From Lachnospiraceae bacterium (GTDB lineage: Bacteria > Bacillota > Clostridia > Lachnospirales > Lachnospiraceae), in assembly GCA_024697065.1 (NCBI GenBank), contig JAILGE010000033.1, positions 1 through 64,000 on the forward strand: 64,000 nucleotides of DNA, written 5' to 3'. The notes under the pieces were generated by a model. It made no database searches, was not told the origin of the DNA, and saw nothing but the letters and a program-made list of their open reading frames with translations. Positions 1 through 64,000 of the stretch are shown here, piece by piece. Positions within the stretch are counted from its first letter, which is position 1; every line of letters begins with the position of its first letter. The position numbers and the translations under genes were made by a program.

Positions 1-59
1 ACATACTGAATTGCATCCAGCTTAAACTGTTTGTCGTGTTGTTTGTTTTTACGTGGCAT
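1..59 (-). CDS. IS3-type transposase OrfA, N-terminal fragment cut by the window edge
   Basis: The reverse strand reads ATG then MPRKNKQHDKQFKLDAIQY and runs off the left edge. A purine-rich ribosome-binding site (AGAGGAGG) lies just upstream of the start on this strand. The basic, Lys/Gln-rich opening followed by KQFKLDAIQY is how the small helix-turn-helix OrfA proteins of IS3-family elements typically begin; the family call is from memory of such N-termini. Only 19 codons are visible, so intactness, the downstream integrase (OrfB) and copy number cannot be judged. It marks the left side of an accessory region. Confidence 0.6.
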   Translation of the reverse strand, partial: MPRKNKQHDKQFKLDAIQY

Positions 60-84
60 AATGAGTTCCTCCTCTTTGGATATA

Positions 85-109
85 GTACAATTTTTTAGGA
101 GAAATCTCA
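85..109 (-). repeat. possible terminal inverted repeat of the IS element
   Basis: On the reverse strand, upstream of the transposase start, the sequence begins TGAGATTTCTCC followed by an A-run. IS3-family ends usually begin with TGA or TGT, and the distance of about 50 bases to the OrfA start fits. The partner end is outside the window, so this is only a candidate boundary. Confidence 0.25.
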
Positions 110-195
110 TTTTAATTTGAACTATTTATATACTAACGGCAAGTAACAGTAATGTGGTTGAGGAAAAGACTTAATGAGATAAGGTGGATGAATAA

Positions 196-804
196 ATGAA
201 GAAGTTTAAAGATGATTGGCCTCTATTTGAAAAACTGCTCGGATATTTGCGATATTTGAAGATCAGACCATTTATAATGTCAAGTCCAAAACCGGTATGT
301 GTTGATATCGGATGTGGTTTTTATGGACGTTTTCTGATGAACATTGCGTATCAGATCAGAAAGGGGTATGGCTTTGATATTAGAGGTAATGATCTGACAT
401 GGAGAAATATACGTATTGTTAATAATTCTAGGTTTGGAGGGAAACTTCCGCTAAAAGCGAATACAGCAGATTGTGTATTCATGCTGGCTGTACTGGAGCA
501 TTTGCCTATGGATAACGAACTGTTTGAAGAAGGCGTCAGAGTGTTAAAAACTGGTGGCGTGATTGTTCTTACTACACCTACACCGATCGCTAAACCTGTA
601 TTGGAATTACTGGCATATCGGTTACATATTATAAGTGAGGCATCAATAAGAGAGCATATTCACTACTATAATAGAGAAGAGTTGGTTCACAAGTTACTGA
701 AAAATGGCTGCCGTGTTCTTTCTTATCAGCGTTTCCAGTTCGGCTTTAACCAAATGATAGTAGGTATAAAACAGCCTGATATAAATGATATGCATTGCAG
801 ATAG
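196..804 (+). CDS. class I SAM-dependent methyltransferase
   Basis: A 202-residue cytoplasmic protein with a Rossmann-type methyltransferase core. The SAM-binding motif I is VDIGCGFYG at about residues 36-44, followed by FDIRGND, which fits the acidic loop. The segment ADCVFMLAVLEHL with a following LKTGGVIVLTTP matches the motif IV/post-motif region of Methyltransf_11-type enzymes. The start has a purine-rich site (AAGGTGG) shortly upstream. No substrate can be read from the sequence; such enzymes in polysaccharide or lipid loci methylate sugars or quinones. It stands alone between an IS fragment and a decayed region, with unclear operon membership, and its AT-rich composition fits the accessory character of this end. 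Confidence 0.75.
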   Translation: MKKFKDDWPLFEKLLGYLRYLKIRPFIMSSPKPVCVDIGCGFYGRFLMNIAYQIRKGYGFDIRGNDLTWRNIRIVNNSRFGGKLPLKANTADCVFMLAVLEHLPMDNELFEEGVRVLKTGGVIVLTTPTPIAKPVLELLAYRLHIISEASIREHIHYYNREELVHKLLKNGCRVLSYQRFQFGFNQMIVGIKQPDINDMHCR

Positions 805-951
805 AACATCATAGATCCGGAAGAAAATGCGATGCCTTTGAATAATTAGGAGTAATTGTATAATAAATACTTATCGGATGCTGTCGCAAGAAGCTGGAGT
901 TATGAGAATAAAGACCGGTGGTCTTATAAAATATGATGAGTGAGGAGCTGA

Positions 952-1158
952 GTTGTTAAGTATCAACTTGGAGGACTAAAGCATCCTGTTTTTTTATATA
1001 GAGTTGGATTTTTGGGGAGGATCATCGGAATCATGTTCTATTATTCACTTAAATGTCGGGGAAAAAGAGCAGGTATGGTTATGATACCTATAGTTCTTAA
1101 CGAAGGTTTACTGTTCCTGGCGGCTCCGTCTCAAGATACGAGGTTTATTTTGCCTTAG
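952..1158 (+). pseudogene. remnant of a multipass membrane protein C-terminus
   Basis: An open stretch without a credible start reads as membrane-protein sequence: HPVFLYRVGFLGRIIGIMFY, then MVMIPIVLNEGLLFLAAP and QDTRFILP before a stop. The pattern of two hydrophobic segments ending in an AP-S-x-D-x-R-x-I/L-P motif resembles the last periplasmic loop of large GT-C-like membrane proteins, but the rest of the gene is missing. A stop lies directly upstream in frame. The rest of the interval 805-1311 shows no complete gene, only short interrupted reading frames, so the whole ~500 bases looks like decayed sequence. An ATG at 1033 could give a 41-residue peptide, but nothing supports its expression. 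Confidence 0.4.
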
Positions 1159-1311
1159 ATAGAAATAACAACATTCTTTATTGCAGTCTGTCGTTCAGGG
1201 CAAGCAGATCTGCAAATCCTGACTACGTCTTAAGGAGGCAAATTTATTTCCGAAACGTTTTTTAAATAATAAGTGTACAGAATGTTGGATTAAGAAGAGT
1301 AAAGGTGGAGA

Positions 1312-2403
1312 GTGAACAAAGTGCAACAGAGTGATACAAATAATAATAGGGTTTATAGTTTAGATTTTATACGCGTAATTGCTTGCATGGGAATATGTTG
1401 GTTGCATTATCGGTTATTTTTGTGCCCTCAAGGGGTTTTCTTTGGAAATCGATTGATCAATGAAGAGGAATTGGGATGGGAATTTAAGTTTTTTGTTGAA
1501 GTATTCTTTGGATTGTCCGGGTATTTATCTTTTAGTCAGATAGAAAAGATCCGGCAGGGGAGAAGTTTTTCACAGTATTATAAAATAAAGCTTATTAGAA
1601 TTCTCCCTATGTTGACAATAGGAACCATCTTATATGAGATCATGGTAGCTGTAATGGTTGAAAATAGCAGATTCATACGTGATGATTTTAGTGCGCCATC
1701 ATTATGGGGGATTATAAGCTCTAGTATTGGTATTCAAGAGGGATGGGGGTTTATTAACAGTCGTATAAATATGGAATCTTGGTATTTAGATGTTCTGTTA
1801 TTGTGTTTTGCATTTTTTTATTTCATCGTTTGGATATCTATGAAATTGAATGTCAAAGTTAATATTCTATTTGGGATTATGATAATAATTGGATGTACGG
1901 CAAGCTCATATTCATTTTCAATTCCATTTTTAAATAGTCAGGATGGTAGAGGATATGAAGCATTTTTTACCGGTTTATTGCTTGCGACCCATGTTTCAAG
2001 AAAAGGAGTACGCATTAAAGATGCTATCTTATCTGGGTTTATCCTATTTGTTTATGGAATGTATCATGTTTTTTGGCCTGAATTGTTGTTTTTCGGCAGA
2101 TACCATCTGATGGCATTACTTGTTACGCCTGCATTGATCGTATTTATGGAAACATCAATAATGAAAAAGATTTTTTTGTGGAAGTATTGGGAAACACTTG
2201 GAAAGATTACATTCTCTACATATATTTTGCATGTAGTTTTGATATTTGCAATATTTAATTTGGAGACGAGATTACGTTTGTCAATAGATTATGCGCATGA
2301 GGTTATGCTGATAGCATTTATAATACTTGCGTTTACTATTGGAGCTGTTGCGTATTTTGCTATTGAAAAACCTGTTACTAAATTTCTTTTGAAGGCAACC
2401 TGA
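1312..2403 (+). CDS. acyltransferase family 3 membrane protein
   Basis: A 363-residue integral membrane protein of the acyltransferase-3 (OatA/NodX-like) family, which O-acetylates or acylates cell-surface sugars using a cytoplasmic acyl-CoA donor. The N-terminus SLDFIRVIACMGICWLHY carries the family Arg (about 21) and the proposed catalytic His (about 32). Roughly ten hydrophobic segments follow, ending with an AYFAIEKPVTKFL tail typical of the family (the EKP motif). The start is GTG at 1312 (or GTG at 1321) behind GGTGGAG. It has no fused SGNH domain. Its neighbours are envelope-type proteins, so a role in decorating a surface polymer is a reasonable inference; the acceptor is unknown. Confidence 0.8.
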   Translation: MNKVQQSDTNNNRVYSLDFIRVIACMGICWLHYRLFLCPQGVFFGNRLINEEELGWEFKFFVEVFFGLSGYLSFSQIEKIRQGRSFSQYYKIKLIRILPMLTIGTILYEIMVAVMVENSRFIRDDFSAPSLWGIISSSIGIQEGWGFINSRINMESWYLDVLLLCFAFFYFIVWISMKLNVKVNILFGIMIIIGCTASSYSFSIPFLNSQDGRGYEAFFTGLLLATHVSRKGVRIKDAILSGFILFVYGMYHVFWPELLFFGRYHLMALLVTPALIVFMETSIMKKIFLWKYWETLGKITFSTYILHVVLIFAIFNLETRLRLSIDYAHEVMLIAFIILAFTIGAVAYFAIEKPVTKFLLKAT

Positions 2404-2670
2404 GTAATGCAGAGCACTTTTAATCACATCGAAGGAATTTAGTTTTCTTCTGATGTGTATATTAAATTATAGGCTAAAAGCTTACCGATCAACAAAGAGT
2501 ATTCGGATGTGTAATATACTTATTACTCGTTGATTGGATTTGTTGAGTGGCTAAGGCGTGAATGTAGGGAGAATTCTTTGCTGCCTGACTTGACGGAAGT
2601 GTTATGGCTTGCCCAGACAAAAGGAAGATAAGAAAGAAATTCAGAAGAATTGCAGAGGATTAAAAGAATA

Positions 2671-5358
2671 ATGATACTGTTTAAGTTTATTTTCGATATT
2701 GCAGTCATGCCAATAAGGCTCTTGTTAGAGTACCTGTTTTGTTTTTTTTATAAGATTACAAATGCTGATGCGGGTTTAGCTGTTGTATTTCTTAGTCTTG
2801 CCGTTAATTGTCTTGTGTTACCGTTCTATGAATTGGCCGAAAGTGCGGAGAGAAAGAAACAATTAAAAGAAAACATAATAGATAAGTGGCGTAAGCATAT
2901 TAATTCTTCCTTTAAAGGTGATGAAAGGATAATGATTCTCTCGGCGTTATATAGAGAAAATCATTACAGAATGATCTACTCTGTTTCTGGAATGTTTTCA
3001 CTTCTTTTGGAAATACCGATTTTCATGGCGGCGTATCAATCACTCTCAGAAATACGACTGTTTAAGGGTGCCGTTTTTTTATTTATTAATGATCTTTCTA
3101 AGGCAGATGGATTGCTGGATTTAGGGAATTGTTCAATAAATATACTGCCTGTCCTTATGACTGTTTTAAATATATTATCAGGTGCGGTATATTCGAGGAA
3201 ACAGACCAAGTATGAGAAAACGAAGTTAATAGTTATTGCATTGGTTTTTTTGCTCCTTTTGTACCCGATGCCTTCGGGATTAGTGCTTTATTGGACGCTT
3301 AATAATTTATTCTCATTGTGCAAAAATCTTGTAAAACGTTTATCTGAAAATACCAATAGGATCTCAAATCTAAGAAATGAAAATAATGAACACTCATTTG
3401 TTTTTGATCAAGAGTTAGTTTATTTCCTTGTATGTGGATTTGTGGTTGCTATGTTGTTAGGATTACTTGTGCCATCGCAGGTGGTAGCATCATCACCACT
3501 TGAATTTAGTGAGCGAGTAATTATGAATAATCCGACTACTCTGATGCTTAGACCAATGGCGACAGCATTGGGGATATTTGTCTTCTGGCCAATGATCATT
3601 TATTATTTTTCAGGGAAAAAAATAAGAAAATTGTTAACCTCAATAATCTCAATAATTTGTTTTGTTTTTTTACAAGGATACATGTTTTCTGGTAACATTA
3701 GTGGCGCATTGACGGAAGACCTTGAACTAAATCGAGGAGTGAATTCGGTGATTGGTAGGAGTACTTGGAGAAATTCTGCCGTTGTAGCTCTCCTGACTGT
3801 TTTGTTTGTAATGCTTGTATTGAGACATAAAAAGATTCGCTTATTTTTTTCTGTTATTTTTTCGGGTATTACATTGGCTGCAATCAGTGTGGGAATCATA
3901 AATATGGAGAGAATCCATTCGCAGTTTACTGATTATGCAGAAATTGCAAGAGTTGATAATGAACTAACATTTTCGTTAGATAAAAAAGGAAAAAACGTGG
4001 TTATGATCATTGTAGATTCTGCAGTAGGAATGTATTTTCCTTATTTTGTCAATGAGGATGAGGATTTGTATCGCCAATATGATGGATTTACACTATATTT
4101 GAATACATTGTCAACCGGCCCGGCAACAAACTACGCAATTCCGGGAGTATATGGCGGGTATGAATATACACCTGCTGAATTGAATAAACGAGATGATGAT
4201 TTGCTAGAAGAGAAGCATAATGAAGCATTAATGGTACTTCCTGTTTTTTTTGCTGAGAATGGATATGAAACCACTGTTTTTGATCCTGCGTATGCAGGGT
4301 ACAGTTGGATTCCTGATCTTTCAATTTTTTGTGAGTATCCTGAAATAAGAACCGCAAACAGCAATGGTACTTTTAATATGAGTAAAGATCAGAGTGAACT
4401 AAGGATTGATCTTTTGGAAAGGAATCTGTTTTGTTATTCCGCCACTTCTTGTGCACCTTACGCACTCAGAACGTATATTTATCAGAATGGAAGCTACGGG
4501 GAGCCGAATATCAGATATCTGGATCATCTTATGACGCGGTATTTGCATTCTGGCATTGATATAGAGAATGACCCGTATTTTTATAGAGCACAGTTTATTT
4601 TGTCGGATAACGTTACTGTAGGAGAGCGGAAGTCATTCTTAGATAGTTATTCAGTACTTGAGAATCTTAGTAATATGACAATTGTTACGGATGAGGGAAA
4701 GAATACGTTTATGTCACTTTATAATTCTGCTGCACATGACTGTATGTTTTTGCAGGCACCAGAATACGCGCCATCAGCGTTTGTCGATAATACTGAATTC
4801 TATGATATAAATAGTGGCTTATATTCTATAGATGGTGTTAATTTGCGTTTAAATGATATGAATGGAAAAATGCATTATCAATCTACATTTGCTTCTTTAA
4901 AAGAAATAGGGAAATGGTTGGATTATCTTAGGGATAATGATTTGTATGATAATACTCGTATTGTGATCGTATCTGATCATGGTAGAAGTAATGCTAATTT
5001 TGTTGAAATGTTGTCTGATGAGGTACCTGATATTGAGACATATTCAGCGTTACTTTTATATAAAGATTTCGGATCTTCGGGATTTTCTGTTTCATACGAA
5101 CCTATGACGAATGCTGATACACCGGCACTTTTGGTTAATGGGATAGTGGATTGTCCACTTAATCCTTTTACCGGAAGGATGCTTATTGATGGTAGTTATA
5201 AAAGTAAAGGTATTGATGTTATTTATGGATATGATAATGGTATACAAGTGAATATTAATAATGGAAAAAAATTTCTGCCAACATATTGGTTTAGAGTAGA
5301 TGTTAATGGTGGTATGCTTTCTGATCCGGATAATTGGACATATGATGGAATCAGGTAG
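2671..5358 (+). CDS. YidC/Oxa1-like domain fused to a sulfatase/LtaS-like phosphotransferase domain (copy A)
   Basis: About 895 residues from ATG 2671, preceded by AGAGGA; an in-frame TTG at 2650 is less likely. Residues about 1-230 align with bacterial YidC: the segment ending VNCLVLPFY, a charged cytoplasmic loop, EIPIFMAAY, and MPSGLVLYWTLNNL. The position of the conserved groove arginine of YidC (five before the Pro) is Asn46. More membrane segments follow to about residue 415. The C-terminal half is an alkaline-phosphatase-superfamily domain: KNVVMIIVDS (Asp449, metal), PATNYAIPG (Thr486, likely nucleophile) and IVSDHG (Asp769, His770, metal), laid out as in LtaS and phosphoethanolamine transferases. 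Inference: an extracytoplasmic phospho-group transferase. A 267-base gap upstream holds no clear gene. A paralogue lies at 36127. Confidence 0.8.
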   Translation: MILFKFIFDIAVMPIRLLLEYLFCFFYKITNADAGLAVVFLSLAVNCLVLPFYELAESAERKKQLKENIIDKWRKHINSSFKGDERIMILSALYRENHYRMIYSVSGMFSLLLEIPIFMAAYQSLSEIRLFKGAVFLFINDLSKADGLLDLGNCSINILPVLMTVLNILSGAVYSRKQTKYEKTKLIVIALVFLLLLYPMPSGLVLYWTLNNLFSLCKNLVKRLSENTNRISNLRNENNEHSFVFDQELVYFLVCGFVVAMLLGLLVPSQVVASSPLEFSERVIMNNPTTLMLRPMATALGIFVFWPMIIYYFSGKKIRKLLTSIISIICFVFLQGYMFSGNISGALTEDLELNRGVNSVIGRSTWRNSAVVALLTVLFVMLVLRHKKIRLFFSVIFSGITLAAISVGIINMERIHSQFTDYAEIARVDNELTFSLDKKGKNVVMIIVDSAVGMYFPYFVNEDEDLYRQYDGFTLYLNTLSTGPATNYAIPGVYGGYEYTPAELNKRDDDLLEEKHNEALMVLPVFFAENGYETTVFDPAYAGYSWIPDLSIFCEYPEIRTANSNGTFNMSKDQSELRIDLLERNLFCYSATSCAPYALRTYIYQNGSYGEPNIRYLDHLMTRYLHSGIDIENDPYFYRAQFILSDNVTVGERKSFLDSYSVLENLSNMTIVTDEGKNTFMSLYNSAAHDCMFLQAPEYAPSAFVDNTEFYDINSGLYSIDGVNLRLNDMNGKMHYQSTFASLKEIGKWLDYLRDNDLYDNTRIVIVSDHGRSNANFVEMLSDEVPDIETYSALLLYKDFGSSGFSVSYEPMTNADTPALLVNGIVDCPLNPFTGRMLIDGSYKSKGIDVIYGYDNGIQVNINNGKKFLPTYWFRVDVNGGMLSDPDNWTYDGIR

Positions 5359-5446
5359 CGGAAAATTCTAGGCCTAAAAACGCACAATTTAAACTTTTAT
5401 ACCAACAAGCAAGATTGGAATGTTCTTGACAAGTACACATATATCT

Positions 5447-7480
5447 TTATTTCCAGAAGCAGACTGATTTATAAATTTCATACCAACAATCAGGATTGGT
5501 ATAGTTTAGAGTTAGCATGTTAGCGTATGAACTGGAAAAGTAAAGAAAATAATATACCATTCCGGATAGTATTGAAACCAGCATTACAGCGTGGGCTATC
5601 ATTTGATATTTTTTTTTCGCCTCTAAATCTAAAAGCATTACTGTGCTCTCCGCTCCAAGCAGGATACTGAAATCAAATAAATATCTTATGACAAGATAGA
5701 AATAAGCTACAGTAATCATGAAAAAAGAAAGAATAACAAGCGTAATCCTAAAGATAGTTCTTGAGTTATCTCTTCCGGCTTTTATTGGCCAATGTAACAA
5801 AGAGATAAGGGAGACTGGGAATATAATGAAATATCCGGCTAGATTATCGGTTATGTTTTCTGCGATCAGATCAGGAATATGATAGTTTATCCATGGAAAT
5901 TCAGTGTTAAATTGAGGGATTGTGAAAAGATAAAAGAGCAAAGCACTTTTATATCCTGATAATGAAAAAGGCTGTTTATGGATCTGTCCTACTGTAAGAT
6001 TGTAATAAACACCAAAATCAGTTACAGATCCGAAACGAGCATAGTTATAATACATAAGGGGAAGAGCCACGAGTGCAAAGGGAAGAATAAACGCCAGCCA
6101 ATAGCGTAAGGTCCCTTTTTTTATCATTTTTTCCCTGAGAAGAGGATATGCGAGTAATGCGCAGAATGCAAGTTGAGGCCTGCATCCTGCAATGAGAGCA
6201 AAACAAAATGATCCCGCTGCGACAAATAATTTATCATGCTTTGTCTGTGAACCTGCTTTGGTATAGAAAAATGCTCCCCATACAAAAAATGTTATAGCGA
6301 AGAATTGCGGAATAGAATAATTCATCCACGCATAAAATAATACATTGATGGATGACATCAGTACAAGCAGGATATAAGAGGAAATGTAGGATCCGCAAGA
6401 AATATTACCATAGTATCTCTTTATAAAGCAGGAAAGGAAAAGCGCTAATCCCGAAAGGAAAAAAGCGAGAACTGCAAAAAAACATGATGAGTAAGACAGC
6501 ATTTTTCCGGTGATCATGTAGTAAGGGAGGAATGCGATTACTGATGGGACCACACCAAAGTAGACATAATATTTTCCGTCATAATAGGCATAATCCAACA
6601 GATAGTCAACCTGTTCTGATTCACGTAATTCGTAGTTATAGGGATCAGCCATTTGCAACAGATTAGGATCCGGAATAAGATCCGTGTAGAAATGTCCTCG
6701 GGCAAGTGCTTTTGTAAGCTCTCCGTAGGAATCTACAGGAGGAGTTTCTTTTAACCAGATGGGATTGAGGATTCCTATGCCAATAAAAATACAGAAAACT
6801 AAGACTGCCGGAAGCAATACTACATGGATAGTATTGACAGGCTTATTCCATATCTTGCTGCAGGGGGCAAATGCAGTTATAAAGACGAGTAAAAGTGTTA
6901 TTGTCAGAAAACGTATCGGGTTGAAATCAAAAGGAATGGTATTATTTACGCATATAGAATCAACGAAGGCGTCTGCTGATAGTTTGCTGTTATCATAGCT
7001 TAATTCTGTAAGGACATAGTAATTGCCTGTCGGAAGGTTTATGAACATGCTGTTTTCTTCAGATAGTGAAGATATTCGTTCTTTATAAAAAAGTTCATGT
7101 CCACCCTCGTCGTATACAGTTACAGCTTGCTTAATTGTATTATCTTCAATCCTATATGATGAATCTGAAGCTGTTTTTACTGTGTTTATATAATATACAT
7201 ACGGAGACGAATTTCCCGAAACTGTTGCTGTAAAGCTAAGGGATTTAAGATTGCCAGAGTGAGAAAAAAGAAAAACAGCGGTATCTGTTGACAATATTCT
7301 CAATTTTCCTTTCTCAGGAATGATATTTTCATTGGTGGTGATATCGGATACCGCAATTGTTTGTTTTTCAGAGCTGAGAGTACACCAATACCTGAAATTC
7401 AAAATATAAATTTCTGTCAACAGAGACAGGATGATAATAAAAAGATATTTTTTTACGTAAGGAGGAATTTGCTTTAACAT
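5447..7480 (-). CDS. multipass membrane protein, GT-C glycosyltransferase-like
   Basis: A 677-residue protein with one N-terminal membrane segment, an extracytoplasmic beta-rich domain (about residues 35-180) and about ten more membrane segments. The loop after the third hydrophobic segment has VDSYGELTKALARG, then DPYNYELRESEQVDYLLDYA and DGKYYVYFGVVPSV. Large multipass proteins in Firmicutes with an acidic first loop like this are usually filed as GT-C-type glycosyltransferases that use polyprenyl-phosphate sugars, but I do not recognise a named family. It runs opposite to its neighbours, diverging from the YfhO-type gene at 7667, and has only a weak ribosome-binding site. Substrate and function are unknown. 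Confidence 0.5.
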   Translation of the reverse strand: MLKQIPPYVKKYLFIIILSLLTEIYILNFRYWCTLSSEKQTIAVSDITTNENIIPEKGKLRILSTDTAVFLFSHSGNLKSLSFTATVSGNSSPYVYYINTVKTASDSSYRIEDNTIKQAVTVYDEGGHELFYKERISSLSEENSMFINLPTGNYYVLTELSYDNSKLSADAFVDSICVNNTIPFDFNPIRFLTITLLLVFITAFAPCSKIWNKPVNTIHVVLLPAVLVFCIFIGIGILNPIWLKETPPVDSYGELTKALARGHFYTDLIPDPNLLQMADPYNYELRESEQVDYLLDYAYYDGKYYVYFGVVPSVIAFLPYYMITGKMLSYSSCFFAVLAFFLSGLALFLSCFIKRYYGNISCGSYISSYILLVLMSSINVLFYAWMNYSIPQFFAITFFVWGAFFYTKAGSQTKHDKLFVAAGSFCFALIAGCRPQLAFCALLAYPLLREKMIKKGTLRYWLAFILPFALVALPLMYYNYARFGSVTDFGVYYNLTVGQIHKQPFSLSGYKSALLFYLFTIPQFNTEFPWINYHIPDLIAENITDNLAGYFIIFPVSLISLLHWPIKAGRDNSRTIFRITLVILSFFMITVAYFYLVIRYLFDFSILLGAESTVMLLDLEAKKKYQMIAHAVMLVSILSGMVYYFLYFSSSYANMLTLNYTNPDCWYEIYKSVCFWK

Positions 7481-7498
7481 ATCGGATGACCGGGATTG

Positions 7499-7527
7499 TT
7501 GATTTGATACTGTAATGCTAATATTAT
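7499..7527 (+). promoter_or_regulatory. possible sigma-A promoter for the YfhO-type gene at 7667
   Basis: TTGATT and TATTAT are separated by 17 bases in the 186-base divergent interval. The distance to the preferred start at 7667 leaves a leader of about 130 bases. The region is AT-rich, so a chance match is possible. Confidence 0.35.
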
Positions 7528-7666
7528 AAGTCTCAGTGAAATTATACTTTCTGTCAATATTGCTTTCAAGGGATTAAGGATAAAAAAGAGATTATTAGAA
7601 AATGAAATCATTGGAATGAATACGAAGTTGGATGGTTTATTATACTTATTAGAGGTGATCGCAGGG

Positions 7667-10300
7667 ATGAAAGTTGACAATAAAATAATAAAAAAAATAT
7701 CGTCAAAATACGATTATCTTATCGCTTTTTTTATGGCGGCTTTTTCAAATGCTGTTGCGCTTGCATTAGCAGGTGTTCTTCCCGGACAAAAATGGCGGTT
7801 TGGAGGCGATGTCGTTTCAGGCAATCTGAATGGTGGATTCTGGAAGTATCTGTTTGAAGGACATATTCCGGATTATCGTTGGAATGTTGGGCTGGGGGGA
7901 GGTACTTTGCTTAGTATTGCTTATGGAGGGATGAGTCCATTTAATATCTTTGCTTATCTTATTCCGGATAAATATGCTGCGTATATGCTGATAATAATAC
8001 TTGAGACGGGCGTATCGGCAATGCTCATGCAGATATTTATAAAAAAGGTGCTTAAGCTCGAATCTAATAATTCTATTATCCTTGCATGCTGTTATGCTTT
8101 GGGGGCATATCCAACGGTGTATTTTGGCTGCTTGTGCCTTAATGATTCTGTTTATATGCTACCTATGGTTTTTCTGGCGATGAATGAACTGTTAAGGAAA
8201 AAGAAAGTTCTGCCGTTATCTCTTGCTTATGCATATTGCTTTATATGTCAGTTTTACTGTGGTTTTATTGTGGGTATCTTTTCTTTGATATGTTTTATTC
8301 TTTTCTTGATCCTTAAGGGAAAGGAAGTGGACAGGGCAGGATTAAAAAAGATGGTATCTGGGTATTTGATTGCCGGAATACTTGCTGTATTGGTATCTAT
8401 GAGTGCCCTTTTCCCTGTAATACTATCATATATTGGCGATGGTGGTTCAGCCTTTAATATAAGTGAGGGGATACGTTTCTTAAATCCGCTGCTTATGCTC
8501 GGTTCTCCGTTTTGGGGGAGAGGGATTGCGCTTAACGAAGAGGCACCTTGTATCTATTGTGGGATATTAACGGTACTTGTTTGTATTCATCTTTTCTTAA
8601 ATAGGGCGGTAAACAGGAAAGAAAAATTATTCTGGGGAACGATACTGCTTATCATGGCTGTGTCTTTATTTGTTAATCCTATTTATAGATTTTGGCATAT
8701 TTTTAACAGACCGGATGGATATACGGCAAGATTTGCTGTAATTATAAGTTTTGTTATTGTATCTGTGGCGGCAAGGGGATTTAAATTTCTTCCTGAAGGA
8801 AAGGAGAATGAAAGAACGCTGGCCGGGATGGGGATTGGAGTATTCTTTTTACTTATCGTAGCCTATGTAGCATGGACTGCGACTGCAGACAGGTCGTTTT
8901 CACACCCGATACGCATGTTTGTCGGAAATGCGTTTCTGATCGTTTTGTGGATGTTGATCCTGTATTTCAAGATAGTGAAAGATGTTAGGCGATTATGGTG
9001 GGACATTGCTGTTGTGGCTTTGGCTGTGATAGAACTGACTGCTGCTTCATGTGTGATATTTAAAGAATATGGTGATATTGATGCCTCTGAGTATAACGCG
9101 GACAGGCTTGCCACAGAGGCCTTTTTGGAAAAAAATCGTTCGGATATAGAGAAGGAAGACGATGGGGATTCTGCCAGAACTCATATTTCCGGTCTCCCCT
9201 TTAATCAGGGTGATATTTATGATTATATGGGAGTCAGTATGTATTCCCCTGCACAGAATGGACATTTTCTGGATACTTTTTATCATATGGGGGATGGAAT
9301 TTCGGTTTCTGTTCTGACCTATGATGGAAAAACGGATTTCTCGGATATGATACTGGGAGTGAGGTACAGAGGCAAGCTGGTTAATGATGGATTAGGACGG
9401 AATGTGGCATTTGATATAAATGAAAAGGCACTTCCGATCGGTTTTATGGTTAGTGACGATATTAAGGATTTTCCGGAGATGACAACGAATCCTTTTAATA
9501 ATCAGAATATGCTCGCCACGGCCATGTCGGGAAGAAGTATGGAAATCTGGTCGGAAGCGGGTGACAGATCACTTGAGTCGTCCAATTTGGAGATGGCTAT
9601 AAGGCCTGACGGAAGCGGAATGATCAGGAAGGTATCTGAAGATGAGGTGGGAGCAGCTATCTTATCGGTTCCGAAAGGTGACTTTGAACACGCTTATATT
9701 TATTTTTCCAGAATGAGTAAGGACGGAGTAAAAGTTCATAAAGCTGGTGGAAAGATAATGGATATAGAGCTGCAGTCTGAAGGAGACCGTGCCGGCAATG
9801 GAATCAGAAGACTAGAATTATATAATTCATTGTTGGAAATGGATTCCGCTGAAAATGAGTTTTACTGTGTAATAGCTGATTTTGATGATCCGGAATTTGT
9901 GTATGAGTTCAATGACCTTTACATATACTATCAGGATGAAGAAAAGCTGAATGACCTCTATGATGAATTAAATGACGGAGGCTGGAATGAAGAAGAATTT
10001 ACTGACGTATATATTAAAGCATCTGTAGATGTTACAGGAGATAAAACAGTATTATTTATGTCAATTCCCTATGATAAGAATTGGAAAGCATTCGTTGATG
10101 GAAATGAAGCTGTGATAAATCCTGTGATAAATGATACATTTTGCTCGGTAGATCTGACCAAAGGTATTCATACTGTAGAAATGAGGTATGTTGTTCCGGG
10201 AAGGAAAACGGGAAATATGCTGGCTGTACTTGGATTACTGGGCTGGGGATCAGTTATTACATGTGAATTGATGACACGATTTAAGAAAAATCCAACATGA
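7667..10300 (+). CDS. YfhO-family membrane glycosyltransferase homologue (1 of 4)
   Basis: About 877 residues. ATG 7667 is chosen because AGAGGTGAT lies at the proper distance; an upstream ATG at 7616 lacks a site. The N-terminal half has around twelve membrane segments with the family pattern FGGDVVSGNLNG...WNVGLGGGT...GGMSPFNIFAYLIP. The C-terminal half is extracytoplasmic and ends with the signature FMSIPYDKNWKAFVDG, then GIHTVEMRYVVPG and a last membrane segment. In Bacillus and Listeria, YfhO transfers GlcNAc from a polyprenyl carrier onto lipoteichoic acid; here that role is inferred. The orphan pilin gene follows in the same direction with its own promoter. Confidence 0.8.
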   Translation: MKVDNKIIKKISSKYDYLIAFFMAAFSNAVALALAGVLPGQKWRFGGDVVSGNLNGGFWKYLFEGHIPDYRWNVGLGGGTLLSIAYGGMSPFNIFAYLIPDKYAAYMLIIILETGVSAMLMQIFIKKVLKLESNNSIILACCYALGAYPTVYFGCLCLNDSVYMLPMVFLAMNELLRKKKVLPLSLAYAYCFICQFYCGFIVGIFSLICFILFLILKGKEVDRAGLKKMVSGYLIAGILAVLVSMSALFPVILSYIGDGGSAFNISEGIRFLNPLLMLGSPFWGRGIALNEEAPCIYCGILTVLVCIHLFLNRAVNRKEKLFWGTILLIMAVSLFVNPIYRFWHIFNRPDGYTARFAVIISFVIVSVAARGFKFLPEGKENERTLAGMGIGVFFLLIVAYVAWTATADRSFSHPIRMFVGNAFLIVLWMLILYFKIVKDVRRLWWDIAVVALAVIELTAASCVIFKEYGDIDASEYNADRLATEAFLEKNRSDIEKEDDGDSARTHISGLPFNQGDIYDYMGVSMYSPAQNGHFLDTFYHMGDGISVSVLTYDGKTDFSDMILGVRYRGKLVNDGLGRNVAFDINEKALPIGFMVSDDIKDFPEMTTNPFNNQNMLATAMSGRSMEIWSEAGDRSLESSNLEMAIRPDGSGMIRKVSEDEVGAAILSVPKGDFEHAYIYFSRMSKDGVKVHKAGGKIMDIELQSEGDRAGNGIRRLELYNSLLEMDSAENEFYCVIADFDDPEFVYEFNDLYIYYQDEEKLNDLYDELNDGGWNEEEFTDVYIKASVDVTGDKTVLFMSIPYDKNWKAFVDGNEAVINPVINDTFCSVDLTKGIHTVEMRYVVPGRKTGNMLAVLGLLGWGSVITCELMTRFKKNPT

Positions 10301-10307
10301 ATGTATA

Positions 10308-10336
10308 TTGAATTACTTTTGATCAGGTAATAAAAT
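10308..10336 (+). promoter_or_regulatory. sigma-A promoter of the orphan pilin gene
   Basis: TTGAAT and TAAAAT are spaced by 17 bases just after the YfhO stop, giving a leader of about 80 bases before the pilin start. With the terminator after the gene this makes a monocistronic unit. Confidence 0.5.
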
Positions 10337-10422
10337 GAAGCTACAAACAAACAAGCGGGAACTTCTGCAGGACAGGAACCGGTCGTGCGGAAACCAAAGG
10401 AAAAAGGAAAAAGGAGAAAATC

Positions 10423-10878
10423 ATGAGAAAGAACAAAGGTTTTTCACTCGTAGAGCTGATCATCGTTATCGCAATTATGGCTATTCTTGTAGGCGTACTT
10501 GCTCCTCAGCTTATCAAGTACATCGAGAAGTCAAAGGTTGCAGCTGATACTCAGGTAGTAGATTCAGTTCACACAGCTATGCTTACAGCTATGATGGATC
10601 CTGAAGTTGCAAATGCTACTTCTGGCTCGAATGCATTCTCTGGAGCTGGTCAGGTTACTGGTATTGTTTCAACTTCACCCGTAGGATCTGCATTTTGGGA
10701 AGTAATGGGTGGCGATCAGGGAGCAAAAGTATCTCTCAAGGTTAAGTCCTATGGTGCTGCTGATACAAAGATTTCTTACAGCGTTATTGGTAACAACAAG
10801 ATTTCTGTTTGGATCGATGGTACAGATAACAGAGGTTCTAAGACTCCTAACGCTTCTTACTATATCAGAGTTGAGTAA
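10423..10878 (+). CDS. type IV pilin, probable major pilin (orphan)
   Basis: A 151-residue prepilin with the short basic leader MRKNKG, cleaved before Phe: FSLVELIIVIAIMAILVGVL. The +5 Glu of mature class IVa pilins is present. A helix with IKYIEKSKVAADTQ and a small Ser/Gly-rich globular domain without cysteines follow. The start has AAAAGGAGAAA upstream. The gene has its own promoter and a strong terminator and uses preferred codons more than its neighbours, fitting high expression; hence the major pilin call, which is inference. It is about 9 kb from the assembly genes and flanked by YfhO-type genes. The prepilin at 32662 is a close paralogue (shared KYIEKS segment). Confidence 0.85.
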   Translation: MRKNKGFSLVELIIVIAIMAILVGVLAPQLIKYIEKSKVAADTQVVDSVHTAMLTAMMDPEVANATSGSNAFSGAGQVTGIVSTSPVGSAFWEVMGGDQGAKVSLKVKSYGAADTKISYSVIGNNKISVWIDGTDNRGSKTPNASYYIRVE

Positions 10879-10914
10879 TCTCTCTTAAGAGTAGTTAAGA
10901 AATATGCCAAAAGG

Positions 10915-10950
10915 AAAGCTTCGGGATGGGTTCCGCCCGAAGCTTTTTTT
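10915..10950 (+). terminator. Rho-independent terminator after the orphan pilin
   Basis: AAAGCTTCGGG pairs perfectly with CCCGAAGCTTT across a short loop and runs straight into a T-run. It ends the monocistronic pilin transcript. Confidence 0.9.
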
Positions 10951-11085
10951 GTTTTCTTTTTGGTGCAAACGTGAAATGCGGATTGACTAATTACTGTGCA
11001 AGCAGGATAGGTCTATAAGCAATCAACTTTTGGTTAGAGCGAGATTATGCAGCTCTCCGTGCAGTAGAATGATAATACTTCGGAG

Positions 11086-11524
11086 ATGAATAAGCTTCGA
11101 ATGGATATAGGATTCGTTGAAACGAAGATATCTGATGTCATGGAACAGTTGGGGGATGTGGTTACAAAGTCAGAGCTTACAGACTAGATGAACAGCTTTG
11201 TCAGAGACAAGGATAACGGATGGCTTTTGTATAAAAAATATTATAGTGCGGATGTCGCCTATTCATCTGTCTACGGGCAGGCGAAAAAACGTATATGTGA
11301 TTGATAAATACATAGGGTTGCGAACACTTGTGAGGTATAAAAATGTTCCGTCAGGGTGGAAGTTAAGCTGTTCAGTGATAGTGTTGGCAGCGGAAAACTC
11401 CGTAATGTGGAATATAACGGTTTTCTACGAGAGTATCCGTGAATAAGAATAACTATGCAAAATATGCCGGTGCCGGGATAACAAATGATATATCTATGCT
11501 CGTGTATCCACGCCCATGTGATAT
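11086..11524 (+). pseudogene. decayed gene remnants in a 680-base gap
   Basis: The gap 10951-11562 holds no intact gene but reads as broken protein sequence. From ATG 11086 comes MNKLRMDIGFVETKISDVME up to a stop at 11187; right after it a frame gives FVRDKDNGWLLYKKYYSADV then AYSSVYGQAKKRICD and a stop. Further on, one frame gives KLFSDSVGSGKLRNVEYNGF, and a shifted stretch gives NNYAKYAGAGITNDISMLVY. The composition is protein-like in successive frames, suggesting one gene interrupted by stops and frameshifts. I cannot assign a family. Confidence 0.35.
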
Positions 11525-11562
11525 GGACAGCTGAACTCCAAAAAGTCTGGTGAAAAAATATG

Positions 11563-14265
11563 TTATTTGTGTTTTTTTTCGGATCTTAATATAGGTAACA
11601 GGCATATCGGGATTGAGATCAGAAGTGATATAAGTGATAGGATTTTACCTGTCTTCAATCCTGACGGTATGAATCGCAGTTCGATATTATGTGTCCCTTC
11701 CGTAAGGTTACAGCATAAAAAAGCATCATCTACACACGAAAATGTTTCTGTTTCCTTTCCGTCAGCGTAAATATGCCAGTCTTTATCAAAAGGTATACTT
11801 GAAAAGAAAACTGTTCTATTTGAAGGTACGTTAATTGTTCCTAATATATAACTGTCTGAAAATTTTGTTATATTCATATCGTAAGTGTTGATATCTTCGC
11901 ACATCTTAGCTAATTTTCCGTTGTAAAGGTATTCGTAGAAATATATATTCCGAAAAATAGCAGAGCGGTCTGAGTTATTTAGTATGAGTCCGGTAAGGTC
12001 ATATCCATGATCAGAGGGAGGGAGTTCTAATTCGGTGTTATCAGCCTCATTATAGTCCTGGGGGATAAAAATACATCCAAAGCTTGCACGGGGCGTGGAA
12101 CTGTATCCGTTTGTACCATTAACAATTATAGCTGAATCACTGCTGAAAAGAGGTGTTCCATGCAATGACAGACAGCCATAGAGCTGTCTGTTTTTTCCTT
12201 TTTCACGAATGTATAAGTATTGTGAATCAGGGATTGAAGCGATTGGGGTAAAGAATGTTTGAGCGTAATCCTGTGAATCCAATACCGCATTGGTAGTCTT
12301 TACGATAAAACTATCGGGATCAACCTCTTCAAATATATGATAGCTTCCATCTGTTATAAGATTAACCAGGTTTTCTTGATTGCTAAACGGATTGTCATCA
12401 GGAGCGTAATCCATGATAGACGGTGAACTCATGAATCCCAATGAACAATAGTATGGATTTTCAGTAATTGAATACTCGTCGGAAGTTAATAATTCTTCAT
12501 GCGTTGGTACAGTAACTCTGTACTTTGTTCCGAAAAGCATGTATGTAAGAGGTGTATAGCCATTCTCTTCGATCAATCTGTTGGAAGTGACCACTCCAAG
12601 GTGCCAAAGTGCCATCCTTAAGTTGTAGTCATCAGATGATGAAAAAGTGTTAAATCCGGCGTATCCATAGTATGTAGGAGCGTTTAAAAGAGATTCGTTT
12701 AACACGCTGATACGGTAGAAAGATTCGTCATTTTCTTTGATCTGAGATATTGCTTTGGATTCTGCGGAAAAAAGATTTGTATAAATAATATCATTGTTTT
12801 CAAATGCACGATGCTTAATGCACATATAAAAATTCGTCCCAAGTTCCAAACAGATTATGAGAGAAAAAATACTCTTGATTAATTGCCTTTTTTCAGTTCT
12901 CTTATTAAGGAATAATAGTAAACAATAGGCTGATATAAAGGCCAGGTTAACAAAGAATCCGACTGTTCCTGCAAGGACATGGCCGGGGTTAACTCTTGTT
13001 GCCTGTAGCGGCATCATAGCGGAATAGAGAACTATCAATGCAGAGGTTAAAGCGAATACAGAAGCTGGTCTTAGCTCTTTTAAATCATCAAAAACAACGG
13101 CTGCTGCAGCGCAAAGAGTAAAAATAAGACAAAATGTAAAACGGTATGCATAGAAATTAGGATAGTCAAAGGCATGCATAAATATATAGGTTGGAAGATT
13201 TATCATTGCGATCATATAGAATATGAGTATCGTGGCAAATGTTGTTCGAATCTTAACGGACAAACTCTTTTTGAAGAAAATAAAGGGAGAGAGTACGAGA
13301 ACAGGAAGTGAACAGTATAAAAATGGTGTCACATTGTTGAGGCTTGGCATTTCTCCGATAAACATGCTTTTTATGATATCGGGGATATATGAGGCAAGTT
13401 CGGAGAATTCAAAATTATCAGCAGCCGAGTGAGAGTAAAGCAGATATCCGGCGGGAAGAAGGATTACACCGCATAAACCGGCAGATAACAAAATACATAT
13501 GCAGAAGCGAAGGCCGGAAATAATGAATTTTTTGATAGAATTACGGTTGAATCCTTCTGAGTGACAGTATGAAGCGCCAAGGAAGACAAGTGCTTCGAAT
13601 ATTCCGGCCATGAAAGCGATATAGAAATTAGTCAGGAAAAGATAAGAATATGACAGTATAAGTGAGAGGGTATTTGTTTTCCTGCGATCAGGAGCTGTTG
13701 CTTCAATGGTAAAAATAGTGATCAGAGGAAGCATATAAAGGCAGTCGAGCCACATTATATGGATGTAGTAGGCGGCACTCCAGGTGCTAAGTGCATAGCA
13801 AAGTGCAAAAGGGATTGCATTAAAGTTTTCTTTTTTGAGTATTCTTTTCTCAAAATAACAAAATGATGCTGCTGACAATGCCAGCTTACAAGTGATGATC
13901 AGAGTGGTCATCGTAGAGACCGGGATTCCGTCGATTAGATAGAGGAGGTTAAAGGGGCTGAGTGTATAGTAAGCGTAAGTAAGAGCTGTTCCTGAACCGA
14001 GATATATTGAAAATGAATACCAAAAATCTGCTTCTCCTTTTAATACACGGAGAAACATCTTTATAAATCCTATGTATTGTACATAAAGATCACCATAGAG
14101 AAAACTCTCGTTTCCATTGCCCAAAATGCCGGCTACGGCCAGTACGGTAAGGAATATAAGAGCAGTAAGTAAAGCCGCAAAAAGCGGATTAAATCTGGAA
14201 TAATTGAGTTTTTTTATGTTTGTGATGATTTTATCAGTCATTGTTTTCTTTTGGACTTTCTTCAT
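11563..14265 (-). CDS. YfhO-family membrane glycosyltransferase homologue (2 of 4)
   Basis: Up to 900 residues. It begins inside the end of the upstream YfhO-type gene: ATG 14265 overlaps by 32 bases, and a second ATG at 14241 forms an ATGACTGA overlap. Either implies translational coupling, and the second is equally plausible. The N-terminal membrane half has FLYGDLYVQYIGF with an acidic residue at the expected GT-C catalytic loop, then YLGSGTALTYAYYTLSPFNL. The extracytoplasmic half ends with FFSSIPFDKDWHIYADG and GTHNIELRFIPSG before a final membrane helix. The architecture matches YfhO, a polyprenyl-phosphate-sugar-dependent transferase of lipoteichoic acid glycosylation; the actual acceptor here is not known. 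Confidence 0.8.
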   Translation of the reverse strand: MKKVQKKTMTDKIITNIKKLNYSRFNPLFAALLTALIFLTVLAVAGILGNGNESFLYGDLYVQYIGFIKMFLRVLKGEADFWYSFSIYLGSGTALTYAYYTLSPFNLLYLIDGIPVSTMTTLIITCKLALSAASFCYFEKRILKKENFNAIPFALCYALSTWSAAYYIHIMWLDCLYMLPLITIFTIEATAPDRRKTNTLSLILSYSYLFLTNFYIAFMAGIFEALVFLGASYCHSEGFNRNSIKKFIISGLRFCICILLSAGLCGVILLPAGYLLYSHSAADNFEFSELASYIPDIIKSMFIGEMPSLNNVTPFLYCSLPVLVLSPFIFFKKSLSVKIRTTFATILIFYMIAMINLPTYIFMHAFDYPNFYAYRFTFCLIFTLCAAAAVVFDDLKELRPASVFALTSALIVLYSAMMPLQATRVNPGHVLAGTVGFFVNLAFISAYCLLLFLNKRTEKRQLIKSIFSLIICLELGTNFYMCIKHRAFENNDIIYTNLFSAESKAISQIKENDESFYRISVLNESLLNAPTYYGYAGFNTFSSSDDYNLRMALWHLGVVTSNRLIEENGYTPLTYMLFGTKYRVTVPTHEELLTSDEYSITENPYYCSLGFMSSPSIMDYAPDDNPFSNQENLVNLITDGSYHIFEEVDPDSFIVKTTNAVLDSQDYAQTFFTPIASIPDSQYLYIREKGKNRQLYGCLSLHGTPLFSSDSAIIVNGTNGYSSTPRASFGCIFIPQDYNEADNTELELPPSDHGYDLTGLILNNSDRSAIFRNIYFYEYLYNGKLAKMCEDINTYDMNITKFSDSYILGTINVPSNRTVFFSSIPFDKDWHIYADGKETETFSCVDDAFLCCNLTEGTHNIELRFIPSGLKTGKILSLISLLISIPICLLPILRSEKKHK

Positions 14266-16957
14266 GAATATTCTTAGTTGATTTCTTCAGCGTCTTTTTT
14301 TCTTCTGATTTCTTATCGGGTCTGGTCAAAAGTAATACAGCCCATACCAGGAAAGTTACTATAGTTATTACTGTTCCCTGAAGTTTTCCCTGGGGTTCAT
14401 AAACAAAAGTGATCTTATGTTCACCTTCAGTGGCGAGCACTAGCCCCACAAAGTCTCCGTCCATTGTTACGATTACATGTGCTTTATTATCGTCAACGTA
14501 TGCTGTCCATCCTTTGTCGTAAGGAATGGTTGTGAATAATATCATGTGCTCATCGTCTGAATGTACGATTCCCTCGATCCTGTCGGGAGCACACGAAGTT
14601 AATTCCATTTGGTGAGATGAAAGATCGGCATATGCTCTGGACATTTCCTGAGGATCAAATTGCTTAAAACAGATCTTATGGAGCAAATTCTCGGAATCTG
14701 CTCCGGTAAAGTCAAGGGTCCAGGATCTGAAATTGCCATCGCCTGCTGTCTTATTGAGAATATCATATGGAAATTCCGAGAGGCCTGATGTGACTGCGTT
14801 ATGGCTAAGCATATGGGGAATGTCTAAGCCTGAATAATCAGCAAGTAATTCGGGAGGAGCGACATAACTGTCCTCCGCTTCAAACCAGGCAAGTGTATTA
14901 TCATCAGCATCGCTGATATAGTAGGTTACAAAAGGGTTATTAACCTGGTTGGTAATTCGCTTGAAAGCGACAAGACCTCCGGAAGGAATGATCTCTTCTG
15001 AAAAAGCAGCATTTTTGATCATCTCTGTAGGAACATCTGTATAGAGTATATAGTCATCATCGGTCATTGAATTAAGAAGTGACATTTCTGTCTCAAAGGG
15101 ATCATCTTTTGGTATATACGCTGACATGGAAGGAGAGACCGTGAATGCAAAGGGCAGAGCCTCTTTATTCTGCGTCAATTTGTACTCGCCGTTTTCGTCC
15201 GGGGTAAGAGTATATTTAACCGAAAAAAGCATATCTGTAAAAGTCTGTGTTCCGGTATCAAAAATACGCAGAGGAGAGTTGGGGATTCCAAGTGTTGAAA
15301 AGGTATAGCGGACTTTCTCCTCATCGCTTATACCATATGAAGAGAGCGTGTTTATACCATACATTGCGGCTTCGTTATAATTGTTGCCGCCGTTAAGCTT
15401 TATCCTGTACAGAGAAGGGTCGGCAGTTTTGATTGCCGAAAGTGCAGCATTAAGCTTATTATATCTGACATCAAAGGCAGAGGCTGTGATCCTCTGTGGA
15501 GAATCGGATGTGGATCCGGCAAAGGAACTTAAGGAATTGAAGGCGTTGATCGATAATTCTGATAAAAGAAAAACAAATGACAGAGACATCAATACTCTGA
15601 CAGAGCATTTTTGCTTTGTATACAAGTATAACCAGAGAAGCCAAAGCAATAAAAAGACGGAATTCAAGATCAGACTGTTTTCCGTTGCTGCATTTATTCC
15701 TGTCATGGACTGGAGAAGTGCTGTAAAAGCATAGAAAATGATCAGTACAGCCACATAAAGTCGAAGTGACTTCAACGGTAAATCATATGTATTTTGATAA
15801 CTCAGTACGGTTTGTTCAGCTATTATTAAAAGAATAAAAACAATACAGGGAGAGAAATCAAAGGTGTTGTTTATACCATGTGGCCTGATCGCATGAAGGA
15901 TCATATTGAGGTGGGGCGATATCATGGCACAACTATAGAAAATGAGGATAGCAGATATACCGATCTTATCTGAGGAAGCAATGGTTTTGCATTTGAAATA
16001 AAAGGGAATTAACAGCAACACCGGCAAACCGCAGTATAATGCAGGAATCTGCCCTGCGGAATTTCCTGAGGAATTAATAAATAATGCACTTATGATATCC
16101 GGGATTGTAGTCGCAAGCGTAGGAATGGTATTATCAAATAAGCCACCGTGTTCTTTGATAAACAGATATGCGGGAAGGAAGAATATGGAACAGCAACCCA
16201 ATGCCAGCATAAAGGGGAGTAAAATGCGGATAAGTATAACCGGAATGTGCTTTGTATCTTTGGTTGTGATGATATATATGACAGTGCGGGTGATATATGA
16301 AAGTATGATAAATACGGATATGATATAACCCATATAGAAGTTTGTAATAAACAGGTATGTAAGACACAGTGTGAGGAAAAGCAGAGTCTCTCTGCTTTTT
16401 TTTCTGTATGCGAAATCTTTCTCACCGCTATATTCATTAAGGGCCAGAATGTCGATTATAAAACCCATCAGGATCGGAAGAGTATAGTAAGCATCATACC
16501 AGGAATAATTATTTATACTCATTTGGAAACATGACGATAATGCCCAGGCCAGAGAGAAGAACAGAGTGAGGTGTTGCTCAGTTTTAATATATTTTTCTGA
16601 GAAATATGCAAAGGTTGCTGAGGCCAGGGATATTTTAATAATGATGATCATATTTGCCATTGTGATCATTGAAATACCGGGGATCAGATACAGCAGATTA
16701 AAAGGGCTGAATGCGGTATAGAGATATGTATAAATTGTTGCTGATCCGGCATAAAGAGAAAAAGAGTACCAGAGACTTTCTTCGCCGTTCAGAACTCTTA
16801 AAAATGACTGTATAAAGGGGAGATACTGTTGATAATTTTCTCCGGAACTGATACTGGATCCGGACAAACCGAAAAAACCGAGTATAAAGAATAGAATAGT
16901 CATGACGATCGCAGTCATGAGGAAACTTATAAATGGAGTGTGTTTATGTAAATTCAT
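14234..16957 (-). CDS. YfhO-family membrane glycosyltransferase homologue (3 of 4)
   Basis: About 907 residues if it starts at ATG 16957, which has AAAGGACAGG at proper spacing; an in-frame ATG at 16975 lacks one. First of a two-gene operon with the YfhO-type gene below it. It has the family membrane half (QQYLPFIQSFLRVLNGEES, then SPFNLLYLIPG) and the extracytoplasmic C-terminal half with FTTIPYDKGWTAYVDD and GEHKITFVYEPQG. In the first loop the usual Gly-Asp is Gly-Glu (SGENYQQY), unlike its partner, so catalytic specificity may differ. A basic cytoplasmic tail rich in Lys and Glu follows the last membrane segment. The role in surface-polymer glycosylation is inferred from the family. Confidence 0.8.
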   Translation of the reverse strand: MNLHKHTPFISFLMTAIVMTILFFILGFFGLSGSSISSGENYQQYLPFIQSFLRVLNGEESLWYSFSLYAGSATIYTYLYTAFSPFNLLYLIPGISMITMANMIIIIKISLASATFAYFSEKYIKTEQHLTLFFSLAWALSSCFQMSINNYSWYDAYYTLPILMGFIIDILALNEYSGEKDFAYRKKSRETLLFLTLCLTYLFITNFYMGYIISVFIILSYITRTVIYIITTKDTKHIPVILIRILLPFMLALGCCSIFFLPAYLFIKEHGGLFDNTIPTLATTIPDIISALFINSSGNSAGQIPALYCGLPVLLLIPFYFKCKTIASSDKIGISAILIFYSCAMISPHLNMILHAIRPHGINNTFDFSPCIVFILLIIAEQTVLSYQNTYDLPLKSLRLYVAVLIIFYAFTALLQSMTGINAATENSLILNSVFLLLWLLWLYLYTKQKCSVRVLMSLSFVFLLSELSINAFNSLSSFAGSTSDSPQRITASAFDVRYNKLNAALSAIKTADPSLYRIKLNGGNNYNEAAMYGINTLSSYGISDEEKVRYTFSTLGIPNSPLRIFDTGTQTFTDMLFSVKYTLTPDENGEYKLTQNKEALPFAFTVSPSMSAYIPKDDPFETEMSLLNSMTDDDYILYTDVPTEMIKNAAFSEEIIPSGGLVAFKRITNQVNNPFVTYYISDADDNTLAWFEAEDSYVAPPELLADYSGLDIPHMLSHNAVTSGLSEFPYDILNKTAGDGNFRSWTLDFTGADSENLLHKICFKQFDPQEMSRAYADLSSHQMELTSCAPDRIEGIVHSDDEHMILFTTIPYDKGWTAYVDDNKAHVIVTMDGDFVGLVLATEGEHKITFVYEPQGKLQGTVITIVTFLVWAVLLLTRPDKKSEEKKTLKKSTKNIHEESPKENND

Positions 16958-17084
16958 GATCCTGTCCTTTAGCATACAATGCTACACAATAGTGTCAATT
17001 AATTATATAATGGTGAGGATAAAACCGCAATCAGCTTAGGAAACAGGTTGTATAATAAGAGTCTTGATCATAGAGGATTGTATT

Positions 17085-19838
17085 ATGGAAAACCATGAAG
17101 AAAAGTGTGGGATTACAGAGGGTGCTACAAAAGAGTATATTGTTCCGGAATTGCTTACGGATAGAAAATATGTACTTAATATAAAACATATGTTGCTATC
17201 GGCGATCCTAACAGTTTTGTGTGCCGGAGTTATTTTTTTTGCGGCTGATTGCTTCCCGGGAGTTGGCGGAAAGATCTTTACATGGACGGATGGTTTGCAG
17301 GGAACAGGAAATCTCGAGTGGAGAAAATTTCTGGCGGGAGAAAGCAATGAGTATACATTTACCATAGGAATGGGAAATGAAAGATCATCACCGTATCTGG
17401 TCGATCCGGTTGCGGCACTGATAAATCTTGCTACGGATGATATAAATCTCGTTTTTTTTATCTGGGTTCTCATCAAGTGCTCTCTTGCGGCAGCCGCATT
17501 TAATGCTTTTATTCAGTATTTGCTTAGAAAAAATGAAGTATTGTATATTGCGTTGTCTGTGGCATATGCGCTCAGCGGATATTTTTATGGATTTTACATG
17601 GTTCATGAGTATTTGAATGTCAATTATTTCTTTCCTGTCATCATGATATTTGTGCTTCGATATATCAGGACAGGGAAGTGGTTTTTGCTATCACTTGCAT
17701 ATGGATTCAGTTTCTTTTCATTTTTCTATTCTTCTTACATAAGTGGAGTGTTCAGTTTTATCTGTTTTTGCGGCCTTCTGTTTTTCAGATACGGCAAGGA
17801 TATTAAAAAGATAACTAAGACCGGATTGATATATGCTTTTTCTGTAATTGTCGGGATGTTTGTTGCTACCTCCAGATTGCTTCCAGTAGTGATGCAGATA
17901 TTGAGAAATGATTCCATAAACGACGAAGCGCGTAATTTTGAAATTATCACCCCTTGGGATTTTGTTTCTAATTTCTTTATTGGTCAATACCAGTCATTTG
18001 ATAACCCTTATCCAATGTTATATTGCGGAATGCTTCCTCTGTTCCTATGTATTTGTTTCTTTCTTGACAAAAATATCGAAAAAAAGGTTAGATTTTTTGC
18101 GGCTGGATTTATAATTTTTCTATTATGTTGCACGTTTTTCAGACCATTTTACAGGTTAATACAGTTTGGGGCTGAGCCCAATTCTTTCGCATTTAGATTT
18201 TCTTTCGGTTATCCTTTTTTTGTATGCGTCCTTGCTGGTGTTGAGTTTGGAAGTATGAAAAAAAGGCGCGGGATACTCATTATAGTAATGCTTTTTATTT
18301 CAATTTATCTTATTACAATGCTTTGGAGAGATGGACATTGTCTTGCTGACAACAATGGAATGTCAATAGAAAAATTTTTTATTCATTTGGCTGTTACTTC
18401 TCTTGGAGCTGTGCTTGTTTGGAACACAAGTACAATACGGAGCAGGAAAATGGTATGTTTATTAACTTTTATAATGATACTTGAGTGTATTATCAATGGA
18501 ATTCTGATTGAGAAGGAGAAGAGCAGAGTTCCACTGATTTATTGTGATGTATATGAAATGTGGAAAAAAAAGGGGGATGAAGGCTCAAGGATTATAAAAG
18601 AAAAAGCGGAAGAAGATGGGGTATTGTTTTGCAGAGTTGATGAGTTGAATGCTGCAACATTTAATCAGGGCGGAAAATTCGGATATAATACTATTTCAAC
18701 ATTTGATAACATGACCAAACAGTCAGTAAGACTTGCGCTTCAAAATCTTGGTTATGCGGGATCGGCCAGGGTTCTTTTCGGGCAGGGGGGTACGGAGTTC
18801 ACCCGGATGATCTTTGCTGTCAGATACAATTTAAGCGTTCTGTATAAGCCGGATGAGGATCCGGAGAGCTATCTTGTGGAAAGATACGATGAGCCTTTGT
18901 CTGTAGGATTTATGGTATCTGACTATATTAACAGCTACAAGGGCGAGTCAGAGAATGCATTTGAGAATAATAACGAGCTTGCCAGTATGATGCTTGGACG
19001 GGACTGCTTTATTTTCAGATCGATGAATGAGATAGATCCCGATGCGCAGATAGAATTCGAAGATGACGGTATCGAAGCCCACAGAGTGGATGACAGCTTT
19101 GTTCTGGTGAGGTCTTCTGCTTTGGATGAAGATGCTTCAAAAGGCTCTGCTGCAGAGAAGGAGAATTCGGAAGGTGAAAAAGCAAGGCTAAAACTTTATT
19201 TTCCTGATGAAAATGAAAAGATGTATGCATACCTGTCTAAAGACAGGAATAATCCGTCCGTGTATGATACCACATGGCCGGTAGTTTATTCTGAAGGCGG
19301 CTCCCAGACGATGCTGAATTTCAATCCGTATCTTTCTATGCCTTATATAATAAAATTGGGCAAAAATGAAGAGGGCAAAGTTAATGTCGTTATTTACAAG
19401 AAATTTAAGCCGGGAATTGCGGATTATTTTACGTTTAAGGATATTTACGCATACTGTCTGGATGAGGATGCGCTGAAAGAGTTTTACAATGAAATGTCCC
19501 TCGGTAACATGACAGTAACAGAAGCACATGAAAACATGATTTCGGGAAAGGTAACTGCCACAGAGGACAAGCCGGTTCTCTTTACCTCCGTTCCCTACAG
19601 CATATATTGGAACGCCTATGTGGACGGAGAAAAGGCGGAGATAACGCCGGTTATGGGAGATGCATTTATCTCTTTGAGACTTACACCCGGGGAGCACGAT
19701 GTAAAATTGTATTACCACAATCCGGTATTCCCTGTGTCGATCATGATCAGTGTTTCAACCATTGTTTTACTGGCCGTGGCATACATTATCTTAAAGAGAA
19801 AGGCTGCATCGCAAAACACTCAAAAAAGCGATGAATAA
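17085..19838 (+). CDS. YfhO-family membrane glycosyltransferase homologue (4 of 4)
   Basis: About 917 residues from ATG 17085, which has AGAGGA upstream; an in-frame TTG at 17064 is unlikely. It diverges from the two reverse-strand YfhO-type genes across a short AT-rich interval with TATAAT-like boxes on both strands. A cytoplasmic N-terminus of about 40 residues precedes the first membrane segment. The first loop has FTWTDGLQGTGNLEWRKFL, and the extracytoplasmic end has FTSVPYSIYWNAYVDGEKA and GEHDVKLYYHNP. The sequence is more divergent than the other copies (the PYDK motif is PYSI). Same inferred role; the pilus assembly genes begin 140 bases downstream from a separate promoter. Confidence 0.8.
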   Translation: MENHEEKCGITEGATKEYIVPELLTDRKYVLNIKHMLLSAILTVLCAGVIFFAADCFPGVGGKIFTWTDGLQGTGNLEWRKFLAGESNEYTFTIGMGNERSSPYLVDPVAALINLATDDINLVFFIWVLIKCSLAAAAFNAFIQYLLRKNEVLYIALSVAYALSGYFYGFYMVHEYLNVNYFFPVIMIFVLRYIRTGKWFLLSLAYGFSFFSFFYSSYISGVFSFICFCGLLFFRYGKDIKKITKTGLIYAFSVIVGMFVATSRLLPVVMQILRNDSINDEARNFEIITPWDFVSNFFIGQYQSFDNPYPMLYCGMLPLFLCICFFLDKNIEKKVRFFAAGFIIFLLCCTFFRPFYRLIQFGAEPNSFAFRFSFGYPFFVCVLAGVEFGSMKKRRGILIIVMLFISIYLITMLWRDGHCLADNNGMSIEKFFIHLAVTSLGAVLVWNTSTIRSRKMVCLLTFIMILECIINGILIEKEKSRVPLIYCDVYEMWKKKGDEGSRIIKEKAEEDGVLFCRVDELNAATFNQGGKFGYNTISTFDNMTKQSVRLALQNLGYAGSARVLFGQGGTEFTRMIFAVRYNLSVLYKPDEDPESYLVERYDEPLSVGFMVSDYINSYKGESENAFENNNELASMMLGRDCFIFRSMNEIDPDAQIEFEDDGIEAHRVDDSFVLVRSSALDEDASKGSAAEKENSEGEKARLKLYFPDENEKMYAYLSKDRNNPSVYDTTWPVVYSEGGSQTMLNFNPYLSMPYIIKLGKNEEGKVNVVIYKKFKPGIADYFTFKDIYAYCLDEDALKEFYNEMSLGNMTVTEAHENMISGKVTATEDKPVLFTSVPYSIYWNAYVDGEKAEITPVMGDAFISLRLTPGEHDVKLYYHNPVFPVSIMISVSTIVLLAVAYIILKRKAASQNTQKSDE

Positions 19839-19863
19839 TGAATTTTAGGGTACTAAATGTCTC

Positions 19864-19893
19864 TTTACAGAAATAAAGGTGTTCTGCTATAAT
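19864..19893 (+). promoter_or_regulatory. sigma-A promoter of the pilT-pilB-pilC operon
   Basis: TTTACA and TATAAT are spaced by 18 bases, about 85 bases before the pilT start. This is the best match in the interval after the YfhO-type gene. Confidence 0.55.
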
Positions 19894-19978
19894 GTTCACG
19901 ATGTGGGTAATAGGGTTATTCTGTTCTTTTGTATCCACTGAACAATAAAAATTCTTTTAAAAGAAAGAGGGAAAAGTA

Positions 19979-21040
19979 ATGTCTATCAAGATCAGCGATG
20001 TACTCATGGTTGCCAAGCAGGCAAAAGCGTCCGACGTTCACCTTACTGTTTCGCTTCCTCCAATGATGCGTGTTAACGGTCATCTCGTTCGTATGGAACA
20101 GTTTCCGGTTCTGACGCCTGATGATACATTGGAGCTGATGCTTTCCATAACTAACGATCACCAGAGAGAGATCTTTAACAGCAAGGGCGAGCTTGATATG
20201 TCATTTGCTGTCGATCCTATAGGACGATATCGAGTTAACGCATTCAGACAGAGAGGCTCTGTTGCAATGGCGATGAGAACCGTTAATACTGTCGTTCCCA
20301 GTCCTGAGCAGTTAGGACTCCCTCAGGCCTTCGTTGATCTTTATACCAGGAAGAGAGGTCTTATCCTCGTTACAGGACCTACCGGTTCCGGTAAGTCTAC
20401 ATCACTTGCGTCGGTTATTAATATGGTAAATGAGCACCGTGATGCTCATATCATTACTCTTGAGGATCCTATCGAGTATCTGCATCTTCATAAGACTTCG
20501 ATGGTTAATCAGCGTGAGATCGGATTCGATTCCATGAGTTATGCGGCAGCCCTCAGAGCTGCGCTCCGTGAAGATCCTGATGTTATCCTCGTCGGTGAGA
20601 TGCGTGACTTTGAGACTATCTCGGTTGCCATCACTGCTGCCGAGACCGGACACTTGGTTCTTTCCACATTGCATACCATCGGTGCTGCATCCACTGTAGA
20701 CCGTATCATCGACGTATTCCCGCCTCATCAGCAGCAGCAGATCAGAGTTCAGCTTGCTAACGTTCTTGAAGCGGTTATCTCACAGCAGCTTATTCCTACT
20801 GCAGACGGAAATGGACGTGCTGCGGCCTTCGAAGTAATGATCGCCAATTCCGCGGTTCGCGCCCTCATAAGAGAAGGAAAATCACATCAGCTGCTTTCGG
20901 TTATGCAGACCAACAGAAAGCTTGGAATGATCGCTATGGATGAGGCTATCACGGCTCTCTTCCAGGAAGGCAAGATAACCAGAGATATGGCGATCCAGTA
21001 TGCTGTTGATCCTGACGGACTTGCGCAGAAGCTTAGATAA
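19979..21040 (+). CDS. pilT: type IV pilus retraction ATPase PilT
   Basis: A 353-residue hexameric secretion ATPase of the PilT branch that powers pilus depolymerisation. It has the Walker A GPTGSGKST (about 133-141), Asp box LEDPIEYLH (161-169), Walker B DPDVILVGEMRD (199-210) and His box ETGHLVLSTLHT. The PilT-specific AIRNLIRE-type motif appears as AVRALIREGK. It lacks the long N-terminal domain of PilB. The start follows AGAGGG at good distance. It is the first gene of the cluster, 36 bases before pilB, so extension and retraction motors are co-expressed, implying dynamic pili able to twitch or take up DNA. Confidence 0.93.
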   Translation: MSIKISDVLMVAKQAKASDVHLTVSLPPMMRVNGHLVRMEQFPVLTPDDTLELMLSITNDHQREIFNSKGELDMSFAVDPIGRYRVNAFRQRGSVAMAMRTVNTVVPSPEQLGLPQAFVDLYTRKRGLILVTGPTGSGKSTSLASVINMVNEHRDAHIITLEDPIEYLHLHKTSMVNQREIGFDSMSYAAALRAALREDPDVILVGEMRDFETISVAITAAETGHLVLSTLHTIGAASTVDRIIDVFPPHQQQQIRVQLANVLEAVISQQLIPTADGNGRAAAFEVMIANSAVRALIREGKSHQLLSVMQTNRKLGMIAMDEAITALFQEGKITRDMAIQYAVDPDGLAQKLR

Positions 21041-21076
21041 TACTGAGATTGATTCGTTGGAGGTTTAGGGGATAAG

Positions 21077-22831
21077 ATGGCTTTATTTGGTCAGAAAAAA
21101 AGACTTGGAGACCAGCTTGTTGATGCTGGCCTGATCTCTCAGGAACAGCTTGAGAAAGCACTTGAAGAGCAGAAGAATACTAAGCAGAAGCTCGGCGAGA
21201 CTATCATGTCGATGGGGCTTATCAGCGAGGCTGATTTTGCTACATTCATGCACAGGACTCAGGGCTTCGAACTTGCTACGGATGATGATCTTAAGGAATA
21301 TGATCCTAAGGCTATCGAGGCGGTGGGTGATGATCTTGTAAAGAAATATGAGGTCATTCCTTTTGGGTTCGAGAGCATTACGGAAATAAAAGTCGCAATG
21401 TCCGACCCTATGAACCTGGCTATTATCGATGATATTACGATGATATCAGGGTTGGAAGTTATTCCGTACTATGCTCCTCAGAAGATGCTGAGTGTTTATC
21501 TCGGGAAAATGTACGGCAAACAGGAAACTTCCGATGCGGCGAAACAGTTTGAAGAGGAACACGCCGAGGAATATGCCAACATTGAAGAGAAAGAAGAAGA
21601 TTCAGCCATCGGCGAATCGCCTATCGTTAAGATCGTACGTTCCATGATCCAGCAGGCGGTTCGAGAAGGCGCATCCGATATTCATATCGAGCCCCTTGAG
21701 CACAGTGTCCGTATCAGGAACCGCGTCGACGGTATGCTGCAGGAGGATGCTACATATTCCACCAACATGCTTCAGGCTATGACGGCACGTATCAAGATCA
21801 TCTCAGGTCTAGATATTTCCGAGAAGAGAAAGCCTCAGGACGGTCGTTTGACTTATGTTGTTGATGGAGTCGAATTCGATGTCCGTGTTTCTATACTTCC
21901 TACTGTTTACGGCGAGAAGACCGTAATGCGACTTACCAAGAAGCAGGGACTTACTCAGGAGAAGAAATACCTCGGTCTTTATCCGGATGATGAGCAGAAG
22001 CTTGATAACATAATGAACAACCCTCACGGTATCATCCTTGTTACAGGACCTACCGGTTCTGGTAAGTCTACCACCTGTTACACTGTTCTTAACGAACTTA
22101 ACAGACCGGAAGTTAATATTATTACGGTAGAGGACCCTGTCGAAGCTAATATCGCGGGTATTAATCAGGTTCAGGTTAATGTTAAAGCGGGACTTACATT
22201 CGCATCGGCTCTCAGATCCATTCTCCGTCAGGACCCGGATATCATCATGATCGGTGAGATCCGAGACGGTGAGACTGCCCAGATTGCGGTTCAGGCTTCT
22301 ATAACAGGTCACCTTGTTATATCTACACTTCATACTAACTCAACTGCCGCTTCGGTTACACGTCTTATCGATATGGGCGTTGAGGCTTACATGATAGGCG
22401 ATGCCGTGGTTGGTATTATCGCACAGCGACTTGTCAGAAGACTTTGCAATGACTGCAAGGTTCCTCATAAAGCTACTCCGCAGGAACTTGTTTTGCTTGG
22501 GCAGCCTGAGGATGCAGATATTACTGTTTATGAGCCCGGCGGATGCGAGAAGTGCGGTAATGGTTATAAAGGACGAAAGGCTATCTACGAGATCATGCCT
22601 ATCTCGGTGGGAATCAGAAGGATCCTCCACCAGACTGTAACAGCAGAGACGATAGAGAACCAGGCTGTATCCGAAGGCATGAATACCCTCAGAATGTCAG
22701 GCGCAAGAAATGTTATAGAGGGAACCACTTCCATTGCTGAGATGATCCGTGTTGCATATGATATGGACGCTCAGGCTGAAGCCAATAAGGTCGTAAGCGG
22801 TGAACAGGCTGAGGAAGAAGCGCAAAACTGA
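21077..22831 (+). CDS. pilB: type IV pilus extension ATPase PilB
   Basis: A 584-residue assembly ATPase that drives pilin polymerisation at the inner face of the membrane. An N-terminal MshEN-like domain (GDQLVDAGLISQEQLEKAL) precedes the GspE core. Walker A GPTGSGKST is near residues 324-332, followed by VEDPVEANIAGINQVQVN, DPDIIMIGEIRDGETA and TGHLVISTLHTNST. The zinc-binding tetracysteine region is present as CNDCK and CEKCGNGYKGR. Standard length for PilB/GspE. It lies between pilT and pilC. Confidence 0.93.
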   Translation: MALFGQKKRLGDQLVDAGLISQEQLEKALEEQKNTKQKLGETIMSMGLISEADFATFMHRTQGFELATDDDLKEYDPKAIEAVGDDLVKKYEVIPFGFESITEIKVAMSDPMNLAIIDDITMISGLEVIPYYAPQKMLSVYLGKMYGKQETSDAAKQFEEEHAEEYANIEEKEEDSAIGESPIVKIVRSMIQQAVREGASDIHIEPLEHSVRIRNRVDGMLQEDATYSTNMLQAMTARIKIISGLDISEKRKPQDGRLTYVVDGVEFDVRVSILPTVYGEKTVMRLTKKQGLTQEKKYLGLYPDDEQKLDNIMNNPHGIILVTGPTGSGKSTTCYTVLNELNRPEVNIITVEDPVEANIAGINQVQVNVKAGLTFASALRSILRQDPDIIMIGEIRDGETAQIAVQASITGHLVISTLHTNSTAASVTRLIDMGVEAYMIGDAVVGIIAQRLVRRLCNDCKVPHKATPQELVLLGQPEDADITVYEPGGCEKCGNGYKGRKAIYEIMPISVGIRRILHQTVTAETIENQAVSEGMNTLRMSGARNVIEGTTSIAEMIRVAYDMDAQAEANKVVSGEQAEEEAQN

Positions 22832-22902
22832 TCATTATATGAAGATAGTGTTATAATTTAGACGGATCTATCAATATATAAAGAAAAGGTGGGACACAAA
22901 GA

Positions 22903-24114
22903 ATGGCACAGTATAATTACCGGATCATAACTCCGGCAGGAAAAGAGAAGAAAGGAACATTGGAAGCCAAGTCGCGAGATGCGGCAATGACGATGCTCAA
23001 GAATGAGAAGAATGTCGTTGTTCAGTGTGATGAAGCTACAGCCCTTACTGCTCCTTTTGCGATTTTACACAAGGGTCAGAAAGTAAAGCCCAGAGATCTT
23101 GCGCTTTTCTGTCATCAGTTTGCATCTATTAATAATGCGGGTGTAAGCGTTGTGGAAGCTTTTGGAATGCTAGCCGATCAGACTGAGAATAAGGCTTTGC
23201 AGGATGCTATTAATTATGTTCACACAGATATAGGTAAAGGTGAGACCCTCGCTAAAGCCATGAGAAAACAGGGCGGTGTATTCCCTGAAATGCTCTGTAA
23301 CATGGTTGAAGCCGGTGAAGCATCCGGTTCACTTGACAAGTCCTTTGACAGAATGTCCATTCAGTTTGAAAAGGATGCTGCATTACAGCAGGCTGTTAAG
23401 AAGGCTATCACTTATCCTATCATCCTTGTTGTGGTAATGATTGCCGTAATTGTGGCCATGATGATCTTCGTAATTCCTACATTCATGAACATGTTTGCGG
23501 ATCTGGATGTTGAGATGCCTGCATCTACAATGTTCATTGTTCATTTAAGTGACTTCATGGTTGCATGGTGGTGGTTGTGTCTGATTGTGATTATAGCAAT
23601 GATCTTCGGTTGTAAGGCTTACGCGGCTACCGAATCCGGAAGAGAAGTTACAAGTGCCCTTGCAATTAAGCTTCCTGTCCTTGGCGCTGTTAAGACCAAG
23701 AGTGCCTGCGCGAGACTGGGACGTACGCTTTGTACTCTCCTTGGAGCCGGCGTTCCTATGGTAGATGCTATTGATATCACAGGACGTTCCATGGAGAATC
23801 TTCTTTATAAGCGCGCCATGAAAGAGGCGAAGGATCAGGTGCTTCGAGGAGTGCCGCTTTCAAAACCGCTTCAGAGCTGCGGACTTTTCCCGGCGATGGT
23901 TGTACATATGGTTGCTATCGGTGAGGAAACAGGTAATATCGAAGCCATGCTTGAGAACGTGGCTCAGTATTATGAGGAAGATGTTCAGCTTGCTACCGAG
24001 CAGATGATGACTATATTAGAGCCTGCGATCATAGTAGTAATGGCTGTTATCGTAGGATATATGTGTATCGCTATTTTCCAGCCTATGCTTACTCTCTACG
24101 ATGCATTGTCATAA
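22903..24114 (+). CDS. pilC: type IV pilus inner-membrane platform protein PilC
   Basis: A 403-residue polytopic platform protein of the GspF/PilC family, which rotates pilin subunits into the growing fibre. Two tandem T2SSF domains are visible: FCHQFASINNAGVSVVEAF (about 68-86) and LGRTLCTLLGAGVPMVDAI in the second half. Membrane segments are ILVVVMIAVIVAMMIFVIP, a central WWWLCLIVIIAMIF and the C-terminal IIVVMAVIVGYMCIAIF. It follows pilB by 71 bases with an AAAAGGTGGGA site and is followed by a terminator hairpin. Confidence 0.93.
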   Translation: MAQYNYRIITPAGKEKKGTLEAKSRDAAMTMLKNEKNVVVQCDEATALTAPFAILHKGQKVKPRDLALFCHQFASINNAGVSVVEAFGMLADQTENKALQDAINYVHTDIGKGETLAKAMRKQGGVFPEMLCNMVEAGEASGSLDKSFDRMSIQFEKDAALQQAVKKAITYPIILVVVMIAVIVAMMIFVIPTFMNMFADLDVEMPASTMFIVHLSDFMVAWWWLCLIVIIAMIFGCKAYAATESGREVTSALAIKLPVLGAVKTKSACARLGRTLCTLLGAGVPMVDAIDITGRSMENLLYKRAMKEAKDQVLRGVPLSKPLQSCGLFPAMVVHMVAIGEETGNIEAMLENVAQYYEEDVQLATEQMMTILEPAIIVVMAVIVGYMCIAIFQPMLTLYDALS

Positions 24115-24161
24115 GAAAGGCCGGAAAAACTGAACCGGCGTGATTTCGATGATATAAACAG

Positions 24162-24194
24162 AAAGACCGTCCATTATATCGGGCGGTCTTTTTT
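24162..24194 (+). terminator. terminator between pilC and the prepilin peptidase gene
   Basis: AAAGACCGTCC pairs with GGGCGGTCTTT (one G-T wobble) around a short loop and is followed by Ts. The prepilin peptidase start is only about a dozen bases downstream, so this hairpin probably attenuates rather than ends the operon. Confidence 0.75.
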
Positions 24195-24206
24195 GAGGGA
24201 ATGTTG

Positions 24207-24938
24207 ATGATACAGATAATCTCTCTGTTGATTACTGCTTTGGTTGGAACCGGTCTCGGGTGGGCAACTTCTTTTTACTCCGGTTTTTGTGTTACCGTAG
24301 GACCTGAGGAAGATAACCGGGATCGAAAAGAAGTATTTAAAACATATAAATGGTCTGTAAAAAATGATGAGGCAAAGATCGTACCGGCAGTAGCTGTGAT
24401 AGGTGTTCTTATCAATGTTTGTCTGACTAAAGGTACTGCGTTATTTTACAACAGTGAACAGCTTATTGTTTTTATATCCTATCTGATCGCCGCGACCTGT
24501 TTGGCCGGTGTTGCATATGTTGATCTTAAGATCTTTGAGATACCTCCGCTGTACGATATTATTATTGCTATCTGCGGTGTCGCAAGGTTGCTTTGTGATC
24601 TGGAACATTGGTATGTCTATGCAATTGGTGCAGTTACGGTAAGTGGTTTATTCCTGATTATAGCCCTGTTTAGCAGAGGGCGCGCCATGGGCGGTGGGGA
24701 TATCAAACTGACTGCAGCACTTGGCTTGCTCATCGGATGGAAGCAGATACTTTTGGTAATGACTGTTGCTGCATTGCTGGGAGCTGTAATCCACGGGATA
24801 GTGATGGCTGTAACTAAGAAGGAACACTTGCTTGCGTTCGGACCTTATCTGGCAGTTGCAGGCGTCATAAGCATGTGCGTTGGAGATAGGGTCATCGATT
24901 GGTACACGAGATATATTATGCACATTATCGAGAGCTGA
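24207..24938 (+). CDS. pilD: prepilin peptidase (A24 family), without the methylase cysteine domain
   Basis: About 243 residues. ATG 24207 is chosen because GAGGG lies 7 bases before it; ATG 24201 is too close to that site. It is a GxGD-type aspartic protease that cleaves prepilin leaders at the cytoplasmic membrane face. The two catalytic aspartates are in YVDLKIFEIPP and MGGGDIKL. Full-length PilD carries an N-terminal cytoplasmic domain with two CxxC pairs for N-methylation; here the corresponding stretch (about residues 20-60) is short, charged and has no cysteine pairs. It is thus probably a peptidase only, or methylation is done by another route. It is the only such enzyme in the window and must serve six prepilins. 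Confidence 0.85.
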   Translation: MIQIISLLITALVGTGLGWATSFYSGFCVTVGPEEDNRDRKEVFKTYKWSVKNDEAKIVPAVAVIGVLINVCLTKGTALFYNSEQLIVFISYLIAATCLAGVAYVDLKIFEIPPLYDIIIAICGVARLLCDLEHWYVYAIGAVTVSGLFLIIALFSRGRAMGGGDIKLTAALGLLIGWKQILLVMTVAALLGAVIHGIVMAVTKKEHLLAFGPYLAVAGVISMCVGDRVIDWYTRYIMHIIES

Positions 24939-25038
24939 ATCTTAAGAATTCTTTAATTTTGGGTATAGCATAATCGTATGAATTATGTTATAAATAAATT
25001 TGGAATATTTCTATTAAAAAGAAAGGGGAGCAACAAGG

Positions 25039-26958
25039 ATGGCCAACAAGTTTTTGACAATCTATGTGGGTTCCGACATGATCCGTGTAGCTGAGATCCT
25101 GAAGAACGGTAAGAGCCAGATAGTACTTACCAACGCTGCAGAGATCAGCACACCTGCGGGTGCTTATAATGACGGTTACCTCCTTGATGTCACAGCTGTC
25201 GCAGAGGCAATCAGAACTGCGATTTTCGGCAGAGGGTTCAACACGAAGGATGTCATCTTTACTATTGCCAGCAAGAAGGTTGCCAGCAAGGAAGTAGAGC
25301 TGCCGTACGTGAAGAACACCAAGAAGCTGCAGCAGGTGCTGCAGGCTAACTCGGGAGATTATTTCCCGATGAGTAATTCGGGTGATTATGTATTTGCTTA
25401 TTCTATTCTCGAGGATTACCTGAACAGAGAGGACGGCCAGCATAATTTCCGAATTTCTGCTGTTGCGGCCCCTATGGATCTTGTAAGAAACTATTACGAA
25501 CTTGCTGAAGAGCTTAAGTTAAATGTTAAGCATATTGACTACTTCGGTAACTCCGTAATCCAGCTGCTCGCCCTCCAGATGACACAGGGACGTACCGATC
25601 TGGTTCTTCAGATCGAAATGGACCAGACATATGTCAATGTTATGAGAGGCAAGACTCTGGTATTACAGCGTAATGTAAACTATGGTAAGACTGCTGTTAC
25701 CAACGCCCTTATGGATGTCAAGAAGATATCCGAGAAGGATGCCAAGACACTCCTTTCAAATGAGGCACTCCTTGACCAGCACGTTACGGCAGATGAGTAT
25801 GCTCAGGCGGTACAGGGACTGGTAAACGGTATCGGACGTGCGGTTGAATACCACAGAACAAAGAATCCCGGAGATGTACTTCAGGGTATCAAGGTATTCG
25901 GTGAAGGATCTGCTATCGCAGGTATCGAGAAGATCCTTGAGAGAGAGCTTGGAGCGAGAGTTGAACATTTCGATACTCTTGCAGGCGTTTCCATCAAGGG
26001 ACAGGCTGCGCTTACTGCAGAAGAGGTTCTCAGATATCTTCCTAATATCGGATCCGTTATCGATCCTATGGATCTCAGTATCGGAAGTGCCAAGAGAGCT
26101 GTTGTGGAATCCTCTGATCTGAGGAAGTATATGGCAGTTGTTCTCGGGGTGGCTTTTGTGGGAATGCTCGGATGGACGGGCGTAACCTTCTGGCAGCATA
26201 AGAAGGCTGCTGATGCGAAGGCTGACTGGGAGAATAAAATCGCTCAGATCCAGGATATCGAGGATATCGCAAAGGCTTATGAACAGGCTCAGTACGAGTA
26301 TGTTGCTCTTGCTACCTTCAAGTATGAACCTGAGAGAAACGATAACAATAAGATGCTCCAGTTTATTCTCGATCTCGAAAAGATAATGCCTAAGGGTGCG
26401 ACTATCAACGAGATCGAAGCTGTTAACGGAGATGTTACATTCAAGGTTAAGAGCGACTGGCATTCGACCGTTAAGAATGAGATCGCTGACAGTATAGTAG
26501 AACTTCAGAAACTCGACTATCTCACATCCTATTCACTTCCGGATGAAAGTGAAGAAAGATGTATCAGATTTATTTCAGGATATGACGAGAATAACGAGCC
26601 GATTTATCTCAGAGAGAGAGCCGATGACAATAACAGATTTTTCGTCGGCAAGATTTACCAGCTTGACAGCGATGAAGAGCTTGAAAAGCTTCTTGAAGAT
26701 ATTGCATCCGGAGCGACTACTTTAAATGATCTTCCTGAGGGATTTGCTGATGCTACACCGGTACTTCTGGTTCAGACCACTTATGAGATCAATGTTCATA
26801 TCGGATTCACAGATTCTATTGAGGATGTGGTTAACGAAGAAGCAGGTATTACAGGAGATAAAGTGATCGAATACGAGAAGGAAGGCGAAGCCGCACCGGC
26901 TGAAGGCGAGGGCGCAGAAGCTCCTGCTGCTGAAAATACGGAAGGAGACTTAGAATAA
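25039..26958 (+). CDS. PilM-PilN fusion, type IV pilus alignment-complex protein
   Basis: A 639-residue protein joining two normally separate subunits. Residues 1 to about 350 are an actin-like PilM/FtsA-fold ATPase: YVGSDMIRVAEI at the N-terminus, the TYVNVMRGKTLVLQRNVNYG strand region and VFGEGSAIAGIEKIL. A transmembrane helix (MAVVLGVAFVGMLGWTGVTF, about 369-388) follows, then a coiled coil and a ferredoxin-like extracytoplasmic domain (MPKGATINEIEAVNGDVTFK), as in PilN. An acidic Ala/Glu-rich tail ends the protein. In Gram-negatives PilM binds the PilN N-terminal peptide; here the link is covalent. The start has AAAGGGGAG upstream. The PilO-like gene overlaps its stop by one base. Confidence 0.85.
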   Translation: MANKFLTIYVGSDMIRVAEILKNGKSQIVLTNAAEISTPAGAYNDGYLLDVTAVAEAIRTAIFGRGFNTKDVIFTIASKKVASKEVELPYVKNTKKLQQVLQANSGDYFPMSNSGDYVFAYSILEDYLNREDGQHNFRISAVAAPMDLVRNYYELAEELKLNVKHIDYFGNSVIQLLALQMTQGRTDLVLQIEMDQTYVNVMRGKTLVLQRNVNYGKTAVTNALMDVKKISEKDAKTLLSNEALLDQHVTADEYAQAVQGLVNGIGRAVEYHRTKNPGDVLQGIKVFGEGSAIAGIEKILERELGARVEHFDTLAGVSIKGQAALTAEEVLRYLPNIGSVIDPMDLSIGSAKRAVVESSDLRKYMAVVLGVAFVGMLGWTGVTFWQHKKAADAKADWENKIAQIQDIEDIAKAYEQAQYEYVALATFKYEPERNDNNKMLQFILDLEKIMPKGATINEIEAVNGDVTFKVKSDWHSTVKNEIADSIVELQKLDYLTSYSLPDESEERCIRFISGYDENNEPIYLRERADDNNRFFVGKIYQLDSDEELEKLLEDIASGATTLNDLPEGFADATPVLLVQTTYEINVHIGFTDSIEDVVNEEAGITGDKVIEYEKEGEAAPAEGEGAEAPAAENTEGDLE

Positions 26959-27803
26959 TGAAGGGATTATCAGATAGAGATGCTACGATAATGCTTGTGC
27001 TTCTGGTGGCGGTAATTGTTATTCTTCCTTATACTCTGTATATTAAGAATGCGCGCGTGGAAACACAGCAGTTACAAAGTGAATGCGTGACTTTGGAAGC
27101 GAGATATCATCAGCTGGAGGCTATGGATGCGCACCGCGATGAGTTTATAGCTCGTACAAAGGAGCTTAATGAGCAGGTTGATGCAATTGTTGATTCGTTC
27201 CCCGCAGATATTCGTCAGGAGAATTACCTTAGATTCCTGCTTGATACTGAATTAAGCACAGCGAAGCTTGACCCTGTGACAAGAGAGATCACATGGCCTG
27301 ATCCCGAGAAGGATATCTGGATCGATACCGTAAGTTTCCAGAGCAATGATGAGGTTCAGATAGCTACTGATACTATTGAAACTCCTTATCTTGCTGTTAC
27401 AAATGAGTCTGCTATCACTTATGCTACAAGATATGCAGGGCTTAAATACCTCCTTGACTGGTTTATCGATAGGGAAAAGTGCGGAATACCTATGTGCTTC
27501 TCAGAGTTCAGCGCCAAGTATGATGAGCATACAGGTATTATCAAGGGTACATTCCTCATCGATCAGTATGCCATCAAGGATACAGAGGACCCCGATCGCG
27601 TGCTTGCACCTGTTGAGATCTATCCCGATCTTGATAAATATAAACTCAGAGGAAACCCGGATGAGGGTGATGTTAACGGTATTTTTGGACCTATTGTTCT
27701 TGAACAGGAGCTTTCTGATGAAGGTAAAGAAGCACTCCAGAATGACGGTAACGGTTTGGCTGATAATCCGGAAGAAACCGGCGAAGAGCCTGCAGCTGAG
27801 TAA
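26958..27803 (+). CDS. PilO-like type IV pilus alignment protein
   Basis: A 281-residue bitopic protein: short cytoplasmic N-terminus, one membrane helix (IMLVLLVAVIVILPYTLYI, about 11-29), a coiled coil (TQQLQSECVTLEARYHQLEA) and an extracytoplasmic domain with DWFIDREKCGIPMCFSEFSA followed by a beta-strand rich in charged residues. This layout is that of PilO/GspM, which pairs with PilN. The overlap TAATG with the PilM-PilN gene shows translational coupling. An acidic tail ends the protein. Sequence identity to characterised PilO cannot be judged here, so the call rests on layout and position. Confidence 0.75.
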   Translation: MKGLSDRDATIMLVLLVAVIVILPYTLYIKNARVETQQLQSECVTLEARYHQLEAMDAHRDEFIARTKELNEQVDAIVDSFPADIRQENYLRFLLDTELSTAKLDPVTREITWPDPEKDIWIDTVSFQSNDEVQIATDTIETPYLAVTNESAITYATRYAGLKYLLDWFIDREKCGIPMCFSEFSAKYDEHTGIIKGTFLIDQYAIKDTEDPDRVLAPVEIYPDLDKYKLRGNPDEGDVNGIFGPIVLEQELSDEGKEALQNDGNGLADNPEETGEEPAAE

Positions 27804-27817
27804 AGAGTTTTAAAGAT

Positions 27818-27871
27818 ACCGCGATGTTGGACTTGTGATCAGACTTAACAAGTGCAGCGTCGCGGTTTTTT
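27818..27871 (+). terminator. terminator after the PilO-like gene
   Basis: ACCGCGATG pairs with CGTCGCGGT (wobbles included), with an inner ACTTGT/ACAAGT stem, then six Ts. It separates the assembly machine genes from the prepilin genes. Confidence 0.8.
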
Positions 27872-27914
27872 GCTGAATACGCCCAAAATACGACTTTTTG
27901 GGCATGAATTAGTA

Positions 27915-27943
27915 TTGATGATGTATTTTTACTGTGATATTAT
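27915..27943 (+). promoter_or_regulatory. sigma-A promoter of the prepilin operon
   Basis: TTGATG and TATTAT with exactly 17 bases between, 45 bases before the first prepilin start and directly after the terminator. It allows independent expression of the five prepilin-like genes. Confidence 0.55.
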
Positions 27944-27988
27944 GTCACTAATTGAAAGTGTAGATTTATGCAATTTGAGGAGGAACGT

Positions 27989-28726
27989 ATGAAAAGGGAC
28001 AACAAGGGCTTTTCATTAATGGAAATAGTGGTAGCGGTGGCACTGTTTGCCATTATAGTTGTGCCCGTTATGGCTTCTATTGTTTCTTCAATAAGGCTTA
28101 ATCAGAGATCCAGAAAACTGATGATAGCTAATGATACCTGTCAGACGGTGATGGAAGGTTTTGCAGGTATGACTTTTGACCAGGTGGCAAAGACTGTTGC
28201 AACTCATTATGGTACTGATGATGTTGTAAGCGGAGCTAATGCTCTTTCCACGATAAGTGCAAATGCTTACAATACCAAGGTTAATATTGATAAAGCCACA
28301 TCATGGCCTATTACTAAGATTCCTGAGTCGGGAATCAAACCTAATCAGATTACCGTGACCGGTGTTGGAACTATATCCAGCAATGATCTTATTTCGGGAA
28401 ATAATGCAAGAATGGTTAATGGATTTTTCGCGGATTATGCAAGAACCAAGATAACAGCAGGTGATTATACACCGAAGCTTGTGATCTGCATGGACAGCCA
28501 CAAGTCTTTATTGTTCCTTGGATATCTTAATGTCAGATCGGAAGGCTATTATCAGGATATTCTTGTACAGTTTATACCTATGGCACCTAAGGAGGACAGC
28601 AAGTATTACTCGTACGAAGCTATGGCATATGTCTATGAGTTTGATCAAAATACTGCATTATCGGATCGCATGACAGGATCCCCGCAGATCACCATGACTA
28701 CGGGTATAAAAAACAGGAATAATTAA
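27989..28726 (+). CDS. prepilin-like minor pilin (PilV-type)
   Basis: About 245 residues from ATG 27989, which has GAGGAGG directly upstream; an earlier in-frame ATG at 27968 has none. The leader MKRDNKG is followed by FSLMEIVVAVALFAIIVVPV, a type III signal with Glu at +5. The remaining 200 residues form an extracytoplasmic domain with few cysteines and no recognisable ligand motif. The position as first of a set with a GspK-like member suggests the pseudopilus-like tip complex that primes pilus assembly; this is inference from the PilV/GspI analogy. Confidence 0.8.
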   Translation: MKRDNKGFSLMEIVVAVALFAIIVVPVMASIVSSIRLNQRSRKLMIANDTCQTVMEGFAGMTFDQVAKTVATHYGTDDVVSGANALSTISANAYNTKVNIDKATSWPITKIPESGIKPNQITVTGVGTISSNDLISGNNARMVNGFFADYARTKITAGDYTPKLVICMDSHKSLLFLGYLNVRSEGYYQDILVQFIPMAPKEDSKYYSYEAMAYVYEFDQNTALSDRMTGSPQITMTTGIKNRNN

Positions 28727-28776
28727 TTTCTTTAAGTGGAGACAGAACATCTGTTGAGCAGGAGAAAGGAAAAACA

Positions 28777-30471
28777 ATGAGTAGGGAAAGAATCAGAAAG
28801 AAAATTCAGAGACTGTTTGGAGAAGGAAATAATAATCGCGGCGCAGCAATGGTATCTGTATTGATAGCCGTTGCTTTCATTGCTGTTCTTGCCACTTCTC
28901 TGCTGTATCTTTCATATATGAATTATCTTACAAAGGTAATGAGATATGGCTCTACCGATGATTTCTATACATCAGAATATGCTGTGGATGAATTATCATC
29001 TACATTACAGCAGGTAGCTGTTGACAAGGGTATTGCCGGAGGTAATATCTCGGATGCAATTTCTACTATAACTGCCAAAGTTGGTGGCGGAGATGGTACA
29101 TATGATAATGATAAGGTGGAAGCACTTCTCAGAGCTGCAACACATGATGCATCCATTTCCGTAAATTCTGCGGTTACCAGTGCGGATAACTATACTACCA
29201 CATCCAATAGCGTAACTCTTAAGGGAGTACAGGTTACATCAACTACGCCGGAGGGATACGTAAGTACAATCAGAACTGATATTATCATTAACTTCAGACC
29301 GCAGGGCGAAGGATCGTTGGATATAAATGATTTCAGTGTTATTTCTGATTCACCCGTCAGATGTGGAGGTCAGGCCGGTGATCTTATCCTTTCCGGATGC
29401 ATATATGCCCAGAAGAATTCAGCGGCAGCAAGTAGTTTGGGAGTGGCTTCCGGTACAGCTTTTCAGCTTGATGACGGCGCTGTTGTTTCCATGATAGGTG
29501 ACAAAGCGGTTATTAATGGTGACCTTGTTATCGGTAAAGGCTGTACACTTGTTATTTCTACAGATACTGTTGTTTACGGTGATGTTAAGATAGGTCAGAA
29601 TTCCACTGTTATCATGCTTGATAAATTTAAGGTAACAGGAAGCATTTCAGGATCCGGAAAGTATAAGACTCAGGATGCCAGCAAGCTGAAGATCGGATAT
29701 GTGTATGACGGTGACGAGATACCGGGATACGGTGCTTCACCAAAGTATTCAGGACTTGTAAACAGATTGTTCTGCTCTGAGGTATATTTTTACGATAAGT
29801 CAGTAAACAACTGGAAAGCATTTGATTTTGAATCATACTGTCAGGATGGAACACAGAAAGATTCCAATTGTTATGATGTATCCAACGGCTCAAGTACTGG
29901 GGATGGAAGTTTGACCGGAGGCCCCTATGTACAGATAAATCTTCCTGATTCGGCACACAATTTTAACAATACGCTGGTTCTTGGCACTAACAGAGTAACA
30001 AAGACTCATTATGGTGCTAAGGTTAATACCACATTTACCAGCACTAAAGGTGTGTATTTCAATTCTGAAAGCGGATCCGGAGATGCTTCTGTTATGCAGA
30101 GAATGAAAGATGAAGATTATCAGAAGGTTCTTGATTCCTGTTTTGCCATGCCTTTCGGTAATTCTGTGCCTTGTACCACTGAGGATGGCTCTTATGATTA
30201 TAATTCGCATAATGCCCAGGCGGATTTTGCATGGGCGACTGATTCCAAATTCCGTGATATCAGAGACAGTGATTCTTATGAGTCCGCAAGAAAGATAAAA
30301 GAGGTTGGAGACAGAAAGTATGTATACTGGAATGGAAATAATTATCTTCCTGTAAGATATCTTCTTGACGACAATACAAGACAGATGATAGATAATATAT
30401 TCAGTGCCAGCAGTGATACCTCAGATCCTACTACATCTTTTGTTGAATATGAGAATTGGGTGAAGAACTGA
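28777..30471 (+). CDS. large PilX/GspK-like minor pilin with a repetitive beta-domain
   Basis: A 564-residue protein. After a basic N-terminus comes RG then AAMVSVLIAVAFIAVLATSL, a prepilin-like cleavage site and hydrophobic helix lacking the +5 Glu, as in GspK/PilX proteins placed at the pilus tip. The central part (about residues 190-300) has short repeats of polar strands such as DLILSGCIYAQ, AVINGDLVIGKGCTL and VVYGDVKIGQNSTVI, resembling the right-handed beta-helix of polymer-forming (bactofilin-like) domains. Only two or so cysteines occur. The start has AGGAGAAAGG upstream. The repeat domain is unusual for a minor pilin; its role as a tip adhesin is a guess. Confidence 0.65.
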   Translation: MSRERIRKKIQRLFGEGNNNRGAAMVSVLIAVAFIAVLATSLLYLSYMNYLTKVMRYGSTDDFYTSEYAVDELSSTLQQVAVDKGIAGGNISDAISTITAKVGGGDGTYDNDKVEALLRAATHDASISVNSAVTSADNYTTTSNSVTLKGVQVTSTTPEGYVSTIRTDIIINFRPQGEGSLDINDFSVISDSPVRCGGQAGDLILSGCIYAQKNSAAASSLGVASGTAFQLDDGAVVSMIGDKAVINGDLVIGKGCTLVISTDTVVYGDVKIGQNSTVIMLDKFKVTGSISGSGKYKTQDASKLKIGYVYDGDEIPGYGASPKYSGLVNRLFCSEVYFYDKSVNNWKAFDFESYCQDGTQKDSNCYDVSNGSSTGDGSLTGGPYVQINLPDSAHNFNNTLVLGTNRVTKTHYGAKVNTTFTSTKGVYFNSESGSGDASVMQRMKDEDYQKVLDSCFAMPFGNSVPCTTEDGSYDYNSHNAQADFAWATDSKFRDIRDSDSYESARKIKEVGDRKYVYWNGNNYLPVRYLLDDNTRQMIDNIFSASSDTSDPTTSFVEYENWVKN

Positions 30472-30488
30472 TGAGAGGAGCTAATCGC

Positions 30489-31091
30489 ATGAAAAAGATC
30501 TTCAAAAGCAATAAGGGTTTTTCCTTGCTGGAGCTCTTGATAGTCATCACAGTATCTATGATACTTGTTGGTGGTGCGGCATTAGGTATTAGTCTTCTGC
30601 ATAATGCTAATGTTAATGCTGCAGCAGCTAGATTGGAGACTGCATTTAATTCCGCCAGGAGCATTTCTATGGCAAAGGGACAGAATGCCGGAGCGCTTAC
30701 TTTAAGAAGAGTAGGTGATAGTATTTATGCTTACATAGGTGATCCGGTATACGGAAGAGGGGATACTGTTACAACGTCAGAAATGGAGTTGATTTGTACA
30801 GGTGCTCTAACTGCACATTGTAAGCTCGACACGGGGGACGGAAGTGACGAACCAGACCTTACAAGTTTTGATTTGGATGCAGCAACAGATATTTCAGATA
30901 AGTATACTTTATGCTTTAATTCTGCGGGACAGATGCTTCTTTATCATGAGGATGGTACTACTGTTGAATATAATGATTTTTCTGCATTAAAGTTTTCTTT
31001 CCGTAAAGGAGTGTCCGGAAAACGTGTTTCTGTGATGTATATCAGACCAAATACCGGATACACAGGCGTCGTTGCTTATGCTCTGCCGTAA
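30489..31091 (+). CDS. prepilin-like minor pilin (GspH/FimT-type)
   Basis: About 200 residues from ATG 30489, preceded by AGAGGAGC; earlier in-frame starts at 30456 and 30471 would lengthen the leader beyond the usual size. The leader MKKIFKSNKG is followed by FSLLELLIVITVSMILVGGA with Glu at +5. The helix continues through NAAAARLETAFNSARSISMA, and the globular domain ends in a beta-strand-rich stretch, typical of GspH/FimT minor pilins. It overlaps the preceding gene's end region closely, indicating co-translation. Confidence 0.8.
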   Translation: MKKIFKSNKGFSLLELLIVITVSMILVGGAALGISLLHNANVNAAAARLETAFNSARSISMAKGQNAGALTLRRVGDSIYAYIGDPVYGRGDTVTTSEMELICTGALTAHCKLDTGDGSDEPDLTSFDLDAATDISDKYTLCFNSAGQMLLYHEDGTTVEYNDFSALKFSFRKGVSGKRVSVMYIRPNTGYTGVVAYALP

Positions 31092-31103
31092 TTGGAGGTT
31101 ATT

Positions 31104-32624
31104 ATGAAGATTAAACACAGCAATAAAGGATTTACATTAGTTGAACTTCTAGTAGCGGTTGCAGTACTTGTGATCGTTATGATGGAATTGTATGCAGTTA
31201 TCAACAATACTTCAAAGGTATATCAGATGGGAGATTATGAGGTTTCTCTTCAGATGGAGGCACAGCAATCTTTCCAGCTTCTTGAAGAATTGATGATAGA
31301 TGCTAATTCCAAGATTGAATATGATCCGTCTACAGAAACGCTCACTATAAGCGGAAATAAGATTAAAGCAGACGGCACCAAGGGCGATGCATATGAATAT
31401 GTTGTAAAGTATTATGCAGCAGGTGCGACAGACCCGGAGACATCTGAGACACTTGTTTACGGTCGCATTAAACTTAGCGTCAAGGGTATGGTTGCCTCTT
31501 TAGATCACTGGGAGACGTTGGCAGATTATGTTGATTCTTTTGATGTTGATATGTCGCAGTATACAACATCGGATAAAGTTACTCTTAATATGACTCTTCA
31601 TAATGAGAGATATTCTTATCAGGCATCAAAAGACATTTATCTCAGAAATGGAATCGGTGTAAGTGATGATCATGCTCTTGCAGATTCAACCGATGCTCAG
31701 TATTTTGTTGATTGCATGAGATTTGGAACTTATGATCTCAAAGCGGTTACCAAAGAAATAGATAATGGAAAGACTACGACTTATTCGGAGTTCTATTTCC
31801 AGGAGAAGGCGGGAGCAACAGGTGACGCCAGAAGAGTAACTACAGATTATAAGATTGATTCCAGTGGAAAGATAAAATGTACTGATACTCTTAATAGTTC
31901 TAAGAGTGCTTCCCGAGGACCTGTTATAGTTATTGCAACCGGTGGAAAAACTGTAACAGCAGGTGTTCCCGGATATGAAGAAGCACCTGATGCAAAGATC
32001 AGTGTGTCTACAGATCCGGTAGGAATAGGAGCGAATGATTACGGTGTTATATTAGTCAGATGTGCAACATCATCGGTTTATGGTTGCTCGCTTTCACAGG
32101 TTAGAGGAATCAGCCTCAGTGATGCAGAAAATGTTACTTATAAGATTTCCTGTAAATGGAACAGTGGAATTACCGGTACGGATTCTTTCTCATCAGGACA
32201 TAGCAGCGGTGAAAAGAAGAAAACCAATACTGTCGAGGCTGTAGGTTCAAACGGAAAGACAAATCAGCCGTACGGATGGGCAACCGGAGATAATTGGGAC
32301 AGTAATCTTAAGAAGGGATCAAAGAAATACGAGACGTATGGTGGCTCTATAGGTATATTTGATACAGAAACCAGATTCTTCTTTGATCTTCCTTCAAATT
32401 CAATAGGGGCTTCAAGTTATGGATGGTTGCAGTCGAATGCTTATAAAAATTTCCTGGATTTTACTAACGATCACAACAGACTTGTTGTGACGGCTCATGT
32501 TACATGGTCAGGTGGTGTTTCTGAAGATTTTCCTATGGTATTTTTCCCTGACAAACAGGATGGCTCCGGTTACCAGTATATTTCAGATAGTCAGCGAGAT
32601 TTCCTTCTTCCGGATACACTGTAA
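31104..32624 (+). CDS. large prepilin-like minor pilin (PilW/GspJ-type)
   Basis: About 506 residues from ATG 31104 with TTGGAGG upstream. Leader MKIKHSNKG, then FTLVELLVAVAVLVIVMMEL with Glu at +5. The first 200 residues resemble PilW/GspJ (QQSFQLLEELMIDA, then TLTISGNK). The remaining 300 residues are an added polar domain rich in Ser, Gly, Thr and Asp with aromatic spots (PYGWATGDNW), much longer than ordinary minor pilins. This could be a tip-exposed domain. Twelve bases separate its start from the previous stop. Confidence 0.75.
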   Translation: MKIKHSNKGFTLVELLVAVAVLVIVMMELYAVINNTSKVYQMGDYEVSLQMEAQQSFQLLEELMIDANSKIEYDPSTETLTISGNKIKADGTKGDAYEYVVKYYAAGATDPETSETLVYGRIKLSVKGMVASLDHWETLADYVDSFDVDMSQYTTSDKVTLNMTLHNERYSYQASKDIYLRNGIGVSDDHALADSTDAQYFVDCMRFGTYDLKAVTKEIDNGKTTTYSEFYFQEKAGATGDARRVTTDYKIDSSGKIKCTDTLNSSKSASRGPVIVIATGGKTVTAGVPGYEEAPDAKISVSTDPVGIGANDYGVILVRCATSSVYGCSLSQVRGISLSDAENVTYKISCKWNSGITGTDSFSSGHSSGEKKKTNTVEAVGSNGKTNQPYGWATGDNWDSNLKKGSKKYETYGGSIGIFDTETRFFFDLPSNSIGASSYGWLQSNAYKNFLDFTNDHNRLVVTAHVTWSGGVSEDFPMVFFPDKQDGSGYQYISDSQRDFLLPDTL

Positions 32625-32661
32625 TTTAAGATAGCTTATATAAGATAGAAAGGGTATTAAT

Positions 32662-33204
32662 ATGCGTAAGCTTAAAAACAAGGGATTTACTCTTGCTGAG
32701 TTACTGATCATAGTTGCGGTTATCGCCATACTTGTTTCAGTAATAGCAGCGAACTTATTTAAGTATATCGAGAAGTCTCAGGCAACGGATGATATTGCTT
32801 CTGCAGAGGTCATCAGAACGGCCGTGCAGTCTGCTTTCAACGATTCTGAAGTCAATAAGGTAGTTCTGAGGGGATCGATTGCCGGAGTAGGAGATACGGA
32901 TGCTTTTTGGGGTACTCCCGGAGTAGAGTTCCAGGCAACTCCCGCACTTGCTACATTGGACGCGACCGCTGCTCCGCTGGTTGCTTCTACGGTAAATGAA
33001 TATCTTGGAACACTTCCCGAATTTAAATTAAAGAAACCCATGGGGACAGGGTATGGTGCGCCTGCTCAATGGTGGGTGAAGATTAATTATGCGGACAAAA
33101 AAAATGTCCAGGTTGCAATCTATATCAGAGATTCTTCGGGAAATGAGGTGCAGGTAGTTCCTGAAGCGGATACTGCTTCATTATATTCAAAGTATGCAAA
33201 GTAA
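32662..33204 (+). CDS. type IV pilin, paralogue of the orphan pilin
   Basis: A 180-residue pilin with leader MRKLKNKG and FTLAELLIIVAVIAILVSVI, Glu at +5, then FKYIEKSQATDDIASAEVIR. The KYIEKS helix and the short globular domain match the orphan pilin at 10423. AAAGGG precedes the start. It is last in the prepilin operon and is followed by a strong terminator. It could be a second major-type pilin or an assembly variant. Confidence 0.82.
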   Translation: MRKLKNKGFTLAELLIIVAVIAILVSVIAANLFKYIEKSQATDDIASAEVIRTAVQSAFNDSEVNKVVLRGSIAGVGDTDAFWGTPGVEFQATPALATLDATAAPLVASTVNEYLGTLPEFKLKKPMGTGYGAPAQWWVKINYADKKNVQVAIYIRDSSGNEVQVVPEADTASLYSKYAK

Positions 33205-33236
33205 ATAAGTTAAATCGTTTAATGTGATCTGACTTG

Positions 33237-33268
33237 AAAAGACATACCGCTTGCGGTATGTCTTTTTT
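33237..33268 (+). terminator. strong terminator ending the pilus cluster
   Basis: AAAAGACATACCGC and GCGGTATGTCTTTT form a perfect stem with a two-base loop followed by a T-run. It may work in both directions. Confidence 0.93.
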
Positions 33269-33377
33269 ACAAATTTTATTATGTATGGTAATATATCCTC
33301 CGTTGTGCATGATCAAATTTTTTGTTTGGTTAGCTTCGTTGACGGTTAATAACTTTGAAACCGGGAGTATACAATCC

Positions 33378-34637
33378 ATGAACATAACCATCGTAGGCGG
33401 AGGTAATATCGGAACGCAGTTTGCTGTACATTGCGCCGAGAAGGGACACTCCGTTACAGTATTTACATCGAATCCTGATAGATTTCGTAATGAACTTGAG
33501 ATTCATGCTTCAGATGGAAGTGTGATCCATAAGGGGACAATCAAAGCCGCAGTAAATGATCCTGAGATCGCTTTTTCCGATGCGGATCTTATTTTTGTGA
33601 CTATGCCTGCTTTTTGTATGCAGGATAATGCGGCGCGTATTTATCCCTATGTTCGCAGGGGGACTATCATATGTCTGACGCCCGGCAGCGGAGGAGGAGA
33701 ATTTTTCTTCAAGCCCTGTGTAGATAAGGGCTGTATCCTCATGGGCTTGCAAAGAGTCCCTTCCGTATCCAGGATAGTGGAATATGGTCATATCGTATGC
33801 TCAGAGGGCTACAGAGATACTTTATACATAAGTAGTATTGTCTCAGGTAATAATGATTACTGCCGGAGCTCCATGCCTAATTTATCAAATGCCGGAGTTA
33901 ACGCTGTGACTGTAGACGAAGATAACATGTCTTATACAGACACTGGCAGGAATGCAATTACGAATGAGCGTGAAATAAATGATAGTGAGGCAGTAAGAAG
34001 ATCTGTTACAGATAATCACTGTGCAGCCATCATAGAAAGCATCTTCGACATCACCTGCAAGACTCTGCCTGTCTACCTTAATATCACCCTTACACCGTCA
34101 AATCAGATATTGCATACTGCAAGGCTCAGATCCATGCTGTCAGACTATAATGAGGGCAGGGTATATGATAAACTCCCTTTATTCTACGGTGACTGGGATG
34201 AGGCTTCTTCAGATCTCTTGCTTAAGTGTGACGGGGAAGTGCAGCTAATCTGCAGACGCATTACCGAATTTGACCTTACAGGCGTCAGATCCTTAAAGGA
34301 CCATTATGAAGCCGCAGATGTCATAAGCTTAACCGATAAGCTGAAAAGCATTAAGAGTCTGAAAAATCTGGAAACTCCCGTTAAACAGGTGGAGGGGGGC
34401 GTCATCCCGGATTTCTCATCCAGATATTTTGAAGCGGATTTCCCCTACGGCCTGGCTGTTGTCAATGAGATCGCGGATCTCGCAGGGGCAGAGGTGCCGA
34501 ATATAAAAGCGACTCTTGAATGGTATGAGGATCTGACCCATAGAGTTAAGGATGTGAAAATGACCTCCTACCATGAATTCAGTCTCGCAAAATGCGGGAT
34601 CCGGTCATATAAAGATCTGATAGATTTTTACAGATAG
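33378..34637 (+). CDS. NAD/NADP octopine/nopaline dehydrogenase-family protein
   Basis: About 419 residues from ATG 33378. An in-frame upstream extension exists but would begin inside the terminator. The N-terminal Rossmann fold has NITIVGGGNIGTQFAVHCAE (GGGNIG at about 7-12), as in opine dehydrogenases and ketopantoate reductases. The C-terminal helical domain has NITLTPSNQILHTARLRSML with the His-Thr-Ala-Arg cluster and VYDKLPLFYGDWDE, characteristic of the octopine_DH domain. Opine dehydrogenases reduce the imine between an amino acid and a keto acid. It is adjacent to a CDP-glycerol transferase-like gene with no clear terminator between; what it makes here is unknown. Confidence 0.75.
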   Translation: MNITIVGGGNIGTQFAVHCAEKGHSVTVFTSNPDRFRNELEIHASDGSVIHKGTIKAAVNDPEIAFSDADLIFVTMPAFCMQDNAARIYPYVRRGTIICLTPGSGGGEFFFKPCVDKGCILMGLQRVPSVSRIVEYGHIVCSEGYRDTLYISSIVSGNNDYCRSSMPNLSNAGVNAVTVDEDNMSYTDTGRNAITNEREINDSEAVRRSVTDNHCAAIIESIFDITCKTLPVYLNITLTPSNQILHTARLRSMLSDYNEGRVYDKLPLFYGDWDEASSDLLLKCDGEVQLICRRITEFDLTGVRSLKDHYEAADVISLTDKLKSIKSLKNLETPVKQVEGGVIPDFSSRYFEADFPYGLAVVNEIADLAGAEVPNIKATLEWYEDLTHRVKDVKMTSYHEFSLAKCGIRSYKDLIDFYR

Positions 34638-34706
34638 ATTTTTTTGTGGTAATATAGCAGGCGTTGCGTAAAATTTGGATCAATTAAACGAAAAGAAGAA
34701 AACGAA

Positions 34707-36038
34707 ATGCTGCTGTATATCGATCCCGGAACCGGGAGTATGTTATTTACCATATTGTTAGGAGTACTGAGCGCCGGAGTGTACTTTATCCGCGGTCTGG
34801 TGCTTAAGATCAAATATTCCATAGGAAGCGGAAAGCGGACAAAGGATGATGATGAAAACATTCCCGAGTTCGTGATCTTTTCCGATCATAAAAGATACTG
34901 GAATATCTTCGAACCCATCTGCAGGGAAATGGAGAAGCGTGGAAAAGAGATAGTATATCTTACTGCGTCATCCGATGATCCCGCTCTTAAATGTGATCTC
35001 AAAAATGTAAAAGCAAGATTCTTAGGTGAGGGCAACAAGACATATGCTGCTCTGAATTTCTTAAAGGCAAAGATTGTTCTCTCGACCACGCCTTCTCTTG
35101 ATGTATTCCAATGGAAGCGCTCCAGAGATGTGAGATACTATGTTCACATTCCTCATTCGGCGGGAAATTTAAGCCTCTACAGGATGTACGGTCTGGACTA
35201 CTATGATGCCGTTCTCACCAACGGTGCCTACCAGGAGGAACAGGTCCGCGGACTTGAAAAGGCCCGCAGGATGCCGGCAAAAGAATTGGTAAGGATCGGC
35301 GTCCCTTATCTCGATGAGATGCTAAAAAGACTGGAAGCTTCATCTGAGCGTGAAGTTAAAGGGACAACAGACAGGTCAACTACCATGGCAACAGAGGGAG
35401 CAACCGGTACCGGGAAAAAATATACCATCCTCCTTGCACCCTCCTGGGGAAAGAGCGGCATGCTCTCACGTTTCGGCTCAGACATATTAAAAGCTCTGAA
35501 AGACACGGGCTATCATATAATCGTCCGTCCGCACCCACAGTCATTTACGGCAGAGAAGAAGATGCTTGATGACCTTATGGCAGAGTTGCCGGACAGTGAA
35601 GATTTTGAATGGAACAGAGACAATGATAATTTCGAAGTATTGAAAAAAAGCGATCTCATGATCTCCGATTTCTCCGGTGTTATATTTGATTTCGCACTTG
35701 TATTCGGAAAGCCCGTAATGTGTACCAAAACTGATTTCGACCTGAATCCATATGATGCTTCATGGCTTGATGAAGAGCCATGGACCTTCGGTGCTTTTCC
35801 GAAGCTGGGTCATATCCTTACGGAAGAAGGTATCCCTGACATAAAGCACCTTATCAATGAGTCTATCGAAAGCGATGCGTATAAGAAGAGCAGGGAAGAA
35901 GTAAGAGATGCAATGTGGCAGCACAGAGGCCGTGGCGCAGCAGATGTAGCGGATTATCTGATCAACAAATCTGCGGAACTTGATCGTGGAGACGTTACTG
36001 ATACCGTAGACAGCTCTGACGCTGCAACTGCTAGCTGA
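34707..36038 (+). CDS. CDP-glycerol glycerophosphotransferase-like protein
   Basis: A 443-residue protein with an N-terminal membrane anchor (LLYIDPGTGSMLFTILLGV) and a GT-B-like teichoic-acid polymerase domain of the TagB/TagF family. Its motifs are ILLAPSWGKSG, IIVRPHPQSF (RPHP at about 274-277) and DLMISDFSGVIFDFALVFGK, the last being the donor-binding signature of CDP-glycerol transferases. The predicted reaction adds glycerol-phosphate (or another CDP-polyol phosphate) to a lipid-linked sugar acceptor in the cytoplasm. It precedes the YidC-like/sulfatase-like fusion by 89 bases in the same direction, which suggests a joint role in a phospho-polymer. The N-terminal half has SLDVFQWKRSRDVRYYVHIP, an atypical region. 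Confidence 0.85.
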   Translation: MLLYIDPGTGSMLFTILLGVLSAGVYFIRGLVLKIKYSIGSGKRTKDDDENIPEFVIFSDHKRYWNIFEPICREMEKRGKEIVYLTASSDDPALKCDLKNVKARFLGEGNKTYAALNFLKAKIVLSTTPSLDVFQWKRSRDVRYYVHIPHSAGNLSLYRMYGLDYYDAVLTNGAYQEEQVRGLEKARRMPAKELVRIGVPYLDEMLKRLEASSEREVKGTTDRSTTMATEGATGTGKKYTILLAPSWGKSGMLSRFGSDILKALKDTGYHIIVRPHPQSFTAEKKMLDDLMAELPDSEDFEWNRDNDNFEVLKKSDLMISDFSGVIFDFALVFGKPVMCTKTDFDLNPYDASWLDEEPWTFGAFPKLGHILTEEGIPDIKHLINESIESDAYKKSREEVRDAMWQHRGRGAADVADYLINKSAELDRGDVTDTVDSSDAATAS

Positions 36039-36126
36039 CAGCGTTAAGCTCAATAATTATATGATATCAAAATAGAAACAAAAAAATTAAAAAGAAATCC
36101 AACAAATTAAAGAAGAGATAATAACA

Positions 36127-38901
36127 GTGAGTATCGGATCATTTTTTTACACATTGATAGTTCGCCCTTTGGGTCTTTTATTTGAAGCAATACTTGTGGC
36201 AGGTCTGCAGATAACGGGTAAGCCCTGGCAGGCCATTATTTTCCTGAGCCTGATGGTCAATATCCTGGCGCTTCCGCTTTACCGCCGTGCGGACCGCATG
36301 CAGCAAAAGGAGAGGGATGCGGCCAATGAGATAAAGGACAGAAAGCAGCAGATAGAGAAGACCTTCAAAGGCGATGAGCGTTATATGATCTTAAGGACGC
36401 TTTACCGTCAGAATGATTATAAGCCTGTATATGTCTTACGCGGTTCACTTCCGCTTCTTATCCAGGTGCCCATCTTCATGGCAGCATACAGACTGCTCTC
36501 GAACCTTGCGCTCCTTGACGGCGCAGCTCTGGGACCTATAGCAGATATGGGACAGCCTGACGGGCTCATTAAGATAGGTGCATTGTCGATCAATTTCCTT
36601 CCCATATTGATGACGCTTATCAATTTCATATCTTCTGCTATATATACAAAGGGGTATGACCTCAAACAAAAGCTCCAGCTCTACGGTATCGCCCTGATCT
36701 TCCTTTTACTGCTTTACAGATCTCCGGCGGGACTTGTATTTTACTGGACTTTGAATAACCTGTTCTCTCTTTGCAAGAATATTGTTATGTACGGGATCAT
36801 GGGGAAACATGGAGCTAAGAAAAGTGCAGCAGCTAACGATAATGCAGAGCCTGCTTCAAAACATATAATAATAAATGAAAAGTCAAGGCTTGCCGCAAAA
36901 GAAACCGAGCGCAGGGGAGCAATACTTTTCCTTGGTGAAGCTGCGCTTCTGACTGTCCTTATCGGTCTTTTCATCCCATCCGGAGTACTTACGGCATCAC
37001 CTCTTGAATTCGTGGATCTTGCAAATACACTAAGTCCCAATCACTATCTGATCCCCGCCGTTGTACTGGCTGCGGGAAGCTTCTTATTCTGGCTGCAGGT
37101 ATTCTATCTCCTTGCTCCTTCAAAGGAGAGGAGAATATGGGAATTCATTTCTCTCGTTCTCATCGTTATCTTCATGATCAATTTCATGAAGTTCGGAACA
37201 GGCAAGGGAACACTTTCATCCATGCTTGATTTTGATGACGGACTGGTGATCAAGAAGGCGAGCATCAGAGAAAACCGGATATGGATCGCAGCATGTGCCT
37301 GCGGCATGCCCCTGGGCTTGTTACTTATCAAAATGACTGAGCATTTTATTAGAAACGCCCACCGCCTTAACCTTACCGCCATCGCAACCTACCTTGTATG
37401 GATTGCATCAGCAGCTCTTCTTATCATGACAGTAAAGAATATAAGAAGCGTTTCCGCAGAGTATGATTCCTTCTTAAATACTGTGGCAGGTGAGAACGGT
37501 GATTCCGAAAGCGATAACGGTGCACAGGCATATAATTTTATACAGTTATCGGAAAACGGTAAGAATGTCATCGTCCTTATGATGGACCGTGCCATCAACG
37601 GATATATCCCTTACATCATGGATGAGAAGCCTGAGCTTGTAGCACAGTTTGACGGCTTTACTTATTATCCCAATACCATTTCCTTCGGCGGACATACCAA
37701 CTTCGGCGCCCCCGCACTTTTCGGAGGATATGATTATACGGTTGAAGCCATGAATGAGCGCGACGACATGAAGCTTGTAGATAAGCATAATGAAGCTCTT
37801 CGCGTGATGCCGGAGATCTTCGGAGATAATGATTATGAAGTAACGGTCATTGATCCTCCCTATACCAACTACAGCTGGATGACGGATTTTTCCATCTATT
37901 CCGACCATCCGGAATACAGGCTTTTCTCCGCATCGGGTAGATTCAACTCCGATCCTGAGCTTTTTAAAGAGACTGAGACCATAAGGAACAGGAACTTTTT
38001 CTGTTACAGCATCATGAAGTGTATGCCTTTGAACTGGCAGAACTGGTTTTATTCCGATGCGGCTTATCTTGAAGCGAATGTGGTATTTCCTTCGGACAAC
38101 GGGGAAGAGGTCTCCCATATCAATCAGACCATTACGGATGCCCATACAGCCCACGGCTTCTCCCGAAAGTTCATGGATGAATATACGACTCTTCAGAACC
38201 TTGGCAGGATGACATCCGTGACAGACGATGTGGAATATACATTTACGATGATGGACAATAATACTACCCATGAAGTGGCAGTGCTTAAGGAGCCGGAGTA
38301 TGTTCCCGCGGAATTCGTGGACAACACGGAGTATGATGCGGCTCATATGGACCGCTTCGTATTAAACGGAAGGCGCATGGGAATGTGGGACAAATATCAG
38401 TTCCTTCATTATGAGATAAATGTTGCTTCCATGATAGAGCTTGGCAAATGGTTCGATGAATTAAGAGCAAGAGGAGTATGGGACAATACCAGGATAATAA
38501 TCGTTGCGGATCATGCCCATCCTCTGGCGCACTTTGAAGATATGTATTTCGAGGATCCTAATGATGAGGATACAAGTACTGATCTGGACTGCATGTTTGT
38601 CAATCCTCTCCTTATGGTCAAGGACTTTGGGGCGACGGGCTTTAAGACGGACGATACCTTCATGACCAATGCGGATGTTCCGGCGCTTGCTACCGCAGAT
38701 CTTATCGATGATCCGGTAAATCCCTTTACGGGCAATCCCATCGATATGACTCCGAAGACCCTGGGACCGCAGAAGATAATGCTTTCCAATGACTGGAGCG
38801 TAAATGTCAATAACGGCAACCGCTTCCTGCCGGGCAAATGGTTTTCGGTCCATGATGATATCTTTGATATGGACAACTGGGAATATCTCGGATATTACTG
38901 A
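36127..38901 (+). CDS. YidC/Oxa1-like domain fused to a sulfatase/LtaS-like phosphotransferase domain (copy B)
   Basis: A 924-residue fusion starting at GTG 36127. Residues about 1-225 follow the YidC plan: IIFLSLMVNILALPLY, a charged loop, PLLIQVPIFMAAY, ILMTLINFISS and SPAGLVFYWTLNNLFSLCKN. The YidC groove arginine position is Asn45 (five before Pro50). Four or more further membrane helices reach about residue 440. The C-terminal domain is of the alkaline phosphatase/sulfatase superfamily: VIVLMMDRAI (Asp487), GGHTNFGAPA (Thr524, likely nucleophile), IIIVADHAHP (Asp795, His796). It ends in NGNRFLPGKWFSV. Next to the CDP-glycerol transferase-like gene, it may act extracytoplasmically on glycerol-phosphate or phosphoethanolamine lipids; the substrate is not shown by the sequence. 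Confidence 0.82.
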   Translation: MSIGSFFYTLIVRPLGLLFEAILVAGLQITGKPWQAIIFLSLMVNILALPLYRRADRMQQKERDAANEIKDRKQQIEKTFKGDERYMILRTLYRQNDYKPVYVLRGSLPLLIQVPIFMAAYRLLSNLALLDGAALGPIADMGQPDGLIKIGALSINFLPILMTLINFISSAIYTKGYDLKQKLQLYGIALIFLLLLYRSPAGLVFYWTLNNLFSLCKNIVMYGIMGKHGAKKSAAANDNAEPASKHIIINEKSRLAAKETERRGAILFLGEAALLTVLIGLFIPSGVLTASPLEFVDLANTLSPNHYLIPAVVLAAGSFLFWLQVFYLLAPSKERRIWEFISLVLIVIFMINFMKFGTGKGTLSSMLDFDDGLVIKKASIRENRIWIAACACGMPLGLLLIKMTEHFIRNAHRLNLTAIATYLVWIASAALLIMTVKNIRSVSAEYDSFLNTVAGENGDSESDNGAQAYNFIQLSENGKNVIVLMMDRAINGYIPYIMDEKPELVAQFDGFTYYPNTISFGGHTNFGAPALFGGYDYTVEAMNERDDMKLVDKHNEALRVMPEIFGDNDYEVTVIDPPYTNYSWMTDFSIYSDHPEYRLFSASGRFNSDPELFKETETIRNRNFFCYSIMKCMPLNWQNWFYSDAAYLEANVVFPSDNGEEVSHINQTITDAHTAHGFSRKFMDEYTTLQNLGRMTSVTDDVEYTFTMMDNNTTHEVAVLKEPEYVPAEFVDNTEYDAAHMDRFVLNGRRMGMWDKYQFLHYEINVASMIELGKWFDELRARGVWDNTRIIIVADHAHPLAHFEDMYFEDPNDEDTSTDLDCMFVNPLLMVKDFGATGFKTDDTFMTNADVPALATADLIDDPVNPFTGNPIDMTPKTLGPQKIMLSNDWSVNVNNGNRFLPGKWFSVHDDIFDMDNWEYLGYY

Positions 38902-38929
38902 GAATTGTAAAAGCTCTTTTATAAAAAGT

Positions 38930-38958
38930 TTGACAATTTTAAAAATAATATGTATAGT
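38930..38958 (+). promoter_or_regulatory. sigma-A promoter of topA-codY
   Basis: Consensus TTGACA, 17 bases, TATAGT, about 70 bases before the topA start. It is one of the best sigma-A matches in the window. Confidence 0.75.
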
Positions 38959-39028
38959 GTTTTGCGTTGCTGTTATTTGGTACGTAAAACGGCAAACATC
39001 TTAAATTAAATGGGGTACGGGAAAATCA

Positions 39029-41152
39029 ATGGCTAAAAATCTTGTGATAGTTGAGTCACCGGCTAAGGTGAAGACCATAAAGAAGTTCCTCGGCACAAAC
39101 TATGAAGTGGTTGCCAGTCAGGGACATGTTCGTGATCTGCCCAAGTCATCACTGGGAATAGATATCGAGAACAATTACGAACCTAAATATATAACCATCA
39201 GAGGCAAGGGCGAGATCCTTGCAAAGCTTCGTAAGGAAGTGAAGAAGGCTGATAAGATCTATCTCGCAACCGACCCGGACCGCGAGGGAGAAGCCATCAG
39301 CTGGCATTTATATGAAGCGCTGAAGCTTTCGGAGAAGAAAGTGGCCCGCATATCTTTTAACGAGATCACTAAGAATGCGGTCAAGGAATCAATCAAGAAT
39401 GCCCGCGAGATCGATATGAATCTCGTGGATGCACAGCAGGCAAGACGTATCTTAGACAGAATGGTGGGTTATCGTATATCACCCCTTTTATGGTCCAAGA
39501 TAAAGAGAGGTCTTTCCGCAGGACGTGTTCAGAGTGTTGCTCTCAGAATGATCTGTGACAGAGAGGCGGAGATCAGTGCATTTATTCCCAAGGAATACTG
39601 GACTATGGATGCCAACCTTCTCCCCGCAGGAACGAAGAAGCCCTTCACGGCACACTTCTATGCGGATGAGAATGGCAAGAAGACCATAGATAATGCAAAA
39701 GAAGCCGACAGGATAGAGAAGATCCTTAAAGGTGCAAATTTTGAAGTGAAAGAGAGCAGGAGAGGTGAGCGTACCAGAAAGGCGCCCCTTCCTTTTACAA
39801 CATCCACTCTGCAGCAGGAGGCCAGCAAGGCGCTCAACTTCTCCACAAAGAAGACCATGCAGATCGCCCAGCAGCTTTATGAAGGTGTGACTATCAAGGG
39901 ACAGGGTACAACAGCCCTTATCTCTTACCTGCGTACCGATTCCACCCGTGTATCGGATTTTGCAAAAGAAATGGCGAAGGATTATATCCTCTCGAACTAC
40001 GGTGAGGAATTCCTTTCCGCGGACTACAGGTCGGATGCTGCGAAGAAAGCGGCAGCAGGCGGCTCGGAGCATAAGATCCAGGATGCTCACGAAGCCATCC
40101 GTCCCACAGATATAAACAATACCCCCGATAAGGTAAAGGGAGATCTCTCCAGAGATCAGTACAGACTCTACAACCTTATCTGGAAGCGTTTTGCTGCAAG
40201 CCGTATGAGTGCTGCTACATTTGAGACACTTTCTGTAAAGCTTGATGCGAGGAAGATCATATTTACAGCATCGGCAAGCGCAGTAAAATTCGAAGGCTTC
40301 ATGAAAGTCTATGCTGATGAGGACCGTGACAATGATAACGGCAAGGCAGAGAATGCATTCCTTCTTAAGGAGATGAATGAGAAGAGCACCATCACTTTCG
40401 AATCTCTTGAAAAGAAGAAACATTTTACACAGCCGCCCGCACACTTCACGGAAGCAAGCCTTGTGCGTGCGCTGGAGGAACAGGGGATAGGAAGACCGTC
40501 AACATACGCGCCCACTATCTCAACCATCCTTGCCAGAAGATATATACTTAAAGAAAACAAGAACCTCTTTGTTTCCGAGCTTGGAGAGATAGTAAACAAG
40601 GTCATGAAGGACGAGTTCCCTGCCATTGTCGATCCCAAGTTCACTGCCAATATGGAAAGCATGTTGGACAGCGTCGGAGAGGGAAATATAAAGTGGAAGA
40701 CCATCATCGAGAATTTCTATCCCGATCTTGATGCAGCAGTGCTTAAGGCCGAAGAGGAAATGGCACAAATCGAGATCAAGGATGAAGAGAGTGATGTTGA
40801 ATGCGAGAAATGCGGCAGGAAGATGGTCATCAAGTACGGACCTCACGGAAGGTTCCTGGCATGTCCCGGATTCCCTGAGTGTCAGAATACAAAGCCTTAC
40901 TTCGAGAAGATCGGAGTAAAGTGCCCCAAGTGCGATGGCGAGATCGTGATCCGCATGACCAAAAAGGGCAGAAGATATTTTGGCTGCGAGAACATACCCA
41001 CCTGTGACTTCATGAGCTGGAACAGACCCGTAAACGAGAAGTGCCCCAGATGCGGCGGACTCCTTGTGGAAAAGGGCAACAGACTCTGCTGCATGGATGA
41101 ACAGTGCGGATTTGTTAAAGACAAGCCTGAAAAAAATAACGCTGAGGAGTAA
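39029..41152 (+). CDS. topA: DNA topoisomerase I
   Basis: A 707-residue type IA topoisomerase that relaxes negative supercoils. The TOPRIM domain is at the N-terminus (VIVESPAKVKTIKKFLG, then ATDPDREGEAISWHL with the metal-binding acidic residues). The catalytic tyrosine is Tyr300 in ALISYLRTDSTR. LSAGRVQSVALR is the next signature. The C-terminus has three zinc ribbons, CEKCGRKM, CPKCDGE and CPRCGGL, each with a second cysteine pair. Full length, intact. The codY gene follows by 10 bases; this topA-codY-flgB order resembles the region preceding the fla/che operon of Bacillus. Confidence 0.97.
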   Translation: MAKNLVIVESPAKVKTIKKFLGTNYEVVASQGHVRDLPKSSLGIDIENNYEPKYITIRGKGEILAKLRKEVKKADKIYLATDPDREGEAISWHLYEALKLSEKKVARISFNEITKNAVKESIKNAREIDMNLVDAQQARRILDRMVGYRISPLLWSKIKRGLSAGRVQSVALRMICDREAEISAFIPKEYWTMDANLLPAGTKKPFTAHFYADENGKKTIDNAKEADRIEKILKGANFEVKESRRGERTRKAPLPFTTSTLQQEASKALNFSTKKTMQIAQQLYEGVTIKGQGTTALISYLRTDSTRVSDFAKEMAKDYILSNYGEEFLSADYRSDAAKKAAAGGSEHKIQDAHEAIRPTDINNTPDKVKGDLSRDQYRLYNLIWKRFAASRMSAATFETLSVKLDARKIIFTASASAVKFEGFMKVYADEDRDNDNGKAENAFLLKEMNEKSTITFESLEKKKHFTQPPAHFTEASLVRALEEQGIGRPSTYAPTISTILARRYILKENKNLFVSELGEIVNKVMKDEFPAIVDPKFTANMESMLDSVGEGNIKWKTIIENFYPDLDAAVLKAEEEMAQIEIKDEESDVECEKCGRKMVIKYGPHGRFLACPGFPECQNTKPYFEKIGVKCPKCDGEIVIRMTKKGRRYFGCENIPTCDFMSWNRPVNEKCPRCGGLLVEKGNRLCCMDEQCGFVKDKPEKNNAEE

Positions 41153-41162
41153 AAGGTAAAAC

Positions 41163-42017
41163 ATGGCAGGAATCAGTTTGCTGGACAGGACCCGTATGAT
41201 AGGGAGCCTGCTGCACAATAACGTATCATCAAAGGTGGTTTTTTCGGATGTATGTAAAGTAGTATCCGATACTCTCGATTCGGACGCCCTTGTTATCAGC
41301 GCAAAGGGAAAGGTATTGGGAGTATGCAGATGCTCAACGGTTACCCAGATCGAAGAGCTTCTTTGCTATGATATCGGAGAGCATGTGGATGAGGCATTGA
41401 ATCGAAGATTTATGTCCATTCTGTCCACACAGGAAAATGCGGGACTCCTTGCTCTCGGTTTTTCATGGAAGACGGTCCATGGATTTGACAGAAGAGCAGA
41501 GGGTGCCAGAAAGACGGAAGCCGACAGAGCTGCCAACTCCCCCGAAGCTTCAAGGGTTGTTCCCGAGAGAGAGTATCGTGCGATGATTACTCCCATTTTT
41601 ATTGGCGGAGAGAGACTTGGGACACTGTTTATCTATCGTGAGAGCAGACTCTATGATATCGACGATATCATTTTGCTGGAATATGCGGCTACGGTTGTAG
41701 GACTTGAGATGATGCGTGCCATGAAGGAAGAGGATGATGCGGAAGGACGCATGGAGAAGAACGTAAGCGACGTTTTGGGCGTTACCAGTCATTCCGAGCT
41801 TGAGTCCGTACGTGCCATACTCCTTAAGCTTGATGAAGATGGCTTCGGTATCGTGAATCTTACCAAGCTTTCTGAGGAAAGCGGCATCTCCAGGACAAGT
41901 CTTGTGAATGCTTTAAAGAAGATGGCGGGTGCAGGTATCTTCGAGACCAGGTCAAGAGGTGTCCGTGGCACCGAGATCCATGTAGTGAATGAGCGCATCT
42001 ATGAGATAAAACACTAA
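41163..42017 (+). CDS. codY: GTP- and branched-chain-amino-acid-sensing repressor CodY
   Basis: A 284-residue regulator with an N-terminal GAF-type ligand domain (about 1-155), a linker and a C-terminal winged helix. The DNA-binding helix appears as SGISRTSLVNALKKMAGAGI followed by the wing residues RSRGVRGTEIHVVN, the signature of CodY. In Firmicutes CodY represses nutrient-acquisition, motility and other genes when GTP and isoleucine are high. A segment of about 20 residues rich in Arg, Ala and Glu (RRAEGARKTEADRAANSPEA) extends one GAF loop relative to the Bacillus protein. It lies directly upstream of the flagellar leader region. Confidence 0.95.
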   Translation: MAGISLLDRTRMIGSLLHNNVSSKVVFSDVCKVVSDTLDSDALVISAKGKVLGVCRCSTVTQIEELLCYDIGEHVDEALNRRFMSILSTQENAGLLALGFSWKTVHGFDRRAEGARKTEADRAANSPEASRVVPEREYRAMITPIFIGGERLGTLFIYRESRLYDIDDIILLEYAATVVGLEMMRAMKEEDDAEGRMEKNVSDVLGVTSHSELESVRAILLKLDEDGFGIVNLTKLSEESGISRTSLVNALKKMAGAGIFETRSRGVRGTEIHVVNERIYEIKH

Positions 42018-42063
42018 ATCGACGGTAGACATAAGTGTATACCTACTATATTTAGAAAAAAGC

Positions 42064-42091
42064 TTGTATTTTGCGAAAAAAACCTTATAAT
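42064..42091 (+). promoter_or_regulatory. sigma-A-type promoter upstream of flgB
   Basis: TTGTAT, 16 bases, TATAAT. The start point would fall around 42098, inside the 5' arm of the terminator that follows, so transcripts made here would lack that arm. In Bacillus subtilis a sigma-A promoter is also found before flgB. Confidence 0.6.
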
Positions 42092-42092
42092 T

Positions 42093-42137
42093 ATGACGTG
42101 AGGGTTGTTATGGTAAACCAACACGTCATATTTTTTT
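42093..42137 (+). terminator. terminator between codY and flgB
   Basis: ATGACGTG pairs with CACGTCAT (plus GGTT/AACC inside) and is followed by seven Ts. It stops read-through from codY; because its 5' arm overlaps the promoter -10 and start region, it would not form in transcripts from that promoter. Confidence 0.8.
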
Positions 42138-42142
42138 GAAAC

Positions 42143-42169
42143 TAATTATTTTTATCATTTTTCCGATAT
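42143..42169 (+). promoter_or_regulatory. sigma-28 (SigD/FliA)-like promoter upstream of flgB
   Basis: TAAT, 15 bases, TCCGATAT, compared with the sigma-28 consensus TAAA-N15-GCCGATAA. Bacillus has a SigD-dependent promoter in the same place. A very similar box (TCCGATAT preceded by a T-run) lies before flgE. Confidence 0.6.
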
Positions 42170-42208
42170 ATATTTTACAGGTGTGAAAAAGGAAACGGAC
42201 AGGTTGGT

Positions 42209-42261
42209 AAGCATGGAAGCGTTTATATTTATCAGGATATAAGGCTTGTTCATGCTTTTTT
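42209..42261 (+). promoter_or_regulatory. terminator-like hairpin in the flgB leader, possible attenuator
   Basis: AAGCATG pairs with CATGCTT, with inner AAGC/GCTT and TTATAT/ATATAA stems, then six Ts, ending right at the flgB ribosome-binding site. It lies downstream of both promoters, so it could attenuate the entire flagellar operon. The leader between promoter and hairpin has AAGGA and ACGGA motifs, and the hairpin's own 5' arm has ATGGA. Confidence 0.55.
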
Positions 42262-42277
42262 GTTTGGAGGTAGCGTG

Positions 42278-42670
42278 ATGATCAATGCGCATGTATATGA
42301 TTATGTAAACGTACTTGATAAGGCGGCAGATGCCGCATGGCTCCGTAACGAGGCCATCTCTAACAATATCGCCAATGTTGATACTCCGGGATACAAGAGA
42401 CAGGATGTTTCTTTTGAGAATGAGCTTGCACGTATCTTAAACAAAGTGGAGTACGACAATATGGACCAGAGGGTCTATAATCTGGAGCTCACAAGGATAG
42501 AGCCGAGAGTCTACACGGATGCTTTTGATTACAGCTACAGACTCGATGGCAACAATGTTGATATCGATACGGAAAATGTATATCTTGCGGAGAATCAGGT
42601 GACATACAACAGCCTCATCTCCTGCATGCAAAATGAATTTTCCAATCTTCGCACGGCCATGGGATCGTGA
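42278..42670 (+). CDS. flgB: flagellar basal-body rod protein FlgB
   Basis: About 130 residues from ATG 42278, behind TTTGGAGG. It has the rod-protein N-terminus with ISNNIANVDTPGYKRQDVSF and the C-terminal amphipathic helix (YNSLISCMQNEFSNLRTAMG). It forms the proximal rod. It is first in the long flagellar operon and is preceded by two promoters and two terminator-like hairpins. flgC follows by 20 bases. Confidence 0.95.
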   Translation: MINAHVYDYVNVLDKAADAAWLRNEAISNNIANVDTPGYKRQDVSFENELARILNKVEYDNMDQRVYNLELTRIEPRVYTDAFDYSYRLDGNNVDIDTENVYLAENQVTYNSLISCMQNEFSNLRTAMGS

Positions 42671-42690
42671 TGGGACGGAGGTGACATAAT

Positions 42691-43188
42691 ATGGGAATGT
42701 TTACTGCATTTGATATATCTGCAACAGGACTTACGGCTGAGCGTTATCGTATGGATACTATCGCCGAGAACGTTGCCAATGCCAATACAACGCGTACTGC
42801 AAACGGCACTCCTTACCGTCGCAAGGTTGTTACTTTCGAGACTCAGGAGACCGAGGTGGACAGAAGACACTTCGGACGCGTACTGGATTCCATCGTGGGA
42901 GACGGCAGGACTCAGAGGAACAGGGATGCCATAAGGGATGACATGATAGGCTATGGTGTAAAGATCCCCGAGATCCATGAGGATACGGATACGCAGATGA
43001 ACATGGTCTACGATCCTGCACATCCCGATGCCGACGAGAATGGATATGTTACTTATCCCAATGTAAATATTGTGACGGAGATGACAAACCTCATAGACGC
43101 ATCCCGTGCATATGAGGCCAATGCGACCGTATTCAATGCAAGCAAGTCTATCGCCACAACAGGACTCAGCCTTGCAAGCAAGTCATGA
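42691..43188 (+). CDS. flgC: flagellar basal-body rod protein FlgC
   Basis: A 165-residue rod protein. The N-terminus FDISATGLTAERYRMDTIAE with NVANANTTRTANGTPYRRKV is the rod signature, and the C-terminus VNIVTEMTNLIDASRAYEAN matches FlgC. A consensus GGAGGTGA precedes the start. Standard length; located between flgB and fliE as in Bacillus. Confidence 0.95.
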   Translation: MGMFTAFDISATGLTAERYRMDTIAENVANANTTRTANGTPYRRKVVTFETQETEVDRRHFGRVLDSIVGDGRTQRNRDAIRDDMIGYGVKIPEIHEDTDTQMNMVYDPAHPDADENGYVTYPNVNIVTEMTNLIDASRAYEANATVFNASKSIATTGLSLASKS

Positions 43189-43214
43189 TAAACAGGTGAC
43201 AGAGGGGTTATAAA

Positions 43215-43538
43215 ATGGGACCTTTAAATGCAACTCCGGTTTTTATGGATAATCTAAGAACCATAGAGCCGCTTACCGACAGGAGCATGATCAGAGAGAA
43301 GAAGGATGACGACATGTTCGGTGCCATCTTCGATTCCATGATCAACAACGTAAATCGGACAAACGGCTATCTTTCCGATGCCGAGAACGAAGAGATAAAG
43401 CTTGCCATAGGTGAGTCCACCAGTACTCACGACCTGGCTATCGCTTTACAGAAGGCATCCACATCCCTGCAGTATACCGTGGCAGTTAAAAATGCTTTTA
43501 TGGAGTCTTACAGGACTCTCATTAATATGCAGATCTGA
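43215..43538 (+). CDS. fliE: flagellar hook-basal body protein FliE
   Basis: A 107-residue small protein linking the MS-ring to the rod. The C-terminal region STHDLAIALQKASTSLQYTV with AVKNAFMESYRTLINMQI is the FliE signature. GAGGGG precedes the start. Its place after flgC and before fliF is standard. Confidence 0.93.
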   Translation: MGPLNATPVFMDNLRTIEPLTDRSMIREKKDDDMFGAIFDSMINNVNRTNGYLSDAENEEIKLAIGESTSTHDLAIALQKASTSLQYTVAVKNAFMESYRTLINMQI

Positions 43539-43548
43539 GGAATGATAA

Positions 43549-45153
43549 ATGGTTGATCGTATCGTGGCATGGTTCAGGGACCTGCCCAGAAAATTTACCG
43601 AGTGGTGGGAAAAATTCTCACGCAGACAGAAGATAACCATAGTAAGTCTTGCGATCGCAACTATCATTGCGTTTGCAATACTTATTTTTGCTGTTACCCG
43701 TCCGCAATATGTAAAGATATATACCGCTGAGTCTGCCAAGGAAGCAAATGAAGTTATAGATTTATTAACGGGCGAGGATATCGAATATATCACCAATGTG
43801 GAAGGCAATGAGATCAGTATAAAACGTGAGGATTATACCAAGGCCAATCTCCTGCTGGGATCAAACAGTTTTTCAACGGACGCCATGTCCATCGACAATG
43901 TTACAAACGGCGGTTTCTTTTCCACGGAATCGGATACACAGAAGCGATATGTTGTTTATCTCCAGGACTTCATGAAGAAAGAGCTGGAGTCATACAGCTT
44001 TGTAAAATCAGCCCAGATCCAGATCAATCTTCCGGAAGAGAACGGAACTCTCATCGCTCAGAATAAAGAAGCCTATGCTGCGGTCCAGCTGGAGCTTTCC
44101 GATATCTGCACCACAGACAATGCTTCTGCCATGGCGAGATTTATCGCTACTGCCCTTGGCAATGATACTACGGAGAATGTTACCATCCTTGACAGCGACG
44201 GTAATCTTCTCTTTGCAGGAACAAATGAGACATCCACCTACGGTGCGGCATCATCACAGTATGCCCTTCAGGCAAGAGTTGCCGATGGAATGCGCAATGA
44301 GGTCATAAGAGTCCTTACCGCCACCAATCAGTTCTCATCCATAGAGGCTGCAGTTAACGTAGTACTGGATAACAGCTATACCGAGAATGCCAATCACCTT
44401 TATTGGGCACCGGAGGGCAGGGAAGAGGGAATGCTTGCTTCAAAGGATACCTACAACTCCAGCTCCCAGGGCGGTGTATCGGGCGTGCCGGGTACAGACT
44501 CGAATACAGAGACTTCATATCAGTATGAAGATAATCAGTATTCCAATTCAAATGTGGTGGAAGAGTCTTATGATTATCTCCCGGATGAATCCACCATGCT
44601 ACAGCAGATACCTGCCGGAGCCATCAAATACGATCAGTCATCCCTTTCGGTTACCACACTTACATATCGTATGGTAAGAGAGGATGATGTGAAAGCACAG
44701 GGACTACTGGACGGTATCACATGGGATCAGTACAAGCTCAATAATGATATCCGTACCAAACTTGAAGTAGATCCGGATCTCGTTCAGGCTGTTTCCACTG
44801 CAACGGGCATAGGAGTGAATAATATAACTATATTGTCCTACGAAGAACCTTTCTTCGTGGATCATCAGGGACTCAATATGGATATGACGGATATCCTGAC
44901 TATCCTGCTGATCGTCCTCATCTTAGGCTTGCTTGCATTTGTAATACTCAGGAGCATGAAGCAGGCTAAGGTTGAAGAGGCTGAGCCTGAAGTCTCCATC
45001 AGTGAGATACTTCAGTCCACACCTCCCGAAGAGCTTGAAGAGATCGGTGTCGAGGATAAATCCGAAGCCCGCAAGATAGTAGAGAAATTTGTTGAAGACA
45101 ATCCGGATGCGGCAGCCAATCTGCTTCGCAACTGGTTGAATGAAGATATCTGA
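43549..45153 (+). CDS. fliF: flagellar MS-ring protein FliF
   Basis: A 534-residue membrane ring protein, the base on which the flagellum assembles. An N-terminal membrane helix (TIVSLAIATIIAFAILIFAV, about 27-46) and a C-terminal one (TDILTILLIVLILGLLAFVI) bracket the extracytoplasmic YscJ-like ring-building motifs (KSAQIQINLPEENGTLIAQN). The cytoplasmic tail (ARKIVEKFVEDNPDAAANLL) is the FliG-binding end. Ten bases after fliE. Confidence 0.96.
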   Translation: MVDRIVAWFRDLPRKFTEWWEKFSRRQKITIVSLAIATIIAFAILIFAVTRPQYVKIYTAESAKEANEVIDLLTGEDIEYITNVEGNEISIKREDYTKANLLLGSNSFSTDAMSIDNVTNGGFFSTESDTQKRYVVYLQDFMKKELESYSFVKSAQIQINLPEENGTLIAQNKEAYAAVQLELSDICTTDNASAMARFIATALGNDTTENVTILDSDGNLLFAGTNETSTYGAASSQYALQARVADGMRNEVIRVLTATNQFSSIEAAVNVVLDNSYTENANHLYWAPEGREEGMLASKDTYNSSSQGGVSGVPGTDSNTETSYQYEDNQYSNSNVVEESYDYLPDESTMLQQIPAGAIKYDQSSLSVTTLTYRMVREDDVKAQGLLDGITWDQYKLNNDIRTKLEVDPDLVQAVSTATGIGVNNITILSYEEPFFVDHQGLNMDMTDILTILLIVLILGLLAFVILRSMKQAKVEEAEPEVSISEILQSTPPEELEEIGVEDKSEARKIVEKFVEDNPDAAANLLRNWLNEDI

Positions 45154-45166
45154 TAAGGAGTAGTTT

Positions 45167-46180
45167 ATGGCGTCAGACGACAGCAATCTGACAGGGATAC
45201 AAAAGGCAGCGGTTCTTCTGATCTCTCTCGGACCGGAGATGAGTGCTTCGGTCTTTAAGCATCTTAAGGAAGAAGAGATAGAGGATCTGACTCTCGAGAT
45301 CGCGAATACAAGGAGCATCTCTCCCCAGATAAAGGAAGATGTTATCAATGAATTCTACGAGATCTGTCTTGCACAGCAGTATATCGCGGAAGGTGGTATC
45401 GGATATGCGAAGGAACTTCTGGAGAAGGCTCTTGGCGCCGACAAGGCTCTTGATGTCATCGGAAAGCTCACCGCTTCGCTTCAGGTTAAGCCTTTCGAAT
45501 TTGTAAGAAAGGCGGATGCGACGCAGCTTCTTTCCTTTATCCAGGATGAGCATCCCCAGACCATCGCCCTCATTCTCTCATACCTTTCATCCTCACAGGC
45601 AGCGCTCATACTTTCGGCGCTTCCCCAGGACACACAGGCGGATGTTGCAAAGCGTATCGCCACCATGGACAGAACAAGTCCTGATGTAATACAGGAAGTA
45701 GAGAGAGTCCTGGAGAGCAAGCTGGCAAATATGGTCAATCAGGATTACACACAGATCGGTGGCGTGGATCAGATCGTTCAGATCCTCAATTCCACTGACC
45801 GCGGAACAGAGAAACATATCATGGAGATACTCGGTATCGAAGATCCCGAGCTTGCGGACGAGATCAGGAAGAAGATGTTCGTATTCGAAGATATCCTTCT
45901 TCTCGATGACCGCTCCATGCAGAGAGTACTTCGTGATGTTGAGAATAATGAGCTTTCACTTGCCCTCAAGGGAGCAAATGAGGAAGTTCAGAATAAGGTA
46001 TTCCATAACCTGTCTTCACGTCTCGCCGACATGATCAAAGAGGATATGGAATTCATGGGTCCCGTGCGTATGAAGGATGTTGAAGATGCGCAGCAGAAGA
46101 TCGTTAACAATATCCGTAAGCTCGAGGATTCCGGTGAGATCGTTATTTCCCGTGGCGGCGGCGACGATATCATTGTCTGA
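45167..46180 (+). CDS. fliG: flagellar motor switch protein FliG
   Basis: A 337-residue rotor protein with armadillo-like repeats. The N-terminus (LTGIQKAAVLLISLGPEMSA) binds FliF, the middle has EHPQTIALILSYL (the EHPQ motif) and the C-terminal torque domain has MFVFEDILLLDDRSMQRVLR with charged residues that contact the stator. Full length. Ribosome-binding AAGGAG upstream. Confidence 0.97.
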   Translation: MASDDSNLTGIQKAAVLLISLGPEMSASVFKHLKEEEIEDLTLEIANTRSISPQIKEDVINEFYEICLAQQYIAEGGIGYAKELLEKALGADKALDVIGKLTASLQVKPFEFVRKADATQLLSFIQDEHPQTIALILSYLSSSQAALILSALPQDTQADVAKRIATMDRTSPDVIQEVERVLESKLANMVNQDYTQIGGVDQIVQILNSTDRGTEKHIMEILGIEDPELADEIRKKMFVFEDILLLDDRSMQRVLRDVENNELSLALKGANEEVQNKVFHNLSSRLADMIKEDMEFMGPVRMKDVEDAQQKIVNNIRKLEDSGEIVISRGGGDDIIV

Positions 46181-46207
46181 TGACTTTGGATTACCGGAGG
46201 AAAGCTC

Positions 46208-47074
46208 TTGTCTTCTAATTTTGTAAAAGGATTCAACGTCAGAGTAGACGATAAGAAAACAGTTAAGATCGATGCCAATGACAGGATCGCCAGACGACTC
46301 GAGGAACTTGCCGAACAGATGAAAGAGCAGGAACCCGAGGCTATCGCAGAAGGCTTCTCGGAAGGCCTTGATGCGGATATGGTGGAACGCCTCGTATCCG
46401 ATACGGATGAGGGCGAAGGTGAACAGGAGTCTGTCATTCATCCTGACACGGCAGTAAGCTCCGCCCAGGCACAGGCTATGATCGACGAGGCCAAGGAAAA
46501 TGCAGATCAGATCATAGAGGATGCAAAGAACGAGGCTGCGCAGATCGAAGAGGATGCCAGAAGGAAGGGCTATAGCGAAGGTTTCGAGCGGGGCCGCGCG
46601 GATGCAGAGATCGAAGAGAGAGAAAAATACGAGAGGAAAGTAAAGGCGCTTGAAGCAAGAGAGCAGGCTATCGTGCAGGAGTACGAAAAGAAAGCGGCAG
46701 AGCTTGAGCCTTTACTTGTAAATAAATTATCCGGGATCTTTGAGAAAGTTACCGGAGTGCGCCTTGAGAATGACAGAGAAACAATAGTTTATCTGTTACG
46801 CAGAGCGCTGACAAATCTTGACGGCGCCAGGAATTATATCGTTCACGTGTCTGCTTCGGATTATGACAGAGTCCAGTCGGACAAGGAAGATATAGCGAAG
46901 GGAACGGGAATATTGCCCGACCGCTTCGAGATAATAGAAGATGTAACACTTAAGACCGGAGACTGCATGATCGAATCTGACGGCGGTATCTGGGATTGCG
47001 GACTTGGAACGCAAATGGAGCTGCTGGTAAAGCAGCTTAAGATATTGAGCTATGAGGAATCCGGGGATAATTGA
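46208..47074 (+). CDS. fliH: flagellar export stator protein FliH
   Basis: A 288-residue coiled-coil protein that regulates the export ATPase FliI. It starts at TTG 46208 with GGAGG seven bases upstream. The middle is highly charged, with small-residue/Glu repeats (AQAMIDEAKENADQIIEDAK), and the C-terminal half has the FliH/V-ATPase E-subunit-like domain (IVYLLRRALTNLDGARNYIV and DGGIWDCGLGTQMELL). Located between fliG and fliI, as expected. The rare TTG start may keep its level low. Confidence 0.9.
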   Translation: MSSNFVKGFNVRVDDKKTVKIDANDRIARRLEELAEQMKEQEPEAIAEGFSEGLDADMVERLVSDTDEGEGEQESVIHPDTAVSSAQAQAMIDEAKENADQIIEDAKNEAAQIEEDARRKGYSEGFERGRADAEIEEREKYERKVKALEAREQAIVQEYEKKAAELEPLLVNKLSGIFEKVTGVRLENDRETIVYLLRRALTNLDGARNYIVHVSASDYDRVQSDKEDIAKGTGILPDRFEIIEDVTLKTGDCMIESDGGIWDCGLGTQMELLVKQLKILSYEESGDN

Positions 47075-47101
47075 TATCCTTACAGTCGGAGAGCGGATCA
47101 A

Positions 47102-48409
47102 ATGTCTGATATCAATCTGGAAAAATATGATCAGGCCGGGAGGGTCTATTATCGCAAGCTTGGCAAGATCGTAAATGTGGTGGGGCTTACGCTTGAGAGC
47201 GCAGGACCGGATGCAAAGATGGGGGATATGTGCAAGATCACCACGACGGACGGACGAACGATCATGTCGGAAGTGGTGGGCTTCAAGAATAACATGACAC
47301 TTCTCATGCCCTATGAGACGACGGAAGGCATAGGCTCAGGCTGTATCGTGGAAAATGAAGAGCATCCCCTATCCGTACAGGTGGGGGATTTTCTTTTGGG
47401 ACAGATACTGGATGGCCTGGGTCGCCCCATAAGCGATTTCACCCCGGAAGGCGAGACCTGGTATCCCCTTGATGCACCAAGTCCCGATGCCATGAAAAGG
47501 ACCATGATCACGGAACCCTTGCCCTTAGGGGTAAAGGCGGTGGATGGTCTCATTACACTTGGAAAGGGACAGCGTATAGGTATATTTGCCGGTTCCGGTG
47601 TCGGCAAGTCCACTCTGATGGGAATGTTTGCAAGGAATACCAAGGCAGAACTCAATGTCATCGCACTCATCGGAGAGCGTGGCCGTGAGGTCAGGGAATT
47701 CATAGAAAGAGATCTCGGCGAAGAAGGCTTACGCCGTTCGGTGGTTATAGTTGCCACATCCGACAAGCCTGCCTTAGAGCGTAAGAAGGCTGCACAGACG
47801 GCTACTGCGGTTGCGGAATATTTCAGGGAGCAGGGGAAAGACGTACTGCTCATGATGGATAATCTGACACGTTTTTCCATGGCCCAGCGTGAGATAGGAC
47901 TGGCCATCGGAGAACCTCCCGTAACAAGAGGCTATCCGCCTTCGGTTTATTCGGAGATGCCTAAGCTCTTAGAGCGTGCGGGAAGAAGCGCGAAAGGATC
48001 CATAACGGGAATATATGCGGTACTTGTAGACGGTGATGATTTTAATGAGCCCATAACGGATACAGCAAGAAGTATCCTTGACGGACATATAATGTTAAAT
48101 AGGAAACTGGCACATAAGAACCATTATCCCGCCATAGATGTATTGCAGTCCATCTCCAGATGCATGTCCATGGTCACCACCAAGGAACACAGAAAGCTGG
48201 CAGGAGAGATGAAGAATGTTCTGGCCACTTACGGAGATTCGGAAGATCTGATCAATATCGGTGCATATAAGAAGGGATCAAATCCGCATATTGATTATGC
48301 TATATCCAAGATAGATGCGGTAAATGACTTCCTTTGCCAGGATGTGGATGACAAATTTGATTATGAAGATACCGTAAAGCAGATGGAAGCCATGTTTGCA
48401 GACAGTTGA
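47102..48409 (+). CDS. fliI: flagellar export ATPase FliI
   Basis: A 435-residue F1-beta-like ATPase of the flagellar type III export apparatus. Walker A is GIFAGSGVGKSTLMG, followed by ALIGERGREVREFIERDLG and the Walker B region VLLMMDNLTRFSMAQREIGL. The C-terminal chaperone-binding end is present. Length as in Bacillus FliI. fliJ follows by 13 bases. Confidence 0.97.
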   Translation: MSDINLEKYDQAGRVYYRKLGKIVNVVGLTLESAGPDAKMGDMCKITTTDGRTIMSEVVGFKNNMTLLMPYETTEGIGSGCIVENEEHPLSVQVGDFLLGQILDGLGRPISDFTPEGETWYPLDAPSPDAMKRTMITEPLPLGVKAVDGLITLGKGQRIGIFAGSGVGKSTLMGMFARNTKAELNVIALIGERGREVREFIERDLGEEGLRRSVVIVATSDKPALERKKAAQTATAVAEYFREQGKDVLLMMDNLTRFSMAQREIGLAIGEPPVTRGYPPSVYSEMPKLLERAGRSAKGSITGIYAVLVDGDDFNEPITDTARSILDGHIMLNRKLAHKNHYPAIDVLQSISRCMSMVTTKEHRKLAGEMKNVLATYGDSEDLINIGAYKKGSNPHIDYAISKIDAVNDFLCQDVDDKFDYEDTVKQMEAMFADS

Positions 48410-48422
48410 TGAGGTGCTATGA

Positions 48423-48875
48423 ATGGCGCGCTTTAATTACAGGATGCAGAATATCCTTGGCCTCATGGAGAATTTTGAGGAACAGGCAAAGCAGAACTTC
48501 GCCGACAGGAGAAGGATCCTTTCGGATGAAGAAGAGGCGCTTGCGGTATTAAACGAAAAAAAAGATAAGCTTAACGAAGAAGCCGAAAGGCTTCGGACAG
48601 GTCCCATCGATGTACGCAAGATAAAAGAGAATGAATATGAGAAGAAATATATCGATGAGGAGATAAAGAAACAAAAGGTCAAGGTTCACGTGGCGAGTAA
48701 GAACCTTGAGAATGCAAGGCTCAGAATGCAGGATGCGATAAAGAACCGCAAGATGCATGAGAAGCTGAGGGAAAATGCATTTGAACAGTTTATGGCGGAG
48801 GAAGCCGCAAAAGAAACACTGGAGATCGACGGACTGACAAGTTACGTATACGGTGCGGGACGCAAGGACCGTTGA
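48423..48875 (+). CDS. fliJ: flagellar export chaperone FliJ
   Basis: A 150-residue, almost entirely helical coiled-coil protein (FNYRMQNILGLMENFEEQAK, then KKQKVKVHVASKNLENARLR) that joins the FliI ring to FlhA. The sequence is poorly conserved in general; the call rests on the N-terminal F-x-Y-R-x-Q motif, coiled coil, length and position. Confidence 0.88.
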   Translation: MARFNYRMQNILGLMENFEEQAKQNFADRRRILSDEEEALAVLNEKKDKLNEEAERLRTGPIDVRKIKENEYEKKYIDEEIKKQKVKVHVASKNLENARLRMQDAIKNRKMHEKLRENAFEQFMAEEAAKETLEIDGLTSYVYGAGRKDR

Positions 48876-48899
48876 TCCATAATATGAGGACTAAAGATC

Positions 48900-49757
48900 A
48901 TGGCTGATGAAAAAGACCTGAAAGCTGAGAAGAAAAAACTTGCAGAAGAGAAGAAGAAATTCAAGGCAGACCAGAAAGCTCAGATAAAGGAAGCTAAAAA
49001 GAAAGCAAAGGAATTCGCGGACAGGGAGGCCTCTCTCGACGATGATACGCCGGGGGGCGGTTTTTCAATGTTCCTGGTCACACTTTTTATCGTATTGATA
49101 TGGCTTGCGATAATAGTCGTACTGGTCAAGCTTGATGTGGCAGGCCTTGGCTCCAAGGTGCTGGCTCCGGTTATCGGAAATGTTCCGGTGCTCAATAAGA
49201 TACTGCCGGGAGATGCGGTTACAGAGACTGATGATCTGGAAGCCTATTACGGTTACTCTTCTCTGGCGGATGCCGTTGCCCAGATCCAGGCTCTGGAGCT
49301 TGAGCTAACCAGCGCTCAGACAGCCAATGCAACTTATGTGGGAGAGATAGAGCAGCTTAAAGCTGAAGTTGAGAGATTAAAGACCTTTGAGGACCAGCAG
49401 ACGGAATTCCAGAGGATAAAGACGGAATTCTATGAAGAAGTGGTCTATGCCGATAAAGGCCCCGGAGCGGATGAGTACAGGAAATATTATGAGGAACTGG
49501 ATCCTGAGACCGCGGAATATCTCTATCAGCAGGTTGTGCGCAAGGAAGCTGTCAGCAGCGAGATAACGGATTATGCTGCAGCCTATGCTGCAATGGATCC
49601 AAAGGAAGCGGCTCAGATATTCAATACCATGGGCTCATCCCTTGATCTGGTGGGCAAGATCCTCGGTTCCATGAACAGCTCGCAGCGAGGTGCCATCCTC
49701 GGAGCCATGGATCCCGAGATAGCTGCGCAGGTAACCAGAGTGATGGAGCCGGATTAA
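48900..49757 (+). CDS. ylxF: MotE/YlxF-like flagellar operon protein
   Basis: A 285-residue protein with a very basic/acidic coiled N-terminus (KKLAEEKKKFKADQKAQIKE), one membrane helix (MFLVTLFIVLIWLAIIVVLV, about 57-76), an extracytoplasmic coiled coil and a C-terminal MgtE-N-like domain (AAAYAAMDPKEAAQIFNTMG, ILGAMDPEIAAQVTRVMEPD). This is the plan of MotE and of Bacillus YlxF, encoded at the same place between fliJ and fliK. MotE helps stabilise the motor in some bacteria; in Gram-positives the role is not settled. Confidence 0.8.
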   Translation: MADEKDLKAEKKKLAEEKKKFKADQKAQIKEAKKKAKEFADREASLDDDTPGGGFSMFLVTLFIVLIWLAIIVVLVKLDVAGLGSKVLAPVIGNVPVLNKILPGDAVTETDDLEAYYGYSSLADAVAQIQALELELTSAQTANATYVGEIEQLKAEVERLKTFEDQQTEFQRIKTEFYEEVVYADKGPGADEYRKYYEELDPETAEYLYQQVVRKEAVSSEITDYAAAYAAMDPKEAAQIFNTMGSSLDLVGKILGSMNSSQRGAILGAMDPEIAAQVTRVMEPD

Positions 49758-49901
49758 AATTTCAGGGTACTGTTAAGTTTTCGGGAAAAACATCCGATAA
49801 AAAGTTTGAGCCGGATAACAGGCACTTCAGGGAAGAAGAGATAAATATCCGGTATCACCGTAATCCGCGAAGGAGCGCAGGATACGTTTCGGAGAAATGA
49901 T

Positions 49902-51443
49902 ATGACATCAGCTATAGACGGAATGGGAAATGCAGCTGCAATGTTTGCGGGCTTCACTGATACTCTTGCTACGGGTAATCAGGCACAGTCTTCTCCCAAG
50001 GGAGATTTTCAAAATGCCATGGCAGATGCTGCGGAAAGCCTGAGCGGAATTGCTAAGGGCAGTAATGTTTCTCTTGCGAAAGATTCCTTCGAAAATAGAA
50101 GATCCGATGGATCGTCATCGGGTGCTGACAGTAAAAATGTAAATGATACTGTCCTTAAGTCGGATGATATGACTGACACGGGCGAAGTCCGTGATCAAAA
50201 GGTGACAGACACCAAAGCCGATAATACCGGCAATTCCGATAAAACTTCTGCTGACAGGATCAGTGAGAGCAAAGCAGGGAACGATAAGGCTGCGGTCGGT
50301 GAAGCTGCCGAAAAGGTCCTTGAAGAAGCGGCCCGTATCCTGAATATGGATCCGGATGAGCTCTCAAAGCTCCTGGCAGATCTGGGCCTTACGGCACAGG
50401 ATCTTCTTATTCCCGAAAATATGAACATACTTACTGCAAATGTGATGGGTGACGGCGATGCCGCAGCCCTTATCACAGACAGCATGATCTTTGATACGGC
50501 GGCAGAGCTTAACCGTATCGCTTCCGATATCATGAAAGAGATGGGGATCGATCCTGAGGCATTAAAGGATATGATCACGGAAGTGACAGAAACAGAGCTT
50601 CCCGCTCTCGAGGATGTGGAACCAGCGATCATCGATACACCTGCTTTGTCGGCATCTGCAGATGATAAGATGTCCGAGATCGTATCGGAGACAACGGATA
50701 CTGCGATGCCGGAGTCAAAAAGCATACATACGGATAATGCCACAGCGGATTCCGACTCTGCGGGAAATACAGACAGGGATGATCCCGGTATCGGTACGGG
50801 CAGCAGGAGTACCGCTCATACCGAAGCTCATAGGGAAGACAGGACAAGAGAAGATAACAGATTCGATGACAGGATGCATGCTGTGGCAGGAACGGAGAAT
50901 AATGTTCCACAGGACATTGCGGATACAACAAGAGGACTTGAAAATCTTAAGGAAACACCTGTCAGCTACTTAAGCGATCCAGCGCAGATCGCGGAGCAGG
51001 TGATAGAGCATATAAAGAGTAATGTCCGTGAAGATTTTTCTTCCCTTGAGATGACCCTTAATCCCGCAAGCCTCGGACATGTAGCCATCAACCTGGTTAA
51101 TAATGCCGGTAATGTAACCGCACAGTTTATAACTGAAAATGATGCCGCAAGATCCGCCATTGAGGGACAGGTTGCGATCCTCAGGCAGAATCTTGAACAG
51201 CAGGGTGTTAAAATAGATGCAGTGGAGGTGACTGTTTCATCCCACGCCTTCGAGCAGAATCTCGAACAGGGTAACGACGGTCAGTCTGAAGCCGAGAATA
51301 TGGAGCAGAACAGGCTTCGCAGACAGACCAGGAAGATCGATCTCGGCGAATATGCAGACATCCCCGATGATCTGAGCGAAGAAGACCGCGTTACCGCCGA
51401 TATGATGCAGGCTGACGGCGGCCGTATGGATTATAAAGTTTAA
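49902..51443 (+). CDS. fliK: flagellar hook-length control protein FliK
   Basis: A 513-residue secreted ruler protein. The first 370 residues are low-complexity, rich in Asp, Ser, Thr and Ala, fitting the flexible ruler part. The C-terminal Flg_hook domain is seen in FSSLEMTLNPASLGHVAINL and GQVAILRQNLEQQGVKIDAV, which triggers the export switch through FlhB. A 144-base gap separates it from ylxF. The gap after it carries a structured element. Confidence 0.9.
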   Translation: MTSAIDGMGNAAAMFAGFTDTLATGNQAQSSPKGDFQNAMADAAESLSGIAKGSNVSLAKDSFENRRSDGSSSGADSKNVNDTVLKSDDMTDTGEVRDQKVTDTKADNTGNSDKTSADRISESKAGNDKAAVGEAAEKVLEEAARILNMDPDELSKLLADLGLTAQDLLIPENMNILTANVMGDGDAAALITDSMIFDTAAELNRIASDIMKEMGIDPEALKDMITEVTETELPALEDVEPAIIDTPALSASADDKMSEIVSETTDTAMPESKSIHTDNATADSDSAGNTDRDDPGIGTGSRSTAHTEAHREDRTREDNRFDDRMHAVAGTENNVPQDIADTTRGLENLKETPVSYLSDPAQIAEQVIEHIKSNVREDFSSLEMTLNPASLGHVAINLVNNAGNVTAQFITENDAARSAIEGQVAILRQNLEQQGVKIDAVEVTVSSHAFEQNLEQGNDGQSEAENMEQNRLRRQTRKIDLGEYADIPDDLSEEDRVTADMMQADGGRMDYKV

Positions 51444-51453
51444 GTTGGTAATT

Positions 51454-51664
51454 CACCGTACAGTTCATACTGACGGTGTGGCATGAGCCGCAGCAGTTAA
51501 GGAAATGCCGGGCTCATCAGAAACGGACCGCCACGGATGGCGGGACGAGCGAACAATGCTCCATGGAAGGAGCATGTGAGCGGTTTCGGAAAGCATAGAT
51601 AACCTACAGCATTTCCGATAAAACTGCAGGCTCAGGCCTCCACCGGCAGTATGTCTGTACGGTG
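51454..51664 (+). ncRNA. candidate structured RNA with two GGA-loop hairpins between fliK and flgD
   Basis: A 211-base element that folds as a rod. CACCGTACAG (51454-51463) pairs perfectly with CTGTACGGTG (51655-51664); 51466-51478 pairs with 51641-51653 (one mismatch); 51480-51489 with 51629-51638 (one mismatch); GCAGT/ACTGC; and GGAAATGC (51501-51508) perfectly with GCATTTCC (51609-51616). The head has two hairpins: CCGCC/GGCGG with loop ACGGAT, and ATGCTCC/GGAGCAT with loop ATGGAA. TGAGCC can alternatively pair with 51511-51516, giving a possible switch. Five ANGGA motifs occur in about 75 bases. GGA in hairpin loops is the CsrA recognition feature. Outline resembles, from memory, the TwoAYGGAY candidate RNA class. 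No ORF. A MITE is the main alternative. Confidence 0.6.
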
Positions 51665-51717
51665 GGACTTTCACTATTTGACAAATACATAACCACTACA
51701 CAGAAGGGAGACAAGAT

Positions 51718-52890
51718 ATGGCTCTGATCGCTCCGGTAAAAGACGGCAAGATACAGGAATCAAGTGCATCCAGCAATTCATTAAAGGATGCAAAATCTGA
51801 TAAAACGGGAACTTCCAAGATAGACTCCGAAGCTTTCCTCACATTGCTTGTTGCGGAAATGCAGAATCAGGATCCTCTTGAGCCTACATCAAATACAGAA
51901 TGGATCAGCCAGTATGCGACATTCACTCAGGTCTCTGAGGTACAGGCCATCGGTGATGCCATGGAATCCATGAAGGCTGACGGACTGGTGGGACGTACCG
52001 TTATCATGAAGGTGACGGACAGCAACGGTAATACCGATGAGATCACCGGTCAGGTTGAGTATGTTACCTACGAGGAAGGCAAAGCTTATCTTTCCATCGA
52101 CGGAGAGCTTTATGCCGCAAGCGACCTCTCTACCGTTGTCGGTGAGGAATATATGGTGGCTACGGAGAAGGCAGAGAGCTTTATGGAAGTATTCAAGAAG
52201 CTTCCTCCTGTTGCGGATCTTACTCTTGATTACGAAAAGGGTCTGCAGGGACTGCTTGACGAATATGATTCCATGACTGCTTATGAGAAAGGCTTCCTGA
52301 CGGATGATGTTAAGAATTCTCTGGAAGAATACAGAGGTGCTCTGAATATAATGAAGGCTGCGGCAGATAAGGTGGCTCAGGCCAATGCAGCCAAGGCGAA
52401 GGAAGCTGAAGCTGCGGCTAAGGCTGCAGAAGAAGCAAAGGCTGCCGAGGAACAGCGCATAGCCAATGAGAAGGCTGAAGCTGAAGCGGCTGCGGCTAAG
52501 GAAGAGCAGGAGGCAAAGACTCAGGCAGCTATAGAGAAGGCAGTTGCTGAGGCACTGAACAAGGCTGGAAATGAGAGCGGAAGCGCATCTTCCGATAATG
52601 AAAGCACACAGACTGTTAATGACAGCACTGTGACAGAAACTGAGGCGGAAACCGTAGCGGAGAGCACGGGCACAGCACAGACTTCGGATACCGGCAGTAC
52701 ATCTGCGGCGGAAAATACCGGAGCAGAAGAAACGAACGGATCTGATGAAGAAACAGAAGCAGTGACCGGTAACAGTGCCGCGGAAGAAGCTGCAGCATCC
52801 GGGGCTTCGGATGAAGGAACAGACGAAGGAGAGAGCGGTTCCTCATCCGGTGATGAAAGAAATGCAGACCCCGGGGATATCGTTCCCTGA
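51718..52890 (+). CDS. flgD: flagellar hook-capping protein FlgD
   Basis: A 390-residue hook scaffold protein. The N-terminal FlgD domain is clear: SEAFLTLLVAEMQNQDPLEP then ISQYATFTQVSEVQAI. A Tudor/Ig-like part (LVGRTVIMKVTDSNGNTDEI) follows to about residue 140. From about residue 215 on, the protein is an Ala/Glu/Lys-rich likely helical stretch and then a Ser/Thr/Glu-rich disordered tail, which roughly doubles the usual length. The start has GAAGGGAG upstream. The tail is of unknown use and varies in composition from the core. Confidence 0.88.
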   Translation: MALIAPVKDGKIQESSASSNSLKDAKSDKTGTSKIDSEAFLTLLVAEMQNQDPLEPTSNTEWISQYATFTQVSEVQAIGDAMESMKADGLVGRTVIMKVTDSNGNTDEITGQVEYVTYEEGKAYLSIDGELYAASDLSTVVGEEYMVATEKAESFMEVFKKLPPVADLTLDYEKGLQGLLDEYDSMTAYEKGFLTDDVKNSLEEYRGALNIMKAAADKVAQANAAKAKEAEAAAKAAEEAKAAEEQRIANEKAEAEAAAAKEEQEAKTQAAIEKAVAEALNKAGNESGSASSDNESTQTVNDSTVTETEAETVAESTGTAQTSDTGSTSAAENTGAEETNGSDEETEAVTGNSAAEEAAASGASDEGTDEGESGSSSGDERNADPGDIVP

Positions 52891-52924
52891 GCTTTGAATA
52901 AGTAAAATATTTTTCGACGGGCTA

Positions 52925-52954
52925 TTAACATTGGCACGTTTTTTCCGATATAAT
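52925..52954 (+). promoter_or_regulatory. promoter upstream of flgE, readable as sigma-A or sigma-28
   Basis: TTAACA, 18 bases, TATAAT gives a sigma-A reading. In the same place TCCGATAT (52945-52952) sits about 15 bases after a TTAA/TAAC box, a sigma-28-like reading that repeats the flgB upstream box. It leaves a leader of about 130 bases before flgE. Confidence 0.55.
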
Positions 52955-53007
52955 TTTCAGTAAGAGAATATGCCGTGACAACGCCTGAGCGATCCGGCCG
53001 GAGGATG

Positions 53008-53027
53008 GTTTCTCAAGGATGAGAGAC
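53008..53027 (+). promoter_or_regulatory. GGA-loop hairpin in the flgE leader
   Basis: GTTTCTCA pairs with TGAGAGAC (one wobble) with loop AGGA, so AAGGA is displayed at the top. A second AAGGA lies at 53035-53039 and a third overlaps the flgE ribosome-binding site (53074-53078). This is the layout of CsrA-repressed leaders, but purine-rich sites give many chance matches. Confidence 0.35.
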
Positions 53028-53089
53028 ACAGGAAAAGGACTTATACCTTCCTCGATAAAGAAAAAATGAATTAAAGGAGGGCATGTCCT

Positions 53090-54862
53090 ATGATGAGATC
53101 ACTCTACTCCGGAGTTGCGGGGTTAAAAACACACCAGGTAAAGATGGATGTCATCGGTAACAATATAGCAAACGTTAATACTGTTGCATATAAGTCACAG
53201 TCCATCACATTCTCAGAGCTGATGTATCAGACAACACAGGCTGCCAGTGGTCCTAACGAGACTACAGGTACTGCAGGTACCAATGCAAAGCAGATAGGTC
53301 TCGGTGTTAAGAGCGGAGCTATCTCTACTGCCATAACACAGCAGGGTTCCACTCAGACCACGGGTAATGCATTCGATCTCCGTATCACGGGAGATTCCTT
53401 CTTCGTTGTTTCCAACGGAAGTACCAATTTCTTTACAAGAGACGGTTCCTTCTATGTTGACGCCGTAGGTAACCTTGCCATGAGTTCAAACGGTTATACT
53501 GTACAGGGATGGCAGGTTAACAAGGAAGGCAAGATCGTTCAGGATAATGTATCCAAGCTGCAGATCATGTCTCCCGAGAATCTCACCAGTGATCCCGAGG
53601 CTACAACACTTGCTACCATGCAGGGTATCATCGATAAGAACGATCCCCAGGTTCTTGGCGACGGTAAGGTTGTAAACCTTTCTTTCTACGATAATATGGG
53701 TTACTCATATACGGCAAGAATGCTCGTTAACGGCACCGATGAGGAAGGCAATTATGTATTAAGCCTTGCCGATGTGCTTGATTCAAATAACGAGTCCATA
53801 AGCGACAAATTCGATTTCCAGTTGATGCTCGGTGCTGTTGCTGCTTCCGGTGAGGCTTCAAAATCAGCTTCCTATTCACTTGGAACAGGCTACACACTTA
53901 CGGGTACCACTGTAAATCTTCCCAATGAGGTTACGCTTAAGGACGGTACAAAGATCACTTCCGTAGCAGCAGGCGATGCTTTTAATGCTGACGGAACGGT
54001 TAAGGATGCTGAAAGAGCGGCATTATATTCATCTGCTTTCGGATTTGATGATCCCGAGAAGTTCTCAACACTGACGGTCAAGGATTATACCGGCGGTGCA
54101 ACCGCAGCTCCGGTAGTTAAGAGCGTAACGGGAATGCTGGTATCCGGAACGACCACTTATAATAAGCTCAATGATGCGGGCGATGCTACGGTATCCACAA
54201 ATATACTTGAGACGACAGTTGCGGGAACAACACTTTCCGTAGACGGTTATAAGTCCGCCGCAGGTAAGTCATTAAATGTCTACTATGATCAGGCTACCGG
54301 TTCCATCACCGGTGTAGGCGGTAAGACTACCGAATCCAAGGCTTTCAATATTTCGATCAAGCCCAAGACAGACGGAGCCGACAACCCTTTCGAGGTTGTT
54401 TCGGTTGATATGACTGATTCCAAGAACCTCAACAACGAGCAGGTTTCAACACTTTCATCCACTTCCGGTGATAAGGAAGGTAAGGGAACAGGATGTGCTC
54501 TCGGTACCATGACCGGCGTATCCATCCAGAATAACGGTATGATCTACGGCGCATACGACAACGGTCAGACCAAGCTTTTGGGCCAGCTGGCTACAGCAAG
54601 TTTCTCCAACCCCGCAGGTCTTGAAAAGGAAGGAGACAACCTTTACAGAGAGACACTTAACTCCGGCGCCTTCGATGGTATAGGAACAGATATAACAAGT
54701 GATGGCGGATATATTTCCACCGGTGTTCTGGAAATGTCAAACGTTGACCTCTCAAGTGAGTTCACCGAGCTGATCACAACACAGCGTGGTTTCCAGGCTA
54801 ACTCAAGGATCATCACCGTTTCCGATACGCTTCTTGAGGAGCTGGTAAACCTTAAGAGATAA
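53090..54862 (+). CDS. flgE: flagellar hook protein FlgE
   Basis: A 590-residue hook subunit. The conserved N-terminus is MMRSLYSGVAGLKTHQVKMD with VIGNNIANVNTVAYKSQSIT, and the C-terminus is SNVDLSSEFTELITTQRGFQ with NSRIITVSDTLLEELVNLKR. The region in between (about 150-480) holds variable, Thr/Gly/Ser-rich surface domains. Start at ATG 53090, nine bases after AAGGAGG. It is the last gene before a strong terminator. Confidence 0.96.
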   Translation: MMRSLYSGVAGLKTHQVKMDVIGNNIANVNTVAYKSQSITFSELMYQTTQAASGPNETTGTAGTNAKQIGLGVKSGAISTAITQQGSTQTTGNAFDLRITGDSFFVVSNGSTNFFTRDGSFYVDAVGNLAMSSNGYTVQGWQVNKEGKIVQDNVSKLQIMSPENLTSDPEATTLATMQGIIDKNDPQVLGDGKVVNLSFYDNMGYSYTARMLVNGTDEEGNYVLSLADVLDSNNESISDKFDFQLMLGAVAASGEASKSASYSLGTGYTLTGTTVNLPNEVTLKDGTKITSVAAGDAFNADGTVKDAERAALYSSAFGFDDPEKFSTLTVKDYTGGATAAPVVKSVTGMLVSGTTTYNKLNDAGDATVSTNILETTVAGTTLSVDGYKSAAGKSLNVYYDQATGSITGVGGKTTESKAFNISIKPKTDGADNPFEVVSVDMTDSKNLNNEQVSTLSSTSGDKEGKGTGCALGTMTGVSIQNNGMIYGAYDNGQTKLLGQLATASFSNPAGLEKEGDNLYRETLNSGAFDGIGTDITSDGGYISTGVLEMSNVDLSSEFTELITTQRGFQANSRIITVSDTLLEELVNLKR

Positions 54863-54921
54863 GGATTTACATAACTTAAGCTGACAGCAGCTGAGTACAG
54901 AACACTAAACAGTAAGATATC

Positions 54922-54961
54922 AAAGACCGCTGCTCGAAAACGAGAGGCGGTCTTTGTTTTT
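54922..54961 (+). terminator. terminator between flgE and flbD
   Basis: AAAGACCGC pairs with GCGGTCTTT, with an inner CTCG/CGAG stem capped by AAAA, followed by GTTTTT. It splits the flagellar gene series into two transcription units. Confidence 0.92.
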
Positions 54962-55039
54962 GATCAATCAACATGTAGTACTTTTTTATAATTTTTTTAA
55001 GGAATTATGTAAAATATTGTAGTAAATCACTTCATGGTC

Positions 55040-55048
55040 TGTTATAAT
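55040..55048 (+). promoter_or_regulatory. extended -10 promoter before flbD-motA
   Basis: TG-T-TATAAT is an extended -10 element 28 bases before the flbD start, with only a weak -35 (TTGTAG, 20 bases away). It would restart transcription after the terminator. Confidence 0.5.
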
Positions 55049-55075
55049 GTAGACGTTCATGTGCGGAGTTTGATT

Positions 55076-55267
55076 ATGATAGAAGTCACCAGACTAAACG
55101 GCACTGTTGTGCTTATCAATTCGGACCTGATAGAGTGTGTTGAAGAAACCCCGGATTCAGTGATAACGCTGACTACAGGGCGCAGACTCATAGTGAAAGA
55201 AAGCAGACAGGAAATTAAAGAACTTGTAAAATCCTATAAACAGGAAATCTATGGTTCCGTCCGGTAG
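55076..55267 (+). CDS. flbD: flagellar FlbD-family small protein
   Basis: A 63-residue cytoplasmic protein from ATG 55076, preceded by CGGAG; an in-frame upstream start at 55034 would overlap the promoter. MIEVTRLNGTVVLINSDLIE followed by VEETPDSVITLTTGRRLIVK is the FlbD/SwrD-family pattern. In Bacillus SwrD raises flagellar motor power. It sits before motA, in keeping with a motor role. Confidence 0.85.
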   Translation: MIEVTRLNGTVVLINSDLIECVEETPDSVITLTTGRRLIVKESRQEIKELVKSYKQEIYGSVR

Positions 55268-55333
55268 AAAAGGGCGGGGCATAGGTTTTGTTTGTGGGTA
55301 AAGAACTGATTTCTCAAGGTTAAGGGGATTGTA

Positions 55334-56137
55334 ATGGACATAGCATCGTTATTGGGAATGCTCATATGCTTCTTGATGATCGTATTCGGTATGGTATACG
55401 GCAAGAATGGTATCGATTTCGGTGCTATCATCAACTTCCTTGATGCACAGTCGGCGATCATCACATTCGGTGGTGCGTTCTGTGCTATCATGATGTCCAA
55501 TACCATGCCGGATTTCATCGGCGGATTAAAGAGTATCACCCTTATCTTCAAGCCCCCCGCATTGAATGCACCGGATATTATCAAGAAGATCATCGACCTT
55601 TCCAATGTTGCACGTAAGGAAGGTCTGCTCTCACTTGAAGAGGCTGCTTCGGATATTGATGATGCTTTCCTTAAAAAGGGAATCCTGCTCATCGTCGACG
55701 GTACGGATCCCGAGCTTGTACGAGGAATCATGGAGACTGAGCTTGATAATATCGATGCAAGACATAAGAAGAGGATCAAGTACTGGCAGGATGTTGCATC
55801 CATGGGTCCTGCCTGGGGTATGATCGGTACCCTTATCGGTCTTATAAACATGCTTCAGAACATGTCCGATGCTGCAGCCATCGGTCCTTCCATGGCGGTT
55901 GCTCTTATCACCACCATGTACGGTTCCATGCTTGCAAACTGGATATGTACGCCTACATCCACGAAGCTCGGCGTATTTAACGATCTGGAGCTTCAGGTTA
56001 AAGAGATTATGATAGAAGGTCTGCTTTCAATACAGGCCGGTGAAAACCCGCGTGTCATCGAAGAGAAGCTTAAGAGCTTCCTTGCTCCGAAGGATCGCGG
56101 AGTATCTGAGGAGGGGGCCGAGGGAGGCGCCCAGTAA
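55334..56137 (+). CDS. motA: flagellar motor stator protein MotA
   Basis: A 267-residue four-helix proton (or sodium) channel subunit. ASLLGMLICFLMIVFGMVYG and the pore segments MGPAWGMIGTLIGLINML and AVALITTMYGSMLANWICTP carry the MotA proline and glycine landmarks. The cytoplasmic loop contains charged residues that face FliG. motB follows by 15 bases. Confidence 0.95.
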   Translation: MDIASLLGMLICFLMIVFGMVYGKNGIDFGAIINFLDAQSAIITFGGAFCAIMMSNTMPDFIGGLKSITLIFKPPALNAPDIIKKIIDLSNVARKEGLLSLEEAASDIDDAFLKKGILLIVDGTDPELVRGIMETELDNIDARHKKRIKYWQDVASMGPAWGMIGTLIGLINMLQNMSDAAAIGPSMAVALITTMYGSMLANWICTPTSTKLGVFNDLELQVKEIMIEGLLSIQAGENPRVIEEKLKSFLAPKDRGVSEEGAEGGAQ

Positions 56138-56152
56138 GGGAGTGAGTAGTTA

Positions 56153-56965
56153 ATGGCAAAGAAGAAAGCGGAAATGGCCGCTGCCGGTTCACCGGCGTGG
56201 ATGGCGACATTCTCGGATCTTATGAATCTGCTTCTGTGCTTCTTCGTGCTTTTGTTTTCAATGTCTACCGTTGATGCGCAGAAGTTTGAAGAAGTGGCGG
56301 CTTCGTTTGCCCAGACATTTTCGGTTTTTTCGGCAGGTGCCACGGCTATAGGCGACGGCATACTGGTATCCAACGGCGTGAGCCAGCTGAATGCCCTTGA
56401 TGAGTATATCAATTCGACGGGATATGAGGCTGTGGAAGCTGATGATGCCGACAAGATCGTTAAGGAAGCCATGGAAACGGCTGAGGCTGCACAGATAGAA
56501 GCCTCGGAAGAGCTTGAAGAAAAGGTCGCTGAGGCTTTATCGGAGACAGGACTTGATCAGATGGTGGAGCTTGATTACACATCACAGTATGTGGAGCTTA
56601 CATTGAACGGATCCCTCCTTTTCGATTCGGGTAAGGCTGATCTCAAAGAGAACGCTTACAGTATTCTGGATCAGATCGGTGTGATACTCGAACGCTACGG
56701 TGAGTCAGTGATCGAGATAGAGGGACATACGGATTCTGTCCCCATTCACTCGGCACAGTTCCCGAGCAACAATGAACTTTCCGATGCAAGAGCGTTATCT
56801 GTTTTCTATTATCTGATGGAAAATACCAACCTCGACCCGGCGCTTGTTAAGCATTCCGGAAGAGGTGAATATGTTCCGGTAGCCGATAACGGAACGCCTG
56901 AGGGAAGGGCACTTAACAGACGTGTTGAGATCAAGATATACAATTCACTGAGCGAACACAAATGA
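56153..56965 (+). CDS. motB: flagellar motor stator protein MotB
   Basis: A 270-residue stator subunit with a single membrane helix near the N-terminus (SPAWMATFSDLMNLLLCFF) that includes the conserved Asp for ion translocation, and a C-terminal OmpA-like peptidoglycan-binding domain (SVIEIEGHTDSVPIHSAQFP, LSDARALSVFYYLMEN, PEGRALNRRVEIKI). The plug/linker region between has many acidic residues. It anchors MotA to the wall. Confidence 0.96.
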   Translation: MAKKKAEMAAAGSPAWMATFSDLMNLLLCFFVLLFSMSTVDAQKFEEVAASFAQTFSVFSAGATAIGDGILVSNGVSQLNALDEYINSTGYEAVEADDADKIVKEAMETAEAAQIEASEELEEKVAEALSETGLDQMVELDYTSQYVELTLNGSLLFDSGKADLKENAYSILDQIGVILERYGESVIEIEGHTDSVPIHSAQFPSNNELSDARALSVFYYLMENTNLDPALVKHSGRGEYVPVADNGTPEGRALNRRVEIKIYNSLSEHK

Positions 56966-56980
56966 TTGGGGGGAAGACTC

Positions 56981-57502
56981 ATGAAGAAGAATCTGTTATC
57001 ACTTGTTATACTGTCGCTTTTGGTTGTTAATATCATACTCACTTCGGTGATGCTCTTTTCTGTAGTGGGTACCAACAAGAAAACGGCAGCCATAGTTACG
57101 GATATAGCCGGGATATTAAGTCTGGAGACAGGCGATGCCGACACACCCGGAAGTGCGGAAGTATCCATGGCTGATACCAAGAATTATGATATCGCCGATC
57201 AGCTCACCATCACATGTAAGAGAGCGGACGGAGAGACCAAGGATACATACTGTCTGGTAAATGTATCTTTATCAATGAATACCCAGGATCCGGATTATGC
57301 CACCTTCGGTACACCTGAAGCCATGAAGGAAAATGAATCAATGGTTAAGTCGGAAGTCATCTCGGTCATCTCATCCTATACTGCGGAAGAGATCAAGCTC
57401 GATCAGGATGCTGTATGCGAAGAGATCCTCAAGAAAGTACAGGCTCGATTCGGATCAAAGTTTATATATAAAGTTTACTTCAGCAACATAATGTTTGGCT
57501 GA
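56981..57502 (+). CDS. fliL: flagellar basal-body protein FliL
   Basis: About 173 residues from ATG 56981, which has GGGGGAAG upstream. One N-terminal membrane helix (LLSLVILSLLVVNIILTSVM), then an extracytoplasmic stomatin-like domain ending in ILKKVQARFGSKFIYKVYFS. FliL rings surround stators. Its position between motB and fliM fits. Confidence 0.88.
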   Translation: MKKNLLSLVILSLLVVNIILTSVMLFSVVGTNKKTAAIVTDIAGILSLETGDADTPGSAEVSMADTKNYDIADQLTITCKRADGETKDTYCLVNVSLSMNTQDPDYATFGTPEAMKENESMVKSEVISVISSYTAEEIKLDQDAVCEEILKKVQARFGSKFIYKVYFSNIMFG

Positions 57503-57570
57503 CGGATCATAAAATAAAAATAGATATATCGGGTACTGCTATAACTATTTACGGAGAGGAGGTGAGATGA

Positions 57571-58560
57571 GTGGGCGATATCCTGTCGCAGGAGGAGATC
57601 GATAAACTCCTCAACGCTTTATCCAGCGGCGAAGTCGATGCCGAGGAAATGAAAAATGCGGATGAACGTACGGTCAAGGATTACGACTTTAAGCGTCCTG
57701 CCAAGTTCTCCAAAGAGCATTTGAGAACCCTCGAGCTTATCTTCGAGCATTACGGCAGATTGATGTCCACGAATCTCCCGGTCTACCTCAGAAAAAATAT
57801 ACAGGTAAGCGTGATCAGTTCGGAAACTGTTACGTTCAACGAATTTACCAATGCGCTTTCCAACCCCGTAATACTGGGGATAGTTAATTTCCAGCCCCTG
57901 CAGGGCAATATCCTCATTGACCTAACCAGTTCTCTCGGTTATGCATTTATCGACAGGATGCTCGGAGGTACGGGAGAACCCCTCGATAAGCTCCGTGATT
58001 TTTCGGAGATAGAGATGGGGATACTTTACAAGATCATGACCACCAGTGCTCAGCTGATGAGAGAGCCCTGGAAGAATGTTATAGAGGTTGAGCCGGTACT
58101 TGAGCGTATCGAGACCAATACGCAGTTTGCCCAGATCATTGCACCGAACGAAATGATCGCCATTGTCACTCTCAATGTAAAAATGGGAGATGTGGAAGGC
58201 TTTCTAAACATCTGTATCCCTTTCATGACCATTGAGACTATCATTGATAACCTTAATACCAAATTCTGGTTTACCAACATGGTATCCAACGATGCGGGAG
58301 ATCACAGACAGGATATCGAGAATCTTCTCCGCAGAGTGGATGTTCCCATCAAGGCTGTACTTGGCAAGAGTCAGATCGCGGTCAGCGATTTCCTTATGCT
58401 GCAGCCCGGGGATATCATCAGGCTCGACAGGCGTGTTGATAATGAGCTTGATGTTTATGTAGGGATGTTTAAGAAATTTACCGCGGTTCCCGGTACCGAT
58501 CATGACAGGTATGCGGTTCGCGTGACCACAGTTTACAGGGAGGAGGACGAAGAAAGCTGA
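57571..58560 (+). CDS. fliM: flagellar motor switch protein FliM
   Basis: A 329-residue C-ring protein starting at GTG 57571 behind AGGAGGTGAG. The N-terminus MGDILSQEEIDKLLNAL is the CheY-P-binding peptide. The middle domain (GRLMSTNLPVYLRKNIQVSV, LGYAFIDRMLGGTGEPLDK) and the C-terminal SpoA domain (ISDFLMLQPGDIIRLDRR-type stretch, here VSDFLMLQPGDIIRLDRRVD) are all present. The fliY start overlaps its stop by one base. Confidence 0.97.
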   Translation: MGDILSQEEIDKLLNALSSGEVDAEEMKNADERTVKDYDFKRPAKFSKEHLRTLELIFEHYGRLMSTNLPVYLRKNIQVSVISSETVTFNEFTNALSNPVILGIVNFQPLQGNILIDLTSSLGYAFIDRMLGGTGEPLDKLRDFSEIEMGILYKIMTTSAQLMREPWKNVIEVEPVLERIETNTQFAQIIAPNEMIAIVTLNVKMGDVEGFLNICIPFMTIETIIDNLNTKFWFTNMVSNDAGDHRQDIENLLRRVDVPIKAVLGKSQIAVSDFLMLQPGDIIRLDRRVDNELDVYVGMFKKFTAVPGTDHDRYAVRVTTVYREEDEES

Positions 58561-59762
58561 TGGATGGAATGCTTTCACAGGACGAGATCAATGCCCTTTT
58601 AAACGGAATGGATCTTGACAATCAGGGGGGATCGGAGCCTGAAGCAACGGATGCCGCAGATGCGGGACCCGCTGCACAGTCATCTTCCGGAGCGCATGAT
58701 CTTCCGGACCAGACTCTGCTTTCCGACATAGAGAAGGATGCTATCGGTGAGATTGCCAATATAAGTATGGGCACCTCGGCGACAACGCTTTTCTCACTCG
58801 TTAATCAGAAAGTTAATATCACAACGCCGAAGGTTACCCTTGCAAACTGGGATACAGTCCTTGAGGAATACCCGGCACCCTGTGTATTCATCGAGATCCA
58901 GTATACCATCGGTCTTACGGGCTCCAATATCCTGATACTTAATGAGAAGGACGTTAAGATCATCACCGATCTTATGATGGGCGGCGACGGGACCAATACC
59001 GAGGGTGAGCTTGGAGATCTTCATCTTTCTGCCATATCGGAAGCCATGAACCAGATGATGGGATCATCTGCCACATCTCTTTCATCTATGATGGGCAAGA
59101 AGATAGATATCTCACCGCCTAAGGCAAGCCTTGTTAAGATCAATGAGATGATAGGGGACGGAGCGGGAAATAATCCTTTCTCCGAGAATACTTTTGTAAA
59201 GATCGCATTCAGAATGCAGATCGGTGACCTGGTGGATTCGACCATCATGCAGTTATATCCCATCGATTTTGCAAAATCTCTGTATGAGATATTCATGGGA
59301 ACACAGATGGGCGGAATGGAGTCGGAACCCGATCCCGCACCGGAACCCGCACCCATGCCTGCGGCAGCGCCTGCACCGGCACCCATGCCCGCTGCGGCAC
59401 CTGCACCTATGCCTATGCCTGCGGCCCCCATGCAGCCTCAATATGCACCTCCGCAGCCGCAGATGAATATCCAGCCGGCACAGTTCCAGGCATTTACACC
59501 GGATATGGCGGCTCTTATAGGACAGGAGAATATCGGTCTTATCATGGATGTTCCCCTGGAAGTTACCGTTGAGTTAGGCCGAACTTCCAAGTCGGTTCAT
59601 GATATCCTTGAATTTGCTCCGGGAACCATCATTGAGCTTGAGAAGATCGCAGGAGAACCTATCGACGTTCTTGTAAACGGTAAATTTGTTGCCAAGGGAG
59701 AAGTCGTAGTTATCGAAGAAAGCTTCGGTGTACGTATCACCGAGATCATCAAGGATTCATAA
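58560..59762 (+). CDS. fliY: flagellar switch/CheY-P phosphatase FliY
   Basis: A 400-residue FliN-type protein with an added CheC-like phosphatase part, as in Bacillus FliY. The N-terminus MLSQDEINALLNGMD can bind CheY-P. Two phosphatase sites of the pattern (D/S)xxxExxN-x22-P are intact: DAIGEIAN and SAISEAMN, each followed 22 residues later by Pro. After a low-complexity Ala/Pro/Met linker (about 255-320) comes the FliN SpoA domain (DVPLEVTVELGRTSKSVHDI and DVLVNGKFVAKGEVVVIEES). The ATG overlaps the fliM stop; a second in-frame ATG at 58569 is possible. Confidence 0.95.
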   Translation: MDGMLSQDEINALLNGMDLDNQGGSEPEATDAADAGPAAQSSSGAHDLPDQTLLSDIEKDAIGEIANISMGTSATTLFSLVNQKVNITTPKVTLANWDTVLEEYPAPCVFIEIQYTIGLTGSNILILNEKDVKIITDLMMGGDGTNTEGELGDLHLSAISEAMNQMMGSSATSLSSMMGKKIDISPPKASLVKINEMIGDGAGNNPFSENTFVKIAFRMQIGDLVDSTIMQLYPIDFAKSLYEIFMGTQMGGMESEPDPAPEPAPMPAAAPAPAPMPAAAPAPMPMPAAPMQPQYAPPQPQMNIQPAQFQAFTPDMAALIGQENIGLIMDVPLEVTVELGRTSKSVHDILEFAPGTIIELEKIAGEPIDVLVNGKFVAKGEVVVIEESFGVRITEIIKDS

Positions 59763-60187
59763 TGTATCTGAATTTATATACACTTGCAGATTCCTTAAGC
59801 GGCAATGCTGCCATTCAGGAGACGGAACGTTCGGTATCTACCGGAGTTAACGGTGTTGCGAGATTTATAACCGTACTCTTTATCTTCGCTTTAGTACTTG
59901 CCATGACATACTTTACCACAAAGTTTGTCGGACGCACGGGACAGGCCAGGATGCGTTCCGCCAATATCGAAGTGATCGAATCCGTGAGAAATGCGGACGG
60001 AAAGCTTTTGGAATTGGTTCGTATAGGAAAGAAGTATGCAGTCATTGGTGTATCCAGAGATTCACAGGATCTTATCTGCATGCTTGATGAGGATGACATC
60101 TTACCGCCACAGGAAGGCGATGAAAGGAAAAAGGATTTTTCCGAGATCTTCAAACGTTTTAAAGCTTCTGACAGGGAGAATCCGTGA
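59762..60187 (+). CDS. fliO: flagellar export component FliO
   Basis: A 141-residue bitopic membrane protein: one helix (FITVLFIFALVLAMTYFTTK, about 36-55), then a cytoplasmic domain with ANIEVIESVRNADGKLLELV and RIGKKYAVIGVSRD, matching FliO/FliZ. The stop-start overlap with fliY (TAATG) and position before fliP support it. FliO assists assembly of FliP. Confidence 0.85.
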   Translation: MYLNLYTLADSLSGNAAIQETERSVSTGVNGVARFITVLFIFALVLAMTYFTTKFVGRTGQARMRSANIEVIESVRNADGKLLELVRIGKKYAVIGVSRDSQDLICMLDEDDILPPQEGDERKKDFSEIFKRFKASDRENP

Positions 60188-60190
60188 CAG

Positions 60191-61066
60191 ATGGGTAAGA
60201 CTGATCGCAGAAACGGAAAATTGAAATTGCTTCTGAAAGCATTGTGCCTGCTGCTTTTGGTAGGCACAATGTCTTTTTTGATGCCTGCAAGTGCTTATGC
60301 TACGGATACGGATAATAACGGCGATACAGACGGGAGAACATACGAAGACGAGCCGGGAACCGCGGAAGAACCGTCGGATACAGAGGATCTGAATATCGGC
60401 AATACCGTTACGGTCCAGTTGAATAACGGAAACGGTTCCATCAACGGAGCTCTGCAGATCGTATTTATCCTTACGGCTATCGGACTCATTCCGATACTGA
60501 TGCTCACACTCACCAGCTTTACCCGTATCATTATCGTATTGCATTTCACGAGACAGGCACTGAACACCCAGACGGCCCCGCCCAATATGGTATTGGTGGC
60601 TTTATCGCTGTTCCTTACGGCCTATATAATGGCACCGGTATTTACCCAGATATATACGGATGCATACAAGCCCATGAGCGACGGTGACATTTCCATAGAG
60701 GAAGCCTATGAGATAGGTGTAAAGCCTCTCAGGACTTATATGTACGGTCAGACGGAAGTAAAGGATGTATCGGTATTTATGGAGATTGCAGGAAATACCG
60801 AATGGGACGGAGATCCGGAGTCGGTACCCATGCAGGTCCTTATCCCGTCTTATATGGTGAGTGAGCTTCGTACTTCTTTCATCATCGGATTTCTTATCTA
60901 CATACCGTTCCTTATCATAGACATGGTGGTTTCTTCGGTGCTTATGAGCATGGGTATGATGATGCTCCCGCCCACGACCATCTCCATGCCTTTTAAGATA
61001 TTGCTCTTTGTTCTTGCAGACGGATGGAACCTGATAATAGTCAACCTTGTGAAGACATTTTATTAG
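60191..61066 (+). CDS. fliP: flagellar export gate protein FliP
   Basis: A 291-residue export gate protein. A cleavable-type N-terminal segment (LLLKALCLLLLVGTMSFLMP) and an acidic linker of about 40 residues precede the core, which has LIPILMLTLTSFTRIIIVLH, TQTAPPNMVLVALSLFLTAY and VVSSVLMSMGMMMLPPTTIS. These are the two FliP signatures. The acidic linker after the signal is longer than in enterobacteria. Confidence 0.96.
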   Translation: MGKTDRRNGKLKLLLKALCLLLLVGTMSFLMPASAYATDTDNNGDTDGRTYEDEPGTAEEPSDTEDLNIGNTVTVQLNNGNGSINGALQIVFILTAIGLIPILMLTLTSFTRIIIVLHFTRQALNTQTAPPNMVLVALSLFLTAYIMAPVFTQIYTDAYKPMSDGDISIEEAYEIGVKPLRTYMYGQTEVKDVSVFMEIAGNTEWDGDPESVPMQVLIPSYMVSELRTSFIIGFLIYIPFLIIDMVVSSVLMSMGMMMLPPTTISMPFKILLFVLADGWNLIIVNLVKTFY

Positions 61067-61088
61067 CGGAAAATGAGGAGGTGATCAA

Positions 61089-61358
61089 ATGACGATAGCG
61101 GACATTACGGAGATCATGAGTCAGGCTATGTACATAGTGATAATAACTGCTGCACCGCCTTTGGTCGTGAGTATGGTTATCGGTCTTTTGATAAGTATTT
61201 TCCAGACAGTGACATCCATACAGGAACAGACACTTACGTTTGTGCCAAAGGTGCTGTCCATATTTCTGGTGCTTATCATATTCGGCGGATGGATGATAGG
61301 TAACATGACGGGGTTCATGGAAAACCTCTGGTCGGATTTTTCGGTTTACCTGCATTGA
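61089..61358 (+). CDS. fliQ: flagellar export gate protein FliQ
   Basis: An 89-residue two-helix membrane protein: ITEIMSQAMYIVIITAAPPL and LLISIFQTVTSIQEQTLTFV are diagnostic. GAGGAGGTGA precedes the start. Located between fliP and fliR. Confidence 0.95.
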   Translation: MTIADITEIMSQAMYIVIITAAPPLVVSMVIGLLISIFQTVTSIQEQTLTFVPKVLSIFLVLIIFGGWMIGNMTGFMENLWSDFSVYLH

Positions 61359-61384
61359 ATCCGTATATGAAATGATTATGGAAC

Positions 61385-62176
61385 ATGATAAATAATTTTT
61401 CTTTTCCTCTTGAAGAACTGGAATATTTTCTGCTGATCCTGACGAGAGTCTCGGCGTTTTTATTCACGGCTCCGTTCTTTTCGCAGAACAATGTGCCGAG
61501 GATGTTAAAGGCCGCGCTCTCGGTTTTTATTTCATACCTTCTCTACGAGGCTATCATGCCTCATGAGTACCCTGTCTATAACAATCTTTATGAGTATACG
61601 GGTATCCTGCTTAAGGAGACCCTTACGGGACTTATCATCGGACTGGCAGGTGCCTTTGCGATGAATGTTACATCCTTTGCGGGGCAGGTAGTGGATACGG
61701 AGCTGGGGTTTTCCATGGCATCCCAGATGGATCCGGTAACCATGCAAAATACCACTGTTACGGGATATTTTTATCAATATACTTTCATGCTGATCTTTAT
61801 GGTCAGCGGTATGCACAGATATCTCATACAGGCGCTGGGAGAGACCTTTACACTTATACCTGTGGGAAAGACCGTATTCGAGATGGAAAGCTTTTACAAT
61901 GACATGATCGAGTTCATGGGAACATATATCATGCTGGGGTTCAGGATAGCGCTGCCGGTATTTTCGGTGATACTCATCGTGAACTGCATGCTTGGCGTGA
62001 TGGCAAAGGTTTCACCACAGATGAACATGTTTGCGGTGGGAATACAGATAAAGGCAATGGTGGGGATGGTAGTCATCTTTATCACTGTGCGTGTGCTTCC
62101 CACTGCTGCAGATATCGTATTTGTCCAGATGAAGACCAATATCGCCATGGTAGTCAAAGCGATGATGCCGGGATAA
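61385..62176 (+). CDS. fliR: flagellar export gate protein FliR
   Basis: A 263-residue polytopic protein with FLLILTRVSAFLFTAPFFSQ at the N-terminus and GLAGAFAMNVTSFAGQVVDT with LGFSMASQMDPVTM, the FliR signature, then further helices to the C-terminus. It lies just after fliQ. FliR and FlhB are separate genes here (they are fused in some Clostridia). Confidence 0.95.
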   Translation: MINNFSFPLEELEYFLLILTRVSAFLFTAPFFSQNNVPRMLKAALSVFISYLLYEAIMPHEYPVYNNLYEYTGILLKETLTGLIIGLAGAFAMNVTSFAGQVVDTELGFSMASQMDPVTMQNTTVTGYFYQYTFMLIFMVSGMHRYLIQALGETFTLIPVGKTVFEMESFYNDMIEFMGTYIMLGFRIALPVFSVILIVNCMLGVMAKVSPQMNMFAVGIQIKAMVGMVVIFITVRVLPTAADIVFVQMKTNIAMVVKAMMPG

Positions 62177-62216
62177 AAGGGCCATTTATAAGACCTGTAT
62201 TCGCGGGAGTAGGGAT

Positions 62217-63368
62217 ATGATCCTTGAATATAACCTCCAGTTCTTCGCGCAGGAAGGGCCGGGAGGAGAAAAAACCGAAGAGCCTACAGGCAAAAAACTT
62301 GATGATGCAAGGAAGGAAGGACAGGTTGCAAAAAGCCAGGAGATAGCCAGTTCCTTTACTTTGCTTGCGCTTTTTGTATTGTTAAAGGCATGGCTTCCTA
62401 CGACCGCCAGACAGCTGGGTGAGCTCTTTGAAGGTTTTTATGCCAGATTTGCTTATTTTTCTTCCCTTCCGGCATATACGGATGCTACCGATGCTTATTC
62501 AGACATGCTTGCATTTGCACTGATCCGCATAATGATCATCATGCTCCCGTTTCTGCTCATGTCTTTTATAGTGGCATTTGTGTCGGATATTGCACAGGTT
62601 AAATGGAAGCCTACCAGAAAGCCTCTTGCACCCAAGCTTTCAAAGCTTAATCCCATTAACGGGATAAAGAGGATCTTCTCTCTGCAAAAGCTCGTAGAGG
62701 TATTGAAATCAGTACTTAAAATTGCAGTCATGTGCGGAATCATTTATAATGAAGTGGCGGATAACATAGGCGCTATCCTTATACTTTATGATGTTCCGCT
62801 CATACAGGGCGTGATCAGTGCGGGCAATCTTTTGATAGATACAGGGCTTAAGATAGCCGCTGTTTTTGTAGTTATTGCTTTTGCGGATTACGCATTCCAA
62901 AAGTGGAAATTCCATCGTGACATGAAGATGACAAAGCAGGAAGTCAAGGAAGAGTACAAGTCAACCGAAGGTGATCCACAGATAAAGGGCAAGATACGTC
63001 AGAGAATGCAGGAAGCATCCAGAAGACGTATGATGAACAACCTGCCCAAGGCTGATGTCGTCATCACGAACCCTACTCATTTTGCAGTTGCCATAAGGTA
63101 CGATAAGAGTATAGCCGAAGCTCCGTTGGTCATTGCCAAGGGTGCGGATTATATGGCTTTGAAGATCAGGGAGTCCGCTAAGGAATACAATATCCAGATA
63201 GTGGAAAACAAGCCGCTCGCCAGAGCGCTTTATGCCAATACTGAGATAGGGGATCAGATCCCGCCGGAGTTATATGTTCCGGTAGCGGAGATCCTTGCTG
63301 CTGTTTACAGGGCTGACGGAAGAGTCGGCGCAGACGGCAGGATAAGAGAAAAGGCAGATCAGAACTAA
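62217..63368 (+). CDS. flhB: flagellar export switch protein FlhB
   Basis: A 383-residue membrane protein with four helices and a cytoplasmic autocleaving domain. EKTEEPTGKKLDDARKEGQV is the N-terminal signature, and the cleavage motif NPTH is at about residues 285-288 in VVITNPTHFAVAIRY. The domain ends with EIGDQIPPELYVPVAEILAA. It changes export specificity from hook to filament in response to FliK. Confidence 0.97.
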   Translation: MILEYNLQFFAQEGPGGEKTEEPTGKKLDDARKEGQVAKSQEIASSFTLLALFVLLKAWLPTTARQLGELFEGFYARFAYFSSLPAYTDATDAYSDMLAFALIRIMIIMLPFLLMSFIVAFVSDIAQVKWKPTRKPLAPKLSKLNPINGIKRIFSLQKLVEVLKSVLKIAVMCGIIYNEVADNIGAILILYDVPLIQGVISAGNLLIDTGLKIAAVFVVIAFADYAFQKWKFHRDMKMTKQEVKEEYKSTEGDPQIKGKIRQRMQEASRRRMMNNLPKADVVITNPTHFAVAIRYDKSIAEAPLVIAKGADYMALKIRESAKEYNIQIVENKPLARALYANTEIGDQIPPELYVPVAEILAAVYRADGRVGADGRIREKADQN

Positions 63369-63391
63369 GGGGGATCGGGGGAGTACCGTAA

Positions 63392-64000
63392 ATGCCGGCA
63401 GCATCACAGGCTAAGACAAATCCGAAGAAGAAGACGCTCGTAGCGGGAGATATGGTCGTTGCGGTCTATGTCATCGCGGCTTTTGTGATGATGATCGTGC
63501 CTATACCTTCATGGCTTTTGGACGTGCTCCTTGCCGTCAATATCGCTGTGGCATTCTCCGTACTTTTTTCATCAATGCTTTCCCAGGAAGCACTTGATAT
63601 GTCATTTTTTCCCACAGTGCTTTTGTTCACAACACTCTTTCGAATATCACTCAATATCTCATCAACAAGACTGATACTTACTACCGGTTCACCGGGTAAT
63701 GTTGTAGAGACCTTCGGACAGTTCGTCGGAGGCGGCGATCTGGTAATGGGTATCATTGTTTATGCGATCCTTCTCATCGTGCAGTTCATGGTAATAAATA
63801 AAGGTTCCGAGCGAGTTGCGGAAGTAACGGCGAGATTTACGCTGGATGCCATGCCGGGTAAGCAGATGGCCATCGATGCCGATCTCAATACCGGAGCGAT
63901 AGATGATAAGGAAGCCAAGCGCAGACGTGACAAGATCCAGGAAGAAGCAAGCTTCTTCGGTTCCATGGACGGTGCCGTGAAATACGTTAAGGGAGATGCG
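63392..64000 (+). CDS. flhA: flagellar export gate protein FlhA (5' part, cut by window end)
   Basis: Open from ATG 63392 to the edge, 203 codons. The reading MPAASQAKTNPKKKTLVAGD continues into VYVIAAFVMMIVPIPSWLLD and then LLFTTLFRISLNISSTRLIL, which is the FlhA membrane region, and RVAEVTARFTLDAMPGKQMA, the FHIPEP signature area. The rest of the membrane part and the cytoplasmic domain are outside. GGGGGATCGGGGGAG precedes the start. Confidence 0.95.
   Translation, partial: MPAASQAKTNPKKKTLVAGDMVVAVYVIAAFVMMIVPIPSWLLDVLLAVNIAVAFSVLFSSMLSQEALDMSFFPTVLLFTTLFRISLNISSTRLILTTGSPGNVVETFGQFVGGGDLVMGIIVYAILLIVQFMVINKGSERVAEVTARFTLDAMPGKQMAIDADLNTGAIDDKEAKRRRDKIQEEASFFGSMDGAVKYVKGDA

Follow-up and report, generated by a model that had tools for sequence, protein, structure and literature searches.

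A gene of a Lachnospiraceae gut bacterium encodes in one chain a YidC/Oxa1-type domain and a sulfatase-fold domain of the LtaS/EptA type, and lies downstream of a gene of the TagF family. What such a protein does, and why a domain of an insertase family should be part of it, is the question raised by this locus. The fusion is read here, with a probability of about 0.6, as an outward-acting transferase of a surface-tailoring pathway for small charged head groups. The domains, the intact active-site residues, the predicted topology, the gene associations and the occurrence of the YidC domain on either partner are the established part of this reading. Positions refer to the window, the whole stretch of 64,000 nucleotides that was analysed (Table 1).

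Table 1. Positions of the fusion gene, its domains and neighbouring genes in the window
Feature	Position	Strand	Remarks
YidC-sulfatase-fold fusion, 924 aa	36127..38901	+	single chain
YidC/Oxa1-type domain, residues 36-221	36232..36789	+	five predicted membrane helices; groove position Asn45
Additional predicted membrane helices, residues about 265-440	36919..37446	+	five helices
Alkaline-phosphatase/sulfatase-fold domain, residues 477-924	37555..38898	+	Asp487, Thr524, His715, Asp795, His796, Lys832
TagF-like partner (Glyphos_transf, PF04464), 443 aa	34707..36038	+	upstream of fusion
Octopine/nopaline-dehydrogenase-like gene	33234..34637	+	upstream of TagF-like partner; true start may be near 33378
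Second YidC-sulfatase-fold fusion, 902 aa	2650..5358	+	same window
Acyl_transf_3 gene	1312-2403		adjoins second fusion

The fusion and its family

The N-terminal part of the fusion was assigned to the YidC/Oxa1 superfamily with PF02096 (89 bits, cut-off 35) and with the NCBI YidC domain model TIGR03592 (88.6 bits, cut-off 84.3). Since the fusion passes the latter model, automatic annotation may well label it a plain insertase. The C-terminal part has the alkaline phosphatase/sulfatase superfamily fold; against Pfam Sulfatase (PF00884) the fusion scored 19 bits, below the gathering cut-off of 25, and its paralogue on contig C41 scored 26.6 bits. The joining of a YidC-type domain to an LtaS/EptA-type phosphotransferase domain, first proposed from the sequence only, was confirmed by domain matches and fold. 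An outer location of the sulfatase-fold domain would fit the loop charges of the predicted membrane helices. An assembly artefact at the junction was ruled out, because 29 fusions were examined as a family, four of them in this genome and two in the window. The genome carries five PF02096 proteins, namely a canonical YidC of 449 residues and the four long fusions.

Using the part after the YidC domain as query, the family was located in 15 of 299 sampled Lachnospiraceae genomes, and it is also present in four named Lachnospiraceae records. The fusion of Lachnospiraceae bacterium XPB1003 is 88% identical. When 398 genomes of the phylum were searched with a profile, four gave a match (G000, G261, G257 and G613), the one in G257 being a diverged, unfused enzyme and that in G613 a full-length fusion from outside the Lachnospiraceae. 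The alignment comprised 27 fusions; with the diverged fusions of L059 and L068 added later, 29 fusions from 26 stretches and 27 loci were available, one locus (L137) not being independent. Both halves were found in the same order in all 29 fusions (local profile).

Promoter-like and terminator-like sites between 33100 and 39100 numbered 12 (12.6 expected) and 6 (4.7 expected), respectively; these counts are near expectation, and therefore no operon is claimed.

The TagF-like partner

The partner was matched by PF04464 with 48.1 bits (cut-off 22.1), and its profile matched the TagF-like Cps3D and TarL. It contains a YIDPGTGS motif and one N-terminal hydrophobic helix, the latter modelled with low confidence. 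The model had a pLDDT of 80.3, and its best structural match was TagF with CDP-glycerol (3l7k, E 3.7e-12). Fold and Pfam family are thus shared with TagF/TarL, from which the partner differs in being short with an anchor helix or, in a sister arrangement described below, in being fused to YidC.

The search for TagF-like genes in the 299 genomes gave a close form (at least 46% identity) in 15 genomes and 18 distant matches (24-32%). Each present in 15 genomes, the fusion and this close form occurred together in 14. In G052, which has the close form, a diverged fusion of 787 residues lies nearby with a TagD-like gene in between; in G215, a genome with a fusion and no detected close form, the fusion is at a contig end and its neighbour lies outside the data. 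At 21 of the 27 loci a TagF-like gene lies no more than 6 kb from the fusion. The pairing that the sequence-only reading had noticed at a single locus was borne out by these 14 genomes and 21 loci. Six fusion loci have no TagF-like gene within that distance, which counts against the model: L048, which is a contig end, and five loci of this genome and of G004, a member of the same genus. Each of these two genomes has a TagF-like gene elsewhere. The second fusion in the window is one without a TagF-like gene within 10 kb. Locus gene counts were taken from all ORFs, overlapping ones included, and some stretches were short; the all-ORF scan found a TagF-like gene in L042 and L046 and PEP mutase in L084 and L086.

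Proposed pathway

TagF enzymes take a phospho-alcohol from CDP at the cytoplasmic face; for enzymes of the EptA, PptA and LtaS type, the source of the head group is a phospholipid at the outer face (in part after PMC10434233). The loci tie these two known logics of decoration together. A head group (choline-phosphate, ethanolamine-phosphate, 2-aminoethylphosphonate (AEP) or perhaps glycerol-phosphate) would be activated in the cytoplasm as CDP-X or CMP-X. At the inner face, X-phosphate would be transferred by the TagF-like partner, which is a CDP-glycerol-type GT-B enzyme, to an acceptor in the membrane that is probably a lipid. The YidC-like domain would ease the crossing of the membrane by the lipid-borne head group. 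With the help of a bound metal and via a covalent intermediate on Thr524, the outer sulfatase-fold domain would then pass the head group to a surface glycan or polymer, much as EptA, PptA and LtaS use phospholipid head groups.

The steps of this pathway are held with different strength. A lipid intermediate has about an even chance, the crossing by the YidC domain is put forward tentatively, and a surface glycan or polymer is a candidate acceptor. A lipid product that is made inside by the TagF-like enzyme and unloaded outside must switch leaflet. Lipid scrambling in vitro is stated for E. coli YidC and other Oxa1-family proteins in the cited part of PMC10491306; a YidC module on one or the other enzyme would fit the need for a leaflet change. 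If the YidC-like domain moves lipids, a natural role would be given to this in vitro activity. The earlier suggestion that the YidC part may present a lipid was retained. Still more tentatively, the YidC-type domain might be a dedicated flippase for lipid-linked choline, ethanolamine or AEP on the way from the TagF-like transferase to the outer EptA-like transferase, and the whole a third decoration route with nucleotide activation and lipid-borne transfer.

The YidC domain on either partner

In other Lachnospiraceae, it is the TagF-like enzyme, in its distant form, that bears the YidC domain. Fifteen of the 18 distant matches were fetched, and all 15 have a YidC domain (local profile); in two further ones (G283, contig C21) the long frame also contains PF02096, and the last one (G216), which lies at a contig end, is outside this count. 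Both PF02096 and PF04464 passed the cut-off in each of the five chains scanned (L067, L070, L071, L074 and L077). An unfused sulfatase-fold gene was present near the YidC-TagF fusion at 8 of the 15 loci; none was found in the stretch at the remaining 7, which counts against the model. At loci with both enzymes, the YidC domain was on the sulfatase side in 21 cases and on the TagF side in 8 (local profile). Either of the two enzymes of one pathway can therefore carry the YidC module.

The YidC tree was calculated from 42 rows; of the initial 48, five were left out as duplicates and one because it was gappy. It separated the TagF fusions (support 100) from the sulfatase fusions (support 76), and a single clade of fusion YidC domains stays compatible with the data (AU p 0.42, not rejected); attachment of the module on two occasions versus a single, shared event is therefore undecided.

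The explanation that survives best beside the proposed pathway is that the YidC-like domain is a mere membrane anchor or folding aid of the fused enzyme and takes part in neither chemistry nor transport. Cassette L157 (G670, outside the family), which has phosphonate genes, a TagF-like gene, two sulfatase-fold genes and zero YidC domain, speaks for it: YidC is therefore not always required, which means that at L157 the need for crossing is met otherwise or that crossing was wrongly inferred. The TagF-like genes of L057 and L058, which have no adjoining fusion, and the Asn or Gln at the groove position of all 19 sulfatase-fused YidC domains compared point the same way. L057 is a phosphonate cassette of the same genus and also counts against the model. 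However, the sulfatase part already has its own five predicted membrane helices, many invariant columns of the fusion alignment fall within the YidC part, and at 29 of the 30 loci that have both enzymes the domain is on one side only, with the side alternating. An anchor or folding aid is considered less likely than not.

Head-group activation genes at the loci

Local profiles, built from genes of the same loci (the TagD profile from L059 alone) and therefore partly circular in detection, found exactly one CDP/CMP head-group activation route at 15 of the 27 fusion loci and two types together at none. The routes were of the choline-kinase type (7 loci), the PepM type (4), the CobD-like type (3) and the TagD-like type (1, a cytidylyltransferase at L059). 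Twenty control stretches, hand-picked from the same genomes, contained one route, a choline-kinase/LicC pair in a stretch that starts about 5 kb past a fusion; further matches among the 20 were one decarboxylase-like, one aminotransferase-like and one sulfatase-like gene. An activation gene was not detected at 12 of the 27 fusion loci, some of them on short stretches, nor near the fusion at 36127; both results count against the model.

Pfam and NCBIfam matches refer to representative genes only. At 6 of the 7 choline-kinase-type loci a LicC-like nucleotidyltransferase was present. Four choline-kinase-type genes were scanned and exceeded the cut-off of PF01633, with APH matches too. The scanned choline-kinase-type and CobD-like genes remained below the NCBI equivalog cut-offs, so that these names are valid at the family level only; the NTP-transferase fused to a CobD-like domain at three fusion loci scored 169 bits against a cut-off of 290. 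Representatives of PEP mutase, phosphonopyruvate decarboxylase and AEP aminotransferase exceeded the NCBI cut-offs. The first two occur at all four PepM fusion loci and the third at three of them. Among the 15 YidC-TagF loci, PEP mutase was found at 7 and the CobD-like fusion at 3. Both fusion kinds together have six CobD-like loci, four of which lie in genomes searched for PEP mutase (G049, G086, G196 and G213); it was found in none of the four, and because of this phosphoethanolamine or aminopropanol phosphate is our guess for the product of the CobD-like loci.

These genes bear on the suggestion of the sequence-only reading that the TagF-like enzyme and the fusion build or attach a teichoic-acid-like polymer, that is, a poly(glycerol-phosphate)-like chain. 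The partner does belong to the TagF family, the outer domain has an LtaS-like fold with Thr at the nucleophile position, and L059 has its TagD-like gene. Against this, of the 15 loci where an activation route was found, 14 are of the choline-kinase, CobD-like or PEP-mutase kind, and no LtaS model was among the 18 families listed for the fusion at E 0.001 or better. In addition, the genome has two PF04464 matches only, the partner and a gene on contig C40, each beside a fusion. Attachment is kept, of single charged groups, because the choline-kinase/LicC-type, AEP and CobD-like genes and the two PF04464 matches fit them better; the polymer is improbable.

Canonical YidC and the groove residue

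A functional YidC insertase has a positively charged residue in its hydrophilic groove. No such charge was found in the 19 sulfatase-fused domains, and Lys occupies the position in the TagF-fused rows compared (19 rows with duplicates, 14 distinct in the tree); this is a weak test, since the ten canonical rows vary too (Y 4, K 2, N 2, R 1, gap 1). Loss of the groove Arg was considered as a hallmark of the fusion and rejected, as the canonical YidC of this genome has Tyr there.

Co-occurrence with a separate canonical YidC, which the earlier reading had proposed to survey, was seen in 10 of the 11 genomes searched that carry a YidC fusion of one kind or the other, the copy of G135 being in two pieces. 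None was found in G052 (84% complete), and the same search gave zero YidC in the fusion-free G009, which shows that canonical copies can escape it. Domain family and five-helix layout link the fusions to the YidC/Oxa1 insertases, and clear membership would suit a dedicated insertase or chaperone for modified proteins or partner enzymes. Against such a role stand the canonical copies, the continuation of the fused domain into other domains, without a free tail, and the recurrent locus genes, which are those of head-group activation; the fusions also differ from insertases in being joined to surface-pathway enzymes and in the groove residues given above. An insertase or chaperone is less probable still than the polymer.

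Active site and fold of the outer domain

Asp487, Thr524, Asp795 and His796, the residues singled out initially, are identical in 27 of 27 aligned fusions, as are His715 and Lys832, and are intact. All six recur in both diverged fusions (L059, L068) and in all 9 unfused partner enzymes that were aligned (the two enzymes of L157 were outside the alignment). After LtaS and EptA, we take Thr524 to be the nucleophile and the other conserved residues to be metal or phosphate ligands; a signature of the EptA/PptA/LtaS type (Thr nucleophile, Asp and Asp-His metal ligands) can accordingly be assigned in 27 of 27 fusions from the alignment.

Sulfatases have Cys or Ser at the nucleophile position, and EptA/LtaS-type transferases have five membrane helices of their own. 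A hydrolase that would strip off or recycle head groups is the least probable alternative to a transferase. Phosphonate monoester hydrolases and choline sulfatases, which act on substrates similar to the presumed groups, do occur among the VIA-align rows (residues 477-924 only). Against hydrolysis stand Thr in all 27 fusions, the five membrane helices as in EptA/LtaS, and membrane PbgA/YejM and MCR-1 as the best three Foldseek rows by E-value.

Comparison with known systems

The outer half of the fusion resembles EptA/PptA in its sulfatase-fold outer domain after five membrane helices, in the Thr nucleophile and in the presumed transfer of a small phospho-amine group to a surface molecule. It differs in the YidC domain in front and in loci that supply CDP-X or CMP-X and a TagF-like enzyme; choline-kinase/LicC-type genes here adjoin a transferase of the same superfamily as EptA/PptA. 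With LtaS/LtaP it shares the fold and the residues assigned to the Thr and metal positions; the missing LtaS match and a mostly non-glycerol locus context set it apart.

The Lic-1 system (LicA, LicB, LicC and LicD) likewise has choline-kinase-type and LicC-type genes, which at L042 adjoin an EamA transporter. It differs in LicD, which was detected at 2 of the 27 fusion loci only (local profile): at L068, 31 bases from the fusion, and at L051, 7 kb away. LicD could do the transfer at these two; at the locus of the fusion at 36127 it was not detected. PEP mutase exceeded the cut-off at 32 loci of 31 of the 299 genomes, and 11 of these loci have a TagF-like gene or a YidC fusion. At the other 21 neither was found in the fetched stretch, which counts against the model, and none of the 21 had a sulfatase-fold gene. 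LicD was present at 1 of the 11 versus 9 of the 21. LicD was matched in 11 of 16 fusion genomes, again counting against the model, and unmatched in five (G036, G049, G169, G211 and G298); of these, G169 has choline-type genes and G036 has PEP mutase at its fusion locus. The counts at the PEP-mutase loci and the LicD-free fusion genomes suggest that the TagF-like enzyme and the fusion may stand in for LicD.

As in phosphonyl tailoring (Ppm, Ppd, AEP aminotransferase and PntC), PEP mutase, decarboxylase, aminotransferase and NTP-transferase stand together at 3 of 4 PepM fusion loci and at 5 of 7 PepM YidC-TagF loci. The steps that follow activation of CMP-conjugated phosphonates are called enigmatic, with mention of LicD-like enzymes, in the cited part of PMC6697681, in the main text of which neither 'YidC' nor 'sulfatase' occurs. 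What provides PptA-type phosphocholine transferases with their donor is given as unidentified in the part of PMC10434233 used here. For both, the loci offer candidate enzymes. A YidC-sulfatase or YidC-TagF fusion was not described in the titles and abstract openings of the literature searched, a partial coverage with most subscription journals outside it. The individual domains are known; within that coverage, their combination, the attachment of YidC to one or the other enzyme and the connection with CDP/CMP head groups are new.

Head-group supply and acceptors in this genome

Contig C40 carries a full AEP cassette with its own TagF-like gene and fusion; its PEP mutase, phosphonopyruvate decarboxylase and AEP aminotransferase exceeded the NCBI cut-offs. 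On contig C39, a choline-kinase-type gene lies beside a nucleotidyltransferase, unlinked to a fusion: no TagF-like gene or fusion was found in the 11.7 kb around it. AEP as the sole supply route of the genome was given up on account of this gene pair, and with two candidates for supply, AEP is the likely but not certain head group for the locus at 36127. The C41 copy of the fusion is flanked by a GT2 gene and a GtrII-type gene within a deoxysugar cluster. One donor might be common to all four fusions, with a different acceptor for each.

Pilin-like genes were noticed upstream of the fusion at 36127 and likewise in L010; pilin as the acceptor was not adopted. Among the compared loci, L010 is also the only one with a relative of the octopine/nopaline-dehydrogenase-like gene.

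Gene neighbourhood of the main fusion

Immediately 3' of the run of pilin-like genes were located, in this order, the dehydrogenase-like gene, the TagF-like gene and the YidC/sulfatase-fold fusion (see table). Pilin-like genes, dehydrogenase, TagF-like gene and fusion were arranged in identical order at the compared locus L010. A prepilin motif was detected by motif scan of the gene at 32662-33204; the other pilin-like genes were called by eye. In the canonical YidC of the window's genome, the usual groove position was occupied by Tyr, not Arg.

Coordinates of features (window, unless a locus is named)
Feature	Position	Basis or remark
YfhO protein	7616-10300	PF09586
Pilin-like gene	10423-10878	between the genes at 7616-10300 and 11563-14265
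Second long membrane protein	11563-14265	resembles YfhO by eye
Several pilin-like genes	27968-33204	motif scan for one, remainder by eye
Octopine/nopaline-dehydrogenase-like protein	33234-34637	PF02317, 84.6 bits
Canonical YidC of the window's genome	L008:5751-7100	

Head-group genes and other settings

Outside Lachnospiraceae, a cassette of aminoethylphosphonate genes (genome G670, L157:4693-13723) also included a TagF-like gene along with two sulfatase-fold genes; no YidC domain was found in it. On contig C39 of the window's own genome, two nucleotidyltransferase-like genes adjoined a choline-kinase-type gene distant from that genome's fusions (L158:6245-8930). Winged-helix, nucleotidyltransferase and choline-kinase-type domains were joined in a single chain at L043:2925-4706. 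At L049:3485-6681, one chain combining PEP mutase and NTP-transferase domains was followed by an iron alcohol dehydrogenase gene with a sub-threshold match to PsrA, which hints at hydroxyethylphosphonate rather than 2-aminoethylphosphonate.

Within L006:3540-12758, the fusion was flanked by a GT2 gene on one side and a GtrII-type gene on the other, together with hexose 2,3-dehydratase and FdtA genes. Since no ORF for a GtrA-like flippase was seen there by eye, the fusion might take the place of such a flippase.

Near the second fusion in the window, the YfhO protein was accompanied by the similar-looking long membrane protein.
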